A stretch of 64,000 nt of DNA from a virus: positions 1-64,000 of the IMG/VR virus record IMGVR_UViG_3300025379_000003. One strand, given 5' to 3'. Shown one piece after another: positions 1-64,000 of the stretch. Position 1 is the stretch's first letter, and the number at the start of each line of letters is the position of its first letter. Under the pieces are notes generated by a model that had not been told where the DNA came from, did no database searches, and saw only the letters and a list, made by a program, of their open reading frames with translations. The translations under genes were made by a program, and so were the position numbers.

Positions 1-692
1 CCACCCCCACCACCGCCTGAACTGACAGCACTACTACCATTAGCACTATAGGCCTGGGCGCCTCGGCCGCCGCCACCGCAACCAGCAACCCCACCGGTAG
101 TGTAGCCGCCTCCACCTCCTCCGCCGCCAAATGTAAGGGTACTACCAGCTACACATATTGATACGCCAATACCGCCAGTGCCACCACTACCCTGTGTAGC
201 CGCGCCACCAATGTTACCAGCTCCACCCCCTCCGCCGCCCGCACAGTAACCGCCAGGAAAACAACCACTATGGTAGTAAGTACCGCCACCATAGCTGGAC
301 GAAATATTATTTAGGCCTCCTGCGCCGCCAGTGGGGCCGTTGCCGCCACCGCCGCCAAAGCCAGCCACTGTGCTGCAGCCGCCGCTTTTTTTCACACAGG
401 TATCTCCGCCATTGTTACCCCCGCCACCGCTACCACCATTGCCGCCTGTGCCCACTGTAATAGTCAAGACTTCGCCTGGAGTCACTGGGTAGCAGTTGGT
501 ATGAGCCACACCGCCACCACCGCCACCACCGCCAGCACTGTAGGGATTCGTTTGAAAATAGCCGCCACCCCCACCACCACCACCCACTGCGGTAATCTTC
601 ATTGTTGTGACTCCCGCAGGCACTGTATAGGAGTACTGACCAGGGGTAAGATAGCTTAGTTGTATTTTACTATATCCAGGTAATTTTGCCAT
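1..692 (-). CDS. Glycine-rich adhesin-like virion protein, 3' end outside the window
   Basis: The reading frame runs from an ATG at 692 to the window edge without a stop, about 230 codons. It begins MAKLPGYSKIQLSYLTPG, then a short beta-type segment with VPAGVTTMKITAVGG, and continues as long runs of glycine broken by short polar, tyrosine and cysteine-containing motifs. Such poly-glycine domains are typical of phage tail adhesins and fibre tips that form polyglycine sandwiches; receptor binding is inferred from composition only. Upstream lies AAGAGAT as a weak ribosome site. Its coding strand is very G-rich compared with the rest of the window. It lies directly downstream of a second glycine-rich gene on the same strand. 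Confidence 0.75.
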   Translation of the reverse strand, partial: MAKLPGYSKIQLSYLTPGQYSYTVPAGVTTMKITAVGGGGGGGGYFQTNPYSAGGGGGGGGVAHTNCYPVTPGEVLTITVGTGGNGGSGGGGNNGGDTCVKKSGGCSTVAGFGGGGGNGPTGGAGGLNNISSSYGGGTYYHSGCFPGGYCAGGGGGGAGNIGGAATQGSGGTGGIGVSICVAGSTLTFGGGGGGGGYTTGGVAGCGGGGRGAQAYSANGSSAVSSGGGGG

Positions 693-712
693 ATCTCTTT
701 GTTACTCTCGTA

Positions 713-1489
713 TTATGTATAAAGAACCACTAGACCCGAAGCGCCTGGGCTGTTGCCATCGCCACCCGATCCAGTGTTATCCAAGCCTGCTGAGCCCACG
801 CCGACTCCAGGTGCTAGTCCTGATCCACCCGCACTCACATAAATGGTTGTGGTTGAATTGATGTGTATGGCTAGAGCGGCAGTGCCTGAGCCAGGTATAG
901 TGCCAAACGCCGGGAGACCAGCGCCAGCGGCGCCTGAACCCCCGCCACCTGCTCCAGCGGCAGATCCTGTGCCACCATAGAATGTCTGTCCTGTGGGGCT
1001 GATGGTGATACCACCCGTACCACCCACCCCACTATGTGATGCTTGTCCTGGATAGCCCGATACGCCAGTGACTGTTTCACCTGTGCGTGAGTTGACCACT
1101 GTGGTGGTTTGACCTCTTGAAGCTATGCCGCCGCCCAGGCCCACTGTGATTATCAAAGTGTCCCCAGTCTGTACTTGGAATGTGCTGGAAGTCACAGCTT
1201 CACCAGCACCGCCCCCGCCTGCTCCTGCGCCCGTGCCTCCACCAGCGCCACCACTCACAGACAGAACCTTCAATGCCAGTGTCTGTGTGCTGGTCCAAGT
1301 GGTACTGGAGGTAAAATATCTTGGGGCAAATGAGCTTTTACCATAGAGGTCGCTCATGTGTATAGCACCCGTGATGTCGCCACTGAGCTGTCGAGCCGAA
1401 CTCAAACTCAAGGGGTTGGATGAGGTATAGCCCAATTCAACGTCAACTTGGCTAAAACTAATGGGTGAGCCTGATGCAGGTAAAGTCAT
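713..1489 (-). CDS. Glycine-rich tail adhesin-like protein with MTLPASG N-terminal domain
   Basis: About 258 residues. The first 50 residues (MTLPASGSPISF, ending HMSDLYGKS) resemble a module common at the N-terminus of phage tail-associated proteins. The same module opens the gene at 18562 (MTLPSSG, ending GQFYGRS), so the two are paralogous at their N-termini. The remainder is glycine-rich with threonine and serine. I chose the ATG at 1489 over the one at 1495 because it matches that paralogue; a TAAATA late-promoter motif lies just upstream at 1497-1502. Role as a virion surface or receptor-binding protein is inferred from composition and neighbours. Confidence 0.75.
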   Translation of the reverse strand: MTLPASGSPISFSQVDVELGYTSSNPLSLSSARQLSGDITGAIHMSDLYGKSSFAPRYFTSSTTWTSTQTLALKVLSVSGGAGGGTGAGAGGGGAGEAVTSSTFQVQTGDTLIITVGLGGGIASRGQTTTVVNSRTGETVTGVSGYPGQASHSGVGGTGGITISPTGQTFYGGTGSAAGAGGGGSGAAGAGLPAFGTIPGSGTAALAIHINSTTTIYVSAGGSGLAPGVGVGSAGLDNTGSGGDGNSPGASGLVVLYT

Positions 1490-1496
1490 AGTCATG

Positions 1497-1502
1497 TATT
1501 TA
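1497..1502 (-). promoter_or_regulatory. Late promoter motif TAAATA
   Basis: Reads TAAATA on the minus strand, seven bases before the ATG at 1489. It matches the core of the T4 late promoter (TATAAATA). Confidence 0.5.
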
Positions 1503-1520
1503 CCTTATGTTAAATAAGCG

Positions 1521-1742
1521 ATGATTCCTCATGAGCCCAAGACCCCAGTGATTTGGCAAAAACTCACCAAGACCAACATGGACCACGATAGGGGCGCCTG
1601 TATCTCAACCAAGAGTGATCAGATACTGACATGGCTACTGGGCCAAAATCGTGAGGAATGGCAGTATGAAGCCAAGACCAGTCAAGTCACAATGACCCGT
1701 AGACTCTATACCATGTTTTTATTGAAGTGGGGCCAAGTATAA
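1521..1742 (+). CDS. Small protein of unknown function
   Basis: A 73-residue frame between the late adhesin genes and the early operon. The translation (LTWLLGQNREEW, ending RRLYTMFLLKWGQV) has a plausible amphipathic composition and there is no competing frame. No convincing Shine-Dalgarno or promoter lies directly upstream, so this is a tentative call. Confidence 0.4.
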   Translation: MIPHEPKTPVIWQKLTKTNMDHDRGACISTKSDQILTWLLGQNREEWQYEAKTSQVTMTRRLYTMFLLKWGQV

Positions 1743-1975
1743 GCCCTGAGAAGTCCGGCGCGAAGCGCAGATTTTAGACTAGATCCCTAGCTGATGTGAT
1801 CAAATCTATACAACGAACTACTAGATCAGGATCCAAGTGTAGCCTGTGTGCTATTTCCAAGGGATCCAAACCCCTTGAAAGTAATTCCCTTATCTGTAGT
1901 AGAAATAGGCTCATATACACTAATAACGCCCTAATACCCCATTGTGTTGACTGAGTTGTGACAACATTGAGCAGA
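1743..1975. other. Non-coding interval before the first early promoter
   Basis: No supported gene. The stretch holds repeated GATCC and CTAGATC-like motifs and leads into the consensus promoter at 1976. Confidence 0.5.
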
Positions 1976-2004
1976 TTGACAAAGGCCCTAGCTCACTGTA
2001 TAAT
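1976..2004 (+). promoter_or_regulatory. Sigma-70 consensus promoter, small-gene operon
   Basis: TTGACA at 1976-1981, TATAAT at 1999-2004, 17-base spacer. It drives the operon starting at 2044. Confidence 0.88.
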
Positions 2005-2043
2005 ATAGTTTTTACACACATATATAGAGAAAGAAAGGCCCCG

Positions 2044-2256
2044 ATGAACCCTAGATTAAGACAGTTGATGCTTCAAGCAGGCTATGCGGCACCTGAAATG
2101 GCAGGACGTGCCCAAAGGCTAGCTGAACTGGTTGTGGCGGCGTGCGTGGAACAGGTGGTAACTGGGGTAAAGACCAATCCACCCCAAGCAGAACCTCCCC
2201 AGCTGGTGGGAATCCTCGCCCGCAGAATCCAACAACATTTCGGAGTTGAACAATGA
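2044..2256 (+). CDS. FAELIVREC/HFGVE family small protein, divergent copy 1
   Basis: 70 residues, first gene of the operon behind the promoter at 1976, with AAAGAAAGG before the ATG. It is the most divergent of five paralogues: MNPRLRQLMLQAG at the start, LAELVVAACVEQV in the middle and IQQHFGVEQ at the end. The family pattern is a short N-terminal helix, a central AELIVREC helix and a C-terminal IKxHFGVE. Function is unknown; similar proteins are common and often multicopy in T4-like phages. The codons for FGVE carry a GGAG that can act as ribosome site for the overlapping next gene. Confidence 0.82.
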   Translation: MNPRLRQLMLQAGYAAPEMAGRAQRLAELVVAACVEQVVTGVKTNPPQAEPPQLVGILARRIQQHFGVEQ

Positions 2257-2462
2257 ACGAACGAATTCAGGAATTAATACTAGAAGCAGGAATAATTCAC
2301 TATGAAGAGGGCGGCGACCTACTAGAAACATTCGCCGAGTTGATTGTTCGGGAATGTGCTGGATTATTTCCAAATGTGTATGTAGAAATTGAAAACGAAC
2401 ACGGGCACACTCCTGTTATTGCGGCGGATTATATAAAAAAACATTTCGGAGTTGGAGAATGA
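2253..2462 (+). CDS. FAELIVREC/HFGVE family small protein, copy 2
   Basis: 69 residues, overlapping the previous stop by ATGA. It shows the family pattern MNERIQELILEAG, TFAELIVRECAG and IKKHFGVGE. The GGAG at the preceding gene's FGVE codons is spaced seven bases from this ATG. Unknown function; probably arose by tandem duplication with copies at 2044, 2631, 3058 and 3425. Confidence 0.83.
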   Translation: MNERIQELILEAGIIHYEEGGDLLETFAELIVRECAGLFPNVYVEIENEHGHTPVIAADYIKKHFGVGE

Positions 2463-2647
2463 ACGAAGAATTTGAAATAGCAGGAGTGATAGGAACAGAA
2501 AAGTTCCCCCAAGTTAGACAATTATGGGACGGGCATACAGTCCATACCGATCAATCTGACGAACGAACTGTGCCCATGATGTTTAAGAATCTTCCTGCTG
2601 GTACGCAACTATTCATTAAGAAAACAAAAGATGAACGAACGAATTAA
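2459..2647 (+). CDS. Small protein of unknown function, non-paralogous spacer gene
   Basis: 62 residues, ATGA overlap with the gene before. It starts MNEEFEIAGVIG, sharing only MNE with the family, and ends KKTKDERTN. The sequence LWDGHTVHTDQSDERTVPMM looks like a small beta-rich domain. Its last codons overlap the start of copy 3 at 2631. No function can be assigned. Confidence 0.75.
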   Translation: MNEEFEIAGVIGTEKFPQVRQLWDGHTVHTDQSDERTVPMMFKNLPAGTQLFIKKTKDERTN

Positions 2648-2855
2648 AGAACTTGCTGAACAGGCTGGCTTATCTCTATCACAAAAAGATTACAGTTACT
2701 ATTGGGTTGAATCTAATGAAGATATAGAAAAATTCGCCGAGTTGCTTGTGAGAGAATGTGCTAATGCTATTGCCAATGACAGTCGCTTGAATGATGTTCG
2801 TAGTGCCGCTAATGGTTGTGTGAGAACGATTAAAGAACATTTTGGAGTCAAATAA
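2631..2855 (+). CDS. FAELIVREC/HFGVE family small protein, copy 3
   Basis: 74 residues with the canonical pattern MNERIKELAEQAG, EKFAELLVRECAN and TIKEHFGVK. It overlaps the preceding gene by 17 bases and the following one by one base. Tandem paralogue of the genes at 2044, 2253, 3058 and 3425. Unknown function. Confidence 0.83.
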   Translation: MNERIKELAEQAGLSLSQKDYSYYWVESNEDIEKFAELLVRECANAIANDSRLNDVRSAANGCVRTIKEHFGVK

Positions 2856-3058
2856 TGATTAAACTAACAGAATCGGAAGAAAAAGATTTGCTGGCGTATT
2901 ATGCGTCATTTGAAATTGATGAACAGGAGACCGTTCAACCAGACTGGGTAAGTAGGAAATTTCCTTCTACCGGGCGGGTGTGCCGCTGTGTTGAATCAAA
3001 TGGTTCAGTTATTATCAAACAGGTTGTGGAATACTATCCAAATTTTGGAGTCAAATAA
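2855..3058 (+). CDS. Small protein of unknown function ending NFGVK
   Basis: 67 residues. The body (MIKLTESEEKDLLAYYASF, then VSRKFPSTGRVCRCVESNG) is unrelated to the flanking paralogues, yet it ends NFGVK just like them. The matching 3' end (TTTTGGAGTCAAATAATG) supplies the ribosome site for the next gene, so the shared ending looks like a kept translation-coupling element. Confidence 0.77.
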   Translation: MIKLTESEEKDLLAYYASFEIDEQETVQPDWVSRKFPSTGRVCRCVESNGSVIIKQVVEYYPNFGVK

Positions 3059-3273
3059 TGAATGAGCAAGCCAAACAACTTGCCCTACAGGCTCTTAAAC
3101 ATCCTGATAATGACAATGATGGACTAACTGTATTTGATAATGACGAATTAGAAAAGTTCGCCGAGTTGATCGTTCGGGAATGTGCCGAGGTTGCCGACAA
3201 TGCTGATGCTACTAGAGAAAAATGGCAAAGCATTGGTAAATTTGTAAAAGAACATTTCGGAGTTGAAGAATGA
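3058..3273 (+). CDS. FAELIVREC/HFGVE family small protein, copy 4
   Basis: 71 residues: MNEQAKQLALQA, EKFAELIVRECAEV and FVKEHFGVEE. It shares one base with the previous stop and overlaps the next start by four bases. Same family and same coupling arrangement as its neighbours; function unknown. Confidence 0.83.
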   Translation: MNEQAKQLALQALKHPDNDNDGLTVFDNDELEKFAELIVRECAEVADNADATREKWQSIGKFVKEHFGVEE

Positions 3274-3428
3274 GCAATCTTTGGTTTAATATTAGATTTG
3301 GCACTAGACATTTTCAGTGGTCAAGAGATTGGGAAATCACATTCCGTGTGAATCCTTACTTCATTGAGAATCCACCCACACGATGGTTTGAGGTGTATTG
3401 TTTATTCGGAAAGCAGATAGGGTTATGA
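3270..3428 (+). CDS. 52-residue protein of unknown function
   Basis: A short frame filling the gap between two family members, with ATGA overlaps at both ends. It encodes MSNLWFNIRFGTRHFQWSRD, then WEITFRVNPYF and a C-terminus FEVYCLFGKQIGL. It is rich in aromatic and basic residues. The GGAG in the FGVE codons of the previous gene is its ribosome site. This explains an otherwise empty 150 bases. Confidence 0.72.
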   Translation: MSNLWFNIRFGTRHFQWSRDWEITFRVNPYFIENPPTRWFEVYCLFGKQIGL

Positions 3429-3670
3429 ACGAACGAATTAAAGCCCTTATGGGAAAGACACTAGATAGCGAATTCAGTCACACCTGGGACACCATGACAT
3501 ATGAAGGCTTGCTACAATTTTCAGAAAAGTTCGCCGAGTTGATTGTGAGAGAATGTGCTCAATCGTTTGAAGCAGAAGTAGATACTTGGAAAGAAATGGT
3601 GCCATATCAAGGCAGTATGAAACGCAAGGGCACACAAGCGATTAAACAACATTTTGGAGTTGAACTATGA
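3425..3670 (+). CDS. FAELIVREC/HFGVE family small protein, copy 5
   Basis: 81 residues starting at the ATG of the ATGA overlap, giving MNERIKALMGKT as in the paralogues; a longer frame from 3398 would only add a non-homologous extension. Core SEKFAELIVRECAQS, end AIKQHFGVEL. Unknown function. Confidence 0.82.
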   Translation: MNERIKALMGKTLDSEFSHTWDTMTYEGLLQFSEKFAELIVRECAQSFEAEVDTWKEMVPYQGSMKRKGTQAIKQHFGVEL

Positions 3671-3864
3671 TATTAGAAGATTTGGAATATATTTTTGGGC
3701 CGCAGGTTGACGAAGGTACAACTAATTTGTATTACATGTTGATTGATGGCGAGCATCGAGTAATAGAACGACACAATGCCACGGCCATGGCCCGGCTGGT
3801 GCCCCTACTGGATAATTTCCAATATGCAGGCACTGAGGCAGGTATGCCAAGATTTACAAAATAA
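3667..3864 (+). CDS. Small protein of unknown function, end of paralogue operon
   Basis: 65 residues, ATGA overlap with copy 5 and the GGAG of its FGVE codons as ribosome site. MILEDLEYIFGPQVDEG is acidic; the rest looks like a small mixed alpha/beta domain. No family recognised. Confidence 0.74.
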   Translation: MILEDLEYIFGPQVDEGTTNLYYMLIDGEHRVIERHNATAMARLVPLLDNFQYAGTEAGMPRFTK

Positions 3865-3890
3865 ACCCTCACAAGATCGGAGAGAGAACC

Positions 3891-4484
3891 ATGAGCACAA
3901 TTAAATCAGCCACTGAACAGGAATGCCTACACTTTGAACAGTTCCGTAGATATATTCCCGGGGGTGAGTCTATGGATCCAAAAACTGTAACCCTGCTGGC
4001 TAAATTGGGCGGACTACAAGTAAGTACTCTCATGGAGTTGGCAGTGGCTAACCTCAGTGGATGGTGGCATGACAGTCAAAAGGGTTGGGATATCCGCGAT
4101 GGTAGTGAAGTCAAATACGCTACTTGTCGTGGACACAGCAAGGGCAAGAGCTATGGAGCTAACATATCGGGATTACATAACAAGACTGGTGATCTCAGAG
4201 TACAGATTCTAAATCGACGTGGCAATCATCTAGGACCCAACCAGTTTTATTGGTTTATTATTCCCCGATGTGAGTATGAGCATATTACTACAGACCGGGG
4301 TAATTTGGAAATTCCATTCAGCCCAGATGGAACGCCTAATAGAATCGCACGTCGACAGGATAACGTCAACAATCTTTGGACCTACGAAGTACCCACATTC
4401 GAACGCATGGCTATTAGTAATAGCCTGCAGGAACGTGATATCAGACTTCAACACGTGAACACACTGTTTGAAGTAGTGGCGTAA
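3891..4484 (+). CDS. Unknown phage protein, possible PD-(D/E)XK nuclease-like
   Basis: 197 residues with its own ribosome site (GGAGAGAG). Around residues 66-76 the sequence WDIRDGSEVKY has the spacing of a PD-(D/E)XK core (D70, E73, K75), followed by alternating beta-type segments (DLRVQILNRRG, FYWFIIPRCEYE). That arrangement is typical of restriction-endonuclease-like folds, but the motif is short and I do not recognise the family, so nuclease activity is a hypothesis. It is the last gene before a 550-base non-coding stretch. Confidence 0.7.
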   Translation: MSTIKSATEQECLHFEQFRRYIPGGESMDPKTVTLLAKLGGLQVSTLMELAVANLSGWWHDSQKGWDIRDGSEVKYATCRGHSKGKSYGANISGLHNKTGDLRVQILNRRGNHLGPNQFYWFIIPRCEYEHITTDRGNLEIPFSPDGTPNRIARRQDNVNNLWTYEVPTFERMAISNSLQERDIRLQHVNTLFEVVA

Positions 4485-5038
4485 AAACCCCGCTGTACGA
4501 ACTCAGCGCGGACAGCATCATCCAGTGTGAAAACCCCGCTGTAAGCAGTTGAAGAACGGGTAGAAACTTGGTGAAGATTGTGACGGGATTCAGACTGAAG
4601 AATTGGTGAAGAACTGGTGAATCTTCAACGGATTTTGACTGAATCTTCAACGGACCATTTGACTATAGCCGACGGTGACTCCACCCATCCAAAAAAATTT
4701 TAGCCAAAAATCCCTAGTTTAGGCACTGTTTCACACCAAAAACCCCGCTAGAACACCATGATTCTCCACCATTTCTCACCATTTTCACACCAGGATTAGA
4801 CTGGGATTTCTCGTGTTTTCTTCACAATTTTTCTACCATTATTTTACCCTAGTGTTGCGTGTGTACAACGGTGTCAACAACTTCCTGATTGCTCACACCG
4901 TGGCGTCCGTGTATAATAAGTACATAGACTAAGATACTAATACACACTGTATATAGTGGATTCAGCAACAGGAGCTCGTAGTCTAAGTTCTTGCATGCAA
5001 GAAAAACCCCGCTGTATAGAGTGTATAGAGTGTATATA
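4485..5038. other. Non-coding region with dispersed AAAACCCCGCT repeats
   Basis: About 550 bases without a supported gene. AAAACCCCGCT occurs four times (near 4487, 4532, 4739 and 5004; three continue GTA). AATCTTCAACGGA occurs twice near 4620-4660. A promoter-like element lies at 4889-4917 and a tRNA follows directly. Confidence 0.6.
4889..4917 (+). promoter_or_regulatory. Promoter-like element before tRNA-Met
   Basis: TTGCTC at 4889-4894 and TATAAT at 4912-4917 with a 17-base spacer, about 120 bases before the tRNA. The -35 is weaker than in the early array. Confidence 0.5.
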
Positions 5039-5116
5039 GGGCCGTTAGCTCATGTTGGTTAGAGCAGTGGACTCATAATCCATTGGTGCTTGGTTCGACT
5101 CCAAGACGGCCCACCA
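5039..5116 (+). tRNA. tRNA with CAT anticodon (Met type)
   Basis: Folds as a full cloverleaf: acceptor GGGCCGT/ACGGCCC, D arm GCTC/GAGC, anticodon stem GTGGA/TCCAT with loop CTCATAA (anticodon CAT), T stem CTTGG/CCAAG with loop TTCGACT, discriminator A and an encoded CCA. Elongator Met is likely; an Ile tRNA with modified C34 cannot be excluded. Confidence 0.9.
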
Positions 5117-5373
5117 AATGTTTGATAAACCGTAGGACCAGTGGATAAAGATGTGTGATGCTGATCAGGAGGTTAGAGTCCGTCGGGTCAGCTAAATCAC
5201 ATTGAGCTAGTGATCATAGATCCGGCGCACACAGTCCGAACTCGTGACCTAAACTCTAACAGGTTAAGGCTAGTGGTGAGCTTGATCACAGCAGGAACAA
5301 GCGAGGCGGGACAGCATGGAGATACTTGCTCACGTGCTGTACTAGTGTATAGGGGACCTAGTCCCCATCACTT
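5117..5373. other. Non-coding interval between tRNA-Met and minus-strand early genes
   Basis: No gene supported. Near 5350-5364 there is a perfect hairpin GGGGACCTAGTCCCC, just past the stop of the minus-strand gene, which could serve as its 3' stop structure although no T-run follows. Confidence 0.45.
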
Positions 5374-5598
5374 TTAACACTCTAAGTCCATGTCCATATC
5401 GCTGGCAATGGTCTCCAACATTAGGGCCATGCGGGTGCGATCTGCTTTAGACAGTGTCTCTACTGTGTCATTGTAAAAGTGCTCCATTAGAGCCGGGTCC
5501 AGCGCAGTGTGGCCGTCCATGTACTCTAGTCCGTTATCGCCCTGGTCGTAAATTGTAGCGAAGGCGTCGGCAATGCGTTTGTTAAGTGCTTTTGACAT
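5374..5598 (-). CDS. Small acidic early protein of unknown function
   Basis: 74 residues with a mostly helical look (MSKALNKRIADAFATIYDQG, acidic end SDMDMDLEC). It has its own consensus promoter at 5625-5654 and AAAGGAGC before the ATG. One of only two early-type genes here that run leftward. Confidence 0.8.
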   Translation of the reverse strand: MSKALNKRIADAFATIYDQGDNGLEYMDGHTALDPALMEHFYNDTVETLSKADRTRMALMLETIASDMDMDLEC

Positions 5599-5624
5599 AG
5601 TGCTCCTTTAGTGTTTAAGTGTGT

Positions 5625-5654
5625 ATTATACGCCCTTTCGGGGCGAGATGTCAA
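5625..5654 (-). promoter_or_regulatory. Sigma-70 consensus promoter, leftward
   Basis: On the minus strand TTGACA (5649-5654), 18-base spacer, TATAAT (5625-5630). The spacer contains CGCCC-CGAAA-GGGCG, a perfect inverted repeat. The TGA stop of the upstream gene lies inside the -35. Confidence 0.87.
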
Positions 5655-5890
5655 GCAGTTTTTGCTTGTAAACGTGCCAGCTCTTGTTGTAATTGCGCAA
5701 CACGCTCTTTTTCCAATAGGGCAATAAATTTTACTTTTTTAGCTTCGATGTCCTTACGGAACTTGGCTGTGCTTACATTTAGCATATAAGCGGTCTGACC
5801 GTAGCTCTGTAGCGTGTTTTGCATAGTGTATACTTTTGCGCGAGCGGCGGACATAGCGTATGCGTTTACTGTGTTAGCGTATTGACCCAT
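5651..5890 (-). CDS. Small coiled-coil-like early protein of unknown function
   Basis: 79 residues from the ATG at 5890, which follows AAAGGAG; a longer frame to 5980 would run through the promoter. C-terminal half KFIALLEKERVAQLQQELA is strongly helical and heptad-like. The stop codon is part of the -35 of the next promoter. Confidence 0.8.
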   Translation of the reverse strand: MGQYANTVNAYAMSAARAKVYTMQNTLQSYGQTAYMLNVSTAKFRKDIEAKKVKFIALLEKERVAQLQQELARLQAKTA

Positions 5891-5918
5891 TTTAGTACTC
5901 CTTTTAGTGTAAGTGTGT

Positions 5919-5947
5919 ATTATAGCGCAGTACTGGCTCTGTGTCAA
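5919..5947 (-). promoter_or_regulatory. Sigma-70 consensus promoter, leftward
   Basis: On the minus strand TTGACA (5942-5947), 17-base spacer, TATAAT (5919-5924). The spacer contains GCCAGTACTGCGC, a loose inverted repeat around GTAC. Confidence 0.87.
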
Positions 5948-6007
5948 CTGTTTTTTGTGTTGTATTTTCACAACAGTCATGGTTTACAAAACTTTACAAT
6001 AAACTTG

Positions 6008-6036
6008 TTGACACGCTGGCGGATTGGCAGTATAAT
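6008..6036 (+). promoter_or_regulatory. Sigma-70 consensus promoter
   Basis: TTGACA at 6008-6013 and TATAAT at 6031-6036, 17-base spacer. It is about 60 bases from the leftward promoter at 5947, forming a divergent pair. Confidence 0.88.
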
Positions 6037-6064
6037 ACACACATACACTAAAAAAGGAGCACAA

Positions 6065-6220
6065 ATGAAAGATGCAATACTTGTTAAACTAGCGGAAGTG
6101 GAAGCTATGCTGTTAACAGCAACATGCGATGGCGAGAAACTAGTGGAACTGGAGTGCTTTAACGAGTTAGAGAACGCAATGAGCACACTATTGCAAACGG
6201 TTGACTACTACGTGGATTAA
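6065..6220 (+). CDS. 51-residue acidic early protein of unknown function
   Basis: Starts at the ATG eight bases after AAAAGGAGC in the standard early leader; a longer upstream frame crosses the promoter and is not used. The product is a short acidic helical protein (VKLAEVEAMLLTATCDGEKL, ending TVDYYVD). Followed by a compact terminator. Confidence 0.8.
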   Translation: MKDAILVKLAEVEAMLLTATCDGEKLVELECFNELENAMSTLLQTVDYYVD

Positions 6221-6239
6221 TGTTATATAATAACCCTAC

Positions 6240-6257
6240 AGCCCGTAAGGGCTTTTT
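6240..6257 (+). terminator. Short rho-independent terminator
   Basis: AGCCC-GTAA-GGGCT followed by a T-run, 20 bases after the stop of the 51-residue gene. Confidence 0.7.
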
Positions 6258-6266
6258 ATAGCGCAT

Positions 6267-6295
6267 TTGACATTTTGGACAGAATGCGTTATAAT
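6267..6295 (+). promoter_or_regulatory. Sigma-70 consensus promoter
   Basis: TTGACA at 6267-6272 and TATAAT at 6290-6295, 17-base spacer; leader with AAGGAGC to the ATG at 6315. Confidence 0.87.
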
Positions 6296-6314
6296 AAGTT
6301 TTTAAGGAGCGAAG

Positions 6315-6458
6315 ATGAAAACATTTTTAGTACAAATTACAAGAGAATTTGAGATTGAAGTTGAAGCTACAGACGAAACAGAGGCACTAGAGGTAGCACT
6401 AGAGCGTGTTGAGGACGAGTTTACTGAGACAATAATAGTTGACACACTAGCAGATTGA
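6315..6458 (+). CDS. 47-residue acidic early protein of unknown function
   Basis: Begins MKTFLVQITREFEIEVEATD and continues with an acidic helix (TEALEVALERVEDEF). The pattern is that of a tiny beta-alpha-beta protein often seen in T4-like phages. It has its own promoter and AAGGAGC ribosome site. Its last codons (IIVDTLAD) contain the -35 of the next promoter. Confidence 0.8.
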   Translation: MKTFLVQITREFEIEVEATDETEALEVALERVEDEFTETIIVDTLAD

Positions 6459-6467
6459 TAGTATAAT
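6439..6467 (+). promoter_or_regulatory. Sigma-70 consensus promoter inside a gene end
   Basis: TTGACA at 6439-6444 lies inside the preceding gene, whose stop is in the 17-base spacer; TATAAT at 6462-6467. Confidence 0.86.
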
Positions 6468-6496
6468 ATACACTAACACACTTTAAGGAGCATGCG

Positions 6497-6703
6497 ATGA
6501 GCGGAACATACGACGTGGTACAGAACCCCATTCCCCGTAACAATTTTTTCACCTCCCCATCATTGGGCGAGATCCAGGCTTTGATTGACAGCTTGCCCCG
6601 AAGTCAGCGGGCCAACGCACACTTGATCATGACCTACACACTAAATGCCTGCTATCAGTTGGTAGAGGACAAGATCCTTAGCAAAGAAATATTTTGTAGC
6701 TAG
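6497..6703 (+). CDS. Small early protein of unknown function
   Basis: 68 residues behind the promoter at 6439 and an AAGGAGC site. Sequence includes PSLGEIQALIDSLPRSQRAN and a helical C-terminus. No family recognised. Confidence 0.8.
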   Translation: MSGTYDVVQNPIPRNNFFTSPSLGEIQALIDSLPRSQRANAHLIMTYTLNACYQLVEDKILSKEIFCS

Positions 6704-6706
6704 GCA

Positions 6707-6735
6707 TTGACAGGCCCCTAAAAAGGCCTTATAAT
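6707..6735 (+). promoter_or_regulatory. Sigma-70 consensus promoter with palindromic spacer
   Basis: TTGACA 6707-6712, TATAAT 6730-6735, 17-base spacer with AGGCC...GGCCT inverted repeat. Confidence 0.88.
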
Positions 6736-6766
6736 ACATACTTACACTAACACACTAGGAGCTGAA

Positions 6767-7147
6767 ATGGGTTACTTTACAGATACACAGTTTGATTCAA
6801 CACCAGACCTGCTGGATGCTATCGCTGAGGTAGTGGAGCGTCACGTGCAGGGCCTGCGACAAGAGCCAGCTGAACACTTGGGCTTGGATAGCCGTTGCGG
6901 AAGGTTGTTTGTAGATGAAGACACTATTGTGTCATACACAGGCTCACGCTTGGACTACTACGGTGGCTTTGAATACATCCGAGAAGGCGAGGGTCGCACG
7001 ACATTGGGCGAGTATACTTTCTACACTTCGGAGAGTGGGCGAGTGCGTGATGCGCTTGAGCAGTTGATGGAGTTTGACGGGCTTTGCGAAAGCGATGGCC
7101 AACCCGATGAGGCCCAAGAGTGGCATGACTTTGATCCGGAGTGCTGA
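6767..7147 (+). CDS. Acidic early protein of unknown function
   Basis: 126 residues, acidic, with AGGAGC before the ATG. Sequence MGYFTDTQFDSTPDLLDAIA and later DYYGGFEYIREGEG suggests a compact alpha/beta protein. The next gene starts two bases after its stop, probably translated from the same message. Unknown function. Confidence 0.8.
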   Translation: MGYFTDTQFDSTPDLLDAIAEVVERHVQGLRQEPAEHLGLDSRCGRLFVDEDTIVSYTGSRLDYYGGFEYIREGEGRTTLGEYTFYTSESGRVRDALEQLMEFDGLCESDGQPDEAQEWHDFDPEC

Positions 7148-7148
7148 T

Positions 7149-7358
7149 ATGAGAGCCTACGTTGACGGACAAGAAGTACGGGTAGGCGACTGGGTGTCGT
7201 TCAAAGCAGACATTGAACAGAGTGGTCGCGTTGTGCGAATCACAGAGGGCGGGTTCAATCGCACTCGATTGGTTTTGGAAAACCCCAATGGCTTCCAGGG
7301 AGGCTACATTGGGGGACAGACTGAGACTGTGGAAGATGCGGACGACTGCTGGTTGTAA
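7149..7358 (+). CDS. Small beta-rich early protein of unknown function
   Basis: 69 residues from the ATG at 7149, right after the preceding stop. MRAYVDGQEVRVGDWVSFK followed by RVVRITEGG and RLVLENPNGFQGGYIGG looks like a small beta-barrel, SH3- or KOW-like, but no family is certain. An upstream in-frame ATG at 7074 would overlap the previous gene by 74 bases and is less likely. Confidence 0.77.
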   Translation: MRAYVDGQEVRVGDWVSFKADIEQSGRVVRITEGGFNRTRLVLENPNGFQGGYIGGQTETVEDADDCWL

Positions 7359-7361
7359 TAG

Positions 7362-7390
7362 TTGACAAGGCGCCCAAAAGGCAGTATAAT
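7362..7390 (+). promoter_or_regulatory. Sigma-70 consensus promoter
   Basis: TTGACA 7362-7367, TATAAT 7385-7390, 17-base spacer containing GCGCC...GGC. Confidence 0.88.
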
Positions 7391-7416
7391 ACATACTTAC
7401 ACACTAAGGAGCACAT

Positions 7417-7488
7417 ATGGAATGTACACATTGTCGCAAGTGGCACTGGAACGGACTTAAGAGCTGTCCTACAGCACCAAAGTCCTAG
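7417..7488 (+). CDS. 23-residue CxxC microprotein
   Basis: Encodes MECTHCRKWHWNGLKSCPT followed by APKS. It has a dedicated consensus promoter, the standard leader and AAGGAGC six bases before the ATG, so expression is likely despite its size. The Cys-x2-Cys, His and a third Cys could bind one zinc ion; that is inference. Confidence 0.65.
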   Translation: MECTHCRKWHWNGLKSCPTAPKS

Positions 7489-7516
7489 TAGAAAGAAAGG
7501 GTATTATAGCCCGGGA

Positions 7517-7545
7517 TTGACAAATGGTTAAACCGGTGCTATAAT
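7517..7545 (+). promoter_or_regulatory. Sigma-70 consensus promoter of an RNA transcript
   Basis: TTGACA 7517-7522, TATAAT 7540-7545, 17-base spacer with GGTTAAACC. No open reading frame follows; the next features are a structured stretch and tRNA-Asp. Confidence 0.86.
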
Positions 7546-7825
7546 AAAGACATAGACAGTTAGGAAAGCATTAAAGGTTACCTACACCGCTAGGCGCCTG
7601 GAGAGATGGAAGCGTACCGACGGGTACCTGGTATCCAGGGCATGAAGGCCTCGAGCAACGGCGGATAAGGCAGGCAGTAATGACGAAGGCACTAGCACTA
7701 TAGACGGTATAGAGCAAGTAGTCCGGAGTTCCTTTAGTTCTTTTCTAACTAGCTAGTTACAGGGTGTTGGCCTGAGGGCTGAACATTAAACGAGGTGCTC
7801 GCTCAGCCCGCCCAATCTAATTCAA
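7546..7825 (+). ncRNA. Candidate structured non-coding RNA upstream of tRNA-Asp
   Basis: About 280 bases from a consensus promoter to the tRNA, with no supported ORF and no leader or ribosome site like other early genes. Several hairpins are visible: GTACC/GGTAC near 7615, CCTGG-TAT-CCAGG near 7630, the palindrome TAACTAGCTAGTTA at 7746-7759, and a nested stem GGGCTGA (7776-7782) with TCAGCCC (7803-7809) enclosing CGAG-GTG-CTCG. It does not match RNase P RNA, tmRNA or 6S RNA by eye. It may simply be a tRNA precursor leader. Confidence 0.5.
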
Positions 7826-7900
7826 GCCGTGGTAGTCCTCGGGGAGGGCAACTGATTGTCTATCAGTATCAGGTGGGTTCGAGTCCCATCCACGGCGCCA
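7826..7900 (+). tRNA. tRNA-Asp (GTC)
   Basis: Full cloverleaf: acceptor GCCGTGG/CCACGGC, D arm GTCC/GGGC, anticodon stem ACTGA/TCAGT with loop TTGTCTA (anticodon GTC), T arm GTGGG-TTCGAGT-CCCAT, discriminator G and encoded CCA. A T-run follows at once. Confidence 0.92.
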
Positions 7901-7911
7901 TGTTTTTTTGG

Positions 7912-7940
7912 TTGACAAATGGTTTAACCGATCGTATAAT
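7912..7940 (+). promoter_or_regulatory. Sigma-70 consensus promoter
   Basis: TTGACA 7912-7917, TATAAT 7935-7940, 17-base spacer starting AATGGTTTAACCG, nearly the same as the promoter at 7517. Confidence 0.87.
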
Positions 7941-7967
7941 AAAGACTTAGCAACAAAGGAGCTGACA

Positions 7968-8180
7968 ATGGGATATCGCGTTTTGGACACTGGGGATAGG
8001 ATGCGTGACAAGTATGGCCCCCGTAAGGGGCTTGAAGGTCCGTTCAACTTCTCAGGTCGTGTCTTGTATTACGATCCCCAGGAAGGTGCCTACTACGATC
8101 CCACCACAGACTTCTATGTGGAGCGGACTGAGATGGACTTTTTGAACAATGAATTGATGCGAATGCTTGACAAAGCATGA
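7968..8180 (+). CDS. Small early protein of unknown function
   Basis: 70 residues from the ATG after AAAGGAGC; a longer frame from 7908 would cross the promoter. MGYRVLDTGDRMRDKYGPRK, then tyrosine-rich YYDPQEGAYYDPTTDFYVE. Its 3' end holds the -35 of the next promoter. Confidence 0.8.
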   Translation: MGYRVLDTGDRMRDKYGPRKGLEGPFNFSGRVLYYDPQEGAYYDPTTDFYVERTEMDFLNNELMRMLDKA

Positions 8181-8195
8181 TTTTGGTTGTATAAT
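8167..8195 (+). promoter_or_regulatory. Sigma-70 consensus promoter inside a gene end
   Basis: TTGACA 8167-8172 overlaps the last codons of the previous gene; TATAAT 8190-8195, 17-base spacer. Confidence 0.87.
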
Positions 8196-8229
8196 ATACA
8201 CTTACACTAACACACTTTAAGGAGCGAAT

Positions 8230-8817
8230 ATGCCAAATTGGTGCAACAACACAGTTGAGATCAACCACGAAGACAAGACCAAGATGTATGCTTTGGTTGA
8301 AGCAATTAACGAAGGCAAGTTCTGTAACTTTGCCCGTCCCGTTCCAGAAAGCCTACACATTGTGGCTGGCCGCGTGGGTGCTGATGATAGCCCTGAGCAG
8401 ATCAAGCTCGTAGAGCAAGAGAATGCCAATCGTGAGAAGCATGGCTACGCTACATGGTATGACTTCTGTGTCAACGAATGGGGCACCAAGTGGGATGTGA
8501 ATCCCTACGATACTGTTGAGTATGATGCCCAACATGACAAGGGCATTACCTTTGGCTTTGATTCAGCATGGAGCCCTCCTACTGGAGTCTATGAGGCACT
8601 GATGGAGCAGGGCTTCACAGTGCGTGCCTACTACTATGAGCCTGGCATGGCTTTCTGTGGAATCCACGATGAGAACGGTGATGAAACTTATGACATTGGT
8701 GGTTACACGAGTGTGACTGTCAAGGATGCGATCCCTGCGGATTTGGATGACATGTTTGGTATCTCAGACGGCATGGCTGAATACGAAGCAGAGAATGAGG
8801 ATGAACTTGAAGACTAA
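8230..8817 (+). CDS. Api92-like protein with ferredoxin-like fold
   Basis: 195 residues with the signature start MPNWCNNTVEI of the Api92/YubB (DUF1281) family, a ferredoxin-like fold found on plasmids and phages. Typical later segments are also present: TWYDFCVNEWGTKWDV, FDSAWSPPTGVYEAL and YYYEPGMAFCGI. The tail is acidic. The biochemical role of the family is unknown. It has its own promoter and AAGGAGC site, and its end overlaps the start of a membrane-protein gene by 17 bases. Confidence 0.88.
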   Translation: MPNWCNNTVEINHEDKTKMYALVEAINEGKFCNFARPVPESLHIVAGRVGADDSPEQIKLVEQENANREKHGYATWYDFCVNEWGTKWDVNPYDTVEYDAQHDKGITFGFDSAWSPPTGVYEALMEQGFTVRAYYYEPGMAFCGIHDENGDETYDIGGYTSVTVKDAIPADLDDMFGISDGMAEYEAENEDELED

Positions 8818-9028
8818 TGACATCATCCAGTGGGCAGGCACTGCCTGCTTCATGGCCATGTATACTTTGATGTCCTTGGACATGTATCCTTGGAATATCG
8901 TGGCAGGCTCCTTAGGGGGTCTGCTGTACTTGGTTTGGAGCTTTCGGGTACGTAATAAGCCACAGATTGTGACCAACGTTGTGGGTATAGCTATCTGTGC
9001 CGCAGGTTTAATCAAGTACTTTGGTTGA
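8801..9028 (+). CDS. Small membrane protein, two or three TM segments
   Basis: 75 residues from the ATG at 8801: DIIQWAGTACFMAMYTLMSL, NIVAGSLGGLLYLVWSF and VTNVVGIAICAAGLIKYF are hydrophobic spans. The short RVRNKPQ loop between the second and third is positively charged. Similar small inner-membrane proteins are common in T4-like phages; the function is unknown. It overlaps the Api92-like gene and its stop lies inside the -35 of the next promoter. Confidence 0.8.
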   Translation: MNLKTNDIIQWAGTACFMAMYTLMSLDMYPWNIVAGSLGGLLYLVWSFRVRNKPQIVTNVVGIAICAAGLIKYFG

Positions 9029-9053
9029 CAAGACAGCCAAAGGGCAGTATAAT
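9025..9053 (+). promoter_or_regulatory. Sigma-70 consensus promoter, -35 contains a stop codon
   Basis: TTGACA 9025-9030 contains the TGA stop of the membrane-protein gene; TATAAT 9048-9053, 17-base spacer. Confidence 0.88.
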
Positions 9054-9080
9054 TAAGACTTACACACACTAGGAGCTATC

Positions 9081-9371
9081 ATGGATATCGAAAAAATCAA
9101 CAGTGCAATCATGTTTGGTTCGTTTACCAACAGTGAATTGTCCAGCATCATCGATGCTGTCAAGTATGCCAAATCGCGTCTGCAGAAGACCACAATCCGT
9201 AGTTTGATGGTTGGCGACAACGTCAGCTTCACATCTAACAAGACTGGACAGAACATCACTGGCTTTGTTACAAAGATCGCCATCAAGTATGTCACAGTCA
9301 AGACCGTGCAGGGACTTTGGCGTGTGCCCGCTAACATGTTGACCTTAGTCGAAGACAAAGAACACGCATAA
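9081..9371 (+). CDS. Early phage protein of unknown function
   Basis: 96 residues: helical N-terminus (MDIEKINSAIMFGSF, LSSIIDAVKYAKSRLQ) followed by a small beta domain (SLMVGDNVSFTSNKTGQN, ITGFVTKIAIKYVTVKT). The beta part resembles an SH3-like fold. The same layout is frequent in T4-like phages of aquatic bacteria. Function unknown. Confidence 0.82.
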   Translation: MDIEKINSAIMFGSFTNSELSSIIDAVKYAKSRLQKTTIRSLMVGDNVSFTSNKTGQNITGFVTKIAIKYVTVKTVQGLWRVPANMLTLVEDKEHA

Positions 9372-9376
9372 ACGAG

Positions 9377-9405
9377 TTGACACAGGCTCAGGCCTGTGTT
9401 ATAAT
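9377..9405 (+). promoter_or_regulatory. Sigma-70 consensus promoter with perfect spacer palindrome
   Basis: TTGACA 9377-9382, TATAAT 9400-9405. ACACAGGC and GCCTGTGT form an eight-base inverted repeat around TCAG, spanning the whole spacer. Confidence 0.89.
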
Positions 9406-9432
9406 TAAGACTTACACACACTAGGAGCTGAT

Positions 9433-9651
9433 ATGAAAGACTATGGAATGTTCACAGATGCTGGCAATGCTGTGATCAACGACATTGTTGAGATGGCCAA
9501 CAAGCGTTTTCTGAACTGGGCCACTGTGATGAACCTGTTGATTGCTGTGAGCAAGGAAGAAGTCTACAGCGAGGCTACAGACACAGCGGTGCGCGAAGCT
9601 GTTTGGGATGCCGTTAGTTCGGTTGACAGCTGGCATCGAGTTACTGTATAA
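9433..9651 (+). CDS. Small early protein of unknown function
   Basis: 72 residues, largely helical (NAVINDIVEMANKRFLNWAT and MNLLIAVSKEEVYSEA). Its last 30 bases contain the next promoter: the TAA stop is the middle of TATAAT. Confidence 0.8.
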   Translation: MKDYGMFTDAGNAVINDIVEMANKRFLNWATVMNLLIAVSKEEVYSEATDTAVREAVWDAVSSVDSWHRVTV

Positions 9652-9652
9652 T
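9623..9652 (+). promoter_or_regulatory. Sigma-70 consensus promoter inside a gene end
   Basis: TTGACA 9623-9628 and TATAAT 9647-9652, 18-base spacer, both inside the end of the preceding gene. Confidence 0.85.
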
Positions 9653-9680
9653 TAACACTTACACACACTAGGAGCACTAC

Positions 9681-10157
9681 ATGGGAACACGTTCACGTAT
9701 TGGGATTATGCACGGTGACATTGTTAAGTCAGTCTACTGCCACTGGGACGGCTACTTGGCACACAATGGCGCTATCCTACAAGAGCACTACGACTCTGCC
9801 AAAGCCAATAACCTCGTAGCACTGGGCGACTTGAGTAGCCTGCGTCCTAACATTGGCGAGAAGCACGCCTTTAGCCAGTTTGTCTTGCCCGCAGAGGAAG
9901 TAGAAGCGTTCAAGCAACTGACCGAGGATATGTGTACCTTTTACGGACGCGATCGCGGCGAAGAGAATGTCAGCTGGAAGGTAGCACACACATTTGAAGA
10001 GTTCTTTGAGCAGGTTGATAACTGCTGTGGCGAATACTACTACATCATGCGAGATGGTGTTTGGTACTGCGGCACTACACATGAACGCAATGAAGCGTTG
10101 TATAAGCAGTTGGTGCCGTTGGCAGAGGCTTTGGCCGCTGAAGAGGAGGTAGCATGA
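9681..10157 (+). CDS. Conserved phage/bacterial protein of unknown function (MGTRSRIGI type)
   Basis: 158 residues beginning MGTRSRIGIMHGDIVKSVYC and HWDGYLAHNGAIL, a start I recognise from a conserved family of unknown function in phages and bacteria. Later YYIMRDGVWYCGTTH continues the family pattern. First gene of a three-gene overlapping unit (9681, 10154, 10362). Confidence 0.82.
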   Translation: MGTRSRIGIMHGDIVKSVYCHWDGYLAHNGAILQEHYDSAKANNLVALGDLSSLRPNIGEKHAFSQFVLPAEEVEAFKQLTEDMCTFYGRDRGEENVSWKVAHTFEEFFEQVDNCCGEYYYIMRDGVWYCGTTHERNEALYKQLVPLAEALAAEEEVA

Positions 10158-10369
10158 AAACAGTACGAGTTCAAACCGTTTTGACACAGGAGCTTGAGGT
10201 TCCTGATGAATGGGACAAATTGGCTGTGTTTGACTTCCTGGCCGAGTACCAAAGTTTCCGCACAGCATTCCAAGGTATCAGCGACGTGGACCAAACAGCT
10301 AGGATTGTTGATTTGGTTGTGGTTGAAGAACGAGTAACAGAGATGGGCGAGGAGGCCTACGATGACTGA
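10154..10369 (+). CDS. Small acidic early protein of unknown function
   Basis: 71 residues, ATGA overlap with the gene before. MKTVRVQTVLTQELEVPDEW is followed by a helix and a beta strand (ARIVDLVVVEERVTE). Translationally coupled; unknown function. Confidence 0.78.
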   Translation: MKTVRVQTVLTQELEVPDEWDKLAVFDFLAEYQSFRTAFQGISDVDQTARIVDLVVVEERVTEMGEEAYDD

Positions 10370-10553
10370 AATTAAGGATTTGAGCTACGACATTGAGCAA
10401 CTATACATTGAAGGTTATAGTCCCAAGACCATTGCCATGATGTTGGAGTGCCCCATTGACATGGTCTACGATTGGATTGAACAGGTCAATGTGGAATGGG
10501 AAGATGCTTTCCCCCAGGAACAATACAGTCCTTTTGAAACGGTTAATTCATAA
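10362..10553 (+). CDS. Small helix-turn-helix-like protein
   Basis: 63 residues overlapping the previous gene by eight bases. The segment DIEQLYIEGYSPKTIAMMLE followed by CPIDMVYDWIEQ has the spacing of a short helix-turn-helix, as in small phage regulators. It is the best candidate in this region for a protein that recognises the palindromic promoter spacers, though there is no direct evidence. Confidence 0.75.
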   Translation: MTEIKDLSYDIEQLYIEGYSPKTIAMMLECPIDMVYDWIEQVNVEWEDAFPQEQYSPFETVNS

Positions 10554-10560
10554 AAAATGG

Positions 10561-10589
10561 TTGACAGCCAATTCAAAAGGCAGTATAAT
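10561..10589 (+). promoter_or_regulatory. Sigma-70 consensus promoter with longer leader
   Basis: TTGACA 10561-10566, TATAAT 10584-10589, 17-base spacer. The leader is longer than usual and contains the hairpin AGTGG-ATGGG-CCACT before the gene at 10644. Confidence 0.87.
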
Positions 10590-10643
10590 AGTAAGTACAG
10601 TGGATGGGCCACTGATTGATCAACACACACATAGGAAATTGAA

Positions 10644-11027
10644 ATGACTACTAAGACTTTTACACACGCTGGCTATTCTAAACTGAATGGCGAATACAAA
10701 GCACGATTTGCCAATGACGCTCTTCGCGTTAAGGTTCTTGAGAAGGGCGGACACACTGATGTCCAGATTGAAGCCTTCACTGAGCCTTTGACCAAGGAGC
10801 AGGCAGTTCAAAAATTGTTGGAGATTGGCTTTGCCGACAAGAACCCTGCGGCCAAGGCAGCATTGGAAGCCGAGTTGGACAAGCGCAGTGAAGCACCTAA
10901 GACAGTGAAAGTGGCCAAGGCCGTGAAGACCAAGCCCACACTGGAAGGTATCAAGATTAAGGCAGCCAAGGTTACCAAGGCTCAAGTTGAGAAGCAGTTG
11001 GCTGACATGGAAGAAGCATCCTTCTAA
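10644..11027 (+). CDS. Conserved T4-like phage early protein of unknown function
   Basis: 127 residues: MTTKTFTHAGYSKLNGEYKA then RFANDALRVKVLEKGGHTDV, a start I recognise from T4-like phages of aquatic bacteria. The C-terminal third is very lysine- and alanine-rich (KTVKVAKAVKTKPTLEGIK), suggesting nucleic-acid binding. Ribosome site is AGGAAA rather than AGGAGC. Confidence 0.84.
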   Translation: MTTKTFTHAGYSKLNGEYKARFANDALRVKVLEKGGHTDVQIEAFTEPLTKEQAVQKLLEIGFADKNPAAKAALEAELDKRSEAPKTVKVAKAVKTKPTLEGIKIKAAKVTKAQVEKQLADMEEASF

Positions 11028-11028
11028 T

Positions 11029-11241
11029 ATGAGCAAACTGGCATATTTGGGAAGGCCCTATGTGGCCTTCGACCCCACTAACAGGGATCATAGGCGTTGG
11101 TTTGCTGAGTTTCAGAACAGGCACACCTGGGGTAATTGCCCCGTACGATTCATCGTGACCGATGACGCAGGTGATTTGGTAACAATGATCCAACGTAGAT
11201 TGATTGATTTTTACGTTGGCAAAGAATTTAAGACAGCATAG
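11029..11241 (+). CDS. Small early protein of unknown function
   Basis: 70 residues from the ATG at 11029, one base after the preceding stop. MSKLAYLGRPYVAFDPTNRD, then HRRWFAEFQNRHTWGNCPVR. A longer frame from 10987 would sit inside the preceding gene. Function unknown. Confidence 0.77.
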   Translation: MSKLAYLGRPYVAFDPTNRDHRRWFAEFQNRHTWGNCPVRFIVTDDAGDLVTMIQRRLIDFYVGKEFKTA

Positions 11242-11360
11242 ATTGCTCCGACCAGTGCGATGCTGGTCAGCCTCGGGGGTAGTGTCCCGAGCAAAAGTCC
11301 CGAGGGGGTAGTGTCCCAAGGGCATAGAACCCCGCCCGTTGTGAAACGCCGCGGGGTTCA
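11242..11360 (+). other. Cluster of strong hairpins, possible structured RNA
   Basis: Three stems in 120 bases: GACCAG/CTGGTC, CTCGGG/CCCGAG with GGGGGTAGTGTCCC repeated twice, and a nine-base stem GAACCCCGC (11327-11335) with GCGGGGTTC (11351-11359). No T-run follows, so this is not a classic terminator. It sits between a gene and the next promoter. Confidence 0.55.
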
Positions 11361-11367
11361 CCTTTGG

Positions 11368-11396
11368 TTGACAACTCACTAAAATGGCAGTATAAT
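11368..11396 (+). promoter_or_regulatory. Sigma-70 consensus promoter
   Basis: TTGACA 11368-11373, TATAAT 11391-11396, 17-base spacer. Confidence 0.88.
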
Positions 11397-11424
11397 TAAC
11401 ACATACACTAAAAAGGAGCCCAAG

Positions 11425-11499
11425 ATGCAGACACTTTACATCACACTGGCAGTGGCAGCTATATTTGCAATCAAAGTATGGATACTCACTAAATTATGA
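11425..11499 (+). CDS. 24-residue single-span membrane microprotein
   Basis: Encodes MQTLYITLAVAAIFAIKVW then ILTKL: one short hydrophobic helix. It has its own consensus promoter and AAGGAGC site, and overlaps the next start by ATGA. Function unknown. Confidence 0.68.
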   Translation: MQTLYITLAVAAIFAIKVWILTKL

Positions 11500-11699
11500 T
11501 TCGACACTATATTTTTCAAGAGACCACAGACTGGGGTGAGCATCCCACAGCCAATCATGTCTATGTGTTCACAGAGCCGCCTCGGGGACGTACAGCACGG
11601 GCTATTGGCTATGTGAAACAGGACAGCACACAGGTAGAGCTGTGGAAGAAGCCCTACACCATAGATCTTAGACACAGAACCTTTAAGGAGTTGGCATGA
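11496..11699 (+). CDS. Small early protein of unknown function
   Basis: 67 residues, ATGA overlaps at both ends. MIRHYIFQETTDWGEHPTAN then VYVFTEPPRGRTARAIGYVK suggests a small beta-rich domain. Lies between the membrane microprotein and a GIY-YIG gene in one transcript. Confidence 0.77.
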   Translation: MIRHYIFQETTDWGEHPTANHVYVFTEPPRGRTARAIGYVKQDSTQVELWKKPYTIDLRHRTFKELA

Positions 11700-12103
11700 C
11701 AGTATTAGACACAGTCACAAGGGTTCAAGAGTTCTTTAACATCGACTGCCGTGTTGAACACCGGCCATTCCAGGACTGGGCCAGCCTGCCAAGAACCCTA
11801 CGTGGAGTCTACATCCTAACCGATGAAGAACAACGAGTAATCTATGTGGGCAAGGGATTCATCCGTAGCCGACAGGACAGTCATTGGCCCAAGGCACACG
11901 GGGCGCCTAAGAAGCATCAAATCTATCCCAAGGGCTGGCAGTGGTTGAATGAACACTTCAATGTCACTCCCAGCCTATGGACCTTGAACTACATCAGACT
12001 AGAGCGCGAGACTGAACTCAGTGCCATGGAAGGTGGCTTGATCCATCTCCTACAGCCTCTAGCCAATGATGAAACTTTCAAGGATCGACAGTTGACAGAC
12101 TAA
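11696..12103 (+). CDS. GIY-YIG nuclease-like protein
   Basis: 135 residues. GVYIL (37-41) and IYVGKG (49-54), with arginines at 57 and 59 and a histidine close by, match the GIY and YIG strands; a later glutamate helix (ETELSAMEGGLIHLLQPLAN) completes the family order GIY, YIG, R, E, N. No DNA-binding tail as in homing endonucleases is present, so it is a minimal single-domain form. Role could be DNA cleavage or repair; substrate unknown. Confidence 0.75.
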   Translation: MTVLDTVTRVQEFFNIDCRVEHRPFQDWASLPRTLRGVYILTDEEQRVIYVGKGFIRSRQDSHWPKAHGAPKKHQIYPKGWQWLNEHFNVTPSLWTLNYIRLERETELSAMEGGLIHLLQPLANDETFKDRQLTD

Positions 12104-12120
12104 TCAAATGGTGCTATAAT
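12092..12120 (+). promoter_or_regulatory. Sigma-70 consensus promoter overlapping a gene end
   Basis: TTGACA 12092-12097 lies in the last codons of the GIY-YIG gene, its TAA in the 17-base spacer; TATAAT 12115-12120. Confidence 0.87.
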
Positions 12121-12146
12121 ACACACATAGACACTAAGGAGCTGAT

Positions 12147-12458
12147 ATGAAACAAGAGTACACACTGCGGATCTACAAGGCAGATCGGCGCTTGACTAGG
12201 GTGTCCAAGTACGGTAGCCGCAACAAGGTAGGACAACGATGCGTTGGCACTTATCAGTTCACGGGGCGGGACGAAGCAGGTATGGAGCGAGAAGTCCGTG
12301 AGCTCAAGAGCTTGTATAAGCCCAAGGACGGATTCTCGTTTGAATACTTTCCTACTTACAAGACTGTGAAGAGCTTGATGACAGGCGCTGATGTAGTCAT
12401 CGAAACTGAGTGTCCCAGAGCTTGCGATCCCAGCTCAGAACTCTACTGGAGCATGTGA
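12147..12458 (+). CDS. Basic early protein of unknown function
   Basis: 103 residues with a basic N-terminal half (LRIYKADRRLTRVSKYGSRN) and two cysteines near the end (ECPRAC). No family recognised. The next ORF overlaps its stop codon. Confidence 0.78.
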   Translation: MKQEYTLRIYKADRRLTRVSKYGSRNKVGQRCVGTYQFTGRDEAGMEREVRELKSLYKPKDGFSFEYFPTYKTVKSLMTGADVVIETECPRACDPSSELYWSM

Positions 12459-12568
12459 TGAACCAGTACAGCGACGAATTCCTCATGTGGGCAGAATCAC
12501 AGGTCTATGACAGCCATTGGCGCTTGGACATAGACTTACTTGATTTCCTACTAGGACAAGATCAATAA
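12458..12568 (+). CDS. 36-residue acidic microprotein
   Basis: TGATG overlap with the previous gene; encodes MNQYSDEFLMWAESQVYDSH followed by WRLDIDLLDFLLGQDQ. Amphipathic and acidic. Supported by the overlap and by filling the gap to the next promoter. Confidence 0.6.
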   Translation: MNQYSDEFLMWAESQVYDSHWRLDIDLLDFLLGQDQ

Positions 12569-12577
12569 CCCTAGAGG

Positions 12578-12606
12578 TTGACGGGTCTTTGGTTTTACCG
12601 TATAAT
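12578..12606 (+). promoter_or_regulatory. Sigma-70 promoter, TTGACG variant
   Basis: TTGACG 12578-12583 (one mismatch), TATAAT 12601-12606, 17-base spacer. Confidence 0.83.
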
Positions 12607-12633
12607 TAAGGCTTACACACACTAGGAGCACTA

Positions 12634-12846
12634 ATGGCAACATCATATGATCAACGACACGGAGGTCCCTACGATAGGGGCAGTGCCGATAGCTACTACC
12701 GTAGACCCTACAATCCTCACTACTATCGGGGCGCTACCAGCACCTCAGATCTAGTAGAGCTCAAAGACATGACCGCTGAGGAAATCACAGCCTACTCAGC
12801 AGGCTACAGAGACAACGAAGCATTGGGAGATCACAAAGAATGGTAA
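12634..12846 (+). CDS. Conserved T4-like phage protein (GGPYDRGSADSYY type)
   Basis: 70 residues: YDQRHGGPYDRGSADSYYRR, PHYYRGATSTSD, then MTAEEITAYSAGYRDNEALG. I recognise this pattern from small conserved proteins of T4-like aquatic phages; the function is unknown. Overlaps the next gene by seven bases. Confidence 0.84.
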   Translation: MATSYDQRHGGPYDRGSADSYYRRPYNPHYYRGATSTSDLVELKDMTAEEITAYSAGYRDNEALGDHKEW

Positions 12847-13037
12847 TGATCGACGGACGTCTTAACCCTTTGGAGGTGCTCTTGGTCACCGAGCACTATA
12901 AAGCCCGGGGCATCGAGGAATATGAACTCATGCCCGGCAACGACTGCATTTGGTCGTGGCGTGGATCCAGCAACCGCCCTATCAACGAATACTTTATCTT
13001 TAGAGAAGGCCGTTTGGTTGACATCCAAATAGATTGA
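12840..13037 (+). CDS. Small early protein of unknown function
   Basis: 65 residues: MVMIDGRLNPLEVLLVTEHY, then DCIWSWRGSSNRPINEYFIF. Overlaps the gene before. The last codons hold the TTGACA of the next promoter. Confidence 0.77.
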   Translation: MVMIDGRLNPLEVLLVTEHYKARGIEEYELMPGNDCIWSWRGSSNRPINEYFIFREGRLVDIQID

Positions 13038-13046
13038 CTGTATAAT
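13018..13046 (+). promoter_or_regulatory. Sigma-70 consensus promoter inside a gene end
   Basis: TTGACA 13018-13023, TATAAT 13041-13046, 17-base spacer. The -35 lies in the previous gene and the stop codon falls in the spacer. Confidence 0.87.
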
Positions 13047-13074
13047 ACAGGCATACACTAGAAAAGGAGCCCCA

Positions 13075-13164
13075 ATGTTCACAGCCTTGTTCAACTTGTT
13101 CGTAGTCCTAGGAGCACCCTTGTTGGCCATGTTCGTGGCCATGATTGTCATGGGAGAATTCTAA
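13075..13164 (+). CDS. 29-residue hydrophobic membrane microprotein
   Basis: MFTALFNLFVVLGAPLLAMF followed by VAMIVMGEF: almost entirely hydrophobic. Dedicated promoter, AAAGGAGC site, and TAATG overlap with the next gene. Function unknown. Confidence 0.68.
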   Translation: MFTALFNLFVVLGAPLLAMFVAMIVMGEF

Positions 13165-13385
13165 TGCGAGACGACGACGAATTGACTATCACTGGTCTCA
13201 CACCCAACCAAAAGTTCATCTGCGAGATGCTATGGCGCATGCCTTCCATGCATGCCGTGGAAGATCTCTGCCGTGCGGGTGGCGCCGAATACTATGCCAT
13301 GCGTGACATGCTGGTTGCGGCCCAGTTTGATCGCATGATGGAAGTTGATCCTGATGTTAAGGAATGGTTGACAAGCCTAGGCTAA
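13164..13385 (+). CDS. Small helical early protein of unknown function
   Basis: 73 residues: MRDDDELTITGLTPNQKFIC, then helices (AVEDLCRAGGAEYYAMRDML). TAATG overlap with the membrane microprotein. Its end contains a promoter -35. Confidence 0.78.
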   Translation: MRDDDELTITGLTPNQKFICEMLWRMPSMHAVEDLCRAGGAEYYAMRDMLVAAQFDRMMEVDPDVKEWLTSLG

Positions 13386-13396
13386 GGCCTTATAAT
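13368..13396 (+). promoter_or_regulatory. Sigma-70 consensus promoter with palindromic spacer
   Basis: TTGACA 13368-13373, TATAAT 13391-13396; spacer AGCCTAGGCTAAGGCCT holds AGCCTAGGCT, a perfect palindrome. Confidence 0.88.
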
Positions 13397-13427
13397 ATAG
13401 ACTTACACACACTAAAGGACACACACT

Positions 13428-14144
13428 ATGTTCAAGCTCTTAAGTACAGCGAATCCCAAGATCCAAAAGGGAACGAAACTTGGCTACCTATCATTCATCC
13501 TACACCTTGCCCCATCCACCCTTAGCGGGCGCAACACCTGCCCCAAGGCCACAGCAGGTTGCGCATCCGCTTGCCTTAATACAGCAGGCAGAGGTGGCAT
13601 GTTCAAGCGCGGTGAGAATACCAATACAATCCAAAAGGCTCGTATCCGCAAGACAGTGGAGTTCTTCTTCAATCGTGAAGAGTTTATGACCAACTTGGTC
13701 GCAGACATCCGTCGGGGTATTAAGTTCGCAGAACGGCAGGGCTTGACTCCCGTGTTCCGCTTGAATGGTACCTCAGACTTGAGCTGGGAGAAGTACGAAG
13801 CTGAAGCGGGCAAGAACATTTTTGAACTGTTCCCTACTGTACAGTTCTATGACTACACTAAGGTCCTGGGTCGTAAGGTCGGCCAGTACAAGAACTACCA
13901 CTTGACATTTTCCAAAGCCGACGGCAACGATGCGGATGTGGCCAAAGCCATCGAGCAAGGCCTCAATATTGCGGCGGTGTTTGATCGTCTGCCTGAAGAA
14001 CACATGGGTCTCCCAGTGATCAATGCTGATGAGCATGACCTCCGCTTCCTAGATCCCCAAGGCAGCATCGCTGGTTTGAAGGCCAAGGGACGTGCCAAAA
14101 AAGACTACACAGGCTTCGTAATTCGGTTGACAGAAGCGGCCTAA
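13428..14144 (+). CDS. GP88-family phage protein
   Basis: 238 residues. The Cys cluster TCPKATAGCASACLNTAGRG after a short N-terminal domain, the segment FRLNGTSDLSWE, and VQFYDYTKVLGR match the family named after mycobacteriophage gene product 88. The cysteines suggest metal or Fe-S binding, but no activity is established. It has its own palindromic promoter and its 3' end contains the next promoter's -35. Confidence 0.84.
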   Translation: MFKLLSTANPKIQKGTKLGYLSFILHLAPSTLSGRNTCPKATAGCASACLNTAGRGGMFKRGENTNTIQKARIRKTVEFFFNREEFMTNLVADIRRGIKFAERQGLTPVFRLNGTSDLSWEKYEAEAGKNIFELFPTVQFYDYTKVLGRKVGQYKNYHLTFSKADGNDADVAKAIEQGLNIAAVFDRLPEEHMGLPVINADEHDLRFLDPQGSIAGLKAKGRAKKDYTGFVIRLTEAA

Positions 14145-14155
14145 GGCCGTATAAT
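14127..14155 (+). promoter_or_regulatory. Sigma-70 consensus promoter with palindromic spacer
   Basis: TTGACA 14127-14132 inside the GP88 gene, TATAAT 14150-14155; spacer has CGGCCTAAGGCCG, a near-perfect palindrome. Confidence 0.88.
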
Positions 14156-14182
14156 ATACACTTACACACACTAGGAGCAAGT

Positions 14183-15010
14183 ATGCCAAGAGGTTACAAA
14201 AACGATGGTTCACCCCGTCAACGCAGAGATGGTAGCGGTCCAGTCTCTATCACTTATACAGCACCCAAGAATGTGGTGGTGCCCAGTAAGTTCACAATCA
14301 ATCAGCGCTTTGGCTTTGTCACTGACATGGTGAACATGGTGGCTGGTGGTGATCAAGCGTCAGTGATCATCTGCGGTCCCGGTGGACTTGGCAAGAGCCA
14401 TACTGTGGTCCAAGCACTCCGAGCCCGGGGCTTCACGGACGTGACCCTACAAGAGGCAGGTGAGATCCGCGCTCGTAAGAGCTATACAGTGGTCAAAGGC
14501 TACAGTACAGCAAAGGGTCTGTTCCGCTTGCTGTATGAAAACAAGGACTCAGTCTTAGTGTTCGACGACTGTGATAGCGTACTCAAAGATCCAGTGAGCT
14601 TGAGCCTGCTGAAGACAGCATTGGATTCATACAGCCAGCGAGTGGTGACATGGCGTGCGGACTTTAAGGACGAGGACCTGCCTAACTCATTCCTCTTCAA
14701 AGGTCGTGTGGTCTTCATCAGTAACATGAGCTCCTCACAATTGGATCAAGCCGTTGTGACACGAAGCCTGTGTGTGGACTTGAGCATGACCACAGAGCAA
14801 AAGGTTGAACGTATGCGTCACCTACTGACCAGTGGTGAGTTCATGCCCGAGTACGAACAGGTCCACAAAGAGGACGCCATGGACTTGATCGCCGAGGTAC
14901 AGGACCGTGTGAAAGAGTTGAGCCTGCGTACTCTGATCCAATGCGTCAAGATCCGCCGGGCAGGCAGTCGTAACTGGGCTGAGCTGGCTGAGTACGCAAT
15001 CTGCGGTTGA
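14183..15010 (+). CDS. AAA-type ATPase
   Basis: 275 residues with a Walker A at 65-72 (GPGGLGKS), a Walker B at about 124-131 (VLVFDDCD), a sensor-1-like strand (VVFISNMSSS) and an arginine (VVTRSL) positioned as an arginine finger. The first 35 residues are basic and disordered-looking. Similar single-domain AAA ATPases occur in T4-like phages near early genes; the substrate is unknown. Its stop codon is inside the next -35. Confidence 0.82.
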   Translation: MPRGYKNDGSPRQRRDGSGPVSITYTAPKNVVVPSKFTINQRFGFVTDMVNMVAGGDQASVIICGPGGLGKSHTVVQALRARGFTDVTLQEAGEIRARKSYTVVKGYSTAKGLFRLLYENKDSVLVFDDCDSVLKDPVSLSLLKTALDSYSQRVVTWRADFKDEDLPNSFLFKGRVVFISNMSSSQLDQAVVTRSLCVDLSMTTEQKVERMRHLLTSGEFMPEYEQVHKEDAMDLIAEVQDRVKELSLRTLIQCVKIRRAGSRNWAELAEYAICG

Positions 15011-15035
15011 CAAAGGCCCGAAAGGGCCTTATAAT
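15007..15035 (+). promoter_or_regulatory. Sigma-70 consensus promoter with perfect spacer hairpin
   Basis: TTGACA 15007-15012 includes the TGA stop of the ATPase; spacer AAGGCCCGAAAGGGCCT folds as AGGCCC-GAAA-GGGCCT; TATAAT 15030-15035. Confidence 0.89.
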
Positions 15036-15066
15036 ATAGACTTACACAACACACTAAGGAGCTAGT

Positions 15067-15411
15067 ATGAAAGGTTTTACTAAAGAGCAGATCATCTCTG
15101 CTGTGGCGGGTGCTCAACAAGAAGCTGTGGCGGCTGCCCAGCAGATGTATGCGCAGGTAGGCGAGCGTGACGCTTGTGGCTTTGGCTGGGTGGACATCTT
15201 CGTAGAGCGTACTAACAGCCGGGAAGCAAAGGCGCTTATGGCTGCAGGCTTCCGTAAGAGCTACAGGCCTAAGACGTTGACCTTGTGGGATCCAGCAGGC
15301 TTGCCCACGCAGAGCATCTCTGTTAAGGAAGCAGGAGCAGAAGCTTTTGCTCGCTACTTCCGTAGCATATTCCCTGAGGCTAAGATCTACAGCGGTAGCC
15401 GTATGGACTAA
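15067..15411 (+). CDS. Early protein of unknown function, last of the array
   Basis: 114 residues: helical alanine-rich start (ISAVAGAQQEAVAAAQQMYA) then CGFGWVDIFVERTNSREAKA, LMAAGFRKSY and DPAGLPTQSISVKEAGAEAF. Repeats of small residues resemble an alpha/beta domain of unknown family. Followed by a strong terminator. Confidence 0.79.
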   Translation: MKGFTKEQIISAVAGAQQEAVAAAQQMYAQVGERDACGFGWVDIFVERTNSREAKALMAAGFRKSYRPKTLTLWDPAGLPTQSISVKEAGAEAFARYFRSIFPEAKIYSGSRMD

Positions 15412-15433
15412 GAGTCTAGCGTAGAGCGTTTGG

Positions 15434-15468
15434 GCCCCGTTGAGCTGGCGTTGACGGGGCTTTTTTTT
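15434..15468 (+). terminator. Strong rho-independent terminator closing the early region
   Basis: GCCCCGT (15434-15440) pairs with ACGGGGC (15454-15460), followed by eight T. No consensus early promoter of the array lies beyond it. Confidence 0.92.
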
Positions 15469-15673
15469 GACTGGTGGCATGGTGGGTCACCGGTGGGTTG
15501 GTTGGTGGGGCCTGGTATGCATATTAAACTGTTGTATAAAAACAACAAAAGCAATGCCAAAAATTTCATCAAAAAAAACCCGACTTATATTAGAACCCGC
15601 CAGATCTAGATCACCAGGTTGTTTTTATTTTTTATCACAGGTTTTCATGCATGCATAGACCGGCCCCTAAGAG

Positions 15674-15679
15674 TAAATA
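15674..15679 (+). promoter_or_regulatory. Late promoter motif TAAATA, five bases before ATG
   Basis: TAAATA with exactly five bases to the ATG at 15685. With T4 late-promoter spacing transcription would start at the A of ATG. Confidence 0.65.
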
Positions 15680-15684
15680 TAGAC

Positions 15685-16134
15685 ATGCTGCCATATCTAC
15701 GCTACGTCATAATCTTCCTACTCACTTGTGCTAGCGTGTTTGCCCATGCTGACACTGGGGATACCACTGTAGACGCTACATTAGAACCCACTAGCACCCT
15801 AAATCTCACGCTCAACGCCGCAGAATCTTGGACACCTCAGGATCGACATCTAGCTTATACGGCAGGCGCTCTCTTGTTCATGGATTGGCACACTACTCGT
15901 ACTATAGCTCAAACGGGGTGGTGTCATCATGCCTGTTTTGAAACCAATCCCCTATTAGGTAGATATCCCACTACTCAGGCCTTGGATCTTCATTTTATGC
16001 TAAGTCCTTTGATCTTTATACTAGCTGATCAATTGCCCCAGTATCGTAGGGACATACTCACTGTGACCACTATTGTAGAGGGCATTGCTGTGACTAATAA
16101 TGTTCTACGCTTTGGATGGTCTTGGCAGTTTTGA
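15685..16134 (+). CDS. Secreted or membrane protein of unknown function
   Basis: 149 residues from the ATG at 15685. A signal peptide (MLPYLRYVIIFLLTCASVFAHA) is followed by a polar stretch and several hydrophobic segments: LAYTAGALLFMDWHTTRTIA, ALDLHFMLSPLIFILA and TVTTIVEGIAVTNNVLRF. The pattern MDWHTTR, ETNPLLG is seen in a family of small membrane proteins of unknown function in phages and bacteria. A longer frame from 15619 would add a non-signal extension. Envelope location is inferred. Confidence 0.75.
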   Translation: MLPYLRYVIIFLLTCASVFAHADTGDTTVDATLEPTSTLNLTLNAAESWTPQDRHLAYTAGALLFMDWHTTRTIAQTGWCHHACFETNPLLGRYPTTQALDLHFMLSPLIFILADQLPQYRRDILTVTTIVEGIAVTNNVLRFGWSWQF

Positions 16135-16147
16135 TGTCAGTGGGCAT

Positions 16148-16180
16148 ACTGTAGATTCACTGTAGATCCACTGTAGATTT
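16148..16180 (+). repeat. Three tandem 11-base repeats ACTGTAGATNN
   Basis: Three consecutive units ACTGTAGATTC, ACTGTAGATCC and ACTGTAGATTT, followed at once by a partial inverted copy (TACAGTAGA). Confidence 0.8.
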
Positions 16181-16327
16181 TACAGTAGACTGCGCTGTGG
16201 ATTGTACCGTGTTCAGTATTATGGATATTATCCCTCGGCCACTCCGGAAAATCTTCTCCCTAAAATTTTTCGCGCTCCGCGCTTCGCTCTGGCCCTTGGA
16301 ACTCTCGGCCCTTTTTCCGTTTTGGCG

Positions 16328-16333
16328 TAAATA
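16328..16333 (+). promoter_or_regulatory. Late promoter motif TAAATA, five bases before ATG
   Basis: TAAATA followed by TTTCT and the ATG at 16339. Confidence 0.65.
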
Positions 16334-16338
16334 TTTCT

Positions 16339-16602
16339 ATGCACATGCTTTGGGATAAGTATCCCGTATTACCCTATCATGCTGTTGCTCCATGGCCCTA
16401 TATAGAAGATCCTAGACACCAAGGACAGGGCGATTGGATTGAACAGGTCAACTGTGTGGAGTCATGGTTAGAACGTCATGTTGGCCCACACTATCGGGAT
16501 TGGACGTGGGATATGTGGACTCTCAAGCAGGCCTTTTACTGTGGTGTGGCTTTTCGTCGTGAAAGCAGTGTCAGCTTGTTTCTACTGAGATTTGGCGCTT
16601 GA
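16339..16602 (+). CDS. Tryptophan-rich small late protein of unknown function
   Basis: 87 residues with nine tryptophans among the first 65 (LWDKYPVLPYHAVAPWPYIE, VESWLERHVG, DWTWDMWTLKQAFYCG). No Shine-Dalgarno lies before the ATG; the TAAATA motif five bases upstream suggests a leaderless late message. Function unknown. Confidence 0.73.
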   Translation: MHMLWDKYPVLPYHAVAPWPYIEDPRHQGQGDWIEQVNCVESWLERHVGPHYRDWTWDMWTLKQAFYCGVAFRRESSVSLFLLRFGA

Positions 16603-16667
16603 AAACTATCTAGCGTTCTAAAGATCCCCTGGACGAAATTTTTTACAGAAATTTTTTACCATGCACA

Positions 16668-16696
16668 TTGACCTGGGGTAAATATACCTATATAAT
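16668..16696 (+). promoter_or_regulatory. Composite promoter: sigma-70 type plus TAAATA
   Basis: TTGACC 16668-16673 and TATAAT 16691-16696 at 17 bases; TAAATA at 16679-16684 lies between them. Followed by AGGAGAT and the ATG at 16726. Confidence 0.6.
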
Positions 16697-16725
16697 TGCT
16701 GTATATACACATTAGGAGATATCTC

Positions 16726-17022
16726 ATGGGATGGTTTAGTACCTTATATCAACGCATTGAACAAACTGAGCAGGAGCTGTTTGCTCAGGCCAAAAAACAA
16801 TCAGTCATGGCCACCACTGCTGTGGATCGGGCTCGTGCGGAGTTAGAAGCCAAGATTCAAGCAGCCGCGGATCTAGCTGAACAGGCAAGGATCACTGCTG
16901 AAGCTGCAGCCAATCGCGCAGCCAAGGATGCGGCCAACCTAGCCATTGAAGCTAGAGCGGCAGCTGAAGCCGCGGCCTATCATCGCAGTCAACTCACACC
17001 ACCTCAAGAGCCCACACTTTGA
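16726..17022 (+). CDS. Alanine-rich coiled-coil protein
   Basis: 98 residues, started at the ATG seven bases behind AGGAG. Residues 10-85 are a continuous helix rich in Ala, Glu, Arg and Gln (AELEAKIQAAADLAEQARIT), a typical coiled coil. Its stop overlaps the next start. Could be a structural or scaffold component. Confidence 0.77.
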   Translation: MGWFSTLYQRIEQTEQELFAQAKKQSVMATTAVDRARAELEAKIQAAADLAEQARITAEAAANRAAKDAANLAIEARAAAEAAAYHRSQLTPPQEPTL

Positions 17023-17732
17023 CATCAACCACTGCCACTGACCATACCGCAGAAGTCATCATGGGTGAAACACCTGCAGCCGAGGCCACAATACCTCCGC
17101 AGGGTGATCTACTGAGTCTACATCAGCACTTTGTCACCGGAGCCTATACCATAGTCAAACAGGATTTCCTGGACACATTGCGAGGAATCAGTCTACAGCA
17201 TCTGTCACTGACTAGGAAGAGCACCAAGCTCAATCCCCTATACCCCGTGTATCAAACTGCCAATCTCACTGGCGAGGAGGCACTACGGCCCTTCTTGGAC
17301 TATGTGGCACAGACTGGCTGGAACATATTAAACAGTCAGGGCTATGCCATGGATCATCTACAGATTGCCATGACCGAGGTATGGTGCCAGGAACATCACC
17401 TGCACAGCAGTATGGAATATCACACACATGGGCATGGCAGTCAACTATCGGGCTTTTACTTCCTAGACGTGCCCAAGGATTCCAGTATCATACAGCTACA
17501 CGATCCACGTCCAGGCAAGAACATGACCAATCTCCCTGAACGCAATGGGCGTGATGCCACCATGGCCAGTGGCAGTATCATATTTGCTCCCCGTGAAGGC
17601 TTGTTGTTCTTTACCAACAGCTATGTGCCCCACAGCTTTACACGTCACGGTGGTAAGAAGCCTCTACGCTTCATACACTTCAATCTCGCTGTGGCGCCTT
17701 TGCCCCCACCCGAGCCGCCTGAGATCATATGA
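17019..17732 (+). CDS. Putative 2OG-Fe(II) oxygenase
   Basis: 237 residues if the TTG overlapping the preceding stop is used; an ATG at 17061 is an alternative. The C-terminal half has the phage oxygenase pattern: HTHGHGSQLSGFYFLDVP (135-152), DPRPG, then GLLFFTNSYVPHSFTRHGG with the distal histidine at 205 and an arginine (R217) for 2-oxoglutarate. These match the jelly-roll 2OG-Fe(II) oxygenases common in T4-like phages. The substrate, protein or nucleic acid, is unknown. Confidence 0.78.
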   Translation: MTSTTATDHTAEVIMGETPAAEATIPPQGDLLSLHQHFVTGAYTIVKQDFLDTLRGISLQHLSLTRKSTKLNPLYPVYQTANLTGEEALRPFLDYVAQTGWNILNSQGYAMDHLQIAMTEVWCQEHHLHSSMEYHTHGHGSQLSGFYFLDVPKDSSIIQLHDPRPGKNMTNLPERNGRDATMASGSIIFAPREGLLFFTNSYVPHSFTRHGGKKPLRFIHFNLAVAPLPPPEPPEII

Positions 17733-17992
17733 ACACCTATCACATAAGATTCAACAAGAGTCGTGGACAGGCGGGACGTGGCACTGCCGAACATGTGTGG
17801 CGTGTGTTTGAGAACGGTAGGGAGTTCTTGTTCAAGCACTTCCGCATAGAAGGGCTCACGGTCACAGATTCCGTCACAGGATCAGGTGGGGGTGGTGACG
17901 ACTGGAATATGACCTGTGAAGGTTATATGACAATAGACCGTGACACCAGCACGGCCATAATATCAGGCACCGAGCCTGATGATTCTAAATAA
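17729..17992 (+). CDS. Small phage protein of unknown function
   Basis: 87 residues, ATGA overlap with the oxygenase gene. MNTYHIRFNKSRGQAGRGTA, then HVWRVFENGREFLFKHFRIE resembles a short conserved phage protein with a beta-rich core. Its last 30 bases overlap the end of the opposite nucleotidase gene. Confidence 0.8.
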   Translation: MNTYHIRFNKSRGQAGRGTAEHVWRVFENGREFLFKHFRIEGLTVTDSVTGSGGGGDDWNMTCEGYMTIDRDTSTAIISGTEPDDSK

Positions 17993-18472
17993 TTCCGCCA
18001 GCTCTAGTAGCGCTAGATCGTAGTCCTTGGTGACCTGAACAGCCGTGCCACCCCGGGCACGCCATTCTAAACAGTTGCTGGTTCGGTCATCCACCAAGAT
18101 GTCCCCGGGTTCACAGTGATGTTGTTTGTCATAGCTGTAGGGACCAAAGTGTACACGTACCTCGGGCCAGCGTTCGGCCATCCAATCAATTTTATCATGG
18201 AACACTTCATGCATGTCATTTTTGTGTGGTATGGCTGTGAGCATGCACAACTGCCAACCCAATTCGTCTCTAAATCTACGAGCCAGAGCCATGAGCTCAT
18301 GTGCTCGGGGCATTTCTGGCAAGTGCCGATAAAAATGATCTTGACTGCGTATTCGTTGCCATTCCTCGTCGGGCCATAGGCTGTTGATGTCTTTTTGCTG
18401 TTGGATAAATTGTTCGGCAGCGGTCTCCCAGTCTGCAACCACTCCGTCCATGTCTATGTAGATTGTGGGCAT
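17963..18472 (-). CDS. HAD-family 5'(3')-deoxyribonucleotidase
   Basis: 169 residues. The HAD nucleophile motif DMDGVVADW (7-15) with D7 and D9, the LTAIPHKN segment as motif II, and GDILVDDRTSNCLEW as motif IV match the phage/bacterial NT5C type of nucleotidase. It would dephosphorylate dNMPs, in line with phage nucleotide metabolism. Converges on and overlaps the 17729 gene by 30 bases. No clear Shine-Dalgarno. Confidence 0.84.
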   Translation of the reverse strand: MPTIYIDMDGVVADWETAAEQFIQQQKDINSLWPDEEWQRIRSQDHFYRHLPEMPRAHELMALARRFRDELGWQLCMLTAIPHKNDMHEVFHDKIDWMAERWPEVRVHFGPYSYDKQHHCEPGDILVDDRTSNCLEWRARGGTAVQVTKDYDLALLELAELFRIIRLGA

Positions 18473-18550
18473 ATTTTGTGTGTTCTTTCTCTTGGTTATA
18501 TACTGTAATTATACTGGGCCCCATGAACAAAATCAACTAATTGACACAGC

Positions 18551-18556
18551 TAAATA
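18551..18556 (+). promoter_or_regulatory. Late promoter motif TAAATA, five bases before ATG
   Basis: TAAATA, CTGCT, then the ATG at 18562. Confidence 0.67.
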
Positions 18557-18561
18557 CTGCT

Positions 18562-19116
18562 ATGACATTACCATCAAGCGGAACACTGGGATTAGGCAAC
18601 GACGGTGCCTCCAATGGCATCGGCTATGAGCTGGGTGCTTTCTATGCCTATCACGGAGGTATTGCCATGGGAGACACCTTCCCAGAGCAACTGGTGGGGC
18701 AGAGCGCCAACCAAGCCATCAACATGGGCCAATTCTACGGACGCAGTTATGGTACCACTCTATACTATAGTTGGAATTGGTATTACACCAGTGATCGCAA
18801 CACCAACCCCACCACCCAATCTCAAACCTATAACAATCCTGGCTTTACAATCAACGGCTATAGTGTGTTCAATATTTATGTTTACAACTATTACCCCTAT
18901 TATTATAGTGGCTTGATCATGAATGGCTATCCACCTAGATATTTTTTCAACTCACTCACTGGTTATAATTACACAGCCACTCCTGGCGGCGCATATTATT
19001 ATTACCAAGGTGGCGGTTACAGTTATTATCAATGGGGAGGATTTTCCAATACAGGGCTATTATACGCTCCCGCATATTCTAATGGTTCCGGCTATCAAAC
19101 CTTTAGATACAATTAA
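18562..19116 (+). CDS. Tyrosine-rich virion protein with MTLPSSG N-terminal domain
   Basis: 184 residues from the ATG five bases behind TAAATA. Residues 1-60 (MTLPSSGTLGLGND, ending INMGQFYGRS) are paralogous to the start of the gene at 1489. The rest is unusually rich in Tyr, Gly and Asn (YYSWNWYYTSD, YYPYYYSGLIMNGY, GAYYYYQGGGYSYY). This composition suggests a surface-exposed tail or adhesin tip; that role is inferred. Confidence 0.76.
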   Translation: MTLPSSGTLGLGNDGASNGIGYELGAFYAYHGGIAMGDTFPEQLVGQSANQAINMGQFYGRSYGTTLYYSWNWYYTSDRNTNPTTQSQTYNNPGFTINGYSVFNIYVYNYYPYYYSGLIMNGYPPRYFFNSLTGYNYTATPGGAYYYYQGGGYSYYQWGGFSNTGLLYAPAYSNGSGYQTFRYN

Positions 19117-19127
19117 AAAATTAAATT

Positions 19128-20408
19128 ATGTCAGATACATTAGATCTTCTTCGTCAGCAGGTTGCGTCACTATCCAATGCCCAGGACTACGAAATCAAGG
19201 TCTATATGGGTAATATTTTGACCTATGTACCTGCTGCCACTGTACTCACTGATCCTGTGGATTTGGTATTATTGGGAGATCTTCAGGATCCAAGAACACA
19301 GTTGGTCAGCATATATGACGTCACTGACGACAGAGAAATGTCAGATTTGGCATTAGATGCTGAATGTATTCAAAATGATTCAGAATTCAATCAAATCTAT
19401 AGGTCCTTGATCTTGTTGCCTGTGCGTAGATACCCTGCTGATAATTTCACTGACCGTTCAGGAATATTTTTATCCGGATCACCAATTACCATACCGTCTG
19501 ACACTTACACTGCCAAGACCTACGCAGAGATCATGGATGAGACTGCTGGTAGCTATGCTAATTTGAATCCTGTGGTCATGTGGAGCGGAGGTATTGACTC
19601 CACAGCCATACTTGCTGCCTTGGTCAAAAACAATATTAAATTCAGTGTGGCCTTTGATGCCAACAGCCAAAGAGAATTTCCTGAGATGTACGACCATGTA
19701 CGACAAAATTTTGATTGTCTGCCTTTGAACAATTATCTTATTAATGATGCAATGCCCTCACATTTTGACTTTTTAAAACAACCGGTAAGCAATAGGACTG
19801 TGATCACTGGTGACTGTAATGATCAACTGTTTCCCGTACTACAGCACAATTTTAGTTTGGGCAAGAGATTTTTTAAATGTCATCAAGGCAGTGTGGGCGA
19901 TTCGAGAATTGATGACTTTTATAAATCACCCGTGAATGATTCGGACAAATATCTATCCGCAGAAGACTATTTTGTAAGTAATCATTCTAGAATACATCAA
20001 TGTGATACCGCAGTGAGTCAAGCACTGTATAATTCTGCTGTGGCTCCAAAATTAAGTCAGTTTCCTATGACAGTTGAATACGCATATCAACTGGCCGGCT
20101 ACTTTAGATTCATATTCAAATACCAAATGCACTTGGATAATCTAGTCCGTATGAATAAAAACACTCTGGGCAATAATTTTCAAGCATTTTATAACACTGA
20201 AGATTTTCAACGTTGGGCCATGACAAATTTTGAAACTCTTTATCAAACTGAATGTGCTACTTACACAACCATGAAGACCACGGTCAAACAATATAGTTAC
20301 AGTGTGTTCAATATTCCTGAAATTCTCAGTCAGCATAAACGTGGATCTGAATTAGATCGTAGCCTAACCCTTCCAGATAATTTACCCACAGCTGATACCC
20401 CGCAATAA
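19128..20408 (+). CDS. Asparagine-synthetase-like PP-loop enzyme without glutaminase domain
   Basis: 426 residues. The PP-loop motif SGGIDSTAILAAL begins at 153, and TGDCNDQLFP (228-237) corresponds to the TGxGxDE motif of AsnB-type enzymes. The N-terminal 140 residues do not show the Cys2 glutaminase start. Such PP-loop enzymes adenylate a carboxylate and then form an amide; the substrate here is unknown. It leads a cluster with sulfotransferase-like, methyltransferase and Tct genes. No Shine-Dalgarno is evident. Confidence 0.72.
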   Translation: MSDTLDLLRQQVASLSNAQDYEIKVYMGNILTYVPAATVLTDPVDLVLLGDLQDPRTQLVSIYDVTDDREMSDLALDAECIQNDSEFNQIYRSLILLPVRRYPADNFTDRSGIFLSGSPITIPSDTYTAKTYAEIMDETAGSYANLNPVVMWSGGIDSTAILAALVKNNIKFSVAFDANSQREFPEMYDHVRQNFDCLPLNNYLINDAMPSHFDFLKQPVSNRTVITGDCNDQLFPVLQHNFSLGKRFFKCHQGSVGDSRIDDFYKSPVNDSDKYLSAEDYFVSNHSRIHQCDTAVSQALYNSAVAPKLSQFPMTVEYAYQLAGYFRFIFKYQMHLDNLVRMNKNTLGNNFQAFYNTEDFQRWAMTNFETLYQTECATYTTMKTTVKQYSYSVFNIPEILSQHKRGSELDRSLTLPDNLPTADTPQ

Positions 20409-20416
20409 GTAAAGAT

Positions 20417-21019
20417 ATGAAATATATCTTTGTAACCGGCGCCCCAGGCTCTAGGTGGAGCAGTATACCACGACTGATCAAAGACAGTGTGGACATTGAC
20501 AGCACCGACTATACTGAGGATCGCACCTACAGTCATGCGGGTACCGAAATTATTTCGGGGTTTCATGGTGGTTCATACTTTGATCCAGGCATGGAATTTG
20601 GGCAATGGTTTGATCGACTCAGTGATCGTACGCCTGAACAGTGCGAGGCAGAATTTGATCGCCCCTTCTCAGGACAGGGTATACGCATCATACGCTGTCA
20701 TCATTTTGTTTATCATATAGATTTTTTGAGGGCTAACTGGCCCGACTGCCCCATAGTTCTAGTCTACCGTAATGACCGCGATTGTTTGGATTGGTGGATA
20801 AAATGCGGTGAATTCAATATCACCTATCCCAACTATCAATTCTATCGAGATTTAGACACGATGTCCAAACATATTGCTCTTCAGAACTATTGTCTGTTAA
20901 AATATTGGACAGGTAATGACATCAGGGACAATCATGAACTATGCCGAATTCTTGGCATCACCCCGCCAAAAGAATTTTTAGATTTCATTGCCAATGACAC
21001 ACATGTACGGATTGCATGA
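20417..21019 (+). CDS. P-loop sulfotransferase-like protein
   Basis: 200 residues. The N-terminus IFVTGAPGSRWSSI (4-17) resembles the phosphosulfate-binding loop of sulfotransferases, and PIVLVYRNDRDCLDWW fits the strand carrying the 3'-phosphate-binding arginine. The C-terminal helices are of the usual kind. The substrate is unknown. ATGA overlap with the methyltransferase gene. Other P-loop kinases remain possible. Confidence 0.67.
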   Translation: MKYIFVTGAPGSRWSSIPRLIKDSVDIDSTDYTEDRTYSHAGTEIISGFHGGSYFDPGMEFGQWFDRLSDRTPEQCEAEFDRPFSGQGIRIIRCHHFVYHIDFLRANWPDCPIVLVYRNDRDCLDWWIKCGEFNITYPNYQFYRDLDTMSKHIALQNYCLLKYWTGNDIRDNHELCRILGITPPKEFLDFIANDTHVRIA

Positions 21020-21552
21020 ATCAACAGGAACTAACACATTATTTCAGAGAAGTCTGGAGCACACTGCCTATCAGCAACATAGACAGGGTCATTTATTCTG
21101 GGCTACAACTGGCCAGTCGTATTAACGCCAATGAGCAAGTTATAGACATTGGTTGTGGTCGAAATCATTTCAAAAAACTTATACCTAATCTAATAGGCAT
21201 AGATCCTGCTTTTGATGAGGCAGATCATAGACTGACCTTGGAGGAATTTGCTCGAGTCAATCGAGAGCAGTTCAATGTGGCATTTTGTCTTGGCAGCATA
21301 AACTTTGGATCAAGGGAAACCATAGAAAATCAAATTGGCCTAGTAAAAAATCTACTGTTACCCAAGGGAAGAATATATTGGCGTTGTAATCCTGGAGTCC
21401 AAGACCACGGTGCTGTGGAAACTGAACTAATTGATTTTTATCCTTGGTCTTTTGAAGAACATATTAGACTTGCCGATGTGTTTGGTTTTAAAATTGTGGA
21501 ATTGCGATGGGATCAAACCAATCGAATCTACGCTGAGTGGCGTCTTAGATAA
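21016..21552 (+). CDS. SAM-dependent methyltransferase-like protein
   Basis: 178 residues. VIDIGCGRNHFKKL (43-56) is the class I SAM-binding motif, GIDPAF carries the acidic motif II residue, and LVKNLLLPKGRIYWRCNP is the typical post-IV strand. No target-recognition domain is present, so a small-molecule or peptide substrate is possible. Overlaps both neighbours by one to four bases, so it is co-translated with them. Confidence 0.76.
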   Translation: MNQQELTHYFREVWSTLPISNIDRVIYSGLQLASRINANEQVIDIGCGRNHFKKLIPNLIGIDPAFDEADHRLTLEEFARVNREQFNVAFCLGSINFGSRETIENQIGLVKNLLLPKGRIYWRCNPGVQDHGAVETELIDFYPWSFEEHIRLADVFGFKIVELRWDQTNRIYAEWRLR

Positions 21553-23009
21553 TGGACTTTGTAATTCAATATACACCTTGGCTGTTATTGGGCACTCTAT
21601 ATGGATTTGTGTTTGGCATTATTCCTGTGGCAGGTGCCGGCACAGCCTTGCTGACTATCTATAGTTTTATATCCTATTTCCGAGGCGACCCCTACAGTCT
21701 TATTGTGTTTACCACTGCCGTGGTTGTATCAGCCAGTGTGGGCGATCTGTTTGCCAGTGTGGTCATGAACATACCAGGAGGCGGGGGTAGTGCTGCCACC
21801 ATGGTGGATGGATATCCCATGGCTCAACGCGGTGAAGCTGCCAGAGCCATGAGTGCCAGTGTGTTTAGTTCAGTGAGTCAGGGCGTAGTATGGGGAACGT
21901 TAACTATTTTACTATTGCCCTACTATGCCAATGTGGTGTTGAGTTTTGGTATACCTGAACAGTGGGCATTTTTAATCTTGGCTGTTACCAGCATCTGTTT
22001 CTTAAGCAGTCAGTATTGGGCAAGAGGTATACTGGGACTGGTATTGGGTATATTTGCTGGATCGATTGGTACTGATCCTGTGACTAACGCTGAACGATTT
22101 ACTGGTGGCTGGTTTTATCTAGCCGATGGTATACAATTTGCTCCAGTCATGGCAGGGTTGATGGCACTGCCTGAAATCATAAACGCTGTTAGAATTAAAA
22201 CCACATACCTACAGTCATCTCAAGATAATTGGCTACAAATACGACAAGGATTTGGGGATTGGTGGGCGAACCGATGGATCAGTGTCAGAGGTGGAATCAT
22301 AGGTGGGGTAATTGGTATACTGCCTGGTATAGGCGGGGCTATTGTGGATTGGTTAAGCTATGGACAAACTGTGGCCACAAACAAAAATGAAACCATGCCT
22401 TTTGGATCAGGCAATGTCAAAGGTGTAATTGGTCCTGAGGGTGCCACACTGGCTCAAAAGGCCACTGCCTATGTGCCCACGGTATTGTTTGGTGTACCTG
22501 CGGCTCCTTTTGAAGCAGTGGTTATGAGCCTACTGGCCTATGTGGGATTGGATCTAGGAAGCCAAACACTGCTGTCAAATCACAAATTTTTTGATGCCTT
22601 GAGTTTTGGTTTCATGCTAAGTTTGGTTCTAACATTTTTTATCAGTATAGCGTTCATAAAATATGCCACAGCAATAACCCGTGTGCCCTTTAAGTATTGG
22701 GCGGCCCCTTTGATTGCCTTGATTGTTTGGTCCTGCGTCGACTATACAGGCGGCTGGGAGGATTATGCCATATTGTCCATAATGACCGCAGTGGGACTAT
22801 GTTTTAAATATTTCAAAATCAGTAGGATCAGTTTTATCATAGGCTTTACTCTTAGTCATAGATTGGAACTAACCACAGGGCAATTTTTGGCACTGTATAA
22901 ATTTCAAGATCTCCTGCATCATCCAATTAGTTTGTGTCTGCTTGCTTTTGGTGTAATAATACTAGTATACGGGTTATTTTTTAACCGCACAACCATTAAC
23001 TATCATTGA
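21552..23009 (+). CDS. tctA: TctA-family large subunit of a tripartite tricarboxylate transporter
   Basis: 485 residues with about a dozen hydrophobic stretches. TctA hallmarks are clear: GIIPVAGAGTA near 22-32, VMNIPGGGGSAATMVDGYP then MAQRGEAARAM (71-100), and the second glycine-rich repeat GGVIGILPGIGG (251-262). The length fits the family (about 500). TctA is the membrane channel of a secondary, binding-protein-dependent carboxylate transporter. The TctC-like gene follows seven bases later; no TctB is seen. Host-derived metabolic gene is the likely origin. Confidence 0.9.
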   Translation: MDFVIQYTPWLLLGTLYGFVFGIIPVAGAGTALLTIYSFISYFRGDPYSLIVFTTAVVVSASVGDLFASVVMNIPGGGGSAATMVDGYPMAQRGEAARAMSASVFSSVSQGVVWGTLTILLLPYYANVVLSFGIPEQWAFLILAVTSICFLSSQYWARGILGLVLGIFAGSIGTDPVTNAERFTGGWFYLADGIQFAPVMAGLMALPEIINAVRIKTTYLQSSQDNWLQIRQGFGDWWANRWISVRGGIIGGVIGILPGIGGAIVDWLSYGQTVATNKNETMPFGSGNVKGVIGPEGATLAQKATAYVPTVLFGVPAAPFEAVVMSLLAYVGLDLGSQTLLSNHKFFDALSFGFMLSLVLTFFISIAFIKYATAITRVPFKYWAAPLIALIVWSCVDYTGGWEDYAILSIMTAVGLCFKYFKISRISFIIGFTLSHRLELTTGQFLALYKFQDLLHHPISLCLLAFGVIILVYGLFFNRTTINYH

Positions 23010-23015
23010 GGACAA

Positions 23016-24062
23016 ATGAAGAAACTTTTACTAATTATTTTATTCTGTGCCTGTAATTTGGCACTGGCAGATATGACTGTGGTAGTACCCAGCGCCACCG
23101 GGTGGCCCACTGTGGTTATTCCAGAACTGGCCAAGGCCTTGGGCGAGCCTATTCGATCAGAAATTATACAGGGCGCTCGAGATATTCCTGCCGGCAACAA
23201 ATGGGCAGAAAAATATCGTTATGATGACTCCTATATGTGGTACAGCAACGGCGGGCAAGCAGAAGCATACCTACTAGAAGATGTTAAGTTTAATTTTAAC
23301 GACTATGAACCTATCCTAGCACAAAATCAAACTATCATTGTGAGCTATAATAAAACACAGGACCCCTACAAAAACATCATCAAGTTTGCCGCAGGGTCTG
23401 GTATGAATCCTGATGCCATGGCCATAACCATGATGGTTTGTGGACCGTTGCCCAAGATGGCAGACTATTTGGATTGTTTTCGTAAACATGTTATCTATGT
23501 TCGGGGTATGAAAAATTCTGAAACAGCACTGGGATTTATCAGAGGCGAGCTAAATGTTACTAGAGAAAATCCCTTTCTCTACAAACAACAAATTGAACCA
23601 TTGGCATTTAATCAAACATGGTTCTCAGCAGGACTCATGGACATTAAGACAGGCAAGTTAATTTCAGATACAAACTTTCCCAAGGGCCAAAGTACATTTA
23701 ACGAAGCATATAAGGCCAAATGGGGCAAAGATCCTAGTGGCGAGTTTTACGATGCTTGGCTATTGGTCAAAAGCTATAGGGACGTATTACAAAAAGTTAT
23801 TTGGGTCAATAAAAATAACCCCAACAAGGATAGATTGATTGCCGCGGCCCGAAAGATGATTGCTGATCCAGAAAGTCAACAAATTATTACCAGCAGAGTT
23901 GGAGCATATCCTTGGTTAGTGGGCGACGAAGTTCGACAAGCACAAAAGAGATTAGACAGTATGTTGACTATAACAGCCCTGAAAAACCTAGTTGTATGGA
24001 CTAACGATGCTTACGGCATACAGGCCATAATTAAGCCTGAAATTGTAAGCCAACACAAATAA
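23016..24062 (+). CDS. tctC: TctC/Bug-family periplasmic solute-binding protein
   Basis: 348 residues with a Sec signal peptide (MKKLLLIILFCACNLALA, cleavage before D19) and a GAGG-type ribosome site. VVVPSATGWPTVVIPELAKA and later YEPILAQNQTIIVSY follow the pattern of TctC (Bug) binding proteins, though the canonical PGG motif is altered to SATG. It would capture a carboxylate for the adjacent TctA. The ligand is unpredictable. It may bind a different ligand or be specialised for infection. Confidence 0.82.
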   Translation: MKKLLLIILFCACNLALADMTVVVPSATGWPTVVIPELAKALGEPIRSEIIQGARDIPAGNKWAEKYRYDDSYMWYSNGGQAEAYLLEDVKFNFNDYEPILAQNQTIIVSYNKTQDPYKNIIKFAAGSGMNPDAMAITMMVCGPLPKMADYLDCFRKHVIYVRGMKNSETALGFIRGELNVTRENPFLYKQQIEPLAFNQTWFSAGLMDIKTGKLISDTNFPKGQSTFNEAYKAKWGKDPSGEFYDAWLLVKSYRDVLQKVIWVNKNNPNKDRLIAAARKMIADPESQQIITSRVGAYPWLVGDEVRQAQKRLDSMLTITALKNLVVWTNDAYGIQAIIKPEIVSQHK

Positions 24063-24758
24063 TTATTTTAGGCTTAATTCTTGATCGTGTAGTCGATCAA
24101 TTAAGATTGTGATTCCTGCCAGTGTGTGATCGTTTCGTAAACTCTTGTACACTAGATTGGGAATACTAAACTCTCCTGATTTAGTTTGTAATCCCAACTT
24201 GCGGTATTTGCGTAGTAGCTGTACCGCATTTCTACATGCATCCAAAGAACCTGTCTTTGTGGCATTTTTCAGTATTTCATGCCATACAGCAACCATATGC
24301 TCTAGTTTTTCTTTGTCATAGTCGGGAAGATTGGAGTTGGGTTGTTTGATCCAACGACCATGTAACACACTATAGCACCCTCCACTAACAGCAGGATGAT
24401 CTTTATCTTCCACGTATAACTCTACAGGCACAGCGTGAATATTGATATCATAATCACGTTTGTACAATAATCTCTTGGTGTCAAATAATTCAGCCGCAGT
24501 ACTGTCGCATTCCACACTATCATAGTCTGCTATGAGGTGTAGATCAATGTCGCTATGCGTCGTGTAATTGTAATTGGCATTACCACCAGTGATCACTATG
24601 TCTACCACACGAAATGGAGTCTCAATATAATTTTTAAAATCTTCAGCAATACGTAACAAGGCACCCCTAACATTGCTTTTTAAACGATTGTGATCCCACA
24701 GTTTGGGATTAAGCACCTTGTGATACTCTATGGGTTTAGAAATTTCGTTTGATATCAT
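24063..24758 (-). CDS. Nucleotidyltransferase-fold protein
   Basis: 231 residues. DIVITGGNANYNYTTHSDID (53-72) then LHLI is the GG/GS-x10-DxD pattern of the polymerase-beta nucleotidyltransferase superfamily, with the two aspartates in SDIDLH. A C-terminal helical domain follows (AVQLLRKYRKLG). The target is unknown; tRNA, protein or small-molecule modification is possible. Its start has TAAATA seven bases upstream, in a region shared with the opposite gene at 24790. Confidence 0.75.
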   Translation of the reverse strand: MISNEISKPIEYHKVLNPKLWDHNRLKSNVRGALLRIAEDFKNYIETPFRVVDIVITGGNANYNYTTHSDIDLHLIADYDSVECDSTAAELFDTKRLLYKRDYDINIHAVPVELYVEDKDHPAVSGGCYSVLHGRWIKQPNSNLPDYDKEKLEHMVAVWHEILKNATKTGSLDACRNAVQLLRKYRKLGLQTKSGEFSIPNLVYKSLRNDHTLAGITILIDRLHDQELSLK

Positions 24759-24764
24759 GACTGG

Positions 24765-24784
24765 ATATTTATTCCAATAAATAT
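24765..24784. promoter_or_regulatory. Divergent late promoter pair
   Basis: ATATTTATT and AATAAATAT lie back to back around CC, giving TAAATA on both strands: six bases before the ATG at 24790 and seven before the ATG at 24758. Confidence 0.62.
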
Positions 24785-24789
24785 TGGAT

Positions 24790-25368
24790 ATGACAACAGT
24801 TAAAAATAAAACTTATTTTGGCTACTTATTATGTTCTAGTCCTAGAACCAGCCACCATGCGCTTGAACATGGTGTAATATTAGTGGTAAGTCATACTCCT
24901 GACATTGCTATTGGTATACAAATTAATCAAGCCATCCCTAACCAAACACTTCAAGAAATCAGTAGTAGAATTGGTATAGATATTGACGGCCATGATCCCA
25001 TATGGTTTGGTGGCCCAAATGGTCAAGATCGAGTACATGTCATACACAGTAAAGATTGGTCAGGTCGCTCAACAGTGTCTATCAATGATGAGTTATCCAT
25101 AACCAACGATATATCAGTACTCACTGCGCTGAGTGCTGGAGAAGGCCCTAGCATGTTTAGGGCATGTGCTGGATACTGGAGTTGGGAAGGAATTGAGCTA
25201 GCACAAAGCCTATCAGTCCGTCCCAGTAAAAAAATCATGCGTAACAGTATGAGTTGGGAAACTGTACCTGCTACTGTTGATCTAGTACTAAGTTCGCATG
25301 GTGGCGAACATCAATGGCAACAGGCTATTGATGCCAGTGCGTATCATCAAGCCAGTCTTTGGTTTTAA
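24790..25368 (+). CDS. AlgH/YqgE (UPF0301)-like protein
   Basis: 192 residues from the ATG behind a late motif. HGVILVVSHTPDIAIGIQIN then Q, IWFGGPNGQDRVHVIHS, and GEGPSMFRACAGYWSWEGIE match the order of motifs in the bacterial UPF0301/AlgH family (N-terminal GxxxN strand, GGP motif, Y-WxxGQL-like motif). The bacterial function is uncertain. Its presence in a phage late transcript is unusual. Ends four bases into the gp41 gene on the opposite strand. Confidence 0.74.
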   Translation: MTTVKNKTYFGYLLCSSPRTSHHALEHGVILVVSHTPDIAIGIQINQAIPNQTLQEISSRIGIDIDGHDPIWFGGPNGQDRVHVIHSKDWSGRSTVSINDELSITNDISVLTALSAGEGPSMFRACAGYWSWEGIELAQSLSVRPSKKIMRNSMSWETVPATVDLVLSSHGGEHQWQQAIDASAYHQASLWF

Positions 25369-26813
25369 TCCTTTTCTGGATTTAGACTACTGATCATACT
25401 TCTAATTGCTGGAGCATTTGTCCGCGGCTTGGGCAACTTACTAAAATCAAAGCCTTCTTTAGGATCACTTCGTTCAGTGCTAGTGCTGACTTGACTAGTA
25501 CGTTTTAGCCCATCAATAACACTATTTGATGGACTGTTCTGACGCTGTTGATTAAAACTGCCTTCCTGTTCTTCTTCACAGTCAGTAATGCGTAATGTAT
25601 CCAAGTTAAACTCTAATTCAACTTTTTGTCCCACACCGCTTGAACTACGTGTCTTCATAAACTGGATTTGATAGCGTCCACGTTCCTTCATAGCACGACT
25701 TGTAAAGATACCAATCACGTTATCTGCTGTCATGATCTTACTCAAACCACCCGAAATATGACTATGGTCAAACTCAATTTCTTCCACAGCACTACGATTC
25801 AACTGACTAGCCGTTACCGTAATACATTGTGTTTCCATGGCCAAATTACGAATCTCTTCTGACACATATTTGTCTTTAACAAACAAATCGCTGGGACTTA
25901 CCTTCACTGACAAAGGCATCATTAAATCGAGGTAATCTATGAGTAAAACGTCTGGTTTTACCCCTGTTTTGATCTGATATTCCTTCAAATAGGCCCGAAT
26001 ATCGTTACAATTTTTACCACTAGGCATATACTTAACTTGTAGGTGTCCACTGCGTTTTTCCAGCATTTTAACCTTGAGTTCCACATCATCAATGTTACGG
26101 AAAATGTCTCTAGTACTAATGCCAGTAGTCATACTATCTAATCGCATACTGACCAAGCCTTCACTCAATTCAAATGTCAAGTAGATAACATTTAATCCGG
26201 CCAAGGCCCAGTTAACACCCATATTGGCCAAGAACAAACTCTTACCGCCACCTGATCCAGCACAGAAAATATTCAACTCGCCACGGTTAAATCCACCATA
26301 CAATTTCTTATCAATGCTGGGCCATCCTGTGCTAATTTGTCCATTATTGTCTTTGAGCTTGCTCAGTCGGCTTCTAGGATCAGCAAAATAGTCAGTGCCC
26401 ATGTCTCTGCTAAGGCTAACCTGTATAGCATCTTTGATCAATTTTTCCACTGGGCCATAATCACCAGTTTCCAATAAATCGCTAGAAGCAATAATTGCTC
26501 GCTCTAAGCCTTTGTGTCTACTGAACTGCTCAAATTCATTTAACAGCCAGTCATAGTTTTCACGTTCCAAAGTCACTGAGGCAAAGTCACTTCTTGTACT
26601 GGCATTAACAATACTGACTTCAGGCATGACCTTATATTCATCTACATATTTGGTAATAAATTCAGCGGCTGTTTGTAATTTTTGATCAAAGTTTTCAGGA
26701 TCAAAAATATTTTGGCATCTGATAAAAGTTTCAGCATCACTTAGAAACATTTCCAAGTAGAGCCGTTGCATGTTGTAATCGTAATTGGGTTTTGGTTGTT
26801 TATTCTTCGACAT
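25365..26813 (-). CDS. 41: Replicative DNA helicase, T4 gp41-like
   Basis: 482 residues, DnaB-family. Walker A AGSGGGKS at 185-192, Walker B in VLLIDYLDLM (about 289-298), and a QLNRSA motif with ISGGLSKIMTADNVIGIF follow the helicase order. As in T4 it unwinds the fork for the phage polymerase and partners with gp61 primase, whose gene lies directly upstream and overlaps by 14 bases. The C-terminal 70 residues are polar and probably disordered. Confidence 0.94.
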   Translation of the reverse strand: MSKNKQPKPNYDYNMQRLYLEMFLSDAETFIRCQNIFDPENFDQKLQTAAEFITKYVDEYKVMPEVSIVNASTRSDFASVTLERENYDWLLNEFEQFSRHKGLERAIIASSDLLETGDYGPVEKLIKDAIQVSLSRDMGTDYFADPRSRLSKLKDNNGQISTGWPSIDKKLYGGFNRGELNIFCAGSGGGKSLFLANMGVNWALAGLNVIYLTFELSEGLVSMRLDSMTTGISTRDIFRNIDDVELKVKMLEKRSGHLQVKYMPSGKNCNDIRAYLKEYQIKTGVKPDVLLIDYLDLMMPLSVKVSPSDLFVKDKYVSEEIRNLAMETQCITVTASQLNRSAVEEIEFDHSHISGGLSKIMTADNVIGIFTSRAMKERGRYQIQFMKTRSSSGVGQKVELEFNLDTLRITDCEEEQEGSFNQQRQNSPSNSVIDGLKRTSQVSTSTERSDPKEGFDFSKLPKPRTNAPAIRSMISSLNPEKD

Positions 26814-27798
26814 TCTCTAGTTTCTTCTTTAATAGATGTAAATTTATCTCGCCTGACACTTTGTACTTTAAAATTGTGGTTAAGGTATACAGTCTTCCAT
26901 ATCTTTTTACAGCATCAGCCACATCCTTGATGTCATCTTCCCAAGGGGGCAAGCTCACACTCCATCCTTGTTCAATGGCTGTTTTTATCATCTTGGCACC
27001 TGGGCGATCTCGATCTGGCACAACTATAACTTCACGATTCAATGCGTTAATCCGCATGATCTGAGTTTCGTTAGGCTCATTATGACCTATAGCACATCCT
27101 TGAATAGCAATAGCATCAAACTGTCCTTCTACAACTATAGTATACTGCCTATTGTTGATCTGAGCATCTATATTGAACACATATCCTGGTTGAGCATCAG
27201 TCAAATACTTGGGCTTACCGTCTGTTATTTTGCGCCCAGTATAACCCACAATTTTACCTTCATGATAAAACGGAATAATCACACGGTCTCTATAACCGGG
27301 GGTGGCACTCCAATGCCAATCATACCAATCCCAAGACATTTTGCGAGTTGATACAATATATTCAATTACAGCCAGCAGTTCTGGATCTTGACAATCTTCT
27401 GCTACCCAGGTATCGATGGATAAACAATCATCAGGTAGCGGTCTTTCTTCCAATACAAAATTTAGCGGACGTTTGATTACAGGTTGATCGTCTTTGATTT
27501 TAAGAGCGGCCAACCCTAACTTGCCAATATCAGATTCAGATAGGCCCAACCACTTGAATAAATTTTTGGTATTTTTACTTAATAGTTTGCCCGGAGTCCA
27601 GCCCGCTTTGAAATTACAGTTAAAGCAGTGATACTGAAATCCGCCATCTGAATTTATTAGTACTCCGCCACGTTTTCTAGTGTCTCGAGTATTTCCATTG
27701 TTATGGCAACACACAGCATCAAAGCTAGTCCATCCACTGGGTGTAGATTTTCTTTTTGGAGGCAGTAATGTTAATAGAGTCGACTGTATGTCATTCAT
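26800..27798 (-). CDS. 61: DNA primase, T4 gp61-like
   Basis: 332 residues. N-terminal zinc-binding residues CCH (30-32) and HCFNC (57-61), then the toprim domain with VVEGQFDAIA (E224) and VPDRDRPG (D262, D264). These place it in the toprim primases that make RNA primers with the gp41 helicase. It overlaps gp41, so the two are made together as a primosome unit. Confidence 0.92.
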   Translation of the reverse strand: MNDIQSTLLTLLPPKRKSTPSGWTSFDAVCCHNNGNTRDTRKRGGVLINSDGGFQYHCFNCNFKAGWTPGKLLSKNTKNLFKWLGLSESDIGKLGLAALKIKDDQPVIKRPLNFVLEERPLPDDCLSIDTWVAEDCQDPELLAVIEYIVSTRKMSWDWYDWHWSATPGYRDRVIIPFYHEGKIVGYTGRKITDGKPKYLTDAQPGYVFNIDAQINNRQYTIVVEGQFDAIAIQGCAIGHNEPNETQIMRINALNREVIVVPDRDRPGAKMIKTAIEQGWSVSLPPWEDDIKDVADAVKRYGRLYTLTTILKYKVSGEINLHLLKKKLENVEE

Positions 27799-27807
27799 CT
27801 ATTAAGT

Positions 27808-28851
27808 TTAACTTCTATATAGGACTTTGTCAAAGGTTCCGGAGTAAGCAGTGTCTGTGTTGTCCGAATCCAAAGGGCCTTTGGTAGGGATATACATGAT
27901 TCTAATATAAGAATAGATACCGTTGAAATTCACATAGTCAACTCCACTGAACCCATTATAGGTATTGGCAGCGATGGTAAAGTATTTGTTGTAACTGTCT
28001 GGTTGATTGCTTAATGTGCCTTGGATAAACACTTGTCCTCGGAAATTGGTCATGTACATGGCCGCGGTTTGAAGAGCTGAGTTTGAATTATACTCTGGAT
28101 AGGCATAGACATTGCCGCTTTTCCATTCATATAACTGAGTATGAGAATTATAGGTTTTTAAGAAAGCAGTGATTTCCTGACTGGGCTGAAGTACAGGGTA
28201 CGCATCTTGTGCCACATTTACTATACCAGCAACATTGTAATAGGTGTTAGAATATGTGGGTAAAAATGTGCCATCAGTCATATCCATGTAGGTCACCGAG
28301 TACTGATAAGGCCCTATATCTAAACCTAATGTGTCGCTTTCAGTTAGTGATAGTTGTGCGGTCCCACGTAGAGCTAGAGTTGCAACAGTCAATGAAGTTG
28401 AGGAAGATACTGGATAGGTTGTCAAATGGTTCAAGGTGACAGTGTTAGTTGATACGTTGACCACTGTGCTATTTGGTGTTATTCCAAAACCACTTACAGT
28501 CTGTCCTATAGCAATGCCATTGGTGTTGGTAAATGTCAATGTATTGCCAGTCACAGGTTGATCTGCTGAAGTATTTGCCAACATTGTATCATCTAAGATT
28601 GTTAATTGTTTTCTCAACAACTGTCTTTGAGTTGTGGCATCAAACATGTTAAACACAAACACGGAACTACTAGACACAGTTACCAATTTTTGGTCGCTGT
28701 TCTTAAATTGTATTCTTATATTGTTTTTAATACCTTTTTGTATTGTTAGTTCACGTTGATACATAACCTGATTGACTCCTCGAGTAGTTGGATCCAAATC
28801 TAATATGACCTCGAGTATATTTGGATATAAATAGATTGGTAAACTTTGCAT
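27808..28851 (-). CDS. Beta-rich virion-type protein of unknown function
   Basis: 347 residues, late-type. It is rich in Thr, Ser and beta strands (GNTLTFTNTNGIAIGQTVSG, STVVNVSTNTVTLNHLTT, an Ig-like motif common in virion proteins). N-terminus MYQRELTIQKGIKNNIRIQF. The message is predicted leaderless (TAAATA five bases before the ATG). A baseplate or decoration role is likely but not proven. Confidence 0.68.
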   Translation of the reverse strand: MQSLPIYLYPNILEVILDLDPTTRGVNQVMYQRELTIQKGIKNNIRIQFKNSDQKLVTVSSSSVFVFNMFDATTQRQLLRKQLTILDDTMLANTSADQPVTGNTLTFTNTNGIAIGQTVSGFGITPNSTVVNVSTNTVTLNHLTTYPVSSSTSLTVATLALRGTAQLSLTESDTLGLDIGPYQYSVTYMDMTDGTFLPTYSNTYYNVAGIVNVAQDAYPVLQPSQEITAFLKTYNSHTQLYEWKSGNVYAYPEYNSNSALQTAAMYMTNFRGQVFIQGTLSNQPDSYNKYFTIAANTYNGFSGVDYVNFNGIYSYIRIMYIPTKGPLDSDNTDTAYSGTFDKVLYRS

Positions 28852-28856
28852 AAGAG

Positions 28857-28862
28857 TATTTA
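28857..28862 (-). promoter_or_regulatory. Late promoter motif TAAATA, five bases before ATG
   Basis: On the minus strand TAAATA, then CTCTT, then the ATG at 28851. Confidence 0.68.
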
Positions 28863-28868
28863 TTAATA

Positions 28869-29252
28869 ATGGTAACCCCAGAAACCTTCCAAGAAAACTA
28901 TCCCTTTGTTTCCTGTATCAAATCAAATAATACAGAGTATGTCGGAATCATAATAAATTTTGACGAATACGTGGCCACTATCTACGACATTTCACTGATC
29001 AAAACCTCCGCAGAACGACAGCTTTTTTTAGAAATGGGAGAAACTTGGTGGTGGGAAAGCAATCGTAGAATTCCCATTAATATTTTCCTTAAACAACAAA
29101 TGCAGTTGTTCAAGTATACCATTAAAACTTTTAACAGCAAAGATGTTGAACTAATCTTTGGACCCAGTGTTAATTTAAGAGAGATTGCGGAAAAGCGGAT
29201 CAAACGCAAATCAATTCAACTGGTTAGAACTCCTAAGAGTATTCGTAGCTAA
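28869..29252 (+). CDS. Conserved T4-like phage protein of unknown function
   Basis: 127 residues. PVSC-like N-terminus (FQENYPFVSCIKSNNTEYVG), then WWWESNRRIPINIFLKQQMQ and DVELIFGPSVNLREIAEKRI. The last part is similar to a small protein seen in many T4-like phages; function unknown. Divergent from the late gene at 28851 and convergent with the DnaE-like gene, overlapping its end by 20 bases. Confidence 0.75.
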   Translation: MVTPETFQENYPFVSCIKSNNTEYVGIIINFDEYVATIYDISLIKTSAERQLFLEMGETWWWESNRRIPINIFLKQQMQLFKYTIKTFNSKDVELIFGPSVNLREIAEKRIKRKSIQLVRTPKSIRS

Positions 29253-29802
29253 TTCTCTCACAGATCAAATTCATTTGAACAACTATAGCCATTGCGTAGG
29301 CCACAGCGTGTGCTTTTTTAAAATAATAGTCGTCAGTCGTCGGCTTCGTCCATACTTCTGCGAATATGTCGTTCCAGCTCTTGTCTAAGAGGTGTTTTTT
29401 TGCTGGGCGTATTATTGCCAAGCAGGCCGCGAGCTCTTCTATTGTTTTCGGTTTCAGCGTCTTCAAGATGTGCCCGTGACCATTCACGTGAAATAAGAGA
29501 TTCGTGAATTCTTCTTGTTCTAGTAGATCCCATAATGGCTCCGTTGATAGTAATGTGTTTAAATGTTCTTCATTTTTGATGTCTTTATATATGCTGACAT
29601 TCAAAAAATCTATCTTAAAATAGCCCCTTGCTTCAGCGATCTTATATTCAATACTGGATTGTCCAGTCAATGGATTAACTGGAATCTCCTGTACATAAAT
29701 TCCTGTATTGTGTTTTTTGACTCCGTCGATGGTTGCTGGTACATGTTTAATTACATCAAGTATCTGCGTTCTATCGGCAAAATCGATATCAATGTCTGGC
29801 AT
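29233..29802 (-). CDS. DnaE-like fragment protein (DNA polymerase III alpha-related)
   Basis: 189 residues. It begins MPDIDIDFADRTQILDVIKH, the catalytic PDIDxDF motif of bacterial DnaE, then YFKIDFLNVS and an AAVLA/IRPA-type helix (LAACLAIIRPAKKHLL) and KKAHAVAYAMAIVVQ, all in DnaE order. It is far too short to be a polymerase; related short proteins occur in T4-like phages. It is likely a domesticated DnaE palm/finger remnant of unknown role. Overlaps the kinase gene by 14 bases. Confidence 0.75.
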   Translation of the reverse strand: MPDIDIDFADRTQILDVIKHVPATIDGVKKHNTGIYVQEIPVNPLTGQSSIEYKIAEARGYFKIDFLNVSIYKDIKNEEHLNTLLSTEPLWDLLEQEEFTNLLFHVNGHGHILKTLKPKTIEELAACLAIIRPAKKHLLDKSWNDIFAEVWTKPTTDDYYFKKAHAVAYAMAIVVQMNLICERISYEYS

Positions 29803-30574
29803 TTATTTCGTCCAATGTTGGGGCATAATTTCCTCGGTGTTGTACTGTGATACTGGCCGCGGCATTAGCAAATATTATAGCACTATCTATATCCTTTGTC
29901 ATTAGGTATTGATAAGTCAATGCTGATAAAAAGGTATCACCACATCCGCATACATCCACTATTTCGGCAGGGTATCCATCGTAAACCGCTGTTAGAAAAT
30001 CTTTTTTATACATAGCACCTCGTCCACCTAGAGTAATAATCATATTACTGGCTTCGCTAGTTCGTTTGCTATATTCTAATTCATTAATTTTGATAAAAGC
30101 AGGATTAAATCGTCTTAGGTCTGTTTTTTTGGTGTCAATAAAAATTGGGCCATCAAACGATCTACATACATGTTGCATTTCTGAATATGTTAAAAATCCT
30201 TTATTGTAATCGCTCATTACAATGGCATCATAAGTTTCTAAAGGTAGTGTAGTGCGGCCACTCCAGGGAGTTAGTTCACAGTCATTATCTACTCTTAATA
30301 AATGTTGACCAGATTTTTTATCAATGTAACGTGTCTTTGTAATTGTTTCCGCATTGGTAATAAAATCAACTTTGCAACCTAATGTGGTTAAATTTTTATA
30401 TACATTACTGGCCATACCCGGTGTGGTATAGTGGTCCCGAATATTCATAATGGGAACAGGTGCTTCGGGATTTAGTCTATCGCAAGTACCTATATAGTAC
30501 TCGTCAGTACAACTGTCACCCAATAATAATATCTTGAATGATCTTGCTGGTTGAATAGTCGCCAACTCTGTCAT
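29789..30574 (-). CDS. HldE-type heptose-7-phosphate kinase domain protein
   Basis: 261 residues, PfkB/ribokinase fold. LNPEAPVPI (34-42) is the signature of HldE (RfaE) kinase domains, and GCGDTFLSAL (210-219) carries the catalytic Asp213. Shorter than the roughly 310-residue bacterial domain. It would phosphorylate D-glycero-D-manno-heptose 7-phosphate at C1, the first HldE step. Gene order and overlap with the nucleotidyltransferase and epimerase genes support one pathway. Confidence 0.87.
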   Translation of the reverse strand: MTELATIQPARSFKILLLGDSCTDEYYIGTCDRLNPEAPVPIMNIRDHYTTPGMASNVYKNLTTLGCKVDFITNAETITKTRYIDKKSGQHLLRVDNDCELTPWSGRTTLPLETYDAIVMSDYNKGFLTYSEMQHVCRSFDGPIFIDTKKTDLRRFNPAFIKINELEYSKRTSEASNMIITLGGRGAMYKKDFLTAVYDGYPAEIVDVCGCGDTFLSALTYQYLMTKDIDSAIIFANAAASITVQHRGNYAPTLDEINARH

Positions 30575-30917
30575 AATAAACTACTTCCTTACAATATTGA
30601 TGTGCTGTGGATTGTGTGTCCGTTTTCCAGTCACTACCCTTGACATACACATCTGGTTTATACATTTTCATCAGTTCAATTAATTCTTCTGTACTATCAA
30701 AAAATTCTACAACATCCACAGCTTTAAGATTTGATAACATAGTACGTCTAAAATTTTGATTGTTGATTGGTCTTTTGTGGCCTTTAAGTTCTTTAACACG
30801 TCGATCTGTGTCTATTGCCACAACAAGATAATCACCATAACTACGGGCAGTGTTTAACAACGCCACATGTCCAGGATGCAAAATATCAAATGTTCCGTTA
30901 ACCATTACCGTGGTCAT
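30516..30917 (-). CDS. HldE-type nucleotidyltransferase domain protein
   Basis: 133 residues with GTFDILHPGHVALL (8-21, HxGH motif), RVKELKGHKRPIN and DVYVKGSDW: the second HldE domain as a separate protein. It would transfer AMP from ATP to heptose 1-phosphate to give ADP-heptose. The bacterial bifunctional enzyme is thus split into two genes here, overlapping by 59 bases in different frames. Confidence 0.87.
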   Translation of the reverse strand: MTTVMVNGTFDILHPGHVALLNTARSYGDYLVVAIDTDRRVKELKGHKRPINNQNFRRTMLSNLKAVDVVEFFDSTEELIELMKMYKPDVYVKGSDWKTDTQSTAHQYCKEVVYYDRVGDYSTSKIIQDIIIG

Positions 30918-31681
30918 GGATAATATTTCCGTAACTTGGTTAAGTCGGCACAGGTGTATTTTTGGTACTGTGACTTGATATCATCAGGCATTGGAATATA
31001 TTCAATCCGTGCTTCCATACCTTCAGCAATAGTTTCTGCTATATGCTGAAATGATTGAGGTTTGCCAGTGCCCACATTCCATATACCAGTTTCTTTAACA
31101 TCAAAAAATTTCTTGTGTATGTTGATTACTTCACTCACTGGCACAAAATCACGTTTAAAATTTTCGCTACCTTCAAACAATTTAATCACACCAGTTGTTT
31201 CTGCTTGCTTGGTAAATTTGTGATGCGGGCTCGGTTGATCCTTGTGATCTTCGTGTGGACCGTAGACATTAAAATATCGAAACCCTTGTACAATAATGTT
31301 GTCAAATTTTTGTGATTTGACATGTCTATCAAACAAATATTTGCTCCAAGCATAAGGACTTTGCGGACTTAGTTCGCCATCCTCGCTGAAGTTTGGACCC
31401 ATGCCATATACACTGGCACTGGATGCGTATTGTAAATTTACCTTGTTGATTTGGCAAGCCACAAGCAACATACAACTGAAGTCATGATTTTGTCGCATGA
31501 CCTTTTCCACATTCTTTTCGTTGGTACTACTGATAGCACCAAGATGAATACACCAGTCAAGACCTTCAAATTCTGGAACTTGATCTCCCCATTCATAAAA
31601 ACTTAATTCATGTTCATCTTTGAGCGCATTGACCATATTTTGGCCAATAAATCCCTTATATCCTGTGATTAAAATTTTCAT
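30914..31681 (-). CDS. hldD: ADP-L-glycero-D-manno-heptose-6-epimerase (HldD-like)
   Basis: 255 residues, short-chain NAD(P) epimerase: GYKGFIGQN (7-15), YASSASVYG with the catalytic Ser, YAWSK (Y110, K114), FRYFNVYGPHEDHK and RDFVPVSEV are all HldD signatures. It would convert ADP-D-glycero to ADP-L-glycero-manno-heptose. Somewhat shorter than the 310-residue enterobacterial form. ATGA overlaps with both neighbours. Confidence 0.88.
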   Translation of the reverse strand: MKILITGYKGFIGQNMVNALKDEHELSFYEWGDQVPEFEGLDWCIHLGAISSTNEKNVEKVMRQNHDFSCMLLVACQINKVNLQYASSASVYGMGPNFSEDGELSPQSPYAWSKYLFDRHVKSQKFDNIIVQGFRYFNVYGPHEDHKDQPSPHHKFTKQAETTGVIKLFEGSENFKRDFVPVSEVINIHKKFFDVKETGIWNVGTGKPQSFQHIAETIAEGMEARIEYIPMPDDIKSQYQKYTCADLTKLRKYYP

Positions 31682-32037
31682 TTTTGACTGTCACCTTTAC
31701 CCACACGATAGTTGTCTTCAACAGAGTCCGGAGTACTTACTTCAATGACAGTACCCGCTTCTAGGCATTCAATTTGGTGTGGCATACATGGAGGATTATG
31801 CCACACAGCACCGTCATGTACTTCTTTTTCGTAAACTTCTGCGTTAATAGTATCAATCCAACGGATAATAAACTTGCCTGATTGTATATACCATGTTTCT
31901 TCTTTGTCTTTATGAAAGTGCATGCTAAACTTAGCACCTGTGTTAAAGTTCATAAATTTTCCACAGTACTTGTCATTGGTAGCCCAAATATATTCCGAGC
32001 CCCATCCTTTTGGAACTAATCCTTTTAATTGTGTCAT
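31678..32037 (-). CDS. Cupin-fold protein linked to heptose genes
   Basis: 119 residues from the ATG in the ATGA overlap with the upstream gene; a longer frame exists but lacks that coupling. A single cupin: FNTGAKFSMHFHKDKEETWY (metal ligands H, H, E) and VWHNPPCMPHQIECLEAG (distal H). It resembles the cupin of mannose-6-phosphate isomerase or sugar epimerases. Its position suggests sugar-related work, but the substrate is unknown. Confidence 0.78.
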   Translation of the reverse strand: MTQLKGLVPKGWGSEYIWATNDKYCGKFMNFNTGAKFSMHFHKDKEETWYIQSGKFIIRWIDTINAEVYEKEVHDGAVWHNPPCMPHQIECLEAGTVIEVSTPDSVEDNYRVGKGDSQK

Positions 32038-32729
32038 ATAATACCTGCCTCTTCGCAAATTTCTTTTACCAGCGCAACATCTGCTGGCACTTCTTTAAAT
32101 CTTTTTAACCAATACGGAACATCAAAAGCCGGAGCAATCATATCCAACTGTTCGTCACTCATTGTCTGTATCATTTTTTTACCAGTGTTGGTATTTAAAA
32201 TTACCCACGGGCTAATATTGCCGTTTCTAATATCATGTACTGCTTTGTTTAAACTAACATAATTGAAATAATGTTCAAATTGTGCTTTGTGTTCGTCGGC
32301 CCATTCCATCATATTTTGTATGGTTCGTTGTACTGCGGATTCCACCGGCTCTGTCTTTATTGTGTCATACAGATATTTTTCGTATAAGTCGTCTCTACAC
32401 CAGTGATCCAATTTGATTCCGCTTTTAATCACATAGTCAACAAATTTGTCTGGATATAGTGGATTAGTATTGTTTATAAAAGAACCAAATTTAACAAAAG
32501 CATTATAGTAGGCAGTATCACAAAATTCTTCATAGGTTTTGAGCTTTTTTCCGCCTTGGGCCAACTGCCAGAATCTATTAAATGCCATGTAGCCAGCTTG
32601 TACTCTCTTTTCATTTTTTTGAAGCGCACGGCGTTTTCTTTCGCACATATGAGCCACAAGAGTTTTTTCTTGTACAAATGCCTTGCCACAATGAGCGCAC
32701 TTATTAGACTGATTCACCAACGCTATCAT
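32034..32729 (-). CDS. Conserved phage protein with N-terminal zinc finger
   Basis: 231 residues. CAHCGKAFVQEKTLVAHMCE is a C2H2/C2HC-type zinc finger near residues 11-30, followed by a long helical domain (RVQAGYMAFNRFWQLAQGGK, MMEWADEHKAQFEHYFNY). Similar proteins occur in T4-like aquatic phages; no function is established. Nucleic-acid binding is inferred. Confidence 0.75.
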   Translation of the reverse strand: MIALVNQSNKCAHCGKAFVQEKTLVAHMCERKRRALQKNEKRVQAGYMAFNRFWQLAQGGKKLKTYEEFCDTAYYNAFVKFGSFINNTNPLYPDKFVDYVIKSGIKLDHWCRDDLYEKYLYDTIKTEPVESAVQRTIQNMMEWADEHKAQFEHYFNYVSLNKAVHDIRNGNISPWVILNTNTGKKMIQTMSDEQLDMIAPAFDVPYWLKRFKEVPADVALVKEICEEAGII

Positions 32730-32898
32730 TTAATGTTCCGTTTAATTTTCTTGCCAAATTGCTGGCAAACCAAACAAGGTCATCTAGTTCGACAAAAGTA
32801 CCTTCAACCTTCATTGTTATGTCATGAGTGTGATCATCTGACACGATGTAAACTTCATGATTTTTATTTACTGATACAGTCCATAATTCTTTACTCAT
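32704..32898 (-). CDS. Small protein of unknown function
   Basis: 64 residues from the ATG after GGAAAGA. MSKELWTVSVNKNHEVYIVS, then ITMKVEGTFVELDDLVWFAS: a small beta-alpha domain. Overlaps genes on both sides. The longer frame from 32955 reads through the preceding gene. Confidence 0.75.
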   Translation of the reverse strand: MSKELWTVSVNKNHEVYIVSDDHTHDITMKVEGTFVELDDLVWFASNLARKLNGTLNDSVGESV

Positions 32899-33382
32899 AT
32901 TCTTTCCTTTGTTTCTTATCAAATCCCATGCTGTCAAACAACTCTTCTCGGTCATTTTTATCCATCATGCTGGCTAGCATTTTGATCTCATCAGCTTTCA
33001 TAGCAGGGTATATTTCACCCAATAGTTTTTCAAATTTATCAAACTTATACTTAAGGGATGGTAAGTATCCGTGAAAAGTAGTACCGCCGGTACCTACTGT
33101 TGCGTATAGCTTATACATCAATCCAGGATGCTTATGATTTAGTTCAAAGAAATTTTTATTGACCATTTCATTGGTCATTTCTACATACCATTCCTGTAGG
33201 TCTCTATTTTTACTTGTGGTGTTGCTGACAGATCGAAGTAAGGGATAAGGGCTAAACTCTTTTTGTTCTTCCGGAGTTAGGTTGTTGTAAAATTCATAAT
33301 TTTTAGTGTCAATGGCAGACATTACTCGACCAATTTCCAGTAATTTTTCTTTTTTTGGTTTAGCTGTCTTTTTAGTTGCCAT
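32891..33382 (-). CDS. Conserved T4-like phage protein of unknown function
   Basis: 163 residues with a lysine-rich start (MATKKTAKPKKEKLLEIGRV), then MSAIDTKNYEFYNNLTPEEQ and FSPYPLLRSVSNTTS. I recognise this combination from T4-like phages of aquatic bacteria, in the neighbourhood of replication genes; role unknown. Confidence 0.75.
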   Translation of the reverse strand: MATKKTAKPKKEKLLEIGRVMSAIDTKNYEFYNNLTPEEQKEFSPYPLLRSVSNTTSKNRDLQEWYVEMTNEMVNKNFFELNHKHPGLMYKLYATVGTGGTTFHGYLPSLKYKFDKFEKLLGEIYPAMKADEIKMLASMMDKNDREELFDSMGFDKKQRKEYE

Positions 33383-33593
33383 CTCTTTCCTTTTTATGTG
33401 GAACAAGTCCTTTTTGTTTTACAGCATCTTTATACCATTCAGTCAAAGGTTCTGGATCTGGCGGAAATGTCACGGTAAAATATTTTCCAGGACTACAAGT
33501 ACTAACACCTATATTGCCGGAGGCATCGATATGAATTACTTCATTGTCGCCAACAACAAATACTGAATTATTTTCTGCCATATCGATCATCAT
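33372..33593 (-). CDS. Small protein of unknown function
   Basis: 73 residues: MAENNSVFVVGDNEVIHIDA, then FTVTFPPDPEPLTEWYKDAV. Overlaps the neighbouring genes by 11 and 26 bases. Probable beta-rich domain; no family. Confidence 0.72.
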   Translation of the reverse strand: MMIDMAENNSVFVVGDNEVIHIDASGNIGVSTCSPGKYFTVTFPPDPEPLTEWYKDAVKQKGLVPHKKERDGN

Positions 33594-33876
33594 ATTCTTT
33601 GCTAAGGTAATAAGTTATTTTAACACGTTCCAGGGCTTCTTGTATAGTGGGATTGGATTTCGCCGCACGTCTAATTTCTCCCCATAACTGGTCTTCTCGC
33701 ATCTGATCAATCAATGTACGGCCATCCGATGTCCTGGGATCAAAATTTGGATCATCTTTATTGTAATCCCAGCCAGCTACCTGTCTGGTGCTGGGATCGG
33801 CACCAAATTCTCTGCTGTAGACAACATCACCTACACGTTCATGAATATACGTTGCGCCTGGTTTAAGATTTCCCAT
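33568..33876 (-). CDS. Conserved T4-like phage protein of unknown function
   Basis: 102 residues: MGNLKPGATYIHERVGDVVY, then a helical end with LWGEIRRAAKSNPTIQEALE. This arrangement is frequent in T4-like aquatic phages just downstream of uvsW; unknown function. Confidence 0.78.
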   Translation of the reverse strand: MGNLKPGATYIHERVGDVVYSREFGADPSTRQVAGWDYNKDDPNFDPRTSDGRTLIDQMREDQLWGEIRRAAKSNPTIQEALERVKITYYLSKEYDDRYGRK

Positions 33877-33877
33877 A

Positions 33878-34381
33878 TTACCAACATTTAGTATAATCTA
33901 CAATCTCACTTTGACGACTAACTTCTTTGACAAAATAAGCACAGCGTGGTTTGGGGCCTTTTTCCAATGGCGTACACAGCAGTTGTCCCGGACGCATTTT
34001 AGGAAAGTACCATTTGACGTCTTGATAAACATCAATAATATCAATGTCTAAAAATTCTGGTCTAAAACTACTGCGTGGATTGAAACAAAATGTTTTAAAC
34101 CCTCGATCGTTAAGACTAGTCAATGGCAACACTTCCATTTCTGGACCTTCTGGATCACCTACGATGGTACACCAATCTAATGGCATGGTAAGTTCATGCG
34201 GTCCAATCTTCAACACCACAGCTGGCCCTGTAAAACTTTCTAAAAAGATCAGTGGTACAAACAAGTGATCTGGATTGGAGCTATCGCTGTTATCCATAAC
34301 AGCAAATCGCATGTCTTCATCTATTTCGTCTGGAAGTTCATTCAGATAAAACGTTTCGTTTTCTATTGTTAGTATTTGCAT
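33878..34381 (-). CDS. Conserved T4-like phage protein of unknown function
   Basis: 167 residues. Ends WYFPKMRPGQLLCTPLEKGP, then CAYFVKEVSRQSEIVDYTK, a tail I recognise from conserved proteins between uvsW and other replication genes of T4-like aquatic phages. No function. Confidence 0.78.
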   Translation of the reverse strand: MQILTIENETFYLNELPDEIDEDMRFAVMDNSDSSNPDHLFVPLIFLESFTGPAVVLKIGPHELTMPLDWCTIVGDPEGPEMEVLPLTSLNDRGFKTFCFNPRSSFRPEFLDIDIIDVYQDVKWYFPKMRPGQLLCTPLEKGPKPRCAYFVKEVSRQSEIVDYTKCW

Positions 34382-34383
34382 TA

Positions 34384-35847
34384 TTAATATTTGACCTTTT
34401 GAATTGTGAAAGGATATTTCGCTTCCTTGTAATAGCGTTTGCGTTCAGTGAGGTGTCTCTTGGCATATTTTGACGCCGCCGTGATATCCCAGATCTGTAC
34501 GAAGTCTTTGTCGTCGGCTTTCCGAATACCGCGTCCAATTGATTGTATAACGCGGACAAAGCTCTTACCGGGCTCAATGAGAACCAGATGAAAAATCCGA
34601 GGAATATTAATACCCACAGCGGCCACACCGTAAGTTGCCACAATAATCTTGTTGTCAACAGTCTTAACTTCGTCATATTCTGCCTTTCGATCTTTGGTTT
34701 TTACTTCACCACTAATAAAAACACTTCCAGGCATTTTTTCGACCATGGTCTTTCCAGACTCTATTCGACCAACTAGTACCAGGGTGTTCCCAGTTTCCGC
34801 TATTCCTTGTATTAGATCACAGATATAAGAGATACGATTATCATCAGTGACCAAATATTTTAATTCTTCTGCGTATGCGCCAAACTCTTTCCATTCGGCA
34901 GTTTGTACAATGTTCACATGGCAGTTACTTAATACACCTGCTTCCTGTAATTCATGAGCATGTACATGGTTAACCACCTCACCTAGGCTGGCCTTGATGC
35001 TTTGAAATTCGTGGTCGGCCTTGGGTATAGTACCAGTCAAACCCCAACGTATTGGTGCTTTGGCTAGATTGCGTGTCAATAGATTTTTCAACACTTCTGC
35101 CTTGGCCATGTGTACTTCATCTACCATGACTGTTTGAACATTGTCCAATAATAGCTCTAATTTTGCCGAGGCTACTTCGTCCCAATTTTTGGTATTTTTA
35201 TCTAAAATATTAAGACTTTGCCAAGTACAAATTGTGTGTGTTCGATCTAAATCTTTCTTGTCACCATAATAAACGCCTACGTCTAAACCACAGTTGACAA
35301 AATCTTCTAGTGTTTGTTCTACCAAACTTTTATTAGGCACAATGGTTATTGTTCGACCATATTTTTCACAAATTTTACTCAAAGTTGCGGTGGTAATTGT
35401 TTTACCAAAACCAGTGGCAATTTCCTGAATACATTGTGGATTTTTTAAAAATATGTTTATGACTTCAACTTGGTCTTCTCTAAGTCGTATGGGTTGACCA
35501 GCAAATCTATGTCCTTCGGGCCATGTCAAATCACCCCAAAAATCCGTGGAAATTTCGTCAAATCCTAGGGAGATGGGAGACCTCTGATCTTCTAATTCAA
35601 TATAAAAATTCTTACTCTCAAGGTATTCTAAGACCTGCGGAAGCATACTCATGTAGGTTGTTCCGCCAAGACCAAAGAAGCTCACTGTGCCGTCCCATCG
35701 ACCCAATTTATAGGCTGGTCTGAAGCGAGCAGTGGGGTCTTCATACTTGAATTTTTTAACCAAGGCTTTGCGTGTGTCAAGATCTAAATTTTCAATCTTA
35801 ACATTTACTTCATCCTTGATAATGATTTTACAAGTCGTCAAAGTCAA
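34384..35847 (-). CDS. uvsW: UvsW-like SF2 DNA/RNA helicase
   Basis: 487 residues. Walker A ATGFGKT (144-150), DEVH box (243-246), GLTGT motif III and the motif VI stretch QSIGRGIR place it in SF2 near RecG/UvsW. The N-terminal WDGTVSFF domain is typical of UvsW. In T4 it branch-migrates recombination intermediates and unwinds R-loops at origins, helping the switch to recombination-dependent replication. Overlaps the upstream gene by 20 bases. Confidence 0.93.
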   Translation of the reverse strand: MTLTTCKIIIKDEVNVKIENLDLDTRKALVKKFKYEDPTARFRPAYKLGRWDGTVSFFGLGGTTYMSMLPQVLEYLESKNFYIELEDQRSPISLGFDEISTDFWGDLTWPEGHRFAGQPIRLREDQVEVINIFLKNPQCIQEIATGFGKTITTATLSKICEKYGRTITIVPNKSLVEQTLEDFVNCGLDVGVYYGDKKDLDRTHTICTWQSLNILDKNTKNWDEVASAKLELLLDNVQTVMVDEVHMAKAEVLKNLLTRNLAKAPIRWGLTGTIPKADHEFQSIKASLGEVVNHVHAHELQEAGVLSNCHVNIVQTAEWKEFGAYAEELKYLVTDDNRISYICDLIQGIAETGNTLVLVGRIESGKTMVEKMPGSVFISGEVKTKDRKAEYDEVKTVDNKIIVATYGVAAVGINIPRIFHLVLIEPGKSFVRVIQSIGRGIRKADDKDFVQIWDITAASKYAKRHLTERKRYYKEAKYPFTIQKVKY

Positions 35848-37012
35848 ATCCCTGTGCTTTTATTTTAACATCAAAATATATGGAATTTTGATGATTTTTT
35901 GTGAATTCTTTAAGAGTATAATGCGCCATGGTATATCCCATGTTAATAATACTATTAAATTTAATTCCTGATTTAATAACTGTTTTTGGTAGTTTACCGC
36001 TAACAAACACTATTTTAGTATCGTCATGAATTGGCCCATTTATTGCCTGATTTTTGACAAAATCGTTAAAATTTCGCCCATTTTCTGTCGATAATCTGAA
36101 CAAAACACTCATGTTTTTACTATCCACATTCATACCCTTTAGTAGGGTATGTGCCTGTGTAATTTTAGCCAGTTCATTTCCACCAGGAATGATGAATAAA
36201 CACGGAGATAGATATTTTACGATCTGTTCCAGACAAAAAATGTCGGTATTTTCAGCTTTCAACCGGGTTGGAAAAGCGTAATTATTTTTTAAAAAATCAC
36301 GTAGTACAGGATCAAATTCTTCACTGGAAATATACTGGTCGATATATTCATCCCATAGTGTAACACCATATTTCCTTGCTTGGAAAATTGCTTCAACGAT
36401 ATCGTCGGTATCAATTTCTGGCATATTTTTTGGAGAATTCAGTATTTTTAAGTCTCCGTCATGTATTGCTAACGTAGGAGCATATTTTTCCATTTCGTTA
36501 ACAATTTTATCTGCCTCGTCTACATATTTTTGAAAATCTTCATCAAAATCAAAATTTACATCAGATGCTAGTGACGATAAAAAACTGATATTATTTTCAT
36601 TTAGTGGAAAAATCCAGGCAGTACTGTCTTTATCCCAAGTTGCGGTATTTCCAGCCACACTTTTGAACTTTTTAATTTTATCTATTAATGATTCATCGTA
36701 GGGAAACTTAACTTCAATAGATTTATTCAAAGTTTCATGGTCTATAATTTTAATACTACGAGCTGTTACGGTTTTTCTAATTGTCAATCTGTATTTTGGA
36801 TTTTCAATAAGTGGTTTTACATCGGTATTCATAAAAGCAGATAGCGCACCCGTATGTTTTTGTAAAATCTTCAAAGCAAGAGCGGCTTGCTTTTCAGTAA
36901 ACCCTGTAAGTTGAAAAATTTGGTCAGAAAAGCTAACGGCTACTTTGTGATCCCACAAATTTAACCTTGCTGGACAAGATACTAGAGCTTGAATTAGGTC
37001 TTCTATATACAT
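35828..37012 (-). CDS. HARP-domain protein upstream of uvsW
   Basis: 394 residues from the ATG at 37012 (a GTG at 37027 is possible). Residues around 90-140 contain VKFPYDESLIDKIKKFKSVA, then ATWDKDSTAWIFPLNENN, the HARP repeat found in SMARCAL1-type annealing helicases. The C-terminal half resembles helicase lobe 2 but no Walker A is visible. Likely a UvsW partner acting on forks or annealing; that is inference. Confidence 0.74.
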   Translation of the reverse strand: MYIEDLIQALVSCPARLNLWDHKVAVSFSDQIFQLTGFTEKQAALALKILQKHTGALSAFMNTDVKPLIENPKYRLTIRKTVTARSIKIIDHETLNKSIEVKFPYDESLIDKIKKFKSVAGNTATWDKDSTAWIFPLNENNISFLSSLASDVNFDFDEDFQKYVDEADKIVNEMEKYAPTLAIHDGDLKILNSPKNMPEIDTDDIVEAIFQARKYGVTLWDEYIDQYISSEEFDPVLRDFLKNNYAFPTRLKAENTDIFCLEQIVKYLSPCLFIIPGGNELAKITQAHTLLKGMNVDSKNMSVLFRLSTENGRNFNDFVKNQAINGPIHDDTKIVFVSGKLPKTVIKSGIKFNSIINMGYTMAHYTLKEFTKNHQNSIYFDVKIKAQGFDFDDL

Positions 37013-37027
37013 AATATTATTATACAC

Positions 37028-37483
37028 TCACAGTGAAATATCTTCAAGACCTGCCGCACGTAGTTTGATGATATTACCCAATTGCCATTGTTTAATATCC
37101 AAACCTTTGATGATTCCTAGCCATTGATTTCTCAACATAGCAAATTCGTTGATGACTTTTTCCATGTCAATAACGTCTGCTTCACCTTCTACAAACTTTT
37201 CACAGTCTCTACTACTTAGATCTCGATTATAATGTTCTAGATATTTTCTAAAAGTTTTTGTACGAATTCTACGTAGCTCAATGTTAAGATATTCCAATAT
37301 GGCTTCAATTTCTTGAAGTTGATTAAATCTTTGTTCAACTATTCCAGGCAAAGACGCAGAGGCCTTTTCCACGTTTCCGTAGATTTTGACCTCTGATCTT
37401 GCGCTTTCTAGTTCATTGTAAAAATGGTCTAAGCAGTCTGGAAGGTGTGCTATGTCTTGACTGACTTTAGCATACCAAGTCAT
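37028..37483 (-). CDS. uvsY: UvsY-like recombination mediator
   Basis: 151 residues, helical. The core ASLPGIVEQRFNQLQEIEAI, LRRIRTKTFRKYLEHYNRDL and IIKGLDIKQWQLGNIIKLRA fits UvsY of T4-like aquatic phages. UvsY loads UvsX onto gp32-coated ssDNA. Gene neighbours uvsX and uvsW support the call. Confidence 0.87.
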   Translation of the reverse strand: MTWYAKVSQDIAHLPDCLDHFYNELESARSEVKIYGNVEKASASLPGIVEQRFNQLQEIEAILEYLNIELRRIRTKTFRKYLEHYNRDLSSRDCEKFVEGEADVIDMEKVINEFAMLRNQWLGIIKGLDIKQWQLGNIIKLRAAGLEDISL

Positions 37484-37485
37484 AA

Positions 37486-37737
37486 TTAATATTCCTCGTC
37501 TTCGTATCCGTAGTCGCTGTCGTCTCCTTCGTCTTCGTCTACTTCTTCATCTTCCAAGACAAGTTTGATAGCATCATCGAGATTTGAGTCATACCCCATT
37601 ACAGATTGTAGCACACTGGTTTCAACATCTTTGCCCAGTAAAAAATCTACAAAATGATTTGCCGCTACCTCTTTATTTTTATCAGAAATATATTCCTTAA
37701 AAATATCCCATATTTCAATGATTAAATCTTCTTCCAT
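37486..37737 (-). CDS. Acidic protein between uvsX and uvsY
   Basis: 83 residues ending in a run of Asp and Glu (EVDEDEGDDSDYGYEDEEY). A short helical domain precedes the acidic tail. Similar acidic proteins sit next to uvsX in related phages. It may compete with DNA for gp32 or UvsX; this is speculative. Confidence 0.78.
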   Translation of the reverse strand: MEEDLIIEIWDIFKEYISDKNKEVAANHFVDFLLGKDVETSVLQSVMGYDSNLDDAIKLVLEDEEVDEDEGDDSDYGYEDEEY

Positions 37738-38799
37738 TTATGCTTCCTCAGTTTCATTTGTTGTATCGACAGCAGGAGTTAATGCGGTTTCGTCCCATTC
37801 TTGCATAATGGTCATGAGTTTATCCTCAGTCCATCCTTTACGGAAAAACGCATGGATCTCACCTGTTGCCTTACTTGTATATTGTAACTTGTTACCTGAT
37901 TTTGTCAATATACCTTTTGCTTCAAATAGATCAACTAGTCCACTTGTTGGCGCCATACCTGTTGAATAGGGAATCTTAACTTGTACAGTTTCAAATGGTT
38001 TAGCATAACGAGTTTTCATGATCTTACAAGCTGATCGAATACCTAATACTTCGGACACCTTATTGCCATCCTCATCTTCTTTCAACTTCAACTTCTTCAT
38101 GGCAACCACAATGGAACTTGCGTAAATGAATCCTTGTCCTCCAGAGATTTTATCATCTGGATCAAACATATCTTGACTAGCGTATGTGTGATTTGTAGCA
38201 ACCAACCCAACATTATAACTGCCAAACATGTTTACACAATTACGAACAAGACTGGTCAGTGCTTTGGGCTTACGACCCATATCACCTTTCATTTCGCCTG
38301 CTTCAAATTGATTTACATCAGTTGGAGTAAGCAACATGCCCAATGAATCAACCACAAATAACACCTTAGGACGTTCTTCTTCTGGCATTACCTTGTACTC
38401 TTTCATGAATTCTGAAATAGTTTTTGCTACATCATCAATCATGGCCATGTTGAGTTTAAGTAGTTTTTCTTCAGTGGTATCTACACCTAAATCATGTAAC
38501 CACTTTTCATCAAGAGCGTTTTCGCTATCAACTAAGATAACATAAATGCCTTGTTCTTGTGCGTGACGAATAATATTTCCGCTACAGATATATGATTTAC
38601 CTGCTCCACTTTCACCAGCAAAAACTGTTACTTTACCCAAAGGAATTCCTTTGAAGAAATCCCCTGAGATAAGATAGTTAAGAGCGTAGTTTCCAGTGCT
38701 GATCCAATCAGTCGGATCATTGAAGCCTATACCAAGCCCATCAATAGACTTGGTGATACTTTTTCTAAACTTACTAATGTCAAACGAACGACTTGCCAT
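37738..38799 (-). CDS. uvsX: UvsX RecA-like recombinase
   Basis: 353 residues. Walker A GESGAGKS (62-69), VLFVVDSLGML Walker B, VATNHTYASQDMFDPD and ISGGQGFIYASSIVVAMKK are in UvsX/RecA order. It catalyses strand exchange with gp32 and UvsY. Immediately downstream of gp32 and upstream of the acidic protein. Confidence 0.95.
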   Translation of the reverse strand: MASRSFDISKFRKSITKSIDGLGIGFNDPTDWISTGNYALNYLISGDFFKGIPLGKVTVFAGESGAGKSYICSGNIIRHAQEQGIYVILVDSENALDEKWLHDLGVDTTEEKLLKLNMAMIDDVAKTISEFMKEYKVMPEEERPKVLFVVDSLGMLLTPTDVNQFEAGEMKGDMGRKPKALTSLVRNCVNMFGSYNVGLVATNHTYASQDMFDPDDKISGGQGFIYASSIVVAMKKLKLKEDEDGNKVSEVLGIRSACKIMKTRYAKPFETVQVKIPYSTGMAPTSGLVDLFEAKGILTKSGNKLQYTSKATGEIHAFFRKGWTEDKLMTIMQEWDETALTPAVDTTNETEEA

Positions 38800-38844
38800 T
38801 TTTTTCTTTCCTTAATTTTTTTAGTTAAACGGTCTATCTCCTAA

Positions 38845-39846
38845 TTATTTGTTTTCGTTGCGTTTGCGAATCATTGCGATAATGTCTGCCGCACGATTGC
38901 CGTTTGCTGGTTCGTTTGCTGGTTCGCTTGCTTTAGTTTGTACTGGAGTTGGCTCAACATCAAACGGAGCATCGTCTTCGTCATCTGCTACTGGGGCAGG
39001 AGCCGCTTTAGTCACTGGAGCAGTATTAGCTGGTGCGCTGGCAGTATTACCACCATAGTTACCCTTCATACCGTCTGGCTTGTAGTATTGACCCCAACGA
39101 TCCATATCAAATGCTTCACCGTCTACTGACGCTTCAAACATTTCTTTGATAACCTTGAGTTCAACATCAGTTGGCTTCTTAGGCAAAAAGCTCTTCAAAT
39201 CAAACAAGCCATACTGCTTGATTGCAGCCAATTCTTGTTCGCTTAGAGCACGTTCACGACGACTCCAGTTTGAAGTCGTGTAATCTGCGTAACCGCCCTT
39301 GCTGGTCTTAGCAATCTTGAAATCCAAGCCACGAACATAATCAGTTGGCAATTCTTCAATTTCACTGTCCATTAATGCGTTTTTGACAATGTTGAAGATT
39401 TGGCTACTCATAATAAAGCGGCGAATTGGATTTTCTGGTACTTTGTCTTCTTGTAGTTTGCTATCAACTACCAAACCTTGGAACAAGTAAGACTTCTTTT
39501 TCCAGTACTTACGGCCCATTTCTTCCAAGCTCTTGTCCTTAAACCATGGACGAACTTCTTGTAGAATTGGACAAGCCTCACCCCACATTTCCATACAAGG
39601 AACTTGTACAGTTACAGGTTTAGAATTTGTGTCACCCTTAACACCGGCGAAAGGCAATTTGATCATTGCTCGTTCAATCCAGAAAAAAGTGTTATTTGGG
39701 TCTGCGTCAGGAAGGAATCTGACTGTTGCTGTTTGTCCTTCTGCAATGTTCCAATGTGCGAAAATTGCGTTGTCACCACCGCCGCTACCAGTGTTTTGTT
39801 GAGATGAAGCTTGAAGCTTCGCGCGGATTTCTGCTAAAGTTGCCAT
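38845..39846 (-). CDS. 32: gp32 single-stranded DNA-binding protein
   Basis: 333 residues. A basic N-terminal region (LAEIRAKLQASSQQN), then FWIERAMIKLPFAGVKGD, PCMEMWGEACPILQEV, KKSYLFQGLVV and RRFIMSSQIFNIVKNALMD match the gp32 core, including its Cys/His zinc-ligand region in part. The long acidic, alanine-rich tail is the partner-binding region. Preceded by a perfect inverted repeat. Confidence 0.93.
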   Translation of the reverse strand: MATLAEIRAKLQASSQQNTGSGGGDNAIFAHWNIAEGQTATVRFLPDADPNNTFFWIERAMIKLPFAGVKGDTNSKPVTVQVPCMEMWGEACPILQEVRPWFKDKSLEEMGRKYWKKKSYLFQGLVVDSKLQEDKVPENPIRRFIMSSQIFNIVKNALMDSEIEELPTDYVRGLDFKIAKTSKGGYADYTTSNWSRRERALSEQELAAIKQYGLFDLKSFLPKKPTDVELKVIKEMFEASVDGEAFDMDRWGQYYKPDGMKGNYGGNTASAPANTAPVTKAAPAPVADDEDDAPFDVEPTPVQTKASEPANEPANGNRAADIIAMIRKRNENK

Positions 39847-39880
39847 AATGTTTTTCCTTAATAATAAATGTTATGCCACT

Positions 39881-39906
39881 CTTTTATAAGACACTGCTTA
39901 TAAAAG
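39881..39906. promoter_or_regulatory. Perfect inverted repeat upstream of gp32
   Basis: CTTTTATAAG (39881-39890) and CTTATAAAAG (39897-39906) with a six-base loop, 35 bases before the gp32 ATG. In T4 a leader RNA structure mediates gp32 autoregulation; this could be the equivalent or a protein operator. Confidence 0.55.
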
Positions 39907-39908
39907 AA

Positions 39909-39940
39909 AAAACGCATACAACTAGTATATGCGTTTTTAT
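39909..39940 (-). terminator. Terminator between late structural gene and gp32
   Basis: AAAACGCATA pairs with TATGCGTTTT around a nine-base loop, with T-runs on both strands (bidirectional). It separates the late gene at 39977 from the gp32-uvsX-uvsY block. Confidence 0.82.
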
Positions 39941-39976
39941 TTATCTCCGCAAGAGTTATCTTGCTACATTTTGATT

Positions 39977-42100
39977 TTATTTTGCCAAACCGGATAACTT
40001 CAAAATATCTGCCATTTCTGGAACGACTTCTTTTGGTCTTCCATCTTTGCCCATAACTTCGCCATGCCCCAAATCTAATCGAAGTTTGTGATCTTCAATT
40101 CTACGTTCAAGTTCTTTCATTTTGGCCACATCATGGTGTGCTTCTGCTTGTTGATAAAATTGTGTTAATTTTTGTAATTGTGGGCTTGCTTCATAGGCTT
40201 GGTTAGCCATGTGATTGTTAACACCCCATAATGCTGCCAATAGTGCGGCACCTGCGGCAATTTTACCACCTAGGCCTTCTTCAGCTGGCATTATATTATT
40301 GCCAGGAGCATGACCGTTGTCAGTTTTGTCGCCAATACTTTCTACTTTTGCCTTGACGCTGTTCAACAATTCTTTCAATCTTGCCAAACCATCATCTTCA
40401 ACTTTGCCGTGTTTTTCTTGCCATTTCTTGGAAAGTTTTTCCATGAATTCCATTGCTAGCTGTTCACATTGATCGCCAACTTCTTCACCAAACATTTCGG
40501 CACATTTCTTTTTAACATCCAAGGCAATATTTTCTTTTCCGTTAAATGGACCTACATCTGGATTGTCTTCGTTAAAACGACTCTTGACCAATTTGGCAAC
40601 TTCTTTAACAACTGCTTCACGAGTTGGCATAGTTTTGTTAGGCATGCCACCCATTTCTTCATTTTCTGCAGTTGGTTCTTCTTTGTTAGATTGTGGTTGT
40701 TGCTCAGTGCCACTCATACCCAATGCTACCAATAATTCTGGATAATCTTCTTGTGCCCATGCTTTGAATACTTCCATGGCATTTGTGGTATCATCTACAT
40801 CTGCCATTTTAGAAAATTTATCTTTTAAATCACTTGAGTCTAAACCTAATTCGCTAAAAAATTGCCATGCTGTTTGCCCTTGTGGACCTAATTGTAGTTT
40901 GCCATCTGGTAAATCTTCGACTGCTGTTTTCAATGTTTCAATTTCATCATCAGTTAATTTGCCTTGCTCAGTTGCGTCGGCCCATTCTTCAAATGCGTCA
41001 ATATCTTCTTTGACTTGTTCGTCATCACATTCACATGGGGCTTTGTGACATGTATCACACTCCTCATCTTTTTCTTCTTTTACATAATCTTCAAGATCAA
41101 CAGTATTTGTTTCACTCATAATTCTATGTAGAAGTGGAAAATATTGTGTTAGTTCTTCTTCAAATTTTGTTTGTGTGAATTTTTGTTTGTATTCTTCCAT
41201 TGTCACGCTGTCAAGTTCCATCATGGTGCTGGCATCTTGATCAGCTTCAAAAGTCTCCATCCATTTTTCGTAATGGTTTCTTTTTCCCAAACATTCCACT
41301 TGCGCCTTCAATTCATTTAGTCGGCCTAAGGCACGTTCTTTGATGCCAGTGGCATCATCGTGTAGCGTTGCGCTGTGGACTTTACGTTGGAATTCGCCTA
41401 ATTGAGCTATCTGCTCACTCATTTTAATAATTGCTTTGCCTGCTTCATCATGTGGGATTCCACCGTGATCTACGTGCTGTGCCATGGCAAACGCACCGGC
41501 TGGGTGAATAAATGGATATTTAAAACGTTCGCCGTCTGCGTTTTGAATAAAAATTGCCTTAATATTTTTACGTTGTGAACGACTGCCCGCATATTCTTCA
41601 TCTACTGGACGAGCATGTCGTACAATAACTTCTGTGCGTCCTTGAACAGCACGACTGGTTTTTTTAGAACTTTTGCTGTTCCATCTAGATTCGTTCATAG
41701 TTGTCATTTCTTGTTCCTTGGGGCCTTGTGTCTGGGCCAAATGTTGAAAATCGTTTTTATCAAGATTTGTTTTGGCAATGTCACGTGTGTCAAAACGTAG
41801 CAATCTACGCATGGCAAAAAATCTCATTTCTTTTAAAAAATGGAACCACTGTTGTTTGATTGGATCATCTTGATTTTCAGTAATACCTTGGCTGTAATAA
41901 ACTTTTAAACTACCTAGGTCGTTTAGACTAATGCTAACACGGCCCATGTTATTGCCTTCGATAACAAAGTCAAAATCAAAGAAACGTGCTTCTGCAGGAT
42001 CAATAGTCACTGCGCCAGTTTCATCGCCCATTTCTAAATTTGAGAAACGGCTACGAACTTTGTCGAATAAATCTTGGCTAATAATTTGAATAGGTTTCAT
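39977..42100 (-). CDS. Large acidic late virion-associated protein of unknown function
   Basis: 707 residues, late promoter motif six bases upstream. N-terminal domain MKPIQIISQDLFDKVRSRFS with DFDFVIEGNNMGRVSISL, a helical middle, a CDTCHKAPCECDD cysteine cluster, and an alanine-rich hydrophobic stretch (GKIAAGAALLAALWGVNN) near the end. Similar large proteins sit beside terminase in T4-like aquatic phages. An internal virion or ejected protein is possible, not shown. Confidence 0.75.
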   Translation of the reverse strand: MKPIQIISQDLFDKVRSRFSNLEMGDETGAVTIDPAEARFFDFDFVIEGNNMGRVSISLNDLGSLKVYYSQGITENQDDPIKQQWFHFLKEMRFFAMRRLLRFDTRDIAKTNLDKNDFQHLAQTQGPKEQEMTTMNESRWNSKSSKKTSRAVQGRTEVIVRHARPVDEEYAGSRSQRKNIKAIFIQNADGERFKYPFIHPAGAFAMAQHVDHGGIPHDEAGKAIIKMSEQIAQLGEFQRKVHSATLHDDATGIKERALGRLNELKAQVECLGKRNHYEKWMETFEADQDASTMMELDSVTMEEYKQKFTQTKFEEELTQYFPLLHRIMSETNTVDLEDYVKEEKDEECDTCHKAPCECDDEQVKEDIDAFEEWADATEQGKLTDDEIETLKTAVEDLPDGKLQLGPQGQTAWQFFSELGLDSSDLKDKFSKMADVDDTTNAMEVFKAWAQEDYPELLVALGMSGTEQQPQSNKEEPTAENEEMGGMPNKTMPTREAVVKEVAKLVKSRFNEDNPDVGPFNGKENIALDVKKKCAEMFGEEVGDQCEQLAMEFMEKLSKKWQEKHGKVEDDGLARLKELLNSVKAKVESIGDKTDNGHAPGNNIMPAEEGLGGKIAAGAALLAALWGVNNHMANQAYEASPQLQKLTQFYQQAEAHHDVAKMKELERRIEDHKLRLDLGHGEVMGKDGRPKEVVPEMADILKLSGLAK

Positions 42101-42106
42101 ATCCAG

Positions 42107-42112
42107 TATTTA
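42107..42112 (-). promoter_or_regulatory. Late promoter motif TATAAATA
   Basis: The minus strand reads TATAAATA (42107-42114), the full T4 consensus core; six bases to the ATG at 42100. Confidence 0.68.
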
Positions 42113-42114
42113 TA

Positions 42115-43704
42115 TCAATATGTGGATATGTAAATAGGCATGGGCAAGTCATGTTCCTCCAAGCCCTCCTGATCACGCATTTTGTCGTAGATTGCTGGAT
42201 CCCAATCCTGTAGGGTCATGATCATTCTAATGGCCAAAAGTAAGCTGGAAACCAAATCATCGTGCTGGCCGCCTTTGGCTTTGAATGTCACGCCTTCACC
42301 TATGAAGGTTTTTAATTCACTAATTAATGCCTTGCTACGAATTTTAAGTTTTTTAGTTTCAATTAATTGTTTTAACTTGGCACAAGCGGATATTTTACTG
42401 CCGTGCGTTGTATTAAATCCTCTTCTAAACTTACGAACATGCCCACGTTTGACTGGCTCGCTCAAAAATAGTCCTGGAAAACTTTCTTCACCCAGCGCTT
42501 CTATGGCCATTAGGGCACTTTCCCCTAATGTGTTATTTTCAACACTGTAATAAATGCTGGGGGTTACATTGGCACTCTTACATTTTTCGTCAATATGTAA
42601 TAGCATGTCGCGCATGATTCTAACCTGTGCTTGAACAGGGGTTAGATTATGATGCCATTCTGCCACTTGATCCATACTGGGTATTTCTATTATTTCAATT
42701 GCGCCATAGTCACCACCGGTACCTAAACTGGGATCTAGACTACAGATATAGGTGCTTGACGGATTGATCTTTTTGTACCAACGAGCTTGGCCCATTTTCA
42801 TTTTAGGCTCTTCACCTTCCAAATTTGACAAACACATTGAGCTGATCAACGTCTCATCAAAGATCAAGAATTTACATTCATGCTCACGTTCGAATCTTTC
42901 AGGGCCTAACTGACTACGCATTTCGTCAGCCCATACCTTGTCTCGATCTGGATGTTGATTCCAAATAGCCATATAAGGATAGTAGCCGTTGCGTCCTAAT
43001 TCTGTGCTATTACCGTATTCATCAATGCGTTTGTTTGCTTCATTCCAAATTTGTGCGAATTGGTCTTCATCACTATTTGGTGTTGATGTAATAATAGCCT
43101 TACCACCAGTTGCCAGTGTAGGAGCGATAGAAGTCCAGAATTCGCTGGCAATATTAGGAGCAACATAGGCAAACTCGTCACAGTATAGCAGGGATATAGA
43201 CATACCACGACCTGTTGTTTCTGTGGTTGTTTGTGCCACAATGCGCGAACCGTTCTCAAATTCAATACTTTGTTTATTGTAACTGGTAACACCAGCACGT
43301 ATCCAGTCAGGACAAGTTTCATAGGCATAGCGTAGGCGTTGCATAATTTCCTGAGCACCAGAGAACTTGTGAGCACAAATTAAAATAGTGCTATCCGCAT
43401 TAAACATGGCATACCATAATAGGTAACCCACCGCAGTGGTAGTTTTGCCCATCTGTCGTCCCAGCATGTTTACACTGAAACGATGTGTATGATAACTTTC
43501 TAACAGTTCGTCTTGATATTCAAAGGCATCGTATTTTATCTGCCCTCTGGTAGCATGTTGAATATAGAAAAAGTTTTTTAAAAAATACTTAGGACCTTCA
43601 ACAGGATCTTGACATAGCATCAAATCCTGAATATCTTTTTCAGTCCATTTTTGTGTTGTATTCGCTTTTTTTATTAAAACGCCATCGAGATTCTTTGAGC
43701 CCAT
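42115..43704 (-). CDS. 17: Terminase large subunit, T4 gp17-like
   Basis: 529 residues. ATPase: GRQMGKT (82-88), Walker B LLYCDEF with DE at 176-177, STPNSDED coupling motif. Nuclease: SLDPSLGTGGDYGAIE with D324 and later acidic residues (SVENN; GGQHDDLVSS). It pumps and cuts concatemeric DNA. Slightly shorter than T4 gp17 (610). Leaderless-type late promoter. Confidence 0.95.
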   Translation of the reverse strand: MGSKNLDGVLIKKANTTQKWTEKDIQDLMLCQDPVEGPKYFLKNFFYIQHATRGQIKYDAFEYQDELLESYHTHRFSVNMLGRQMGKTTTAVGYLLWYAMFNADSTILICAHKFSGAQEIMQRLRYAYETCPDWIRAGVTSYNKQSIEFENGSRIVAQTTTETTGRGMSISLLYCDEFAYVAPNIASEFWTSIAPTLATGGKAIITSTPNSDEDQFAQIWNEANKRIDEYGNSTELGRNGYYPYMAIWNQHPDRDKVWADEMRSQLGPERFEREHECKFLIFDETLISSMCLSNLEGEEPKMKMGQARWYKKINPSSTYICSLDPSLGTGGDYGAIEIIEIPSMDQVAEWHHNLTPVQAQVRIMRDMLLHIDEKCKSANVTPSIYYSVENNTLGESALMAIEALGEESFPGLFLSEPVKRGHVRKFRRGFNTTHGSKISACAKLKQLIETKKLKIRSKALISELKTFIGEGVTFKAKGGQHDDLVSSLLLAIRMIMTLQDWDPAIYDKMRDQEGLEEHDLPMPIYISTY

Positions 43705-43709
43705 AATGT

Positions 43710-43715
43710 TATTTA
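43710..43715 (-). promoter_or_regulatory. Late promoter motif TAAATA, five bases before gp17
   Basis: TAAATA, ACATT, then the gp17 ATG at 43704; no Shine-Dalgarno in between. Confidence 0.68.
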
Positions 43716-43767
43716 CTGAAAAAAATAGCCTCCAAAGAGGCTATTGGGATTATATCCTAAAGTATGA

Positions 43768-44838
43768 TTATGGAGCAAGATATCCATGAGCATTTTCTAG
43801 ATCATACCAAGCACAAGGTTGACCTTGGCACATTGCTATAAGTACGGGAAAAGCATCATCGTTAATTGAATCTACTGCCTTACCTTTTTTCTTAAGAAAG
43901 TTTACAAACATTTTTTGAGCTTTATCAAAATCTTCTTCGTCACGACCTGTAAAGTTTGGTTCATTTCCGTTAGTAAAACTATCAATATCTAATTCTTCGC
44001 CTTCCATTGTGCCTGTTTTGCTGTCTTCTTTACTCATGTCTGGAAACTGTCTCATAATAGTGCTACCATCTAAATTTCCAGCACTTGCTGGATAGATCGT
44101 CATAAATGGTGGATGTACAAATGTATTTTTTGCCTTAGTATTTGCAATAATTTCTTCCGCTCTTTCTTTGCTAATTGGTTTGGTTCTTCTTACTATAGCT
44201 CGGCCCGAACGGTTGAAGTCAACAATACAAGCTACATATTCTTCGCTGTCCATATTTTCAGTCATGAACTGTTTGTATTCATCAAACAAATTGGCTGTGA
44301 TTTCTTCCATTGTAGCAGTTGGTTGATTGCGTACACGGCTACGAGTATCATGATTTTTAGCAGTATCGCCACCCATTGCTGGATTCTTATCTAAGTCGCC
44401 GTGATCAGTAAAGGCATTTGGACCTTCGACTTCTTCATCAGGGCTGTTGTCAAACATACGGTCTGCGATACCTTCGTCTGTTTCCTCTTCGCTATCTTCT
44501 GGATTTAATTTATCCAATACGCTACGCATGTCATCACCTGCGGAAGGCATAACACCCACACTTGGCTCAGCTGTCATGATTGCTGGCTCATGTTCCACGC
44601 CCATGTGTTCGTCGCCGACTTTCTCTACACCAGCAAGTTTCATGATAGCAGCCAACATACCACTCAATTCTTCACCACTGCCAGCAGTAATGTTGATAGT
44701 AGCAGGAGTTTTAGGAGCTTCTGGAGAACTCATCATTCCCATTGGGCCACATTCTTCAACGGCCTGTGATTCTTTAATTATATTTGGATTATTTGCGTCT
44801 AGTTCGGCCAAACGCTTTAGTACGTCGATCATTTGCAT
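43768..44838 (-). CDS. Acidic late virion-type protein of unknown function
   Basis: 356 residues from the ATG after AAGGAAGA; an ATG 21 bases earlier lacks a ribosome site. Composition is acidic with many Met and Gly in the first half (AVEECGPMGMMSSPEAPKTP); the second half has a small domain (EEYVACIVDFNRSGRAIVRR). Located between terminase subunit genes; likely head-associated, unknown function. Confidence 0.75.
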   Translation of the reverse strand: MQMIDVLKRLAELDANNPNIIKESQAVEECGPMGMMSSPEAPKTPATINITAGSGEELSGMLAAIMKLAGVEKVGDEHMGVEHEPAIMTAEPSVGVMPSAGDDMRSVLDKLNPEDSEEETDEGIADRMFDNSPDEEVEGPNAFTDHGDLDKNPAMGGDTAKNHDTRSRVRNQPTATMEEITANLFDEYKQFMTENMDSEEYVACIVDFNRSGRAIVRRTKPISKERAEEIIANTKAKNTFVHPPFMTIYPASAGNLDGSTIMRQFPDMSKEDSKTGTMEGEELDIDSFTNGNEPNFTGRDEEDFDKAQKMFVNFLKKKGKAVDSINDDAFPVLIAMCQGQPCAWYDLENAHGYLAP

Positions 44839-44839
44839 A

Positions 44840-45439
44840 TTATTTCTTCCTTGGATCATAGTCCGTTTGTGCGATTGGACTGTGCGATGGCTGTTCTTCG
44901 TTACTCATGATAGGACTGACTTCACCTTCAGGAATAACTTCTCCACGAACTTTGCGTTGTAATTTTAAAAGGTCATTCAATTCTTTTACAAATCCACTAT
45001 TGTATTTGCTACCATAGTAGTCGTCAAAATTTGGATTGCCGGCTTCTTTGTAATCAGGATCATGTAGCAAAGCAGTAGTGCGTTCTACTACGGGTTCTTG
45101 ATATTGCTCGCTAGGTTCGCCTGGACGAACCACAGCCAACATTTTTGGATTAATCTGTAAACCAGAACTTAGATATTCTCTAAGTTCCTGTTGCGTTGTT
45201 GGATAATCCAATGTAACTTCAAAAATTGTAACTTCACAGTTACGTACTTGCGGGAAGTCTAGTGGAAGACTTTGGACGGGGGTAGTTTTTAATTTTTTAA
45301 AAGCATCTACTTGGAAACGTTCAAGCATTGATTTTAATTTTGATTCTTGATCCGCGCTAAATTCTCCAGCCACCTTAACACGAAATTCGTGTTTGCGTGT
45401 AGCAACAGATTCAGATAGATATTCTTTAAAAGTTTTCAT
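44840..45439 (-). CDS. Late virion-type protein with MKTFKEYL start
   Basis: 199 residues. The N-terminal MKTFKEYLSES resembles the short leader found on several internal head proteins of T4-like aquatic phages. The rest has two alpha/beta segments (EFRVKVAGEFSADQESKLKS, NCEVTIFEVTLDYPTTQQEL). Late motif seven bases upstream. Function unknown. Confidence 0.74.
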   Translation of the reverse strand: MKTFKEYLSESVATRKHEFRVKVAGEFSADQESKLKSMLERFQVDAFKKLKTTPVQSLPLDFPQVRNCEVTIFEVTLDYPTTQQELREYLSSGLQINPKMLAVVRPGEPSEQYQEPVVERTTALLHDPDYKEAGNPNFDDYYGSKYNSGFVKELNDLLKLQRKVRGEVIPEGEVSPIMSNEEQPSHSPIAQTDYDPRKK

Positions 45440-45445
45440 AGTAAT

Positions 45446-45925
45446 TTATTTATTCATATTTTTGATTTTTTCTAGGATGCTGTTGCGATCTGTAAGTATA
45501 TAACCCTCACCTTCAACTGTTTCCCCACTCTCATTCCCGTGTTTCTTATCAATTGCCAGCTTTTTGAGCTGCAGATCTACCATCTTTAACTTCTTTTCTA
45601 TTTTATTGGTTTTAGCTGTGATAGCGGCATTCATCATGTTAGCGGCTACTTCAAACATACGAGCTCCGTAACGTGCTTCAACATTCATGCCCAAGTCCAT
45701 TAGGTCATCATAGGCCTGTTCTGCTTTTGCGGCCAAGGCATCTAATTCCGAATCGCTGATGTCGCCTAAGCCCTTTACTCGAGGCAAGGCGGCAGCAATT
45801 TTATCAAACTCTTCTAGTTTTTCTTCTAGATTAATAACCTGTGTGTTTGTTGGACCCGATGGCGGCTCAATAACAGGACCATTGTCTTCGGGTAAATCAA
45901 ATATTTCTTCTAGTTTCTTTGTCAT
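45446..45925 (-). CDS. 16: Terminase small subunit, T4 gp16-like
   Basis: 159 residues: a helical core with YDDLMDLGMNVEARYGARMF and EVAANMMNAAITAKTNKIEK is the gp16 coiled-coil pattern. It recognises DNA and regulates gp17. In T4 it lies next to gp17; here two virion-type genes separate them. Confidence 0.84.
   Translation of the reverse strand: MTKKLEEIFDLPEDNGPVIEPPSGPTNTQVINLEEKLEEFDKIAAALPRVKGLGDISDSELDALAAKAEQAYDDLMDLGMNVEARYGARMFEVAANMMNAAITAKTNKIEKKLKMVDLQLKKLAIDKKHGNESGETVEGEGYILTDRNSILEKIKNMNK
45447..45452 (-). promoter_or_regulatory. Late promoter motif TAAATA
   Basis: On the minus strand, seven bases before the ATG at 45439; overlaps the end of the gp16 gene. Confidence 0.55.
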
Positions 45926-45933
45926 ACTCTTAC

Positions 45934-46371
45934 TTATTTCACTTTCTTAGTATTTTGATAGATATCGGTTTCATTCAATATTCTAAATTTGATTCCTTGA
46001 CTTCGACACCATGCGCTGGCAGCTTCCCACTTGGCCATGTTCTTAACATACTGAGCTTGATTATAGGGATTTTTTCCAACTTTTTCAGCTAGTGTTTGAT
46101 TTGAAGGTTTTATCTCAATAAGTTCAACATGTTTCTTTAATTTTTTATCCACATAGCTGATTAAAAAATCAGGAATATAAATTGTATTTTTTCCTGTCAG
46201 CGGATCCCTGTAGGGAATTTTAACACTTTCACTGGACCACTGCTGTATACTAGGATTATTATCACAAAATGTCATAAAGGTATATTCCCAGCCACTACGA
46301 TATGTAGGAGCCTTATTACCCATATATTTTTCAGGGTTCTTTACCTGATATACACCTTGACTAAATTTCAT
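45934..46371 (-). CDS. 4: Head completion protein, T4 gp4-like
   Basis: 145 residues. KFSQGVYQVKNPEKYMGNKA then PTYRSGWEYTFMTFCDNN, IPYRDPLTGKNTIYIPDF and WEAASAWCRSQGIKFRILNE match gp4 (also called gp50), a TnsA-nuclease-like fold that trims DNA and completes heads. The D-x-x..ELIEIKP pattern retains the nuclease core. ATGA overlap with the gene upstream. Confidence 0.9.
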   Translation of the reverse strand: MKFSQGVYQVKNPEKYMGNKAPTYRSGWEYTFMTFCDNNPSIQQWSSESVKIPYRDPLTGKNTIYIPDFLISYVDKKLKKHVELIEIKPSNQTLAEKVGKNPYNQAQYVKNMAKWEAASAWCRSQGIKFRILNETDIYQNTKKVK

Positions 46372-46745
46372 GCTAAAATATTACGTGCTACTTCTGGATT
46401 GGTAACAAATGCCAAAGCATATCCAAGGAAACTGGATTTATATCTATTGTAGTTTAGGATTTCAGTGACCAGTGCGCTGATCTGTGCTGAATCATAGCCT
46501 GAAATAGTATCCAAAATAGTCATTGGATTGTAATTGTCTTTTTTGGCCTGTTTGATAATTATCACAGCTATTGATTGTGCGGCTTGTGGATCGAATCCTC
46601 TCTTGGTAAAGAATGCCGTCACAGCATTTAGTACTCCTGAATTTAATTCAACAGGCTTACTATAATAGCTGTCAAAAGACTGTACTGTACTGTTTGAACT
46701 GAGTACCGATTCAAAGGGTATATTATTATATGTGGTATTTGCCAT
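46368..46745 (-). CDS. Conserved T4-like virion-type protein
   Basis: 125 residues, helical C-terminal part AVIIIKQAKKDNYNPMTILD then ALVTEILNYNRYKSSFLGYA. This LNYNRxKxSxLG motif is shared by a conserved structural protein of T4-like aquatic phages between gp4 and tail genes. Role unclear. Confidence 0.77.
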   Translation of the reverse strand: MANTTYNNIPFESVLSSNSTVQSFDSYYSKPVELNSGVLNAVTAFFTKRGFDPQAAQSIAVIIIKQAKKDNYNPMTILDTISGYDSAQISALVTEILNYNRYKSSFLGYALAFVTNPEVARNILA

Positions 46746-46747
46746 TA

Positions 46748-47977
46748 TTATTTTCGTGTGTTAACTGGTGAAGCTACAATATTTCCATTTACGCTGGAAT
46801 TATTTGAACCTGAAAAGAATATTGCCGCGCCTGGATTAGTTTGACTAATTGCCGCAGCCGCTTGACTTCCAATACCACCTGGTTGATTTCCACCACTTGC
46901 TATGCTGTTCAATGCTCCATTGGCTATACTATAACCTTCTGATACTAAACTTGACTTGGTGATATTTGCCGCATTTTTAAGTAAGGTAACAGTTTGAAGT
47001 GCGGCCCCTAGATAATTTCCTTCTGCGATTGCGCCATTTTCACCAAATATTGCTTCAGTACCAGCGACAATACCACCAGGGCCAAACAATGAATTAGATC
47101 CTTTACCACCAATGCTTAATGGACTAGGGGTGGTATCATAATAATAATTTGTGAACGCACCAGAATCTGAACCCTTGGTAATTTTTCCAGATTGATAAAA
47201 CACATTTTCGTAGGTCACTGTCATTCGATTATGTAAAATCTTGCCGCCCTGGTCTTGATCTAAATTGTCGTGTGCCCATTCTGTTATCAGTGGATTTACT
47301 AGTGTAAACTGTGTAAATTTGTGTTGGTGTAACACATAGATATCTATGCTACTAAAAAACGGATCTTTTTGGAAACTGCTCAACCCATAGAGATAATTTG
47401 AAGAACTAAATTTTGTATCACTATATGCTTGACTCATAGCTGGTTTAGCTGTAGATCCTTTATTCTTTTTACTGCCAGGAGCGCTCAACCCGCCAAATAG
47501 TTGTTTTACAACACTTGATTTTGCTGGAGAGCTAGCCACTGTAAAATCATTAGATCCGCCATAAGTACTATCTGTGTAATAATACTTGTAATAATTTCTC
47601 CAAAGCCCACTAGTAAGGTTACTGTTATCATCATGAAATTCAATATTAATAGGTTCGTAGTCTAACTTAGTTTGTATCTTGGTTTTTCTATTGTATTGAT
47701 TTAACGTATCAGTGGAAATTTTAAATCTAGGGAGATCCACTTTTTTAGCCAATAGTCCAACATCTGTTTCGCCTGTCTTGGCCCAGGCGGCATCTCTTAC
47801 AACATTTTGATTGTAGTTAAAAGATAAAAAATATAGAAATCCTAACTTTGGTGCTCTAGCATACGTGTTGGCAACATATAAATTGCTGGCATGTACACGG
47901 TCTTTCATAGTAGGCGATGGATTGCCTAAAAACCCGTCAGTTACATTTCCTAGAAAATTAGTGAACGCATTACTCAT
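46748..47977 (-). CDS. Tail-tube-like protein, probable gp54-type baseplate tube initiator
   Basis: 409 residues. The segment VDLPRFKISTDTLNQYNRKT then KIQTKLDYEPINIEFHDD is the gp19/gp54 tube fold. Long insertions rich in Ser and Gly follow. In T4 gp54 starts tube assembly on the baseplate and is longer than gp19; length and position fit, but an alternative tube paralogue is possible. Late promoter TAAATA with five bases to the ATG. Confidence 0.7.
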   Translation of the reverse strand: MSNAFTNFLGNVTDGFLGNPSPTMKDRVHASNLYVANTYARAPKLGFLYFLSFNYNQNVVRDAAWAKTGETDVGLLAKKVDLPRFKISTDTLNQYNRKTKIQTKLDYEPINIEFHDDNSNLTSGLWRNYYKYYYTDSTYGGSNDFTVASSPAKSSVVKQLFGGLSAPGSKKNKGSTAKPAMSQAYSDTKFSSSNYLYGLSSFQKDPFFSSIDIYVLHQHKFTQFTLVNPLITEWAHDNLDQDQGGKILHNRMTVTYENVFYQSGKITKGSDSGAFTNYYYDTTPSPLSIGGKGSNSLFGPGGIVAGTEAIFGENGAIAEGNYLGAALQTVTLLKNAANITKSSLVSEGYSIANGALNSIASGGNQPGGIGSQAAAAISQTNPGAAIFFSGSNNSSVNGNIVASPVNTRK

Positions 47978-47982
47978 AAAAT

Positions 47983-47988
47983 TATTTA
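47983..47988 (-). promoter_or_regulatory. Late promoter motif TAAATA, five bases before ATG
   Basis: On the minus strand TAAATA, ATTTT, then the ATG at 47977. It directly follows the gp19 terminator. Confidence 0.68.
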
Positions 47989-47993
47989 GTCAA

Positions 47994-48025
47994 TAAAAAA
48001 AGCCAGGATTTTTACTCCTGGCTTT
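47994..48025 (-). terminator. Rho-independent terminator after gp19
   Basis: AAAGCCAGGA and TCCTGGCTTT form the stem; seven T follow on the minus strand. Confidence 0.88.
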
Positions 48026-48042
48026 GCCTGCTTTAGTTAAAA

Positions 48043-48675
48043 TTAACCACCTATGGCTAGAGTACGTGCTGTACGTCCAATATTTACGCCTAGACCAGTT
48101 ACGTTTCCTGCTCCATCAACTTGTGTAGCATTATCGTAACAAATTGTCATAGCAATATCTAATGGATCATTGTTTGTGTAATCCCCACCTTGGTATGTAA
48201 CAGTTTTAATCCAGCATCCGTCCAATTGGAATGTTTCCAATACATTTGGAGTAAAGCTACCGTTACCACCATCTAATATTTCAATTAGTGTGGCAAACTT
48301 GTAGTCAATACCTGAAGCTGCACTGGCTTGTTCAAAGAAATCAAATTGTTTTTGCATTTGTTCAGCAACTTTTTTACTAACAGCATTAGTAACATCATCA
48401 CGAACATTTAGTTTAATATCAGCAAAACTATGACGTCCTGCTAATTTTACTGTGCTGTTATAAACAGCCACTTTAATTTCTTCAAAACTAACTTCTGGAC
48501 GAGTCACGTTCATGACTTGTTTGGTTAATTCTGTTGTAGGATTACCAGCCACGCCAAAGCCATTTAAAGTAACGCGAAAACGATACCTTAGTTTTGGCAT
48601 CAACAAACCTTGGGAACTTGATCCCGCGTTGTTTGCTAACGGTACTGAAAAATTACTTAAACTTGAAACTGGCAT
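48043..48675 (-). CDS. 19: Tail tube protein, T4 gp19-like
   Basis: 210 residues. LRYRFRVTLNGFGVAGNPTT, VMNVTRPEVSFEEIKVAVYN and STVKLAGRHSFADIKLNVRD are the gp19 tube core; WIKTVTYQGGDYTNNDPLDI the C-terminal part. Has a classical AAGGAGC ribosome site and lies directly after gp18. Forms the stacked hexameric tube. Confidence 0.92.
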   Translation of the reverse strand: MPVSSLSNFSVPLANNAGSSSQGLLMPKLRYRFRVTLNGFGVAGNPTTELTKQVMNVTRPEVSFEEIKVAVYNSTVKLAGRHSFADIKLNVRDDVTNAVSKKVAEQMQKQFDFFEQASAASGIDYKFATLIEILDGGNGSFTPNVLETFQLDGCWIKTVTYQGGDYTNNDPLDIAMTICYDNATQVDGAGNVTGLGVNIGRTARTLAIGG

Positions 48676-48697
48676 GTTAAATGCTCCTTATTCTTAA

Positions 48698-51600
48698 TTA
48701 TTTGCTTCCAGAGCCAGGAAATCCTGCCCCAAGGTTACCAGCCGCAATCGCACCAGTGTTAAGGATACGTAGCGGTATGTAAATGAATTCAACTGCTTTA
48801 ACTGGTTCAATAGCAATGTCTACATGCAATTCATTTCTATCAATAGTAGCAGGTGTGTTGTTACTTGTATCACATACTACAATGAAGTCATTCAAAGCAC
48901 GTTGACCAACCAATTCTAATAGCAAACTTTCAACAGCATTTTTAACTTCACCACGTGTTTGATTGTCATTTGGCTCAAACAAATATGGTTTAGATAATAT
49001 GCTTAACTGTCTACGTAGGTAACCTACTAAGCGAGCTACGTTGATACGATCTAATGCGCTAGAAACCTTTGAACGTGTGTATTGACCCATGTTAACAATG
49101 CCAGCACCTTTTAGTGTTGCGATTGGATTAACTTTAACACTGGCCATTATATCACGTAGGCTTTCATATAGGCTTACTGTTTGGAATTCGCCTGTAGTAC
49201 TATCAATGTAGCCTACTGAAGTAGCATTGATAATTCCACCGCGATTTAAACCAGCTGGAGCAAACCACTCATAGCTTACGGCATCACTGTTAACGATTGT
49301 GCTTAACATCATGTGACTTGGCGGAACAACAATTTTGTTACCAGTATTGTCATTGGTCAACCCACTTGGATAGAAGAATGCCAAATAGTCATCATATGTT
49401 ACCGCACCTTGATCACCGTTATCTGCGGCAAGTGCAGCGTTGCTACCCCAGTTATTCAATGAGTTAGAATCTGCCGGTAAACGGAATGGTGTATCACCAA
49501 TGACAAATGCTGTGTTACCAACATCTGTATTATAGTTAACTAGGTTTTGTACTACTTCAGGATATCCTGGGCAGGCAATCAAGTTAAATGTCAATGTTTC
49601 AGTATCACGGATTGCTGTGTTTGTATCAATTGTTGCTTTTAGTGATTCAACAATAATACTGCGTTGTGCTAAACGACCAAATTGGCCTTGACCAAGCGCA
49701 TTATTAGGGCTAACAGAAACCCAACGATCACCCACATCACCTTCAACTCCGGTGATATAGTTCATCATGTATTTCTTAACATTGTTACCACTCCAACGTA
49801 GGTTATACAAACGTGTACCCTTTGGATATAGTAATGGACTTACACAGTCGCTATCAACATAGTTGCTGTTTAATAGTGCTGAAATTGTAGCTGGTTGATA
49901 ATTAGTATCAACTCCTGATGTCCAGCGAGCATCTGCGTAAACCCAACCATTTGGGGTATGATGGTCGGTGGTATCTTGTAATACCCAGCCACCAGTTACG
50001 CTGTTGTAAACATAAATTACTTGACCATAATTGTCAATGACTGCTGTACTGATCCAAATATCACCAGTTACCAATGCGTTACCATTGCTCTGTGTTGTTG
50101 GAGCTAGTGCTGACACAATTGGACCGTTTGGATCTGTACTTGGGAAAGCGTTTAAATAACCAACCCAAGCACTGCCGTTGTTGTATAGAATATCAACTGA
50201 ACTGATACTGCTGTCAAACCATAGTGTACCATCTGCTGGAGCAGTACTTGGTGCTACAGCGGATGCTTCGTAAACCAATGGAGCCCAGTTACTGGCAATA
50301 AATGTATAAGGAGGATTTCCTGATACTGTGGTTAAATCAGCCATAGGAGCTGTGTACAAATTAGGAGTTCCAGTAGCTGTCATTGTTGCTGAATCGTAGC
50401 TGTAAGCACTAAATCCAACATCGGCCAACGGAGTACCTGCGTAGTCATACAATTCAAAATCACCACCCAATGCGTGGGTAATAGTTAATTTGTTTGTAAG
50501 TGTATTGTAACTAGCACTGACATTAGTCATACCAGATACGTTAATTGCTGTAGCAATGTTAGCCGCCAATGTGTTTACAAAATCTGACGGAACAGTGATA
50601 GTTGCTGTATTGGCCCACTGTGCTGAACCTTGTAATGTTTCTCTGATAACAAAAGTTTTGTTAGTTAATGTGCTCTTGAAGGTAGTTGCTGGACTAACAA
50701 TAGAAGTTGGACCATTACTTGTGTATCTCTTAACTTTGAATTCAGCAACCGCTGTTGTAGCAGTTGTTATTCCATAATGATCAGGATCAGTTTCAACATA
50801 GGTTGTACCTACAGCGATGTTTGATCCGCCACCGGCAAAATCATAATTATATAGAGCTTGTAGGTTGCTGTTGTATAATGGGGCTGTTACACTAGTCCAA
50901 CTAGATGTAGCACCATTGTAATATTTTACCACCCAATTTGCGCCCATACCAGGAGTAGTTGTTTTAATCCATACACTACCAGTATCTGCGCTTGATCCAG
51001 TTGATGTGGTAAAATCTGGGTAACTTGTGTGTGGTCCAATTACTAATTGTTTTCCACCATCAAAACCATATTCTACTTCTACCCAAGCATTGCTGTTTGC
51101 TGATGTCTTGTAATATAAAGCATCAGGAGTCATTGTTGCGCCGTTGTCTGATGTAACAATCATAGCATAGTCGCCTGGTTTGCCAAAACTATCAGCTGGA
51201 AGACCTGCTACTGTAGTAGTTGCGTCAAAATTATCATTGTCAATGATTAATGGAGTTATTACACTAAAACTCTGTGTTGAACTACTCCATTGGTTAATAC
51301 CAAATGAGCTAGTTACTGGATTCACCCAGTAAGTGCCTGCTACTGGCGTACCTTCTGGAGCAGTAGTTGTAGGAACAAGTTGTCCTAGGTCAATATCAGC
51401 ACGAACAACATAGGCTTTTGAACTAATACCTAATAAGCTGTATGCCGCTTGTAATCCATATTCGTTTAATTCGTCGCCGTTAATAGGATTGCTTGACGCA
51501 TCTGTGTAAAAACGCGGTGTACCAAATGTATCGGTTAAGTTGCGTTGACTTGATAGCACATACACGTTACCAGCATTGGAACTTAAAGTACCCTGTGCTG

Positions 51601-51739
51601 TGCCTGTTGCGCTGGCGTTTTGTTTGTTCGCCGCGGTAGCAACGAAAATAACTGGAGTGCTGCCAGGGGCTGCCGGTGTGTAGAAACTCTCGTCTACTAC
51701 CGTTACGCTTACGCCTGGGGAACCTAATACTGTAGCCAT
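48698..51739 (-). CDS. 18: Tail sheath protein, T4 gp18-like, with large insertions
   Basis: 1013 residues against 659 in T4. The first 120 residues (MATVLGSPGVSVTVVDESFY; YVLSSQRNLTDTFGTPRFYT) and the last 350 (RSIIVESLKATIDTNTAIRD; MASVKVNPIATLKGAGIVNM; DRINVARLVGYLRRQLSILS) are canonical sheath. Between about 125 and 620 lies a long Ser/Thr/Gly-rich insertion with repeated short beta modules (TPVAGTYWVNPVTS, GTLWFDSSISSVDILYNNGS). It has a leader with AAGGAGAT and a TAAATA upstream. Confidence 0.94.
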   Translation of the reverse strand: MATVLGSPGVSVTVVDESFYTPAAPGSTPVIFVATAANKQNASATGTAQGTLSSNAGNVYVLSSQRNLTDTFGTPRFYTDASSNPINGDELNEYGLQAAYSLLGISSKAYVVRADIDLGQLVPTTTAPEGTPVAGTYWVNPVTSSFGINQWSSSTQSFSVITPLIIDNDNFDATTTVAGLPADSFGKPGDYAMIVTSDNGATMTPDALYYKTSANSNAWVEVEYGFDGGKQLVIGPHTSYPDFTTSTGSSADTGSVWIKTTTPGMGANWVVKYYNGATSSWTSVTAPLYNSNLQALYNYDFAGGGSNIAVGTTYVETDPDHYGITTATTAVAEFKVKRYTSNGPTSIVSPATTFKSTLTNKTFVIRETLQGSAQWANTATITVPSDFVNTLAANIATAINVSGMTNVSASYNTLTNKLTITHALGGDFELYDYAGTPLADVGFSAYSYDSATMTATGTPNLYTAPMADLTTVSGNPPYTFIASNWAPLVYEASAVAPSTAPADGTLWFDSSISSVDILYNNGSAWVGYLNAFPSTDPNGPIVSALAPTTQSNGNALVTGDIWISTAVIDNYGQVIYVYNSVTGGWVLQDTTDHHTPNGWVYADARWTSGVDTNYQPATISALLNSNYVDSDCVSPLLYPKGTRLYNLRWSGNNVKKYMMNYITGVEGDVGDRWVSVSPNNALGQGQFGRLAQRSIIVESLKATIDTNTAIRDTETLTFNLIACPGYPEVVQNLVNYNTDVGNTAFVIGDTPFRLPADSNSLNNWGSNAALAADNGDQGAVTYDDYLAFFYPSGLTNDNTGNKIVVPPSHMMLSTIVNSDAVSYEWFAPAGLNRGGIINATSVGYIDSTTGEFQTVSLYESLRDIMASVKVNPIATLKGAGIVNMGQYTRSKVSSALDRINVARLVGYLRRQLSILSKPYLFEPNDNQTRGEVKNAVESLLLELVGQRALNDFIVVCDTSNNTPATIDRNELHVDIAIEPVKAVEFIYIPLRILNTGAIAAGNLGAGFPGSGSK

Positions 51740-51772
51740 GTTTTAAATCTCCTTAATTGGATTACTTTGTTT

Positions 51773-51778
51773 TATTTA
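51773..51778 (-). promoter_or_regulatory. Late promoter motif upstream of gp18
   Basis: TAAATA on the minus strand about 33 bases before the gp18 ATG, followed by a leader with AAGGAGAT: a normal leadered late gene. Confidence 0.62.
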
Positions 51779-51803
51779 GCTGTATATTAGAAAAAAACCA
51801 GGG

Positions 51804-51809
51804 TAAATA
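51804..51809 (+). promoter_or_regulatory. Late promoter motif before HNH gene
   Basis: TAAATA on the plus strand about 30 bases before the ATG at 51840. Confidence 0.5.
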
Positions 51810-51839
51810 CCATGACAAAAGGGCACGAAAAGGGCGGGT

Positions 51840-52175
51840 ATGAGAAATTTATGTAAGATATGTCGACAAAGACCAGTAGCAGTCAACTACTATAAAGAAG
51901 GAAGACCTTATTATAGGTCTAAGTGTGATCACTGTAGCCGAAGCCGTGAACAAGGAAACCCGTTATGGGCTCTAGCAGGCTATAAAAAGAAGAATGCCTG
52001 TGATAAATGTGGATTCAGTAGCAAACATATGGAACAGTTTGATGTGTTCCATATTGATGGAAATTTAATGAACAACAGCGTCTTGAATCTTAAGACGGTG
52101 TGTGCCAATTGTCAACGAGTCCTACATAAAGAGGGCGTTCGCTGGCGTCAAGGGGCTCTAACTCCGGACTTTTAA
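51840..52175 (+). CDS. HNH endonuclease-like zinc protein
   Basis: 111 residues with four Cys pairs (C5xxC8, C29xxC32, C54xxC57, C88xxC91). FDVFHIDGNLMNNSVLNLKT ahead of VCANCQ is the HNH beta-beta-alpha metal finger. A stand-alone phage HNH, possibly a homing enzyme; lies beside gp18 on the opposite strand and overlaps the dNMP-kinase gene antisense by 86 bases. Confidence 0.8.
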   Translation: MRNLCKICRQRPVAVNYYKEGRPYYRSKCDHCSRSREQGNPLWALAGYKKKNACDKCGFSSKHMEQFDVFHIDGNLMNNSVLNLKTVCANCQRVLHKEGVRWRQGALTPDF

Positions 52176-52797
52176 TCAATGATCTAACCTGAGCATATAA
52201 ATTGTCTATACTGCTGTCATTTTCTAAAACATGATCAAATTTGGTACCTACCCAAGCAGTCTCTGACGCATGTATGCCCAACTGTCTCATTCGATTTGAA
52301 GCAAGTGCCCAATTTATACAGTGATCTCCGGCATTCATGTCTGCGGCATCTCGATACCAGTCAGGCTCTGGGCCACGCTTTACCCGAATAACAATACCGC
52401 CCGCATCACGGATTGATTTAATTTCGTTAGGGAATCGACAATCACTGATAACAACATCGTCCTTACTGTTGCGTAGTTTGTTTTCCAGAGCAGAAATCCA
52501 AATATCATCATGAAAACCATTGCGACAAACTTCTGTGCCCCAATATTGTAATACCCAACGTGGGGTTAGGTGTGGCATGTCTAACCGTTCAGCCCACCAA
52601 GTGTCCACTTGTTCTCGCCATTCACGGGCAGAATTAGTTCGACCTTCTAACATAGTTCGATCCCAACCAAACACTTGTGCTACTGCGTCCTTTAAACTAC
52701 CGGCAAAACTTTCTCTTCGAAAACCATGAAAATTTGTCAAATAGTCAGCAATAGTATCTTTACCTGACCCAATAAAACCACACACACCAATGATCAT
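52090..52797 (-). CDS. 1: Deoxynucleoside monophosphate kinase, T4 gp1-like
   Basis: 235 residues. Walker A GFIGSGKDT (7-15), FHGFRRESFAGSLKDAVAQV, EWREQVDTWWAE and VVISDCRFPNEIKSIRDAGG follow gp1 dNMP kinase. It phosphorylates dNMPs for phage DNA synthesis. Its 3' end overlaps the HNH gene on the other strand. Confidence 0.85.
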   Translation of the reverse strand: MIIGVCGFIGSGKDTIADYLTNFHGFRRESFAGSLKDAVAQVFGWDRTMLEGRTNSAREWREQVDTWWAERLDMPHLTPRWVLQYWGTEVCRNGFHDDIWISALENKLRNSKDDVVISDCRFPNEIKSIRDAGGIVIRVKRGPEPDWYRDAADMNAGDHCINWALASNRMRQLGIHASETAWVGTKFDHVLENDSSIDNLYAQVRSLIKSPELEPLDASERPLYVGLVDNWHTPS

Positions 52798-52847
52798 ATA
52801 GTATCCCCCAGTTAATAATTTATTTTATTACAGAAATGTTAAACCAG

Positions 52848-53588
52848 TCAAGGATTTTTTTTCAGTAAATTTTCCAGGAAACAATAATCATCGTGATGAT
52901 CGGTTTCAGTATCTACAATGAACTGTGTTGACGGATCTGTTAATTTGATCCAGTGTTCGTAATAATATCTGCCAGAATCGTTACCTGCTAGTGGATCTGG
53001 TAGTGTGCGTATATGACTTGCCTTGGACCACCAAAAATTACCGCTAACTGTATTATTTTCATCAGAGCGCAGATCCTTAATTCCCACAAGATCACAATTT
53101 TCTAACATTTTGATACAAGTGGGCCACTCAGTTACACAGTAGTGATTTAATATTTCTCGCCAGCAGGCCACTTGTGGAGTAGCACTGACCACACCCTTGG
53201 TATGTAGGTATAATACATCAAAATCATCTGTTTGAGATTTAAGCCATAGTAGATGGAGCGTCTGCCCTTCGAATATATTGACTTCACCGGTATCTCTAAA
53301 GTCAATAATTTCAACCCACGGATATCGAACACTGACGTATTCTCGTAGTTTTGAAATAAATGTCACCGCTGAAGATTTATTGCGGTTCAATCTAAATGGA
53401 ATGCCAGTACCAGGAGAAATTTCTCCATAATGCTGTGGCATGGTCACCGCCATACTGACCTTACGGGCTATGGTGTGTAATTTGCTTTGCTGGATTAGCT
53501 GTAGTTGCTGATCAATCCACCAATTCCACATGGTGTATCTAGTATCAGCGGGAATAAAAACATGGTAAAATAGTTCAATAGGTTTCAT
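52848..53588 (-). CDS. Putative glycosyltransferase-like protein
   Basis: 246 residues. FDVLYLHTKGVVSATPQVAC followed by WREILNHYCVTEWPTCIKML, then VSGNFWWSKASHIRTLP, is a pattern I know from glycosyltransferase-like proteins of large viruses and bacteria (a DxD-like step is not obvious). Substrate unknown. Lies between gp1 and gp13. Confidence 0.66.
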   Translation of the reverse strand: MKPIELFYHVFIPADTRYTMWNWWIDQQLQLIQQSKLHTIARKVSMAVTMPQHYGEISPGTGIPFRLNRNKSSAVTFISKLREYVSVRYPWVEIIDFRDTGEVNIFEGQTLHLLWLKSQTDDFDVLYLHTKGVVSATPQVACWREILNHYCVTEWPTCIKMLENCDLVGIKDLRSDENNTVSGNFWWSKASHIRTLPDPLAGNDSGRYYYEHWIKLTDPSTQFIVDTETDHHDDYCFLENLLKKNP

Positions 53589-53603
53589 TGAACTAGTATA
53601 GCA

Positions 53604-54362
53604 TTAGCCGGTTACCCATGTCAACGGTGTTCCGCCTTCTTTGTAGTTAATTAGATCTTGCTCTAAAACTTCTAATTCAGCTTTGCCTTCATTTTTAAGA
53701 GCAGTGCCGTTTAGTTGAATACCGCCTTGTGGACTGGCAATAGTGGCAAATTTTTCACGAGCCTCGCCTAATATAATTTTAGAACTGGCCAGGGCAAAGT
53801 CCTTGATCCATTGTCCAGCAAAATTATCCGCTAAAATGTCAAAATCTGGACGATAGTTGTACATCCAAACCAGTACTTCTTCTTCAGACTGCGGACGTTG
53901 CATAATAGTCAATACTTTATTGGTCCTATTGTAGGTAAAATTGATATCACTACCAAACATTTTACCAACTTGTTTTTGGTAACTAGCAAATGCGTAATAA
54001 GTAGCCAAGCCGCCCATGTTGGTTGATGCCAATAGATAGGTGTTGGAATAGGCCAAGTTAAAGGGCTCGAACAAACTGCCGCCATCGCCACCACCGCTTC
54101 TACTACCAATACTACGTCTAAATAGCTGTCGAATTTCTGTTACTTCTTTGGGCATGGTGTAATCATTCTGATTAACCTGTAGCGTTAGGAATCCAAAACT
54201 TTCTTCTTGAGCATTACTGCTTCTCTGACGATATTTGGCAAGAGCTCGATCTATAGCAACATTATAGTGCTTGGGATCCAGTTCTACATCAACCATCCCA
54301 TCACCTAGGAAAGTCTTAATGTAATCTATAACTTGTTGGCGGGCGTTTTCATTTTCGTTCAT
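53604..54362 (-). CDS. 13: Neck protein, T4 gp13-like
   Basis: 252 residues from the ATG at 54362, which stands five bases after TAAATA; an upstream ATG at 54389 would put the promoter inside the gene. RQQVIDYIKTFLGDGMVDVE then LDPKHYNVAIDRALAKYRQR, and VWMYNYRPDFDILADNFAGQ are gp13 features. It joins head and tail with gp14, whose gene lies on the other strand here. Confidence 0.9.
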   Translation of the reverse strand: MNENENARQQVIDYIKTFLGDGMVDVELDPKHYNVAIDRALAKYRQRSSNAQEESFGFLTLQVNQNDYTMPKEVTEIRQLFRRSIGSRSGGGDGGSLFEPFNLAYSNTYLLASTNMGGLATYYAFASYQKQVGKMFGSDINFTYNRTNKVLTIMQRPQSEEEVLVWMYNYRPDFDILADNFAGQWIKDFALASSKIILGEAREKFATIASPQGGIQLNGTALKNEGKAELEVLEQDLINYKEGGTPLTWVTG

Positions 54363-54367
54363 GATAA

Positions 54368-54373
54368 TATTTA
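54368..54373 (-). promoter_or_regulatory. Late promoter motif TAAATA, five bases before gp13
   Basis: TAAATA, TTATC, then the ATG at 54362 on the minus strand. Confidence 0.7.
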
Positions 54374-54388
54374 GCCGTGTGCTAGCCA

Positions 54389-54394
54389 TAAATA
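54389..54394 (+). promoter_or_regulatory. Late promoter motif TAAATA for the plus-strand tail genes
   Basis: TAAATA, seven bases before the ATG at 54402; transcripts from here would include the endonuclease remnant and gp14. Confidence 0.6.
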
Positions 54395-54401
54395 CATTAC
54401 T

Positions 54402-54557
54402 ATGCCAATACTAAATTCATTTTTGACCAACAAGTACACTCGCTGGTATTATGCAATTGTTGCCAACGCACAGAGCAGAATAACCAGCGATTACACAGAA
54501 AAACATCATATTGATAATTGCAAGGTTGTCAAAGGAGAATTAAAATTCCTCGTCTAA
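54402..54557 (+). pseudogene. Truncated homing-endonuclease N-terminus
   Basis: 51 codons: NKYTRWYYAIVANAQSR and SDYTEKHHI match the opening of phage HNH homing endonucleases (typically NKYTxWYYxI... YTEKHHIIPKSLGG). Directly after KHHI the sequence departs (DNCKVVKGELKFLV) and stops inside gp14. The catalytic domain is missing, so this is a deletion remnant whose 3' end runs into the gp14 start region. Confidence 0.72.
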
Positions 54558-55762
54558 GTTTATACAAACCCGAAAAGGGCAATGATTTTAGATTCCTTGA
54601 TAGAATTATCAATGAAGAATTCCAAGTTGGTGGGACTGATGTATTTGTTCACAAATATCTAGGACCTGTAAATCCAGCAGAGGGGACTGCTACCCCGGCA
54701 GTTCCAGATACTAGTGCTAATCCTATTCCTGAATTAAGTATCCAAGATGTGCTTTTAATGGAAAATAGAGATAGAAACTATGCTCCTGACATTTATGTTA
54801 TCCGTGGAATCTATACCATGCAGGATTTGGATTTTAATCTAAGTCAGTTTGGTATGTTTTTAAGTAACGATAATATTTTTATCATGTTTCACCTACGCGG
54901 CACTGTAGATGCGCTGTCTAGAAAAATTATGCCTGGCGATGTCATTGAATTACCTCACTTAAAAGACGAGTATGGACTAGACGAATCGTTGGTGGCCTTA
55001 AAAAGATTTTATGTTGTTCAAGACGTTACTCGTCCAGCGGCTGGATATAGCCCTACATGGTACCCGCACTTACTACGTGCTAAATGTGTACCTCTAGTAG
55101 ATAGTCAAGAATACAAACAAATCTTTGATCAAGATGCTGGTAATGGAGACGGCAGCACATTGCGAGACCTACTGAGTACATATCAACAAAGTGTTGATAT
55201 TAATAATCAAATTATCGCCCAAGCAACACTGGATGCGCCACAAAGTGGATTTGACACTACCCCTTTGTACATCGTACCTCTTACAGATGCTGGGCTATTA
55301 GACGTTGCCGACGCATCAACAATGGATCAAGATGCTAGTATTGAACAACCTGCCTATGATGCCAGTATTGTGCTACATAGTCCCAGCAAGATTGAATATG
55401 TTTCTTATCCCAACGGAGGTGGTACTCAACCTCCTGATGGCGCACCATTTAGCGCTGGTATTGAATTTCCAGGCGGAGCAGTGGTAGGTCAATTCTTTTT
55501 AAGAACAGACTATTTGCCAAATGTACTTTATAGATTTGATGGTAAACATTGGATACAATGGCAAAAAGATGTTAGAATGACCATGAATAATTTCAGTAGC
55601 AGTGATGTTGCGCCAGGTACAGTGTTTGCTGGACAACAAGTTAGACTAACAGAAAAAACTGGATTCATTAATAATACTGCTACTATAACACTGAATGATG
55701 GATTAACATATCCACAACGTCAACCATTGAGTAAAGTATTAAAACCTAAAGCGGATCTCTAA
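54545..55762 (+). CDS. 14: Neck protein gp14-like, apparent AUU start
   Basis: 405 residues if begun at ATT 54545. PRLSLYKPEKGNDFRFLDRI then INEEFQVGGTDVFVHKYLGP, FLENRD-type motif (LMENRDRNYAPDIYVIRGIY) and TMQDLDFNLSQFGMFLSNDN are gp14 neck protein. No ATG or GTG precedes this; the only earlier possible start is a TTG at 54518 without ribosome site. AAAGGAG lies seven bases before ATT. A -1 slip from the remnant frame (A AAA after an SD) is an alternative. Confidence 0.86.
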   Translation: MPRLSLYKPEKGNDFRFLDRIINEEFQVGGTDVFVHKYLGPVNPAEGTATPAVPDTSANPIPELSIQDVLLMENRDRNYAPDIYVIRGIYTMQDLDFNLSQFGMFLSNDNIFIMFHLRGTVDALSRKIMPGDVIELPHLKDEYGLDESLVALKRFYVVQDVTRPAAGYSPTWYPHLLRAKCVPLVDSQEYKQIFDQDAGNGDGSTLRDLLSTYQQSVDINNQIIAQATLDAPQSGFDTTPLYIVPLTDAGLLDVADASTMDQDASIEQPAYDASIVLHSPSKIEYVSYPNGGGTQPPDGAPFSAGIEFPGGAVVGQFFLRTDYLPNVLYRFDGKHWIQWQKDVRMTMNNFSSSDVAPGTVFAGQQVRLTEKTGFINNTATITLNDGLTYPQRQPLSKVLKPKADL

Positions 55763-55815
55763 AAATATGTATATCTATAAATTTAAAGGAGGCTACGGCT
55801 TAACGCCGTTGTAAT

Positions 55816-57183
55816 ATTATTCAATATTTTTATGATGGCCAACTGCGCCGATATATCACTCAATTTATTCGACTGATGAGTAATTTCAGTTATAAAGATG
55901 CCACAGGTAAAATTACACAGGTACCAGTACGTTACGGCGACCTAAGTAGACAAGTGGGTCAAATACTGAGAAAGAACAGTGAAAATACAGTGCCCAGCGC
56001 ACCTTTGATTGCCTGCTACATCAAGGATATGAAGTATGATCGCACTAGACTACAGGATCCAACATTTGTCAGTACAGTCAATCTGCAACAACGTGCTATT
56101 GATGCCAATGGGAATTTGCTAAACACACAGGGTAATAATTACACTGTGGAAAGAATCATGCCCAGTCCCTATAAGGTAACTTTTGCCGCAGATATCTGGA
56201 CCAGTAATACTGATCAAAAATTTCAAATAATTGAACAAATTGCCATGGTGTTCAATCCTAGTTTAAATTTACAAACTACCGATAACTATGTGGACTGGAC
56301 CAGTCTTATCACGTTAACATTGACTGATCAAGGTAATTGGTCCAGCAGACAAATTCCTCAAGGACTGGAACAAGATATTGATATATCATCATTGGTTTTT
56401 GAAAGCCCTATATGGATTTCACCCCCAGCCAATGTCACACAACTAAACATTGTTACACAAATTATTTCCAATGTATTTGATGATACACAGGGATTGATAT
56501 CTGGACTAGAAGCAGGTTATGGTGCTCAAATATTTGGCACCCCAGATGTCAGTGTGGTCGTTACACCAACTGATTACAACTTGCTGGTTTTAGATGGTGT
56601 TGCTACTTTGCAGGCCAACACATTTACTAATTTAGATATAAATGCCAATCAGCCGCCAATTTCTTGGAACGCAGTATTAGGCTTGTATCCAGGAAAATTT
56701 ACAGCAGGGTTGAGTCAACTAAGATTAAAGAAACCCAACGGTTTAGAAATTGTGGCATTCATGACTCTAAGTCCAACAGATGAAACAAAGATGATATTAA
56801 ATTTTGATGCAGCCACCATACCTGAAAATACTATTATTGATGGAAGAGGTTCAGTGGATGCTGTTATTAATCCAGATACATTTAACCCCAGTGTCAAAGT
56901 AGCAGGCACTAGATATCTAATTTTAGAGGATATACACTCTGTGCCTGTGATAGGTCCGTCAGCATGGTTAAACAGTGATGGGTCAGGATTTGTTGCTCAT
57001 GCCAATGACATTATACAGTGGAATGGATCATCATGGAGTGTTATATTCAATTCTGCTGCCAGCACTACTGTAACATACATAACTAATGCTTATACGGGTA
57101 TACAATACATGTGGAACGGCACCGAGTGGGGCAAGAGTTACGATGGTGTATACGATAAGGCATCATGGCGGTTAATCCTTTAA
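55816..57183 (+). CDS. 15: Tail sheath stabiliser gp15-like, apparent AUU start, extended C-terminus
   Basis: 455 residues from ATT 55816. Residues before the first ATG (55876) read QYFYDGQLRRYITQFIRL and match the T4 gp15 N-terminus (YFYNSSFRRYATLMGDL), so translation must begin upstream. AAAGGAGG at 55785-55792 is brought to eight bases from ATT if the hairpin ACGGC-TTAAC-GCCGT forms. Core: YTVERIMPSPYKVTFAADIW, QIIEQIAMVFNPSLNLQTTD. T4 gp15 has 272 residues; the extra 180 form a probable surface domain. Confidence 0.85.
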   Translation: MIQYFYDGQLRRYITQFIRLMSNFSYKDATGKITQVPVRYGDLSRQVGQILRKNSENTVPSAPLIACYIKDMKYDRTRLQDPTFVSTVNLQQRAIDANGNLLNTQGNNYTVERIMPSPYKVTFAADIWTSNTDQKFQIIEQIAMVFNPSLNLQTTDNYVDWTSLITLTLTDQGNWSSRQIPQGLEQDIDISSLVFESPIWISPPANVTQLNIVTQIISNVFDDTQGLISGLEAGYGAQIFGTPDVSVVVTPTDYNLLVLDGVATLQANTFTNLDINANQPPISWNAVLGLYPGKFTAGLSQLRLKKPNGLEIVAFMTLSPTDETKMILNFDAATIPENTIIDGRGSVDAVINPDTFNPSVKVAGTRYLILEDIHSVPVIGPSAWLNSDGSGFVAHANDIIQWNGSSWSVIFNSAASTTVTYITNAYTGIQYMWNGTEWGKSYDGVYDKASWRLIL

Positions 57184-57605
57184 ATCAAATTATTTGTAGT
57201 GGCGGACTATTCCTTGCTGAGGACACCAAAAGGTTTCTATTACTGTTAAGAAATCAAGGTAAAACATCTGGTACTTGGGGACTAGTTGGTGGCAAAAAAG
57301 AACCCACCGATGTCACTGCTGTTGATGCGCTACATAGAGAAATATTGGAAGAAGTGGGCAAACCCCCTAAAATAAAAAAAATAGTTCCGTTAGAATTATT
57401 TGTGTCCAGCGATGATAATTTTCAATACAATACCTATGTGTTGATTGTTGAAAAGGAGTTTATTCCTGTACTAAATGACGAACATACTAGCTATGCTTGG
57501 TGTAGTTACAGTGCGTGGCCCAAACCCTTGCATTCGGGGGTAAAAAACAGTCTCAACAATCGAGTGGTCAAGGCCAAATTAGAATTGCTCTTGGACTTAA
57601 TTTAA
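57165..57605 (+). CDS. Nudix hydrolase
   Basis: 146 residues overlapping the gp15 end by 19 bases. VGGKKEPTDVTAVDALHREI followed by LEEVG is a Nudix box with the REILEEVG core intact; the first part deviates by one residue from the consensus spacing. It would hydrolyse a nucleoside diphosphate derivative; T4-like phages often carry one. Confidence 0.85.
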   Translation: MAVNPLNQIICSGGLFLAEDTKRFLLLLRNQGKTSGTWGLVGGKKEPTDVTAVDALHREILEEVGKPPKIKKIVPLELFVSSDDNFQYNTYVLIVEKEFIPVLNDEHTSYAWCSYSAWPKPLHSGVKNSLNNRVVKAKLELLLDLI

Positions 57606-57618
57606 TTTATAATTAACT

Positions 57619-58806
57619 ATGAAAAAAAGAATGTTAGTAATTGGAGTAGGCTCTGCTGGTATTTTGACACTGAGTCAAATGCTAGAAGGGTTGGGTGACG
57701 ATTGGGAAATACATTCTGTACATGATCCAAAAATACCAATCTTAGGGGTTGGTGAAGCAACCAGTACTCTTGCGCCCAATGCTCTATTCAAAGGCACAGA
57801 TTTTATTATTGCTAGGGACAGTCATCATTTAGATGCCACGGTAAAATTCAGTGTCAAATATTCAAATTGGCGTGAGCATAGTTTTCATAGTTGGTTAATC
57901 CCCCAGGCCTATGCGTTGCATTTTGATAATACACGTCTTAAAGATTTTGCCTTCATGAGGTTTAAAGAAAAGTATCCTACTAGATTTGTTATTCATGAAG
58001 GTACTGTGGATTATTTTAAAAACACTGAACGATCTGTTGAAGTTTCCATCAATAATCAAATAAGTCAATACGATTATGTTATTGACTGCGGTGGGTTCCC
58101 CAAAGACTATAAGGGGTATACCATGATTGATCTACCGCTGAATAGCGCACTGGTCACTGCTATACAGAAGCCTGGAGATTGGAACTACACACATCATTGG
58201 GCACACAAACATGGATGGATGTTTGGCATCCCACTTCAATCTAGACAAGGGTGGGGATATATGTACAACAGCGACATAACATCTAAGAATGATGCTATTG
58301 AAGACGTTTGTGATATTTTACAATTAGATCCTGAAGAAACTAATTTTAGAGAGTACGCATTCAATCCTTATTATGCCACTGATAATTTGATAGATGGTAG
58401 AATATTAAAAAATGGCAATAGATTTATGTTCTTTGAACCCATGGAAGCTATGTCAATGGAATATTACACTAGCCTAAACATGAGATATCTATTGATGATT
58501 AATGGCAAAGTATCCAAAAAAGCCTTGATAAAATACACTAGAGAAGATATGGAATCATTGATTATGTTTTATCGATTCATATATCACGGTGGGTCTACTT
58601 ATGATACCAAATTTTGGCAAACAACCAAAGAAAAAACATCTTATTATTTAAAGAACACACCCCAATTTCAAACAGCCGTCGATTACTACAAAAATAATTA
58701 TGAAGATTTAAAAAGACAAGGCGGTAATATGATCATTGCGCCATTTGATGTCTATGTATGGCGAATATTTGATCGAGAATTAGGATATAATTATTTTGAC
58801 AAATAA
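57619..58806 (+). CDS. Flavin-dependent tryptophan-halogenase-like enzyme
   Basis: 395 residues. FAD-binding GVGSAG (9-14), the GEAT motif (GVGEATSTL, 43-51), and VKFSVKYSNW with K76 at the place of the catalytic lysine of halogenases. The WxWxIP motif is GWMFGIP (second W replaced by F202). Shorter than bacterial enzymes (about 500). Family members chlorinate or brominate indoles; the substrate and whether activity persists are unknown. Ends at a bidirectional terminator. Confidence 0.8.
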   Translation: MKKRMLVIGVGSAGILTLSQMLEGLGDDWEIHSVHDPKIPILGVGEATSTLAPNALFKGTDFIIARDSHHLDATVKFSVKYSNWREHSFHSWLIPQAYALHFDNTRLKDFAFMRFKEKYPTRFVIHEGTVDYFKNTERSVEVSINNQISQYDYVIDCGGFPKDYKGYTMIDLPLNSALVTAIQKPGDWNYTHHWAHKHGWMFGIPLQSRQGWGYMYNSDITSKNDAIEDVCDILQLDPEETNFREYAFNPYYATDNLIDGRILKNGNRFMFFEPMEAMSMEYYTSLNMRYLLMINGKVSKKALIKYTREDMESLIMFYRFIYHGGSTYDTKFWQTTKEKTSYYLKNTPQFQTAVDYYKNNYEDLKRQGGNMIIAPFDVYVWRIFDRELGYNYFDK

Positions 58807-58832
58807 AAAAGCCCCAATGAATGGGGCTTTTT
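58805..58832. terminator. Bidirectional rho-independent terminator
   Basis: A-run, GCCCC (58811-58815), AATGAAT, GGGGC (58823-58827), T-run. It separates the halogenase and the convergent virion gene. Confidence 0.9.
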
Positions 58833-58852
58833 AGTTTTCAGTCAATCACTGA

Positions 58853-59068
58853 TTAGTTAACAACTTTGCTACCCAATGGACCTTGAGGAGCATCAGCATT
58901 TGGGGCCATGCCCATTGCGCCACCTTGTTGTTGAACTTGTGGTTGTGCCTGACGAGCTAGTTCGTCGATTACACGACGGCTTAGTTTGTGAGGCATTTCA
59001 TCCAAACCTTGGATGATAATGTTAAATGTGTTGATGTCAACACTTAATTCGATCATTTGATCATTCAT
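58853..59068 (-). CDS. Small helical virion-type protein
   Basis: 71 residues, AAGGAG before the ATG. MNDQMIELSVDINTFNIIIQ and ELARQAQPQVQQQGGAMGMA: helical then a Gln/Gly/Met tail. No family recognised; expressed with the fibre-proximal genes. Confidence 0.76.
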   Translation of the reverse strand: MNDQMIELSVDINTFNIIIQGLDEMPHKLSRRVIDELARQAQPQVQQQGGAMGMAPNADAPQGPLGSKVVN

Positions 59069-59145
59069 ACCTTTTTCTCCTTATTTTGCAAAATAGGTAA
59101 CAATACTTATACTTTAGGATTGGCCAGATTTAATATCTTGAGTTA

Positions 59146-59556
59146 TCAAACTGGAGGAGGAGCAACTGTAGATGTACTTGCCCATGGCAATGTTGGTTCA
59201 GCAGTGGCATTAACTTTTTCATCTAAGGCTTTAAAAATTTGCTCTTGGATGTGTTCGGCATAACTGCCAACTACTATATCTTTAACCCAACTCAATACAG
59301 TATCTTCATCTAGATCACTGAATTGAATGAACGGATCTGGAGATCCAATGCTGGTAAATGGTGTTGCTCCGCGGAAACTGCCTTCATTTCCGTGTTGATC
59401 AGTAGCAGTTAGATTCCACTGAGCATGAATTACAGAATTGGTATTAGTACCTTCTGTTTTGGTTTTTAATGTGTGAACAGACCAACTGTACGTAACGGTG
59501 CTGGTTGACCCGTCAGTGAAAGTTAATACTGTTGATGATGGAATATCAGTTGCCAT
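59146..59556 (-). CDS. Conserved phage protein of unknown function
   Basis: 136 residues: VTYSWSVHTLKTKTEGTNTN, VIHAQWNLTATDQHGNEGSF and DEDTVLSWVKDIVVGSYAEH are typical of a conserved T4-like phage family near fibre genes. Has AGGAG and an upstream TAAATA near 59590. Function unknown. Confidence 0.8.
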   Translation of the reverse strand: MATDIPSSTVLTFTDGSTSTVTYSWSVHTLKTKTEGTNTNSVIHAQWNLTATDQHGNEGSFRGATPFTSIGSPDPFIQFSDLDEDTVLSWVKDIVVGSYAEHIQEQIFKALDEKVNATAEPTLPWASTSTVAPPPV

Positions 59557-59596
59557 TATTTGTCTCCTAAAGATATGTTGGCTTATTATTGTTTAT

Positions 59597-59941
59597 TTAT
59601 GTAGATGTAGTTATGTTGGTAACTGTGTTTGTAGCACTGGTTGCCGCAGCCAAAGCTGCCGCTGCCGCCAAGGCAATTGCCGCTTGTTCTTGTGCTGTAT
59701 CCGCAAAAAATATACCCCAAACAGCTTGAGTTACAGTGGATTCACTGGAAATATCACTGTTTGCTTTCAATCTATTTGATACTAGCTGTGTTGTTGTAAC
59801 ATTGGTATCAGAGTCCGTATAACTAACTAGACTATCTACAAAAAATACATCTTCTTTTTCAGCAACCAAGCCTATTGTAGGCTGTGTTGATGCAGCGTGG
59901 AATCTAATACCCACTACTTCTGAAGTTTTAGTAATCGCCAT
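59597..59941 (-). CDS. Small virion-type protein with alanine-rich end
   Basis: 114 residues. VVGIRFHAASTQPTIGLVAE then DVFFVDSLVSYTDSDTNVTT; C-terminal AAAAALAAATSATNTVTNIT. Encoded between the fibre and the 59146 gene, with a weak AAGGAAA site. Unknown. Confidence 0.74.
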   Translation of the reverse strand: MAITKTSEVVGIRFHAASTQPTIGLVAEKEDVFFVDSLVSYTDSDTNVTTTQLVSNRLKANSDISSESTVTQAVWGIFFADTAQEQAAIALAAAAALAAATSATNTVTNITTST

Positions 59942-59944
59942 TTG

Positions 59945-62900
59945 TTAATTTCCTTTAAGCATATTTAACTCAGATCGCAGATCCTCAATTTCTTTCTTCA
60001 AATCTTTGATAGCTTCAATGAAAAGTCCAGCCAAGTTACCGTAGTTAACTCCATATCTATCAGTATTTTTAGAGTATGAAACTACTTCTGGAACTGTCGC
60101 CATTATTTCTTGAGCAATAACACCTAATTCTCTAGAATTTAGAGTACTAGTGTATCCTGATTCTTCGCCCTCTGGTCGATCAGTTCTGTTGTAGTATACC
60201 CCGCGAAGTTGTGTAACTTTTCCTAGAGCATTATCAATTGTGATAATATTTTCTTTACTACGAGCATCAGAATAAGCATACACGTTACTGGTGGCATATA
60301 CTGTACCGTTGACAAATAACGCATAGCTACTGTTGTTACCACCATTAATACCCACAGTGGAATTACCGGGTTGTCCGTAGATTGCCCAGCCGCCGCCGGC
60401 ATTATAGATACCCCATGTACCGCCATTACCCATGAATGTGGTATTACCATACTGGATATTATAGCCTTGCCAGCCGTTTACTCCACCGCCGTATGTGGAT
60501 ACATTACCATAACTTCCATAGCCGTTGACTGATACTAGCCCATAACCATAACTTTGGAAGTACAGTCCAGTCTGTCCCTGTGGTCTAAACCAGTTGTCTG
60601 CCAAAACATAACTTAACTGGCTAGTGCTATTTGGGTCAATATAATAACCACTGTTATTATTATCGTAACCAATGGTAAAATAGATGCTGCCATAGCTGTT
60701 ATAGCCCGTATAGTTGCCACTGTTTAAGTAGTAGACCCAACCACTCCAGTTACCGTTACTAACGTTACGCTGTGCCAGTCTATTGGCGTTATCTTCCCAA
60801 CCCCATGCTACCTGTGTGCCCCAATAGCCGCCGCCGTTGGTATGACGATAGTTGGTATTGAACCACCATGTATTGCCTGGGTTGGCTGTGCCGCCTGGAA
60901 TATCTCCCACATAGCTATAGCGTTCAGCAGTAGTGTTGTAGAAATCACTGTAGTAGTTGTAAGCACCGCCATAGGATCCCGCAAGCTGTGCTCCGCTGGA
61001 AGTTGGCCCACCCAAGGCGTTGGCATTAATATAATTTAATCTGCTATTACCGTTAGGGTCGCAGAAGTAACCACTATCATTGGTGTCATACATGATAGTG
61101 GCATATATCTGATTGGCACTATACATATAGTTGTTGGCCTGTATGTAAGAGAACACACTAGTACCACGTGGCTGCATATAGTAGCCAGTATTATTAATAT
61201 CGTAGTAGATGTTGGCACGAATTTGGTTGTCAATGGCAAAGTTAGTACCGCTGGCATACATCCAGCTGTTACCATAGTTAGGACCATCTAGATCCAATAC
61301 TGTGGCATTACCACGTAGTCGCAGACCATAGTAGCTGGCCACTTGTACCATACCAGCGCCAATCCAACCACCCACGTTGCTTTGACCTATACCGTACCAT
61401 GGTGCGCCACTGACTCTGTCACCTTGACTACTGGCAAAGCGAACACCACCACCGGAAAATATTGAATACATGTAGCTGTCACCGGCTGGTTGTACGTAAT
61501 AGCTTGTGTTGTTGTAGTCATAGTGGGCACCGTACATGAATAAACTACTTTGTATACGCACGTTGTCATCACCACCTCCAATCCACATCATTCTTGTACC
61601 AGTGGCTATGTTCCAGAAACTGGTGCCAGAGTCATAAGCATGGTGACTGTAGTGTCTTATACCAGTATAAAACTGGATGTATAAGGGCTGTGTCCAACCA
61701 CCCGTGGGTTTGAAGATCGCGTAGTTGGTGTCGTTGCCGTTATAGCCCAAGCCCACCAAGTTGTAGGTACTGATGGAGCCTTCGTCTGAGTAACCTAGAT
61801 ATATACCCATAGCACCACTGCGTGTAGATAGATAACTTAATACAGATTGTCCGCTGGCCTTTAGGTAATATCCAGTGTTGGCATAGTCGTAATAGTAACC
61901 ACTTACGTAGTGACTTCCGTTGGTATATGAACTGCCCCCGTTCTGCATACTGTTGGCAATACTGAGATAACCGTTGGAGCTGGCGTTCATGCCTATGGGG
62001 TTCCAGCTGTTGGCGTTGTCACCGGCAAACAAACTTCCGTCTACTTGGACAGACAGTTGCCCAGGACCCGAACTGAATGTGAACAATTGACTTCCACTTC
62101 CGCCATTGTAGCCAATACCAGTTACAGAGTTATTCCCACCTACGTTTCCACCCCATTGGTTACCAAAGTAGAAGTTACCACCGCCACCGTTGCTACTGGC
62201 TGGGATAAAGTTACCCTGCATATATAACGTACTGAAGTTTGAAGTACCAGCTGGAGAACAATAATATCCACTATTGTTATAATCATAGAATACACCGTGG
62301 AATACGTTGTTGTTGAAGTAGAATGGAGCACTGTTAGAGTAAATGTGTGCGTAGCTACCGTTAGCAGGACCAAATTCAATCCAACCGTAGGGAGTATTAT
62401 GTCTCCATCCCCAATCACCGCTGGCAAAATAGTAACCACTGTTACCGTAGTCGATACTGCTTAAACGGCTACGGCTATTAGGATCTACAAAATAAGTACT
62501 ATCGTTGGCATCGTAGAAAATAGGACTTGTTGTACTAGTACCAGCATATAATCTACCGTTGAAGTAGGCCTCACCGTTGTTGGTAATACTGGCCACGTTG
62601 GCATTTGTACTTGCGTTGTAGAATACCCAAGCACGACCACTAGTATCCATACTAAAGTATGTACCATAGCCATCTGACTGATAACCGTGTGTACCGTTTA
62701 AGTATGGACCGTATTTGAAAGCCATGTAACTGGTACTTGCGCCAGCACTGGTCCAGAAACTAATACCACCATAATATCGAGTACTGTTATTACCGTTAGG
62801 GTTAGTTACAATATCAGCATAGTTGTAATGAGTAACAGTGTACAATACGTTAAGGTTACTAGTACCCCTGGGAACAACATAATAACCAGTGTTATTGTTA

Positions 62901-64000
62901 TCGTAAATTGTACCGTTAGCGTAAATTGTACCCATTAAGTATATAGGACCATTACGATAGTAGTTTAAGTATGTACCATAACTACTACTTAAACTTTCTA
63001 AGTGTAGGTTACCACTAGTAGCCGCAATTTGCGCATAACTACCGTCAATACCGTTTCCACCAATCAATAAGTATTGTCCCCACGAACTGTTTGGACCAAA
63101 CTGCCAACGGCCGTTGCTGTTTACACTACCAGAGTTGATAGTTAACGCATTAAAGACAGACGTACCACTTGGGATTGCATAGTAACCAGTGTTGTTCCAG
63201 TCATAGAATATTGGACTTCTAAAACTGTTGTTGTACATGGCGCCAGCAAAACCTGTGTTTTGACCAGTCATGTAAAAATACATGCTACCGTAGTTTGTGG
63301 CCAATGTTGGGGTATTGCCTGTCAGCGGGCTCATCCAAATCCAGTTACTTGCGTTGTTGTCCTGAATCTGTAGCGCACTGGTCCAAGCACCTGGATATGA
63401 TCCCAAATTCAACAGAGAAGTATTACTACGTTTAATGGTCAATGTTTGACCCATTGAGTTACTACTACCTGTCGAGCTACTGCCGTTAGGTGTGTTAATA
63501 ACCATGGAAGTTTGACGGTTTACACGTAGGACTTTCCATCCGCTGATATAAGTTGTTCCGCCACCAGTATAATTGAACAATGCCTGTGGTGTCCAATATT
63601 TTGCGCCAGTTTTAAATGTACCGTAAGTACTACTGCTGAATCCAGTGATATATCCGTAGTATTTTGTCCAGCTAGAGCCGGGGTTATTACCAACCATAAC
63701 CCAATAACCGTAACTACCTGGGTTACCGCCTAGGTTACCAAAACTTTCGTTGTAATCAATAGAACCCATATAGTGGCCGTTACTGCCGCTAACGTTTCTG
63801 ATCCAAACTTCCATGTAGAACATATCGTCCACACTGTCAATTGGAATCATTGGGAAGCCAGAACCGTAGGTATTTGAACCCACGTTGACTCCACCCACAA
63901 TACTGATAGCATATCCGCCTGGTGCTGTGCTGTCTGCTACCCAGCTGACATTGCTGTTACCAAAATACGTTTGAAGTTCAGTGTTGTCCCAAGTTGGATC
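59945..64000 (-). CDS. Long tail fibre with YDxNNxGYY repeats and S74 chaperone, 5' end outside the window
   Basis: The frame remains open to the window edge, so the N-terminus is missing; over 1350 residues are visible. It carries nine irregular repeats of the type YDYNNSGYYCSPAGTSNFST, each about 90-150 residues apart. The end is an intramolecular chaperone of the peptidase S74 type: SDARSKENI (catalytic Ser in SDxR), ELGVIAQEIMATVPEV and a coiled coil. It autocleaves after trimerisation. Likely the main receptor-binding fibre. Confidence 0.9.
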   Translation of the reverse strand, partial: DPTWDNTELQTYFGNSNVSWVADSTAPGGYAISIVGGVNVGSNTYGSGFPMIPIDSVDDMFYMEVWIRNVSGSNGHYMGSIDYNESFGNLGGNPGSYGYWVMVGNNPGSSWTKYYGYITGFSSSTYGTFKTGAKYWTPQALFNYTGGGTTYISGWKVLRVNRQTSMVINTPNGSSSTGSSNSMGQTLTIKRSNTSLLNLGSYPGAWTSALQIQDNNASNWIWMSPLTGNTPTLATNYGSMYFYMTGQNTGFAGAMYNNSFRSPIFYDWNNTGYYAIPSGTSVFNALTINSGSVNSNGRWQFGPNSSWGQYLLIGGNGIDGSYAQIAATSGNLHLESLSSSYGTYLNYYRNGPIYLMGTIYANGTIYDNNNTGYYVVPRGTSNLNVLYTVTHYNYADIVTNPNGNNSTRYYGGISFWTSAGASTSYMAFKYGPYLNGTHGYQSDGYGTYFSMDTSGRAWVFYNASTNANVASITNNGEAYFNGRLYAGTSTTSPIFYDANDSTYFVDPNSRSRLSSIDYGNSGYYFASGDWGWRHNTPYGWIEFGPANGSYAHIYSNSAPFYFNNNVFHGVFYDYNNSGYYCSPAGTSNFSTLYMQGNFIPASSNGGGGNFYFGNQWGGNVGGNNSVTGIGYNGGSGSQLFTFSSGPGQLSVQVDGSLFAGDNANSWNPIGMNASSNGYLSIANSMQNGGSSYTNGSHYVSGYYYDYANTGYYLKASGQSVLSYLSTRSGAMGIYLGYSDEGSISTYNLVGLGYNGNDTNYAIFKPTGGWTQPLYIQFYTGIRHYSHHAYDSGTSFWNIATGTRMMWIGGGDDNVRIQSSLFMYGAHYDYNNTSYYVQPAGDSYMYSIFSGGGVRFASSQGDRVSGAPWYGIGQSNVGGWIGAGMVQVASYYGLRLRGNATVLDLDGPNYGNSWMYASGTNFAIDNQIRANIYYDINNTGYYMQPRGTSVFSYIQANNYMYSANQIYATIMYDTNDSGYFCDPNGNSRLNYINANALGGPTSSGAQLAGSYGGAYNYYSDFYNTTAERYSYVGDIPGGTANPGNTWWFNTNYRHTNGGGYWGTQVAWGWEDNANRLAQRNVSNGNWSGWVYYLNSGNYTGYNSYGSIYFTIGYDNNNSGYYIDPNSTSQLSYVLADNWFRPQGQTGLYFQSYGYGLVSVNGYGSYGNVSTYGGGVNGWQGYNIQYGNTTFMGNGGTWGIYNAGGGWAIYGQPGNSTVGINGGNNSSYALFVNGTVYATSNVYAYSDARSKENIITIDNALGKVTQLRGVYYNRTDRPEGEESGYTSTLNSRELGVIAQEIMATVPEVVSYSKNTDRYGVNYGNLAGLFIEAIKDLKKEIEDLRSELNMLKGN

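Follow-up and report, generated by a model that had tools for sequence, protein, structure and literature searches.

Why do successive small genes in a phage array, including one that is unrelated to its neighbours, end in the same few codons immediately before the next start codon? The question is raised by positions 2044-3864 of a 64,000-base stretch of viral DNA (the window, positions 1 to 64,000 of IMG/VR virus record IMGVR_UViG_3300025379_000003), where five copies of a small-gene family and four unrelated small genes lie 3′ of a promoter sequence at 1976-2004.

A packed array of small genes with a shared tail

The window belongs to a 156,630-base record that encodes a terminase, a tail sheath, a DnaB-like helicase and a UvsX-like recombinase, and that therefore appears to come from a myovirus-type phage. 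The promoter sequence, a sigma70-type TTGACA-17-TATAAT on the + strand, matches the consensus at 12/12 positions, lies 40 bases 5′ of the first ATG and is likely the promoter of the array operon. Elsewhere in the window, a glycine-rich open frame with GG repeats (713-1495, - strand) probably encodes a structural or fibre-type protein, and 3′ of the array a tRNA-Met (5039-5116) sits within a long stretch without obvious genes (4490-5370).

All nine array genes are on the + strand. Copy 1 (2044-2256; MNPRLRQL at its start, LAELVVAAC in its middle, HFGVEQ at its end) carries GGAG at 2242-2245 before the ATG of copy 2 at 2253, and copy 2 (2253-2462; FAELIVREC at 2331-2357, C-terminus HFGVGE) carries GGAG at 2448-2451 before an ATG at 2459. 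The unrelated gene that begins there (2459-2647) has its stop inside the conserved start segment of copy 3 (KDERTN-stop, GATGAACGAACGAATTAA), and its homologue in locus L055 is located after a DRFGVEE tail; it gives copy 3 no GGAG, an exception to the junction rule within the array. Copy 3 (2631-2855; FAEL segment 2733-2759, C-terminus HFGVK, GGAG 2844-2847) is followed at 2855 by an unrelated gene with an apparently acquired NFGVK tail (2855-3058; GGAG 3047-3050), which leads to copy 4 at 3058 (3058-3273; FAEL segment 3157-3183, C-terminus HFGVEE, GGAG 3259-3262). The gene starting at 3270 (3270-3428; MSNLWFNIRFG...) is again unrelated, with homologues in L243, L074 and L090, and ends in GATAGGGTTATGA just 5′ of copy 5, which could serve that copy as a different ribosome site at a shorter distance. 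Copy 5 (3425-3670; FAEL segment 3530-3556, C-terminus HFGVEL, GGAG 3656-3659) precedes the unrelated last gene (3667-3864; MILEDLEYIF...), whose start at 3667 follows the copy 5 tail site and whose homologues in L189, L174 and L072 likewise come after an HFGVE tail.

An earlier note on this DNA had described five paralogues with GGAG about seven bases before the next ATG, and an unrelated gene at 2855 ending NFGVK with the same arrangement. Both observations are real: GGAG-N7-ATG is exact at 6/6 junctions, those of the five paralogues (2044-3670) and that of the 2855-3058 gene. Two details needed correction. The copies do number five, but they do not all carry FAELIVREC and end in HFGVE or HFGVK, as copy 1 has LAELVVAAC and copy 2 ends GVGE; and the ATGA overlap ascribed to the genes does not apply to copy 3 or to the gene at 2855, both of which have TAATG, a 1-base overlap.

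The tail as the probable ribosome site of the next gene

We gathered loci mainly by DNA patterns for FAELIVREC-like motifs, avoiding bias toward the tail, and added two small targeted scans for tails without an overlapping start codon and one further scan that brought in relatives of the 2855 gene. The profile used to identify members covered the N-terminal and middle parts and excluded the tail. The sample comprises at least 338 loci (L numbers), with at least 557 distinct members in the first set and at least 727 in the last, and all sequences are metagenomic contigs. The family was encountered almost exclusively in viral contigs: only 4 contigs were found among 84,980 bacterial and archaeal genomes, all of them from metagenome bins.

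Where a start codon lies 6-8 bases 3′ of the site, the tail glycine is GGA in 514/530 copies (97%) and GGAG is present in frame in 488/530 (92%). The corresponding values for copies without such a start codon, a small sample in which the magnitude of the effect varies with the definition of ‘no gene follows’, are 24/38 (63%, P = 2e-10 versus coupled copies) and 16/38 (42%, P = 2e-13). Under our first definition of coupling, a downstream frame of at least 35 codons, which put copies with longer overlaps or a short next frame in the wrong class and was redefined, the GGA contrast was weak (517/537 versus 23/26, P = 0.08) and the GGAG contrast remained (487/537 versus 18/26, P = 0.003), with the GGA excess persisting in copies that have a short next reading frame (23/26). 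GGA accounts for about 24% of glycine codons in the same genes, and GGAG stands at 4-11 bases in only 215/934 non-family overlapping gene pairs from the same loci versus 382/439 family pairs. Given the in-frame GGAG frequency, this codon background and the non-family pairs, the GGAG-N7-ATG pattern is not chance.

The geometry of the site is equally constrained. The start codon is at N7 in 384/411 coupled copies, so that a Shine-Dalgarno sequence at working distance is kept by codon choice, and ATG overlaps the stop region in 459 of the 557 members, as in a translationally coupled operon. Genes ending FGVxx-stop with ATGA (277 copies) and genes ending FGVx-stop with TAATG or TGATG (78 copies) both place the ATG 7 bases after GGAG, and therefore RNA spacing, not protein length, is what is kept; overlapping GTG or TTG starts keep the spacing in 13/15 cases. 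Where the tail is extended, HFG may be retained with GGT or GGA-ATT codons, and the new ATG then has its own GGAG or GAGG ahead of it (L238, L245, L184 and L063); in L238 the HFG glycine is GGT and GGAG-N7 is found at the new ATG. The HFGVE tail DNA is thus very probably the ribosome site of the next gene, as the earlier note had proposed along with constraint on its codons, and we infer from the sequences that translation is coupled across the array junctions.

The tail element in other frames and on unrelated genes

We found the junction pattern at 387 distinct positions: 308 are in-frame family ends, and the other 79 are ends of other or frameshifted genes. In the 79, the longest upstream frame is 0, 2 or 1 in 46, 21 and 12 cases respectively, and the element reads GVEE-stop in frame 0, RS-stop or WS-stop in frame 2 and ELKNERTN-stop in frame 1. 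Since these junctions carry the element in all three frames, outside the in-frame family reading, the tail element is conserved as DNA. Frameshifted family copies ending TFRS-stop or TFWS-stop (L069, L170, L220 and L094) retain both the element DNA and the ATG.

Tails are also gained and lost. Homologues of the 2855 gene share one body but vary in their ends (YYPNFGVK-stop, DPFGVEE-stop, YHKKCGKT-stop and YSELNNG-stop, the element in another frame), and a solo homologue in L258, with no array member preceding it, ends QVVSL without the element. Among non-family genes with in-frame GGA-G N7 ends, F stands before G in 26/78, which would not be expected from convergence on GGAG alone. The same tail was seen in many phages (L096, L003, L039, L160, L173 and L192) on a further unrelated family (RETELINTLQPALNTFGVK), which by eye may be GIY-YIG-like.

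Mosaic genes and three apparent joints

The earlier reading concentrated on the tail and overlooked that FAELIVREC and MNERIKEL are strongly codon-conserved and also serve as joints. FAELIVREC is fixed for GCC (81% versus 19% background), GAG (84% versus 22%) and TTG (83% versus 27%), and MNERIKEL for CGA (82% versus 18%). From these segments and the sharing described below, family genes are two-module mosaics with a start joint (MNERIKEL), a middle joint (FAELIVREC) and a tail joint (HFGVE). Sharing between gene pairs with a common prefix stops at FAEL in 134/167 partial cases, and between pairs with a common suffix it begins at FAEL in 108/130, FAEL being ~30% of the length in each comparison. 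The remainder is unrelated in 164/186 and 128/149 family pairs, versus 22/128 and 18/141 for non-family small genes at the same loci. With exact whole-gene duplicates (633 copies, 576 distinct) left out, clustering of the halves gave 134 pairs of distinct copies that share only the 5′ half, 100 that share only the 3′ half and 20 that share both; in the resulting 234 one-half pairs, identity is at least 85% over the half in common and the other half is unrelated. More than one 3′ partner was found for 54/62 recurrent 5′ modules, and several partners for 51/60 recurrent 3′ modules.

The window copies illustrate this pattern. L255 holds a chimera in which the 5′ half of copy 5 (L255:3774-4004, about 98.5-99% identical) is joined to the 3′ half of copy 3 together with the gene after it (94.6%), and copy 2 has a 3′ half 94% identical to L052:9309-9569 and an unrelated 5′ half. 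L254 matches window positions 2826-3170 at 99%, with edges in the copy 3 tail and the copy 4 FAEL joint, while L261 has window blocks in a different order. Block edges fall at joints in 168/197 cases against 44% of the length, a count inflated by the tendency of BLAST edges to extend through shared motifs. The tail does seem to act as a recombination point, as had been suggested, but mostly between phages and not for tandem duplication, with only 2 of the 234 one-half pairs lying within a single contig.

Identity edges at the FAEL and the tail/start joints, together with a UvsX-like gene (37738-38799, - strand; PF00154 E 7.5e-17, phrog_97 UvsX-like E 2.9e-70), are what a mosaic made by homologous recombination would present. 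Searches of the 156.6 kb record found no reverse transcriptase (PF00078), though the record may be incomplete, and neither tyrosine integrase (PF00589) nor serine resolvase (PF00239); ERF recombinase was not found either. A diversity-generating retroelement, which calls for a reverse transcriptase in the genome, was set aside on the absence of PF00078 from the record searched, and site-specific cassettes of the integron or shufflon type on the absence of PF00589 and PF00239. Because a UvsX-like protein is present and reverse transcriptase, integrase and resolvase went undetected, homologous exchange over short conserved DNA would be the simplest route, with the UvsX-like protein as a candidate enzyme of the exchanges.

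Local gene conversion is a weak explanation of the codon fixity, as codon concordance within loci is only slightly above permuted values and conservation is as high in single-copy loci as in arrays. Part of the fixity of the tail may come from recombination, since codons are fixed at FAELIVREC and MNERIKEL too, and neither of these is a ribosome site. The GCC GAG TTG ATT fixity of the FAELIVREC joint (for example at window positions 3157-3183) is global and extends to single-copy loci, and with that fixity the joint may have a further role as DNA or RNA.

Alternative readings of the tail and the modules

It could be argued that HFGVE is kept for the protein, and that GGAG arises by accident because GGA and GTT codons are common. 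F, G and V rank with the best-conserved residues, the segment forms the end of the predicted third helix, and most copies that lack a following gene have HFG[VI] or one of the close versions HFEV, HFAV and HFDL. However, GGA is used in nearly all coupled tails and in about a quarter of glycine codons elsewhere in the same genes, N7 is fixed with either overlap type, and the same DNA occurs in three frames and on unrelated genes. The out-of-frame junctions refute the full form of this argument, and we give it hardly any credence. The opposite position, that the tail is purely a ribosome site with incidental amino acids, is the strong form of the earlier reading. Frameshifted copies ending TFRS-stop, which drop the protein tail and keep the site, speak for it. 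Terminal copies were expected to lose FGVE, and FG[VI] is indeed less frequent where no gene follows (26/41 versus 537/668, P = 0.015), but most such copies still keep it; copies without a following gene retain HFG[VI] or HF[EAD][VIL], in some cases with codons that destroy GGAG (GGC in L109, GGT in L076, GGG in L047 and L113), and the extended tail of L238 retains HFG with its new site downstream. ‘RNA rather than protein’ was thus too strong, and a tail shaped by RNA only is improbable. Because copies with no following gene keep HFG[VI] or close forms, some with GGAG-destroying codons, a protein constraint exists beside the ribosome-site constraint, and the two act together on the tail and are separable in nature.

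Two further explanations concern the mosaic itself. If an old tandem family had diverged vertically, with fast-evolving parts between conserved helices and no shuffling, drifting loops could account for conserved segments that coincide with the three predicted helices. This is very unlikely in the face of the 234 one-half pairs and of the 5′ modules with more than one 3′ partner, a pattern rare in non-family small genes. Misassembly at short repeats could also make chimeras, as every sequence is a metagenomic contig and each joint is a repeat 20-36 bases long. In most cases, however, the shared halves are not the same from one contig to the next, being less than 99% identical in 223/234 one-half pairs (median 91%), and assembly error is therefore a most improbable source of the chimeras; in addition, 83 of these pairs have at least one member that recurs full-length in another contig, and the 2 pairs within one contig are the only ones of their kind.

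The proteins and a proposed mechanism

The family proteins are probably small three-helix proteins. An AlphaFold model of copy 4, of modest confidence (mean pLDDT 75), has helices at residues 3-13, 28-51 and 59-67, matching the three joints in position; the variable modules are mostly linkers, along with the last part of the middle helix. Of 100 members searched, no more than one matched any given Pfam, PHROG or PADLOC family, and PDB sequences gave no match to the family. Among INPHARED phages, none was found by tblastn with a window copy or a typed consensus-like protein, or by blastn with a 58-base junction. Fold searches with the model returned no PDB fold (best E 4.1) and, in BFVD, only uncharacterised proteins of uncultured phages (best E 0.0075); no literature was found on the motif HFGVE. 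By analogy with other small phage proteins from early operons, these proteins may bind host targets.

The explanation we favour, and hold to be quite probable from the sequences compared here, is that the array is an operon of genes built from three joints and two modules, in which the tail joint doubles as a ribosome site and modules are exchanged between phages. The array would be an early-type operon of small proteins in a myovirus, and each gene would consist of three codon-conserved segments (MNERIKEL, FAELIVREC and HFGVE with the stop/ATG) flanking two variable modules. The end segment would have three jobs: coding for the end of the last helix, supplying a Shine-Dalgarno GGAG at a constant distance of 7 bases ahead of the ATG (for de novo initiation or termination-reinitiation), and acting as a joint at which genes, unrelated ones included, can be exchanged with translation of the operon unbroken. 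The middle segment would be a second joint, so that 5′ and 3′ modules reassort between phages, most likely by UvsX-type homologous recombination, and protein diversity is presumably what selection favours. Rather more tentatively, at somewhat less than even confidence, such arrays could be a dedicated diversification system of lytic aquatic phages, in which three codon-fixed joints would allow homologous recombination by the phage itself to reassort the two variable modules of a small scaffold protein and to add or drop whole genes, while the built-in site would have any new combination translated straight away.

Relation to known systems

The arrays offer a countable case for an old question of phage evolution, namely how mosaic exchange at short shared sequences leaves genes working: where the shared sequence is both a protein end and the ribosome site of the next gene, exchange there should give a translated gene. 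The family is widespread in uncultured water-borne phages and absent from the family libraries searched, and the two-part modular design of its proteins may reflect diverse binding targets. In a limited search of open papers we found no precedent for the combination of a coding joint that doubles as a ribosome site with a mid-gene joint across hundreds of small paralogues, and the known systems nearest to it share separate parts of this design.

Embedded Shine-Dalgarno sequences and ATGA/TAATG overlaps are well known in translational coupling (reviewed in PMC12548453), which has in common with the array the -4/-1 overlaps, the Shine-Dalgarno sequence in the end of the upstream gene and the polycistronic operon; here, in contrast, one ~20-base site serves hundreds of paralogues and unrelated genes, in three frames and at one spacing. 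PeSLs, cited in PMC4503421, are regulatory cassettes that mediate shuffling and likewise place conserved regulatory DNA, tied to gene shuffling, between small myovirus genes. They consist of a promoter and a stem-loop, whereas in the array the element is a ribosome site that lies within the coding sequence, and there is a further joint in mid-gene. The array was not assigned to the PeSLs, as its six junctions have no intergenic space; the only perfect consensus promoter precedes the first array gene, and weak promoter matches are no more frequent than in shuffles.

The nin region of lambdoid phages (PMC8022706) is likewise a dense run of small early genes in mosaic phages, most of them uncharacterised and many of them overlapping by ATGA, but that account does not present the nin genes as a single paralogous family whose halves can be exchanged. 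Domain mosaicism of phage proteins, in which domain shuffling through recent recombination leaves otherwise unrelated proteins sharing fragments (PMC10684548), is similar in outcome. The proteins treated in that work are mainly receptor-binding, lysis and replication proteins, whereas those of the array are ~70 residues long and have their joint at a single fixed motif.

Follow-up and report, generated by a model that had tools for sequence, protein, structure and literature searches.

A TctA–TctC gene pair without TctB in uncultured aquatic phages: a putative two-part carboxylate importer

The subject of this article is a pair of genes on a 156,630-base virus contig from a T4-like phage. The window, meaning the whole stretch of DNA we analysed, covers 64,000 nucleotides of that record. 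The first gene of the pair, tctA (positions 21552–23009, plus strand), encodes the large membrane subunit of a tripartite tricarboxylate transporter (TTT). It is 485 amino acids long, carries no TctB domain and was recognized by its match to PF01970. The second gene follows after 6 bp (23016–24062, plus strand) and encodes a TctC-like periplasmic solute-binding protein of 348 amino acids, assigned from its TctA neighbour, a fold match and a weak match to the solved TctC 6hke. Both ORFs are intact. Upstream lie two more plus-strand genes that recur beside the pair in other viruses and that we refer to as cassette members S and M. S (20417–21019) is P-loop sulfotransferase-like, judged from the recurrence of its family and an AlphaFold model; M (21016–21552) is methyltransferase-like, with a weak Methyltransf_23 match below the Pfam cut-off. 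S overlaps M by 4 nt and M overlaps tctA by 1 nt, the coupling to an upstream methyltransferase that the initial annotation of this DNA had pointed out. Since S, M, tctA and tctC all overlap or abut, they look like one tight operon. Another plus-strand gene (19128–20408), resembling ATP-pyrophosphatases of the PAPS-reductase or Asn-synthase type (weak matches to PF01507 and phrog_424), ends 8 bp upstream of S. It is probably on the same transcript, and it is outside the conserved cassette.

The rest of the record is that of a phage. It holds a terminase (E 5e-117) and a T4-type Gp23 capsid gene (E 7e-82, at ~90.5–91.5 kb), and the locus recurs, 100% identical, in three other assemblies, which excludes mis-assembly. 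There is also a DnaB-type helicase gene, adjoined by an AlgH/DUF179 gene at 24784–25368 (E 1.7e-21). Elsewhere in the window are a 2OG-Fe(II) oxygenase gene of a type common in phages (17019–17732; 2OG-FeII_Oxy_5, phrog_81), ~4 kb upstream of the pair, and a row of PfkB-type kinase, nucleotidyltransferase-like, epimerase and cupin genes (29789–32058), a sugar-nucleotide set like that of heptose activation.

TctA is the more readily identified of the two proteins. The signatures first noticed in it belong to an uninterrupted ORF that matches PF01970 at E 6.4e-81 over profile positions 3–422 of 423, a full-length match that places it among the TctA subunits of the TTT family (TC 2.A.80). The family signature is a duplicated motif of the form G-Hy3-G-Hy3-G-Hy2-P-G-Hy-G, of which one copy agrees and the other departs. 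The second is intact (GGIIGGVIGILPGIG); in the first (GTLYGFVFGIIPVAG) PG has become PV, and most viral TctA members have S, V or A at the changed position. Viral TctAs run to ~440–525 amino acids and end after the TctA domain. A sequence search of the PDB found no structure for TctA, an NCBIfam search returned nothing for either protein, and neither matched a PHROG family.

The partner is more distant from anything characterized. By inspection of its translation, the TctC-like protein begins with a Sec-type signal peptide at residues 1–18 (23016–23069, plus strand), MKKLLLIILFCACNLALA followed by D, with a positive N terminus, a hydrophobic core and a cleavage site between ALA and D. Pfam gave no match to the protein, and even with the threshold at E 1 the TctC model PF03401 recognized none of the 12 viral members tried. 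Its nearest solved relative by sequence is TctC 6hke, and weakly so (E 0.05, or 0.02 with a profile). The AlphaFold model (pLDDT 85.9, pTM 0.86) is more telling. Its top Foldseek matches are TTT binding proteins, from E 7.6e-8 down, and the solved structures among them (MatC with malate, BugD, TphC, the terephthalate-binding protein TBP and Bug27) outrank almost every other binding protein. TM-scores of ~0.5–0.67 make it a distant relative of these solved proteins. By its predicted fold and its signal peptide, then, this is a TctC-type binding protein, as the initial annotation had it. That annotation also held that the PGG motif is altered. The alteration is real, but it is not peculiar to the window. 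A deletion of five residues at the PGG loop is common to six freshwater-type members (the window, L009, L010, L011, L029 and L031), and in most other viral TctCs the loop that follows the first strand is still of PGGGT type. So far as alignment tells, the deletion is a clade trait. As the window protein has no PGGGT loop, its ligand may differ from those of classical TctCs.

The pair is a conserved family found in hundreds of uncultured aquatic phage contigs. Pattern scans of IMG/VR, built from an alignment of viral TctCs and another of viral TctAs, found at least 326 relatives of TctC and at least 434 of TctA. TctA is present at 56 of 59 non-redundant viral TctC loci, and at the remaining three the contig begins at TctC or no more than 90 bp from it. 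The converse holds too: TctA as the query brought up 78 loci, 74 of them with TctC as well and four on contigs that stop at TctA. Wherever a neighbour was visible in a fetched locus, both genes were there, usually TctA and then TctC, and all 40 of the whole viral records we examined contain TctA. The two genes are under purifying selection (dN/dS between pairs of relatives is 0.03–0.17 for both, and ~0.03–0.09 for TctA) and diverge in step. Across 48 viruses, TctA and TctC distances correlate with a Mantel r of 0.79, a value reached in none of 2000 permutations.

Some viruses depart from the usual layout. One (L165, 6010–11150) has two TctA–TctC pairs in tandem, and three (L058, L227 and L229) have extra TctC copies or an unusual gene order. 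Some others place a signal-peptide protein of 195 amino acids, matching nothing in Pfam, between TctA and TctC (L061, 7363–7950; L041, 823–1410); it is possibly a small outer-membrane barrel. Outside IMG/VR, the TctC pattern matched once among 84,980 species genomes, on a contig (L028, from G041) in a GTDB Pelagibacter MAG. We rejected this contig as a cellular relative. It shows phage gene order and carries the whole cassette, and its binning is either contamination or a weak hint of a host. Among 50,697 phage records the TctC-like protein found no match, and we discarded the TctA matches there, which were to short or unannotated records or to a bacterial assembly record, at 24–29% identity.

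Where is TctB? The initial annotation described TctA and TctC without it, and our search of the rest of the record agrees. The Pfam model for TctB matched nothing over the 156,630 bases, and a scan of the record in pieces found no other unshadowed ORF of at least 80 amino acids with three or more predicted membrane helices. Two genuine TctBs, used as controls for that scan, scored four and three helices. TctB, separate or fused, is therefore not found in the window's record, and 39 of 40 records with the pair likewise gave none. The exception is G025, a 182-kb T4-like contig. Its TctB lies 45 kb away from the pair and adjoins another TctA, one of cellular type that falls among standard cellular TctAs in our tree. 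The row to which these two genes belong (L100, 8986–15339) continues with a BtuB-type TonB-dependent receptor with a Plug domain and a DUF6580 membrane protein; these are possibly genes for the uptake of vitamin B12 or of something else across the outer membrane. We considered whether a divergent TctB might sit in the gaps that some viruses have between TctA and TctC and rejected the idea: what lies there is a methyltransferase, 2OG-oxygenase-like genes or the 195-residue protein with the signal peptide, rather than membrane proteins. Whole-record absence may partly reflect incomplete records, and because TctB is poorly conserved, sequence searches can miss it.

The cellular relatives bear on the same question. 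We sampled Pseudomonadota (399 genomes), the order of the Pelagibacter MAG, and plasmids. The nearest cellular TctAs in this sample are ~30% identical to the viral ones and considerably longer, at 647–683 amino acids. Their extra 150–200 C-terminal residues match the TctB model weakly but where a fused TctB would be expected (E 7e-6 to 0.0025, below the Pfam cut-off, and undetected in several members); when hhalign compared this domain with one TctB, the match was not significant. The best cellular TctC matches (E 1e-20 and weaker) adjoin the best TctA matches in the same genomes. The same apparent TctAB fusion occurs in SAR11 genomes and on Rhodobacterales plasmids. A review mentions one such fusion, in Paraburkholderia caribensis (PMC5812351). 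In our sample a TctA with a C-terminal TctB-like domain is not rare, turning up in ~14 of the 399 Pseudomonadota and in SAR11 as well (L125–L137, L236–L262).

No viral TctA copy has this C-terminal domain. The phylogeny that the initial annotation had called for, run for TctA, gives a single virus-only clade (SH-aLRT 100 in a 48-row tree; 100/100 in a 24-row tree), and this clade groups with the fused cellular TctAs at 100/99 among the sampled Pseudomonadota and plasmids. Support for the fused cellular group itself is 54/19, compatible with viruses branching either beside it or within it. Two histories would fit: the loss of a fused TctB on the viral side, or a fusion on the cellular side once the two lineages had parted. 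On both accounts the viral clade is, going by its sequences, one without TctB. The neighbourhoods of the cellular genes hint at what the ancestral system carried. Of 27 cellular fused loci, 17 lie beside genes for PrpF or 4-oxalomesaconate tautomerase and eight beside TcuA-type dehydrogenases; tricarballylate and PrpF genes are, in short, frequent neighbours of the cellular kin. These neighbours suggest tricarboxylates such as tricarballylate or aconitate as the ancestral substrates.

What might such a pair do for a phage? The reading we favour, and consider reasonably probable, is that of a virus-specific TTT with two parts, its need for TctB most likely lost, through which the infected cell would take up a di- or tricarboxylate. 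On the pattern of established TTT biology (reviewed in PMC5812351), the TctC-like protein would be exported to the periplasm during infection, where it would bind a di- or tricarboxylate and hand it to TctA, and TctA would carry it across the inner membrane by symport, drawing on an ion gradient. The virus would supply no TctB, and the system would most likely no longer need one. Once inside, the acid would feed the central metabolism of the infected cell or, alternatively, the adjacent 2-oxoglutarate-type and other encoded enzymes. Transport activity, its direction, the class of substrate, independence from TctB and a benefit to the phage are what we infer here, from family membership, predicted fold, strict linkage, shared descent, purifying selection and the absence of TctB from nearly all records. 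The initial suggestion that the phage adds carboxylate uptake survives in this form, as the most likely role of a conserved pair under selection, and a putative one. Its companion suggestion, a change in host-transporter specificity brought about by TctC, we disfavour, since the phage TctC invariably comes with a TctA of its own and co-diverges with it.

To our knowledge, no function has been established for TctB. An unlikely but serious alternative, also put forward at the outset, is that the viral TctA and TctC borrow a host TctB, or a host TctAB fusion, and form a three-part hybrid with it. The weightiest point against a two-part importer is that neither membrane subunit, TctB included, could be spared in the Comamonas terephthalate system, the one tested terephthalate system that PMC5812351 cites, so a system without TctB may need host help. 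A partner could be at hand in some SAR11 genomes, which hold a separate classical TctC–TctB–TctA set beside the fused system (L236). Set against this, the nearest cellular kin appear to have TctB fused, so that there would often be no free matching TctB to borrow, and the loss of TctB is uniform over a deep viral clade whose hosts are presumably diverse. We regard borrowing as possible and do not favour it over the two-part importer.

The genes around the pair raise a different question: who uses the acid? At the 59 viral loci, M is found in 46, S in 45, a second P-loop protein family in 17 and a 2OG-oxygenase-like family (O, assigned by its HxD...H motif only) in 29. These families cluster tightly, with densities of 0.15–0.41 per kb within 1 kb of the pair against ~0.01–0.02 beyond 2 kb; for S alone the figures are 0.41 per kb within 1 kb and ~0.02 beyond. 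A tentative elaboration of the two-part importer, which we would on balance doubt, has TctB lost once, early in viral evolution, and the importer serving as the core of a cassette whose methyltransferase, sulfotransferase-like and 2OG-oxygenase-like members use the acid directly. A distinct and rather improbable proposal is that importer and enzymes together build or decorate a molecule from the acid, which would then not be meant for general metabolism. The clustering is what one would expect of this, as is the close packing of S, M, TctA and TctC in the window, where neighbouring genes touch or overlap. Yet the members are not the same from virus to virus (some are absent, their order changes and so, at times, does their strand), the O family is missing beside the window's own pair, and the enzyme assignments are weak. 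The model of the S protein, for instance, is a confident one (pLDDT 91), and what it matches in the PDB, weakly throughout, is a mixture of sulfotransferases and kinases.

It is very unlikely that the pair is no importer at all and instead alters the cell envelope, for example in blocking superinfection or in sensing. Orphan TctC proteins are thought to act in sensing (PMC5812351), but strict pairing with a full-length TctA, co-divergence and purifying selection fit transport better. Host contamination or decaying captured genes, a concern voiced at the outset in terms of mis-assembly and frameshifts, we reject as next to impossible: there are cellular kin, and tctA is widespread in bacteria, but the record has its hallmark genes, three assemblies repeat the locus, the ORFs are intact and under purifying selection, and the clade is virus-only, with one contig, in phage order, among all those species genomes.

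If the two-part importer is real, many aquatic phages, T4-like ones included, add a high-affinity organic-acid uptake of their own to the infected cell. It would be a possible input of carbon during infection, and one missing from phage family libraries, as the lack of a PHROG match attests. A large natural family of TctA–TctC pairs without TctB would also show what a minimal transporter is, and it would make the question of TctB directly testable.

How does the phage pair compare with what is known? A tctA on SUP05 viral contigs was noted as a domain match (PMC4164917, repeated in PMC6359870), and "tricarboxylate transport" genes were reported in a norB/nirK myovirus (PMC8115048). These are TctA-type genes on phage DNA and, going by their descriptions, may be of the same family. 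They are mentioned in passing, and the passages concerned do not bring up pairing with TctC, loss of TctB, a clade or a cassette. In the literature we reached, which took in few subscription journals or preprints, we found no description of the pair, of the cassette, of the viral clade or of its lack of TctB; on that coverage we assert no priority. Archaeal TctAs without TctB or TctC have been described (Winnen 2003, as cited in PMC5812351). Both systems do without TctB, at least as the archaeal one is cited there; the phage system retains a TctC-type binding protein. BFVD contains further phage-encoded binding proteins, of the Bug type and from uncultured Caudovirales (A0A6J5T247 and others). 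They have the same fold, but at 10–15% identity they are a different family. Like the classical TTT, Salmonella TctCBA, the phage has a full-length TctA and a secreted binding protein of TTT fold, encoded by adjacent genes. Unlike it, the phage system has no TctB, its binding protein escapes the Pfam TctC model, its genes usually run TctA then TctC, and it forms a virus-specific clade. Closest of all are the TctAB-fusion TTTs of Pseudomonadota (L125–L137, L236–L243, with those of SAR11 and the Rhodobacterales plasmids). Their TctAs are longer by the TctB-like domain that the viral proteins lack, and they provide the nearest sampled TctA and the nearest sampled binding protein, encoded, as in the phage, side by side.
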